The notes under the pieces are model-generated. The model had not been told where the DNA came from, did not search any database, and worked only from the letters and a program-made list of their open reading frames with translations. Shown here piece after piece: positions 1 through 10,913 of a stretch of 10,913 nt of DNA; position 1 is the stretch's first letter; the number at the start of each line of letters is the position of its first letter. The DNA is from an uncultured Chloroflexaceae bacterium (lineage in GTDB: Bacteria > Chloroflexota > Chloroflexia > Chloroflexales > Chloroflexaceae), in contig CAKZQX010000472.1 in assembly GCA_937141995.1 (NCBI GenBank), forward strand, positions 1 through 10,913. Direction: 5' to 3'. The position numbers were made by a program, and so were the translations under genes.

Positions 1-87
1 TCAGCGAAATACAGAGTTGATATGCATGCCTACCGCGTAAATGGTGTAATTAGAGCTTATCCGAATAACTCCATGGCTGACGACTTT

Positions 88-105
88 ATAGCTTTGCAAA
101 GCTAT
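88..105. repeat. Perfect 18-bp palindrome (possible operator)
   Basis: The sequence ATAGCTTTG is followed immediately by its reverse complement CAAAGCTAT, with no central spacer. It lies about 100 bp upstream of the flippase start, where an operator would be expected. A palindrome of this length in AT-rich DNA can arise by chance, so the regulatory reading is tentative. Confidence 0.35.
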
Positions 106-143
106 CGATTTTATTCAATCTCAGTTAACCGAATATACTCTTA

Positions 144-160
144 ATGAACGCGTAGTTCAT
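144..160. repeat. 17-nt interrupted dyad (ATGAAC-N5-GTTCAT)
   Basis: Two perfect 6-nt arms, ATGAAC and GTTCAT, flank a 5-nt centre (GCGTA). The site lies 43 bp before the flippase start codon. It could be a small protein-binding site or a weak RNA hairpin in the leader. Its short arms make chance occurrence quite possible. Confidence 0.25.
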
Positions 161-203
161 GTATTTCATCCGGTTACATAACAAGTGATAAATATACTGT
201 AAT

Positions 204-1625
204 ATGGTAACTGCACGAACAATAGCACAGAATACACTCTACCTTACTGGCAGTCATATTGCAATGCGTCTTATAGGTCTGGGTGAAGTTATGGTGTTAG
301 TACGCTATCTAGGACCGGAAATGTACGGAACCCTCACTCTCGCCTATGCATATTGGAGCCTCTTTGCCCTAATTGTCGAGGCAGGAATTGATGTCACACT
401 GGTGCGTGAAGCCAGTCAGAACCCTGAACGACTAACACACCTGGTTGGTAACGGCATACTGATACGCACCGTGATTGCTCTCGGCGCCTACCTGATTGCT
501 GTAGCAGCCTTACCCTGGCTCGGGTATGATTCGGATCAACGAGAACTCTTTAGCCTGACGCTGATCCTGTTGTTCTTCTCACCGCTAGCGGTTGCGCGTA
601 CTATTTTCCCGGTGCTGCAACGTATCTGGTTAGTGGCCCTGCTGGATCTGATTGGACAGTTATTACATACTACTTTTATTTTAAGTGCGGTCTTCTTACA
701 CGGTAACATTGCACAAATTGTCGGAATGCAGGTTATAGCAACAGCCCTGACTCAGACCTGTTATGTTTTTTATGGATGGCAGATCCTTCCCCGTCCACGG
801 GTAATCCAGGTAGACTGGCACGTCTGGCTAACATTACTCAACCAATCATGGCCGATCCTGCTGTCCAGTCTTCTCGCAACTGGTTACCTCCCGGTTAGTC
901 GTTTGATTGTTGGTCAGATACTTGGCCGCGCCGATGCCGGGATATATACTGTCGCACTGAGTCTCTCGGCAGTTTTTAATGTCTTGCCCGTGTTCTATTT
1001 TGCCTCGGTATATCCTCTGCTTGCCAGAGCATATACAACAGACATAGACTACTTCCGCCGACTCTATCGGTTTAGCCTCAAAATAATGATGGTATTTATC
1101 TTTCCGGTTGCCCTGCTGATGAGCCTGACTGGTAACGAACTGATACGTTTGTATGCCGGATCAAACTACCTGGCCGGTACGCCAGTCTTTATAGTGATGT
1201 CCTGGACGGCAGTCCTCATCTTTGCCGGCAAGGGTTTGTATTATCTAATCCTGGCAACACGCCAACAACATATCCTTCCCAGCGTGACTTGTGTGCTCTT
1301 ATGTATCCAACTGGGTACAATGGTTCTGTTAGTGCCGTTCGTGGGATTAGTCGGCACTGCACTGGCAACGCTTATTATGTATACCGCTGCTTTCGGTATC
1401 TATGCAAGCCTGACGGCAACTCGCATCTATGTACTGGAGTGGTTATCTGTTAGTATTCGTCCGGCATTAATTGTACTATTTATTGGCGGAGGATTACTTA
1501 TTCTCGACCCGCCCACCATTGTAAAGTGGACGGTCGGAATGTTACTTTATGGTATCCTGATAGCTATATTTGGCGGAATGAGGGGTGAAGACATACGCAG
1601 TATTCGCCAGATCATTCATCGGTAG
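204..1625 (+). CDS. Wzx-type polysaccharide/lipid-linked oligosaccharide flippase
   Basis: This 473-residue multipass inner-membrane protein likely flips undecaprenyl-linked oligosaccharides across the cytoplasmic membrane. It consists almost wholly of hydrophobic segments (12-14 helices by eye). The N-terminal part carries the Polysacc_synt/MATE-like signature: an early helix, then RYLGPEMYG near residues 34-42, then a helix ending EAGIDVTLVREAS near 59-71. Length and topology fit the family (usually 400-500 residues). Wzx proteins are poorly conserved, so the glycan cannot be deduced. The ATG at 204 has no strong ribosome-binding site but puts the first helix at the normal distance from the N terminus. 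The gene heads a rightward block with a methyltransferase and a GT2 enzyme, which supports a role in glycan export. I see no frameshift or truncation. Confidence 0.88.
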   Translation: MVTARTIAQNTLYLTGSHIAMRLIGLGEVMVLVRYLGPEMYGTLTLAYAYWSLFALIVEAGIDVTLVREASQNPERLTHLVGNGILIRTVIALGAYLIAVAALPWLGYDSDQRELFSLTLILLFFSPLAVARTIFPVLQRIWLVALLDLIGQLLHTTFILSAVFLHGNIAQIVGMQVIATALTQTCYVFYGWQILPRPRVIQVDWHVWLTLLNQSWPILLSSLLATGYLPVSRLIVGQILGRADAGIYTVALSLSAVFNVLPVFYFASVYPLLARAYTTDIDYFRRLYRFSLKIMMVFIFPVALLMSLTGNELIRLYAGSNYLAGTPVFIVMSWTAVLIFAGKGLYYLILATRQQHILPSVTCVLLCIQLGTMVLLVPFVGLVGTALATLIMYTAAFGIYASLTATRIYVLEWLSVSIRPALIVLFIGGGLLILDPPTIVKWTVGMLLYGILIAIFGGMRGEDIRSIRQIIHR

Positions 1626-1685
1626 TGCCATACGCATAGTAGTAGTGTAGTGGTGAAATATACAGCTTTCTGATGAGGTAGCCAC

Positions 1686-1695
1686 GTTACATACC
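1686..1695. repeat. Left copy of the 10-bp target-site duplication
   Basis: GTTACATACC directly abuts the left terminal inverted repeat and is identical to the copy that abuts the right one. Confidence 0.8.
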
Positions 1696-1940
1696 CAGGG
1701 CAATTGCATTTAAATCACCATGGAGTATGCCGTTCTGAAGCACAGGCTTGCTGCATTCACGTGATGAAACAGCATTCGCTTCACCGCTATGGTTGCTTTC
1801 ACGGATGTCATGTGCAGACAAGCGTACCATAGCCGGGTTATTCCGCACGATAGGTTGGTATGGTTCGTACCTGTGATGGCGGGGTTTCTCCGCATCATGA
1901 TACGGCAAAACGCCTCAACGGTTTATATGCGATTGCCCTG
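1696..1940. mobile_element. MITE-like non-autonomous insertion with 19-bp TIRs and 10-bp target duplication
   Basis: The left end (1696-1714) begins CAGGGCAATTGCAT. The right end (1922-1940) read on the opposite strand begins CAGGGCAATCGCAT. The two agree at 17 of 19 positions. Immediately outside both ends lies the same 10-mer, GTTACATACC (1686-1695 and 1941-1950). Terminal inverted repeats abutting a perfect direct repeat are the hallmark of a transposition product. The 245-bp interior has no recognisable transposase, so the element would have been mobilised in trans. From memory, CAGGG ends with 8-10-bp duplications suit ISAs1-family elements; IS4-type relatives with about 10-bp duplications are an alternative. 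Intact ends and an undecayed duplication suggest a fairly recent insertion. The structure is seen directly; the family is inferred. Confidence 0.82.
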
Positions 1941-1950
1941 GTTACATACC
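1941..1950. repeat. Right copy of the 10-bp target-site duplication
   Basis: GTTACATACC directly abuts the right terminal inverted repeat and matches the left copy at all ten bases. Deleting the element and one copy would restore the presumed pre-insertion intergenic sequence. Confidence 0.8.
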
Positions 1951-1988
1951 ACTCACGCTGGAGTACTACCTATATCATCAAGATCGGA

Positions 1989-1994
1989 AAGGAG
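1989..1994 (+). promoter_or_regulatory. Ribosome-binding site deciding the methyltransferase start
   Basis: AAGGAG is a near-ideal Shine-Dalgarno sequence. It lies 3 nt before an ATG at 1998 and 9 nt before an in-frame ATG at 2004. The second spacing is closer to the usual range, so 2004 is preferred, with 1998 possible. The site rules out the longer open frame starting at 1860, inside the mobile element. Confidence 0.75.
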
Positions 1995-2003
1995 ACAATG
2001 CTT

Positions 2004-2726
2004 ATGTGTAATTCACACTGTGTGGATTGGATAGAGCGCCACCTGAGTAGCACAGAGGTACGCGGCAGGCGGGTGATAGAAGTTGGCTCATTTGATGTAA
2101 ATGGCAGTGTACGACCATCTATTGAGTGTTTGCATCCGGCAGAATATGTTGGTATTGATATGCGATCCGGTCCTGGCGTAGACATAGTGTGCCCGGCTGA
2201 AAATTTAGTCGCACGTTTTGGGCCAGACAGTTTTGATATTGTAGTGACCAACTGTGCATTGGAACATATTTGTCACTGGAAAAAAGCTGTGTCAAATATG
2301 AAACAGATTTGCACGCCAGGTGGTCTTATTGTTGCCATCGCCCCTGTCCGCTGGCCGTTTCATGCCTATCCCAATGACTTCTGGCGTTATGATGAATACG
2401 ATATGCGTGCCATTTTCGCTGATATGCTTATCCTGAATATTGAGGCAGAAAACACCAGAAACGCCAACGTTTACATTAAGGTTCAGAAACCGCTCATATT
2501 CACTGAATGTGATCTGTCAGATTATCGCCTTTATTCAGTTATAACTGGGAAACGTGTTCTGGATATCCACACACGCGATTTTTTAACCCTTCACTTTGCC
2601 CAGATACTCTTGGGGCGTGGATTGCACTACCTGGATCCGCGTATTGCCAGAATCCTTATCTATATCATCATGGGCATCAAACTCAAACTGGTTGATCCTC
2701 TCCGTCGTCTGGTAGCACGTTTATAG
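2004..2726 (+). CDS. Class I SAM-dependent methyltransferase (Methyltransf_11-like)
   Basis: This predicted cytosolic enzyme of 240 residues uses S-adenosylmethionine, probably to methylate a sugar or another part of the glycan made by the locus; the acceptor cannot be read from sequence. Motif I is EVGSFDVNG (residues 26-34). An acidic residue after the second strand (YVGIDMR, D52) should contact the ribose. FDIVVTNCALEHI (77-89) is the motif IV region, and PGG (105-107) precedes the next strand. A later PNDFWRY (123-129) is typical of methyltransferases from polysaccharide clusters. The C-terminal third is more basic and hydrophobic and may touch the membrane. The open frame could extend back to 1860, but that part lies mostly in the mobile element and lacks homology, so I use the start set by AAGGAG. 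The next GT2 gene begins 26 bp downstream. Confidence 0.82.
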   Translation: MCNSHCVDWIERHLSSTEVRGRRVIEVGSFDVNGSVRPSIECLHPAEYVGIDMRSGPGVDIVCPAENLVARFGPDSFDIVVTNCALEHICHWKKAVSNMKQICTPGGLIVAIAPVRWPFHAYPNDFWRYDEYDMRAIFADMLILNIEAENTRNANVYIKVQKPLIFTECDLSDYRLYSVITGKRVLDIHTRDFLTLHFAQILLGRGLHYLDPRIARILIYIIMGIKLKLVDPLRRLVARL

Positions 2727-2752
2727 AGATCAGCTATTCGGATACTTGCGTT

Positions 2753-3652
2753 ATGCCTACTCATCTACCACTACTGTACGTTGTTGTGTTGAACTGGAAT
2801 AATCCCATGGACACGTTGCACTGCCTGGAGTGTGTTGCACGGAGTAGCTATCTCCAGTTGCAAATTGTCGTTGTAGATAACGGTTCATCGGATGACTCAG
2901 TAGTTCGGATACGTACAGCTTTTCCAGACTATACGCTACTGCAAAATAGGACCAATCTTGGCTATGCCAGTGGAAACAATAGCGGCATTCACTATAGTCT
3001 GAAACGTGGTGCAGACTATGTGGTGCTTCTCAACAATGATGCCTTTGTCAAGCCAGATACACTCAGTTCCCTGGTTCTAACAGCAGAGTCTGATGTAACC
3101 ATTGCAGCAGCAGGGTGCAAGGTTCCTTTTTATGACACACCTTACCGCCTATGGGCTGCCGGTGAGGCCTTTCCTCATGGCCTCTATCCGTTGGATGATG
3201 GTCGTTTCGATACTCCCCGTGACATTACCTATGCTGCCGGCTGTTGCATATTACTGCGTCGGGTTGCACTTGAGCAAATTGGCCTGCTTGATCCCCGCTT
3301 TTTCTGCTATTTTGAAGAGCAGGATTGGTGTCTGCGGGCTACCAATGCGGGATACCGAATTGTCTACGTTCCGGAGGCGGTTGTCTATCACCGTGTAGCC
3401 GCATCTTCTGGAGGATTTTCTCCTCTTTACCATTACCTCTTTGTGCGTAACTATTTGTATATGTCAGAGAAACATGGACGGGTTGGTTTACATATATGGC
3501 GGATACATGATGCATTGCTAGTCTGGCTGCGTGAACTACTGCGCATTATGATGGCTCCGGGACCAAGCCGATTGCGCCGGGCTTGGGCTGCCACACGGGG
3601 AGCACTGGATTTTTTCTATGGGCGCTTCGGAGTTCCACCCACGGGACTATAG
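2753..3652 (+). CDS. GT2 family glycosyltransferase, rhamnosyltransferase-like
   Basis: This 299-residue, GT-A-fold, inverting enzyme probably adds a sugar from a nucleotide donor to a lipid-linked glycan on the cytosolic face. The strand LYVVVLNWNN (residues 8-17) and VVDNGSSDDS (40-49) form the nucleotide-binding region. NLGYASGNNSG (68-78) is the conserved glycine-rich segment. LLNNDA (92-97) contains NND, the family's metal-binding DxD equivalent. EEQDW (188-192) supplies the usual catalytic acidic region, and YHR near 212-214 is the typical downstream histidine. The pattern best matches the WbbL/rhamnosyltransferase subgroup of GT2, but the donor is not proven. It lies 26 bp after the methyltransferase with only a weak ribosome-binding site, which suggests co-transcription. 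It resembles the GT2 at 9843-10805 throughout, so the two are probably paralogues. Confidence 0.88.
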   Translation: MPTHLPLLYVVVLNWNNPMDTLHCLECVARSSYLQLQIVVVDNGSSDDSVVRIRTAFPDYTLLQNRTNLGYASGNNSGIHYSLKRGADYVVLLNNDAFVKPDTLSSLVLTAESDVTIAAAGCKVPFYDTPYRLWAAGEAFPHGLYPLDDGRFDTPRDITYAAGCCILLRRVALEQIGLLDPRFFCYFEEQDWCLRATNAGYRIVYVPEAVVYHRVAASSGGFSPLYHYLFVRNYLYMSEKHGRVGLHIWRIHDALLVWLRELLRIMMAPGPSRLRRAWAATRGALDFFYGRFGVPPTGL

Positions 3653-3746
3653 CAGATCAGGCCGCCTCTATTTTAGATGCATAAAAAGCCTGAAAAGATC
3701 TATGACTATATACAATTTACACAGTGGTTGGTCACTGAAGTAATTT

Positions 3747-3764
3747 ACCAGATAAAAATCTGGT
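3747..3764. repeat. Small perfect hairpin in the convergent intergenic region
   Basis: ACCAGAT and ATCTGGT form a 7-bp perfect stem around an AAAA loop. There is no following T-tract, so I do not call it a terminator. It lies between the GT2 stop codon and the larger stem-loop and may help protect the 3' end of the message. Confidence 0.35.
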
Positions 3765-3794
3765 TAGTTCTGCGGTAGAATGGTATGATTTGTA

Positions 3795-3853
3795 GGTTTA
3801 TCACAGGGCATTTCCACAACGTGGAAATGCCCTGTGATAAACCATTTTCTTTT
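3795..3853 (+). terminator. Strong intrinsic terminator, perfect 23-bp stem
   Basis: Bases 3795-3817 are perfectly complementary to 3821-3843, leaving a 3-nt loop (AAC). ATTTTCTTTT (3844-3853) follows on the + strand. A perfect 23-bp stem is unusually long for an intrinsic terminator. It sits between convergent genes, 142 bp after the GT2 stop and 87 bp from the end of the leftward gene, so it probably also limits leftward read-through. In that direction the flanking bases are less T-rich, so termination may be weaker. Confidence 0.75.
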
Positions 3854-3899
3854 GTTATGCCGGAAGCGAAAAACATTCGCTTGGGGAAGACTGCATAAC
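3854..3899. repeat. Nested inverted repeat near the end of the leftward operon
   Basis: An outer pair, GTTATGC (3854-3860) and GCATAAC (3893-3899), encloses an inner pair, AAGCGAA (3864-3870) and TTCGCTT (3876-3882). Together they make a two-tier hairpin just beyond the stop codon of the leftward secreted-protein gene. In leftward transcription it would be the first structure met and could protect the 3' end. It lacks a T-tract, so it is not a textbook terminator. Confidence 0.4.
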
Positions 3900-3929
3900 G
3901 TGTGTAAATGTAGAACTACCAGAGCCTGA

Positions 3930-5108
3930 CTAGCGCGCAATCAGGGGCAGGTAAAGTGGTGATATGGTTGGCTCCAGAGTCAGATCTAGATCTTCTACTG
4001 CGGGTGGTACTCCAACGATTGGACTGACGGTTGTTGCATATCCTTCTGCCTGAACTACCACATACCAGCATCCCTCTGCCACATCCCAACCATAGCGTCC
4101 CTGGGGTGTCGTTGTCTGCGGGTTAGCTGCCGGGTCAATCCGTCCGGTATCTGGAGCGGCAAAAAGGCCCAGAGCGTTCTCAGGATCGCGGGCCGGGTCC
4201 AGTTCTGTCCAATCAGTGCCGGGGCGCGTCTCCGTTGTATGACAGGTTTCTTCCCGATTGTCACTTGCACTTGTCTTCGGCTCCCATCCCGGTAACTCAA
4301 ATAGTTGTACCTGTGCCCCCTCAACTGGTTGGCCGGTGCGGGCATTTGTTACAATCCCGCTGGGATCGTACAGCACGATCTGGCCAATTGATGTACTCTC
4401 AACACCATTGGAACAAGTCACCTGGACGATCAGGTTCCCGGATTGAACAGCCGCTTGCGGTATTGTTGCTTCATAAGCAGTTGTCTGACCAATCTGTGAC
4501 ATGGAGTAGTTCTCAGTACCATTATTCGTCGTCAAGCGTAGGAGCGCACTTACCGGGTTTCCGCTTGCGCAGGTTATTTTGCGCGTTATCCGGACATCGC
4601 TACGCGAACCCGTGGGTATACTGACCGTAATTTCTCCAGTACCTGGATTGGTTGTAACACCTCCAGTGCTGACCTCGGCCGTTGCCAACGGCTCTTGCGG
4701 TAACTCCAGTTGCGCGTCAATCTCAGACGTCACCTGTCCACTGGTGACATTGACTTGACGTGCCGTCTGTGCAGAGGAGGCATTTTCGTACCACTCACTG
4801 GCATAATCTTCTGACCAGAACCAGACAACATAGCCTCCCGGCGCAAGATCAGTGACCTGATAGGTTCCCTGCTGATCTGTAATACTTGAACTGCCGAAGG
4901 ATAGCATGCCGGCTATGCGACGATAGACGACGACCTGAACTCCCCCCTGCGGTTGTCCACTCGCCTGCACCTGTCCGGTAATGCTTCCATTCTGATTGTA
5001 TGCCTGGAGTGAGAGCTCCGCGAACGAATAGTAGGACAGTGCGGCAAAGGGAACAGCACTCAGGCCCAGTACGAACGATACGATGATGGCAATACGACGA
5101 ATTGTCAT
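3930..5108 (-). CDS. Secreted protein with carboxypeptidase-regulatory-like (Ig-like) domains and C-terminal YLPLIAR
   Basis: The 392-residue product starts with a basic stretch and hydrophobic helix (residues 3-24), consistent with a signal peptide. A CarboxypepD_reg-like beta-sandwich follows, from GSITGQV (about 41) through TDQQGTYQVTDLAPGGYVV to SEDYASEWY. The middle (about 170-260) looks Ig-like, with ITRKITC and IVQVTC strands. A second regulatory-type unit starts at GIVTNARTGQPVEGAQVQLFE and includes QGRYGWDVAEGCWYVVVQAEGYA. Four cysteines could form disulfides. The last seven residues, YLPLIAR, resemble an ending I recall from exported Chloroflexota proteins and may be a sorting tag. 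I see no catalytic site, so it is probably structural or adhesive. ATG 5108 is preferred over an upstream in-frame ATG (5153) because AAGGAAGG precedes it by 8 nt and the signal peptide then begins normally. It lies 61 bp downstream of the DUF2723 gene, probably in the same transcript. Confidence 0.75.
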   Translation of the reverse strand: MTIRRIAIIVSFVLGLSAVPFAALSYYSFAELSLQAYNQNGSITGQVQASGQPQGGVQVVVYRRIAGMLSFGSSSITDQQGTYQVTDLAPGGYVVWFWSEDYASEWYENASSAQTARQVNVTSGQVTSEIDAQLELPQEPLATAEVSTGGVTTNPGTGEITVSIPTGSRSDVRITRKITCASGNPVSALLRLTTNNGTENYSMSQIGQTTAYEATIPQAAVQSGNLIVQVTCSNGVESTSIGQIVLYDPSGIVTNARTGQPVEGAQVQLFELPGWEPKTSASDNREETCHTTETRPGTDWTELDPARDPENALGLFAAPDTGRIDPAANPQTTTPQGRYGWDVAEGCWYVVVQAEGYATTVSPIVGVPPAVEDLDLTLEPTISPLYLPLIAR

Positions 5109-5116
5109 TTCGGTAA

Positions 5117-5124
5117 CCTTCCTT
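5117..5124 (-). promoter_or_regulatory. Ribosome-binding site deciding the secreted-protein start
   Basis: On the reverse strand AAGGAAGG lies 8 nt upstream of the ATG at 5108. It supports that start over the in-frame ATG 45 bp further upstream, which would put 15 non-signal residues before the signal peptide. Confidence 0.7.
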
Positions 5125-5169
5125 GTAGTTGAGAATGTCCACACGTGACGCAAAACATCCTTGCCATAA

Positions 5170-6681
5170 CTACTCCTGGTTTTGATCTAGGAAAAGAGGA
5201 TTACTTTTGCGTGGGGCAAGGCGATAACCATGATCTACCGTTACAAAGCGAAAGAATGGGAACAGTGCCTCATCACTAAAGCTCACATACACTGGTCGTT
5301 GCTGTTCCAGGGCAGTATTGATAAGATAGACTTGCGTGTCATAAGATGTAAAAAATACATTTACAATATCCACATCTGGACGGATATCTTCGACAATCTG
5401 ATAATAGCGCATTATATCGGCGTCTCCCCAGCGTGCCAGATAGAGGGCAGAGGGAGGAACGGAGGCTAAACGCTGTTGCGCCGTGTGCGCCGGTTCCCAT
5501 GCATGCCGCATATTAACGAAGGGAGCATTGAAAAATAACAATGCTACTGGTAGAAGCAGCATAAGTTCAGCGGCACGGGGTGATATAGTGTGGTTAAGCA
5601 TCTGAACACCGGCACCTATAAAGACTGCCCAGATAAGATAAACTGGTAAAAACATTGTTGCTTTGTCGAATGCACCATAGCTAATGAAAAATAGTGCATG
5701 CATTCCCATGATAAGCAGCAACCCGACTGTTAATGACCGTTCATGTTGCCACAATTCCCAAATACCCCAGAGTCCCAAAGGAAAACCAATGCCGAGAAAT
5801 GCGGCGACCAACCAGCGTAGAAACGTGAGTATTTCGGGCCCAAAATTGTTTACCAGATGAGAAAAAAGCAGCGGTTCAAACTGCTTTCCCGATAAATATG
5901 CCAGGATACCCGTTATATTTGTCAGTTCAGCAGGATGAAATACACCAGTCGCATCAAAAGCCCCTACATTGACAAACTCTGGTGTTTCTGCTGAACGCAC
6001 AGGCAGATACAGCAGTGGTGTCAGAGCCAGAATAAACATGCCACTGATAACCGCAACTTGCCGGAGGGTTAATCCATGACGCCGGGGTGTTGCCAACCCA
6101 ATTACCAGTAAACCAGGCCACCATAATGCTGTTGCCGGGTTATTTACCAGAGCTAACCCCTGAATGGCAGCACTGCCCGCCAGGTATGCAGTTTTACCGC
6201 TGCGCCGCCAACTCCAGAGAAGCAATAGAAGCGCGGCAAGAAAACAACCTTGTAACGTGTAAACTTCCGCAACAACAGAAACCGACCATACATAAAAACA
6301 CAAGCCAAAACTTAACCCCGCCACCAGTGCCGGTATACAACGCTGATAGATCCGGCGGCATAGCATTAATAGCAACCAGACTGTTCCGACAGTGGCAAAC
6401 GCAGAGAAAAGATTACTCCGATAACCGACATCTCCAACTGGGAGATAGAGAAAGAGATGTAACAGTAGAAGATGGACAACATATCCTGGTGCGTGCATCA
6501 CACCCAAACTATAGGCAGCAGTTGCAATCTCAGCACTATCAAGCGTATAAACCGTCGGTGCCAGGGTGATGCAATAGACTGTCAGAATAAACAGTATAGT
6601 TAATAAATCATAATAAAATACACGCGATACAACGCGCTTTCCTGGATTTTCTTTGAAGATTTTCAGGTTATATATTTTCAA
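5170..6681 (-). CDS. DUF2723/GT117-type multipass membrane glycosyltransferase
   Basis: This 503-residue membrane protein has about ten hydrophobic helices and a soluble C-terminal part. After the first helix comes TLAPTVYTLDSAEIATAAYSLGVMHAPGYVVH (residues 39-70 region), the conserved DUF2723 signature. D48 and E51 sit where GT-C enzymes keep the acidic residues of the first outer loop. The end (after about 400) has LYLARWGDADIMRYYQIVEDIRPDVDIVNV, again typical. The human member TMEM260 O-mannosylates Ig-like IPT domains; GT-C enzymes use polyprenyl-phosphate sugars on the outer face. Donor and acceptor here are unknown. At 503 residues it is shorter than many relatives, mainly at the C terminus. 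An extended -10 promoter (6753-6758) should drive it, and the Ig-like secreted-protein gene follows at 61 bp, a plausible acceptor. It is divergent from another GT-C-like gene. Confidence 0.82.
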   Translation of the reverse strand: MKIYNLKIFKENPGKRVVSRVFYYDLLTILFILTVYCITLAPTVYTLDSAEIATAAYSLGVMHAPGYVVHLLLLHLFLYLPVGDVGYRSNLFSAFATVGTVWLLLMLCRRIYQRCIPALVAGLSFGLCFYVWSVSVVAEVYTLQGCFLAALLLLLWSWRRSGKTAYLAGSAAIQGLALVNNPATALWWPGLLVIGLATPRRHGLTLRQVAVISGMFILALTPLLYLPVRSAETPEFVNVGAFDATGVFHPAELTNITGILAYLSGKQFEPLLFSHLVNNFGPEILTFLRWLVAAFLGIGFPLGLWGIWELWQHERSLTVGLLLIMGMHALFFISYGAFDKATMFLPVYLIWAVFIGAGVQMLNHTISPRAAELMLLLPVALLFFNAPFVNMRHAWEPAHTAQQRLASVPPSALYLARWGDADIMRYYQIVEDIRPDVDIVNVFFTSYDTQVYLINTALEQQRPVYVSFSDEALFPFFRFVTVDHGYRLAPRKSNPLFLDQNQE

Positions 6682-6752
6682 TAATTCTCTCTTAAACGCA
6701 ATTGCTCAGGCTTCCTTTTCAGACACACCTTCAACAATCAGGGTACGTCTTC

Positions 6753-6781
6753 ATTATAACATATCTGTCTAGCTAGTTCGA
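6753..6781 (-). promoter_or_regulatory. Leftward sigma-70-type promoter with extended -10
   Basis: On the reverse strand TGT precedes a perfect TATAAT (6758 down to 6753), giving an extended -10. A weak -35 match, TCGAAC (6781 to 6776), lies at 17-bp spacing. Transcription would begin near 6746, giving a leader of about 65 nt for the DUF2723 gene. This is the best promoter match in the window. Confidence 0.6.
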
Positions 6782-6821
6782 CCAAAAAATACACCAAGAG
6801 CAGATGGGGTTTTTGTAAGTT

Positions 6822-6838
6822 TAACCTTTTCAAGGTTA
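6822..6838. repeat. 17-nt dyad between the divergent promoters (possible operator)
   Basis: TAACCTT and AAGGTTA form perfect 7-nt arms around TTC. The site lies between the two divergent promoters, about 40 bp upstream of the leftward -35 and 65 bp upstream of the rightward -35. That position suits a shared regulator. Binding is inferred from symmetry and position only. Confidence 0.35.
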
Positions 6839-6903
6839 TCTTAGTCCCCGTACGTTTCGCAAATGGTACATATGATTTATGCCCAAATAACCTGGATGAT
6901 CAT

Positions 6904-6932
6904 ATTCCAATAGTCCCAAGCTGTGGTATACT
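6904..6932 (+). promoter_or_regulatory. Rightward extended -10 promoter for the second glycosyltransferase operon
   Basis: TGG immediately precedes TATACT (6927-6932), an extended -10. A weak -35, ATTCCA (6904-6909), lies 17 bp upstream. Transcription would start near 6939 and leave a leader of about 120 nt before the ATG at 7062. Confidence 0.45.
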
Positions 6933-7061
6933 TACGACAATAATTGCCGCCAAAAGAGCAATGTTCGTGCTAAGATATTTGGCTACCATGCCAACTTTAC
7001 ATATTCTGACGTCTAATATGGGTACCGAACGCATGGTCTATCACAATTGACGAAGCCAATC

Positions 7062-8903
7062 ATGACAAGTGCAATAAGGATGAAGCGGGCTCACCACAAA
7101 CGTATTGTCGGATGGGGGGGGCTCTCACCTCTTGCCATCAGCCTGGTCTTTGGAACACTTGCTTGTCTGATTTACCTGGCTGTTGCATGGTTCTTACTGC
7201 CCTTTAATACGCTCTGGTCACCAGATGAAGGGGCAAAGCTCCTACAAATGCAAAGCATGCGCATTGAACATGGACGTCTGGTCTATACTATTCCCTATCG
7301 TGGATATACGTTTGATCCCGATTTGCGATTCGCACATTGGGCACTGTTAAGCATCCATAATGACCAACTCTCCTTTGGTCGATTACCGCTCTTTTCCCTT
7401 TTAACCGCGCCTTTCGTCTCATGCTTTGAACTACGTGGCCTGTATATCCTACCGGCATTGTGTGGGGGACTTATCAGCATCGTAACACTACGGCTCTGGG
7501 ACGGGCAATCGTCTCGGCTCCCAGTATGGCTGTTGGTCGCGTTCGGTAGTCCTGTCTTTATCTATTCGGTCATTTTTTGGGAACATACTCTGGCAACCGC
7601 TTTGGTTTTAATGGGAAGTATGCTGGCGTTGCGTTTCAACGCTATTGCGCATCCCGCTGATAGTCGTCGCCTGTTATTGTGGGGTTGCGTCGCTGTGCTG
7701 TTTGCCGTGGGTGTCTATATTCGCCAGGAAACAGTATTATTGATTGGTGCACTGCTCGCTGCGATCTGGTTCCTGACGCCAAATAAACGTTGGAGTATTT
7801 TCTACACGGGTGGACTAATGGGGGTGTTGTTGCTGCCGTATGTTCCATTACACCGGGTGACGCTCGACGGGCAGGCACTCCCAGATAATGCATCACATAT
7901 TTTTGTGCCGTTTGCTTATATTCGTGGAGCGGGACTACAGGCTATTTCTGATCTTTTTGTCGGGCCGTTCACCCATGGTGCTATTGACTCAGGATGGTTC
8001 GGTCATGTTTGGAGCATGGCGGCCGTGGTTGCCATCGGTTGCGGCTTTTTCTATCGATTTGTAGGGCGTGATACCATCATGTTTGTGGCGCTTGCTCTTA
8101 ATGCAATGAATGCGACATTCCTGTTGTTGATTCCAGAATATTATCGCTCTGGGCATGGCCTGCTATTTACTACACCATGGGCAATTTTGGGTCTTTGTCG
8201 CACGCGTGAGATCTGGAATAGTCGCTCGTATCACTTGCGCGTCTGTTTGCTTACGGTTTTGATCGGGTTATCTATGTATGCCGTAGCTATTCTCGGTATA
8301 CGTGGGAGTAGTCCACACGGCGGATTGCAGTGGGGTGCGCGGTTTGCTTTGAGTTTCTATCCAATGTTGGCAATCCTGGCACTCTGGAACTGGGATATTC
8401 GGCGCTATGATAATAAGTTGCTGGCAGTAATGGTAATGCTGGTTTTGCTGGGATTTGGGTTTCAAGCACGGGGTCTCTGGATAATCTGGAATGATAAACA
8501 TTTCAACGGAATGCTTAACGAAACTATCATCGAAGTACCAGAAACTTATATTCTGTCAGATTTGAACTGGCTACCATTGAATGCAGCGCCAATTTATAAC
8601 CAAAAAACCTGGTTTGTTGCCGAGACTCCGGAAACTGTCGTTGCTTGGGTCAACCGTGCCGCTGAGAAAGAGATTTCTTTTTTTAGTATAGTCACTCTAC
8701 AGAATAGTCATATTATCGATATCTTGGAACCTGTGCTGGCAGAAAACGCATTTGAAGTGGTATCAGTAGATGTGGATAACGGTCATGTGCTGATCTTTCG
8801 TATAGGAACTAGTGAATACCTTGAAAAAGTGTTACCTGAAACATCCATGTACAACATGCCAGTAGCGTCCTGGCCCGCAAAGAGGAATTATGGGGGTCAA
8901 TGA
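7062..8903 (+). CDS. GT-C-like multipass membrane glycosyltransferase (PMT/ArnT-like)
   Basis: This product of about 613 residues has one helix at residues 24-47, then TLWSPDEGAK (50-59), then roughly ten more hydrophobic segments to about 465, and a soluble tail of about 150 residues. An acidic pair (D55, E56) just after the first helix is the catalytic position in GT-C transferases such as ArnT and protein O-mannosyltransferases, which take sugars from polyprenyl phosphates at the outer face. The family match is by topology and motif, so substrate is unknown; a polymerase or unassigned membrane protein is possible. The open frame includes a TTG at 7047, but ATG 7062 is more conventional, with GAAG 6 nt upstream. 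A run of eight G's (7114-7121) lies at codons 18-20. The stop overlaps the next gene's ATG (ATGA), suggesting translational coupling. Confidence 0.7.
   Translation: MTSAIRMKRAHHKRIVGWGGLSPLAISLVFGTLACLIYLAVAWFLLPFNTLWSPDEGAKLLQMQSMRIEHGRLVYTIPYRGYTFDPDLRFAHWALLSIHNDQLSFGRLPLFSLLTAPFVSCFELRGLYILPALCGGLISIVTLRLWDGQSSRLPVWLLVAFGSPVFIYSVIFWEHTLATALVLMGSMLALRFNAIAHPADSRRLLLWGCVAVLFAVGVYIRQETVLLIGALLAAIWFLTPNKRWSIFYTGGLMGVLLLPYVPLHRVTLDGQALPDNASHIFVPFAYIRGAGLQAISDLFVGPFTHGAIDSGWFGHVWSMAAVVAIGCGFFYRFVGRDTIMFVALALNAMNATFLLLIPEYYRSGHGLLFTTPWAILGLCRTREIWNSRSYHLRVCLLTVLIGLSMYAVAILGIRGSSPHGGLQWGARFALSFYPMLAILALWNWDIRRYDNKLLAVMVMLVLLGFGFQARGLWIIWNDKHFNGMLNETIIEVPETYILSDLNWLPLNAAPIYNQKTWFVAETPETVVAWVNRAAEKEISFFSIVTLQNSHIIDILEPVLAENAFEVVSVDVDNGHVLIFRIGTSEYLEKVLPETSMYNMPVASWPAKRNYGGQ
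7114..7121. repeat. G8 homopolymer tract in the 5' end of the GT-C-like gene
   Basis: Eight consecutive G's encode W18-G19-G20 of the product. The tract is in frame here. A gain or loss of one base would shift the frame very early and abolish the protein. Whether its length varies cannot be told from one sequence. Confidence 0.8.
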
Positions 8904-9856
8904 TGCCACTGTCAGGGAAAGTGCAAACTGGATCAAATGAACTGACCCGGATCCAGACGGATCTCCATGTGTCGGTCATTATTCCTAATACTGATTCTCA
9001 ACAAATAGATACTATTGTGCAACGGCTGCAGCGTCAGACAGTTGACCCCGAGTTGATCGAGATTCTGGTAGTAGGTAGCGATCAACCGGGCCTGGTATGC
9101 GAGGATGAACAGGTACGTTTTGTACCCCTACCAGACCCGGCATGCGCTTCGGATAAACGAAATTGCGGTATGCAGATAGCAAGAGGGGATATCTTTCTCT
9201 TTCTTGATGATGATTGTCTGCCGGCGTCTGATCTCATAGCACGGCATCTCAAGCGACATCAGCAAGGCGAACAAATTGTCGGTGGTGCTGTGACATTTGC
9301 TGGTAGCCATTACCTGCAATTAGCAGATAATCTTTCCGCCTTTCATGATTTGCTGCCTTTTACTAGTGATGGCGAACGTACCTATTTATGTACATCTAAT
9401 CTAAGTGTTCATCGCTCGGTTGTGGCATGTGCCGGATTATTGGAAGCGCGTAAAAATCGTGCGGAAGACCTGGACTGGACTGTACGGTTTCGCAGTCTCG
9501 GCTATCGTCTCTACTTTGACTCAACTGCCCTCGTTATCCATAATCCGGCTCGGTTTACGGCCCGATCCCTGTGGCATCACTGGTTCTATGATGCTCCCGC
9601 TACACTCAAGATCCGATTGCGCCATGCACAGTTGCTGCGGACACCCTGCCTCGCCCGATTTCGTTGGTCGTTTTTCTGTCTAGCACCAGTTATTGCTGCC
9701 TGGTCTACTATGAAAACTTTTGCACATCTCCGTACTATCGTGCTCTACTGGTATACCCTGCCACTAGTTTATTTGACAAAACTCGTATGGTGTTGGGGGG
9801 CTTTTGTCCACTTTCCTCATGAGCAAGAAAGGGAGTTGCCATATGTCTCGATCTAA
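8900..9856 (+). CDS. GT2 family glycosyltransferase with DDD motif and C-terminal membrane segments
   Basis: This 318-residue enzyme has a GT-A domain in its first two-thirds. VSVIIPNTDS (residues 24-33) begins the domain, RNCGMQIARGD (87-97) precedes the metal site, and FLDDDCLP (101-108) is the DxD motif. TSNLSVHR (165-172) is the acceptor-side segment. AEDLDW (188-193) provides the probable catalytic base. The stretch after about 250 has two hydrophobic segments that may anchor the enzyme to the membrane. It differs from the two rhamnosyltransferase-like GT2 enzymes: its metal motif is DDD rather than NND, and the usual VDNGSxD segment is replaced by VVGSDQPG. The donor sugar is unknown. 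ATG 8900 overlaps the previous stop; an adjacent ATG at 8903 is equally possible, with a G-rich stretch just upstream. Its 3' end overlaps the next gene by 14 bp. Confidence 0.85.
   Translation: MMPLSGKVQTGSNELTRIQTDLHVSVIIPNTDSQQIDTIVQRLQRQTVDPELIEILVVGSDQPGLVCEDEQVRFVPLPDPACASDKRNCGMQIARGDIFLFLDDDCLPASDLIARHLKRHQQGEQIVGGAVTFAGSHYLQLADNLSAFHDLLPFTSDGERTYLCTSNLSVHRSVVACAGLLEARKNRAEDLDWTVRFRSLGYRLYFDSTALVIHNPARFTARSLWHHWFYDAPATLKIRLRHAQLLRTPCLARFRWSFFCLAPVIAAWSTMKTFAHLRTIVLYWYTLPLVYLTKLVWCWGAFVHFPHEQERELPYVSI
9828..9835 (+). promoter_or_regulatory. Ribosome-binding site deciding the 9843 start
   Basis: AAAGGGAG lies inside the end of the preceding gene, 7 nt before the ATG at 9843. This favours 9843 over the in-frame ATGs at 9804 and 9819, which would add up to 13 residues before the conserved first strand. 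Confidence 0.7.
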
Positions 9857-10805
9857 TGTCGCTGTCATTGTTATTAATTGGAAGCTGAAAGAAGAGACGT
9901 TGGCCTGTATCCGCTCAGTAGAGCAGTCTATCTATCCTTGTCGGATAATTGTTGTTGACAATGGGTCAGACGACGGTTCAGTTGAGTATTTTCAGGAGTA
10001 TTTGCCCCATATCGAGTTGATTTCTCTACCAACCAATATTGGCTTTGGTCGGGCCTGCAACCAGGCAATCCGTCTTGCCCTCAAAAGTGTAGACTGCCAG
10101 TATGTCTGGTTGTTGAATAATGATGCTGTTATAGCTCCCGATGCGCTGACGGCTCTGCTTGATGCGGCAGAGCAGTATCCCGAATCAGGTATTCTCGGTC
10201 CTAAAATTTATTATCATGATCGTCCGGATACCTTCTGGTATGCTGGTGCGCGGCGACGGCGGTATGTGTTAGCGGCGGCAGATACCGGTCGGGGACAGGT
10301 TGATCGAGGGCAGTTTGAAAGCGTGCGTGACGTAGATTATGTTTTTGGAACAGCCATGCTGATTCGGCGTGAGGTGTTTGAGATCGTTGGCAGCTTCGAC
10401 GAGCAGTTTTTTCTTTATCTGGAGGATCTGGATCACTGTCTCATGGCACAACAGGCCGGATTCCGCTTGCTGTTTGTCCCCAAAGCCCGTATCTGGCACA
10501 GTGTTTCCGCCAGTACCCGGCGTAACATCGGTGTGCGGCGCTATCATATGGTAAAGAGTACGCTGCTGTTTCTTAAAAAGCACACATCGGAATCTTCGTT
10601 TGCGCTCGTATTGCTCTTCTGGTCATTGGTGTATATGCGGTTCCTATTGATTGATCTCGTGCATGGTCAGGTTTCGGCACTACGCTATTACTGTTTCGGT
10701 CTGCAGCATGGTTTATGCCAGATTATGAAGACGCAATCAGACTTGGTGCCATGTATACGGGATGTCACTGGTGAGAATAATGTAACCGCTTTTACCCCGG
10801 ATTAG
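9843..10805 (+). CDS. GT2 family glycosyltransferase, rhamnosyltransferase-like (second copy)
   Basis: This 320-residue cytosolic GT-A enzyme probably transfers a sugar, perhaps rhamnose, from a nucleotide donor to the growing glycan. VAVIVINWK (residues 6-14) and VVDNGSDDGS (37-46) bind the nucleotide. NIGFGRACNQA (65-75) is the conserved glycine-containing segment. LLNNDA (90-95) has the NND metal motif. EDLDHC (194-199) gives the catalytic acidic region, followed by IWHS near 217-220. A hydrophobic segment near 250-270 may associate with the membrane. It aligns by eye throughout with the 2753-3652 product and differs from the DDD-type GT2 just upstream. The start at 9843 is set by AAAGGGAG and overlaps the previous gene by 14 bp. 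The next start codon lies 4 bp after its stop, so it is mid-operon. Confidence 0.88.
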   Translation: MSRSNVAVIVINWKLKEETLACIRSVEQSIYPCRIIVVDNGSDDGSVEYFQEYLPHIELISLPTNIGFGRACNQAIRLALKSVDCQYVWLLNNDAVIAPDALTALLDAAEQYPESGILGPKIYYHDRPDTFWYAGARRRRYVLAAADTGRGQVDRGQFESVRDVDYVFGTAMLIRREVFEIVGSFDEQFFLYLEDLDHCLMAQQAGFRLLFVPKARIWHSVSASTRRNIGVRRYHMVKSTLLFLKKHTSESSFALVLLFWSLVYMRFLLIDLVHGQVSALRYYCFGLQHGLCQIMKTQSDLVPCIRDVTGENNVTAFTPD

Positions 10806-10809
10806 TTCT

Positions 10810-10913
10810 ATGTTGCGTATTCTGGTATACAAAGCGTGGCAGCGATATGCCCGTCTGGTTATCAACCGCTTTCACCGTGTCTATTACGCTGAACCGACAA
10901 ACTGGGCACATAC
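10810..10913 (+). CDS. 5' end of a further operon gene, possibly CmcI-like (partial)
   Basis: An ATG 4 bp after the preceding stop opens a frame that runs to the window edge. It encodes about 34 residues, beginning MLRILVYKAWQRYARLV and continuing with RFHRVYYAEPTNWAH. A basic amphipathic start followed by FHRVYY and a Trp-containing segment recalls the N terminus of the cephalosporin hydroxylase (CmcI)/rhamnosyl O-methyltransferase family, common in glycan loci. The fragment is too short to be sure; other methyltransferases remain possible. Tight spacing supports membership in the operon. Confidence 0.55.
   Translation, partial: MLRILVYKAWQRYARLVINRFHRVYYAEPTNWAH

Follow-up and report, generated by a model that had tools for sequence, protein, structure and literature searches.

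MITEs are usually present in multiple copies in a genome, and the number can be low. As far as the available part of PMC11946415 goes, the ISAs1 family carries 14- to 22-bp repeats starting with CAGGG together with a 10-bp duplication; in the available part of PMC11578231, MITEPye1, which belongs to the IS1182 family, is described as mostly intergenic, with 1–3 chromosomal copies. Within the same part of that source, MITEPye1 resembles the element described here in being small, transposase-free and stem-loop forming, with inverted repeats and a duplication, and differs from it in IS family and ends. No description of ISAs1-derived MITEs was found in titles and abstract openings, subscription journals and ISfinder lying outside this search.

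The 245-bp element and its ends

The window, meaning the whole stretch of DNA analysed, comprises 10,913 nt of contig CAKZQX010000472.1 (assembly GCA_937141995.1) from an uncultured Chloroflexaceae bacterium, and contains a transposase-less 245-bp element with ISAs1-type ends at positions 1696..1940. Its left terminal inverted repeat (TIR), CAGGGCAATTGCATTTAAA at 1696..1714 on the plus strand, and its right TIR, CAGGGCAATCGCATATAAA at 1922..1940 as read on the minus strand, agree at 17 of 19 bases, and the two copies of the target duplication, GTTACATACC at 1686..1695 on the left and 1941..1950 on the right, are identical in all 10 bases and directly abut the element; the length, the TIR agreement and the perfect duplication are exactly as the initial annotation had given them. 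A degenerate end pattern with up to three mismatches occurs at two sites in the window, both of them the TIRs, where shuffles lead one to expect 0.03. Compared with IS elements of the ISAs1 family (NCBIfam model NF033564), the element shares the CAGGGCAATCGCAT start of the ends of several members and the 10-bp target duplication, but it is without a transposase and measures 245 bp against 1205–1353 bp for end pairs that bear a 10-bp duplication.

No transposase gene was found in the element, whether in the ORF list, with Pfam/NCBIfam or by comparison with five ISAs1 transposases, which bears out the transposase-free interior claimed earlier. Among ORFs of at least 60 aa, none lying mainly within the element exceeds 81 aa, and a 73-aa ORF at 1687-1908 (minus strand) matches no Pfam/NCBIfam family at E 0.001. 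The five ISAs1 transposases reach a best E of 0.02 over 26 residues against the element; in the same test, a relic in the host genome gives 5e-9 and 7e-9. Taken as a whole, the element gives a better fold than shuffled sequence on either strand (z of −4.8 and −5.6), whereas the interior alone (1719-1917) folds less well (z of −1.3 and −2.4), so the terminal repeats supply most of the fold signal; a search of the element against Rfam gave no family at E up to 1.

The element combines TIRs and a flanking duplication, the absence of a transposase and ends like those of an autonomous IS, and it fits the tested definition of a MITE in everything except multiple copies found in the fragmented (1122-contig) host assembly. 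Its ends have the properties of ISAs1, namely a CAGGG-starting repeat within 14–22 bp and a 10-bp target duplication; an autonomous ISAs1 IS encodes a transposase, which the 245-bp element does not.

ISAs1 elements and the end family in other genomes

Other genomes contain full-length elements with matching ends and a transposase, and the host contains one that has decayed. L012, L085 and L157 measure 1205–1314 bp, with ends nearly like those in the window and 10-bp duplications with 0–1 mismatch. L085 (1314 bp, perfect duplication) and L157 (1205 bp, one mismatch in the duplication) have intact transposase frames that score 396 and 365 bits with NF033564, for which the cut-off is 70 bits, and these two transposases and that of L008 each cover nearly the full length of the model. 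L012, from a genome of the same family as the host (G009), is 1229 bp long; both of its ends read CAGGGCAATCGCATCTT, and the two copies of its GCATGCCACC duplication are identical. Its transposase is broken by one TAG, and the open stretch fits the model in part. The ends of L008 and L012 open with the same CAGGGCAATCGCAT start as the element. The initial annotation had suggested an ISAs1-type parent, and the family is supported by the ends, transposases and 10-bp duplications of L012, L085 and L157; since full-length elements, NCBIfam matches and the available part of PMC11946415 agree, the assignment of the ends to this family has been tested. L015 was not counted among the full-length elements that share the ends of the window element, because its transposase sits between other ends (CAGGGCATGTGC...); it is flanked by CAGGGCATGTGCAAAGTCAGC copies, so these ends are not common to all ISAs1 elements.

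Across the host's order, the ISAs1 model is matched in 18 of 41 genomes, 16 of them above the cut-off. The host assembly, which is 86% complete, yielded no intact ISAs1 transposase but two small sub-cut-off pieces, and the sister species gives no match to the model. Both host pieces belong to a decayed ISAs1 relic with an internal deletion and one CAGGGCTATCGCATCT end (L024:1330-1873, host contig C268). Against L044, an element of a same-family genome with ends CAGGGCCATCGCATCT and an identical AGCCTCCAGC duplication, the relic has 78% and 84% identity in two stretches, and the stretch between them is missing.

Genome contigs were scanned for the end pattern, which gave at least 115 stretches; end pairs were accepted where a convergent mate with up to 6 mismatches lay 60–1600 bp away and both sides had 16 bp of flanking sequence. 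Among the 115 loci listed, 39 gave 44 convergent end pairs and 76 gave none. A 10-bp duplication with up to one mismatch flanks 20 of the 44 listed pairs (13 perfectly) and is absent from 24, and duplications of 6, 7, 8, 9, 11 and 12 bp occur in 1, 1, 1, 4, 0 and 0 of them; in the controls, no 10-bp duplication turned up in any of ten slipped registers or among 8551 swapped flanks. These 20 pairs, which include several copies per assembly and are not fully independent, comprise 3 of 1205–1314 bp (L068, L085, L157) and 17 of 146–538 bp. The end pairs of L008, L010 and L011 showed no flanking duplication, and the paired L059 was left out of the count because inspection by eye showed no ISAs1-like frame in it and because it lacks a duplication.

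At least 12 other genomes, told apart by record title, contain short elements that have such ends and a 10-bp duplication. A set of 146–147 bp in Desulfobacterales MAG.124 (L065, L141, L145, L148) and a set of 186–197 bp in Chloroflexi L.E.CH.71/Anaerolineae AMX57 (L067, L073, L103, L118) have the same ends as the window element and their own 10-bp duplications, and L067-type elements are 84–88% identical over 32 bp to its right end; among the best 40 BLAST matches, both sets differ from it in interior, and they differ also in length and in having several copies per genome. The expectation that elements with matching ends would recur with different 10-bp duplications was thus borne out elsewhere as regards ends and duplications, while the interiors proved to be different. 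Within the same best 40 matches, the similarity of the element to fetched loci outside the genus lies at the ends, mostly over 19–37 bp; the longest end match is with L071 (74 bp, 69%, E 0.002), and the single interior match covers 29 bp (E 0.22). In all, the MAG.124 assembly holds seven ISAs1-ended elements of 146–147 bp (L065, L141, L145, L148, L054, L081, L129), whose flanking duplications differ, are 9–10 bp long and have one mismatch in some. One stretch bearing the end pattern was seen in viral contigs.

Copies in the host and its order

The host assembly (5.42 Mb, 1122 contigs, 86% complete) contains one full copy of the element and one 62-bp fragment; copies may be missing from it because of this fragmentation and incompleteness. 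The fragment, G000:C260:3327-3388, is 79% identical over 62 bp to window positions 1751..1812 (+), i.e., element bases 56-117. The search covered one other genome of the genus, that of the sister species; its half copy, G001:C316:14487-14615, is 77% identical over 129 bp to 1812..1940 (+), i.e., bases 117-245, through the terminal repeat. Since relatives of bases 56-117 and 117-245 occur separately, the alignments suggest that the interior may be a mosaic of two sequences joined near base 117; in local alignment, the similarity of the 62-bp fragment runs beyond base 117, weakly and with gaps. An order-wide search of 82 genomes, including the host, gave matches to the element at E 0.001 in two, the host and the sister species, and no second complete copy of the interior, so the further copies of the 245-bp element that had been anticipated were not encountered in this set. 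Plasmid and phage records gave no match to the element. About 4 bp past the 62-bp fragment on host contig C260 there starts an inverted repeat, GGATACCACTGGT ... ACCAGTGGTATCC (L002:1566-1611), and a tandem array with a GC-rich unit of about 22 bp lies upstream of the half copy in G001:C316 (L007:820-1020).

Origin, genomic setting and age

The element is very probably a miniature non-autonomous (MITE-type) element that an ISAs1-family transposase moved in trans, a reading that rests on the 17/19 TIRs, the 10/10 duplication and the existence of ISAs1 elements with like ends and duplications; the mobilisation in trans and the identity of the helper are what we infer from these likenesses. An ISAs1-family transposase would bind the CAGGGCAATYGCAT... 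ends, excise the 245 bp or make a copy of them and insert this into a target opened by cuts 10 bp apart on the two strands, the repair of which would leave the flanking GTTACATACC copies; such staggered opening is general knowledge for transposases of this kind. The insertion would have hit the spacer of about 117 bp between the flippase and methyltransferase genes of a surface-polysaccharide cluster. Points against this reading are the single complete interior in 82 genomes, which gives no sign that the 245-bp element has multiplied, the lack of an intact ISAs1 transposase in the 86%-complete host assembly and of any in the sister species, the interior unlike five ISAs1 transposases, the 24 of 44 listed end pairs that carry no 10-bp duplication (L008, L010 and L011 likewise), the other ends of L015, and the lack of an empty site.

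That the stretch is plain intergenic DNA in which an inverted repeat arose by chance would agree with the single full copy and with the lack of an empty site; this is nevertheless so improbable as to be negligible, as a TIR pair with an adjacent duplication is expected only about 1.5e-8 times per window under a simple equal-base model, the same ends recur with 10-bp duplications in other genomes, and the register control opposes it. An internally deleted ISAs1 element, which inserted here as a full-length IS and was later stripped of its transposase in place, would likewise have the ends and the duplication of the family, and such a relic is present in the same genome; however, the interior reaches only E 0.02 over 26 residues against the five transposases where the relic reaches 5e-9, and partial interior relatives elsewhere in the genus suggest a lineage of its own, so that this history is highly unlikely. 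Derivation of the interior from a transposase was rejected, there being no signal against the five ISAs1 transposases, and nothing visibly marks the element as an IS with an internal deletion, since its interior, unlike the host relic, has no resemblance to any of these five.

A further explanation accepts a real insertion and supposes that it has been co-opted, either as a hairpin in a flippase-methyltransferase transcript that alters expression or as an N-terminal extension of the methyltransferase. The upstream neighbour is a polysaccharide biosynthesis protein of flippase type (Pfam PF01943, 204..1625, +), whose stop codon lies 60 bp ahead of the left duplication; the downstream neighbour is a methyltransferase (Pfam PF08241, 2004..2726, +) that starts at either 1998 or 2004, and next comes a glycosyltransferase gene at 2753-3652. 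The right end of the element lies 57 bp from the methyltransferase ATG at 1998, the first possible one, or 63 bp from that at 2004, in agreement with the roughly 55–65 bp reported at the outset. The methyltransferase frame is open upstream to an ATG at 1860 within the element (window 1860-2726), so an N-terminal extension would be possible if translation began there, and the fold of the whole element would suit a hairpin, but the interior by itself folds less well, with the terminal repeats dominating. A good ribosome-binding site and start also stand outside the element: a Shine-Dalgarno-like AAAGGAG occupies 1988-1994, 9 bp before the ATG at 2004, and the insertion left this likely ribosome-binding site intact. 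No sigma-70-like promoters were found at 1600-2060, where shuffles give 1.0, nor any terminators, where shuffles give 0.3, and the suggestion that the element replaced or separated the methyltransferase promoter thus goes unsupported. Co-option is accordingly considered unlikely, and the effect of the insertion on the neighbouring genes would seem to be neutral; as co-option is compatible with a MITE mobilised by an ISAs1-family transposase, the likelihoods attached to these explanations do not sum to one.

As a MITE-type element with ISAs1 ends, it belongs to a known kind, of which it is an ordinary and well-preserved member, and leaves ideas on how such elements work unchanged. It provides a record of a miniature element of ISAs1 type with clear boundaries, and its end sequence is useful for annotating unlabelled insertions because of the register-controlled short elements in the other genomes. 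On a broader scale, ISAs1 transposases might drive a class of miniature elements that is widespread in several bacterial phyla but has been little described, with conserved ends and lineage-specific interiors, of which the window element would be a mosaic member; this is put forward tentatively, with the balance tipped somewhat against it.

It had been suggested that the insertion may be recent, and the perfect duplication is compatible with this; identity at 10 of 10 bases has a probability of 0.35 at 10% pairwise divergence, but it is still about 0.05 at 26%. The best non-self relatives of the methyltransferase and the flippase have about 35% and 28% identity among 41 and 21 genomes (host included), in which no close relatives of these neighbours were found. 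A sister-species contig, G001:C52 (L192), was rejected as the same, empty site because two other genes intervene and the flanking DNA is not similar: it has no duplication 10-mer and no 9-bp end, and its flanking match is one 16-bp chance stretch. Its polysaccharide cluster holds distant relatives of both neighbours (30% and 24%) in a different arrangement.
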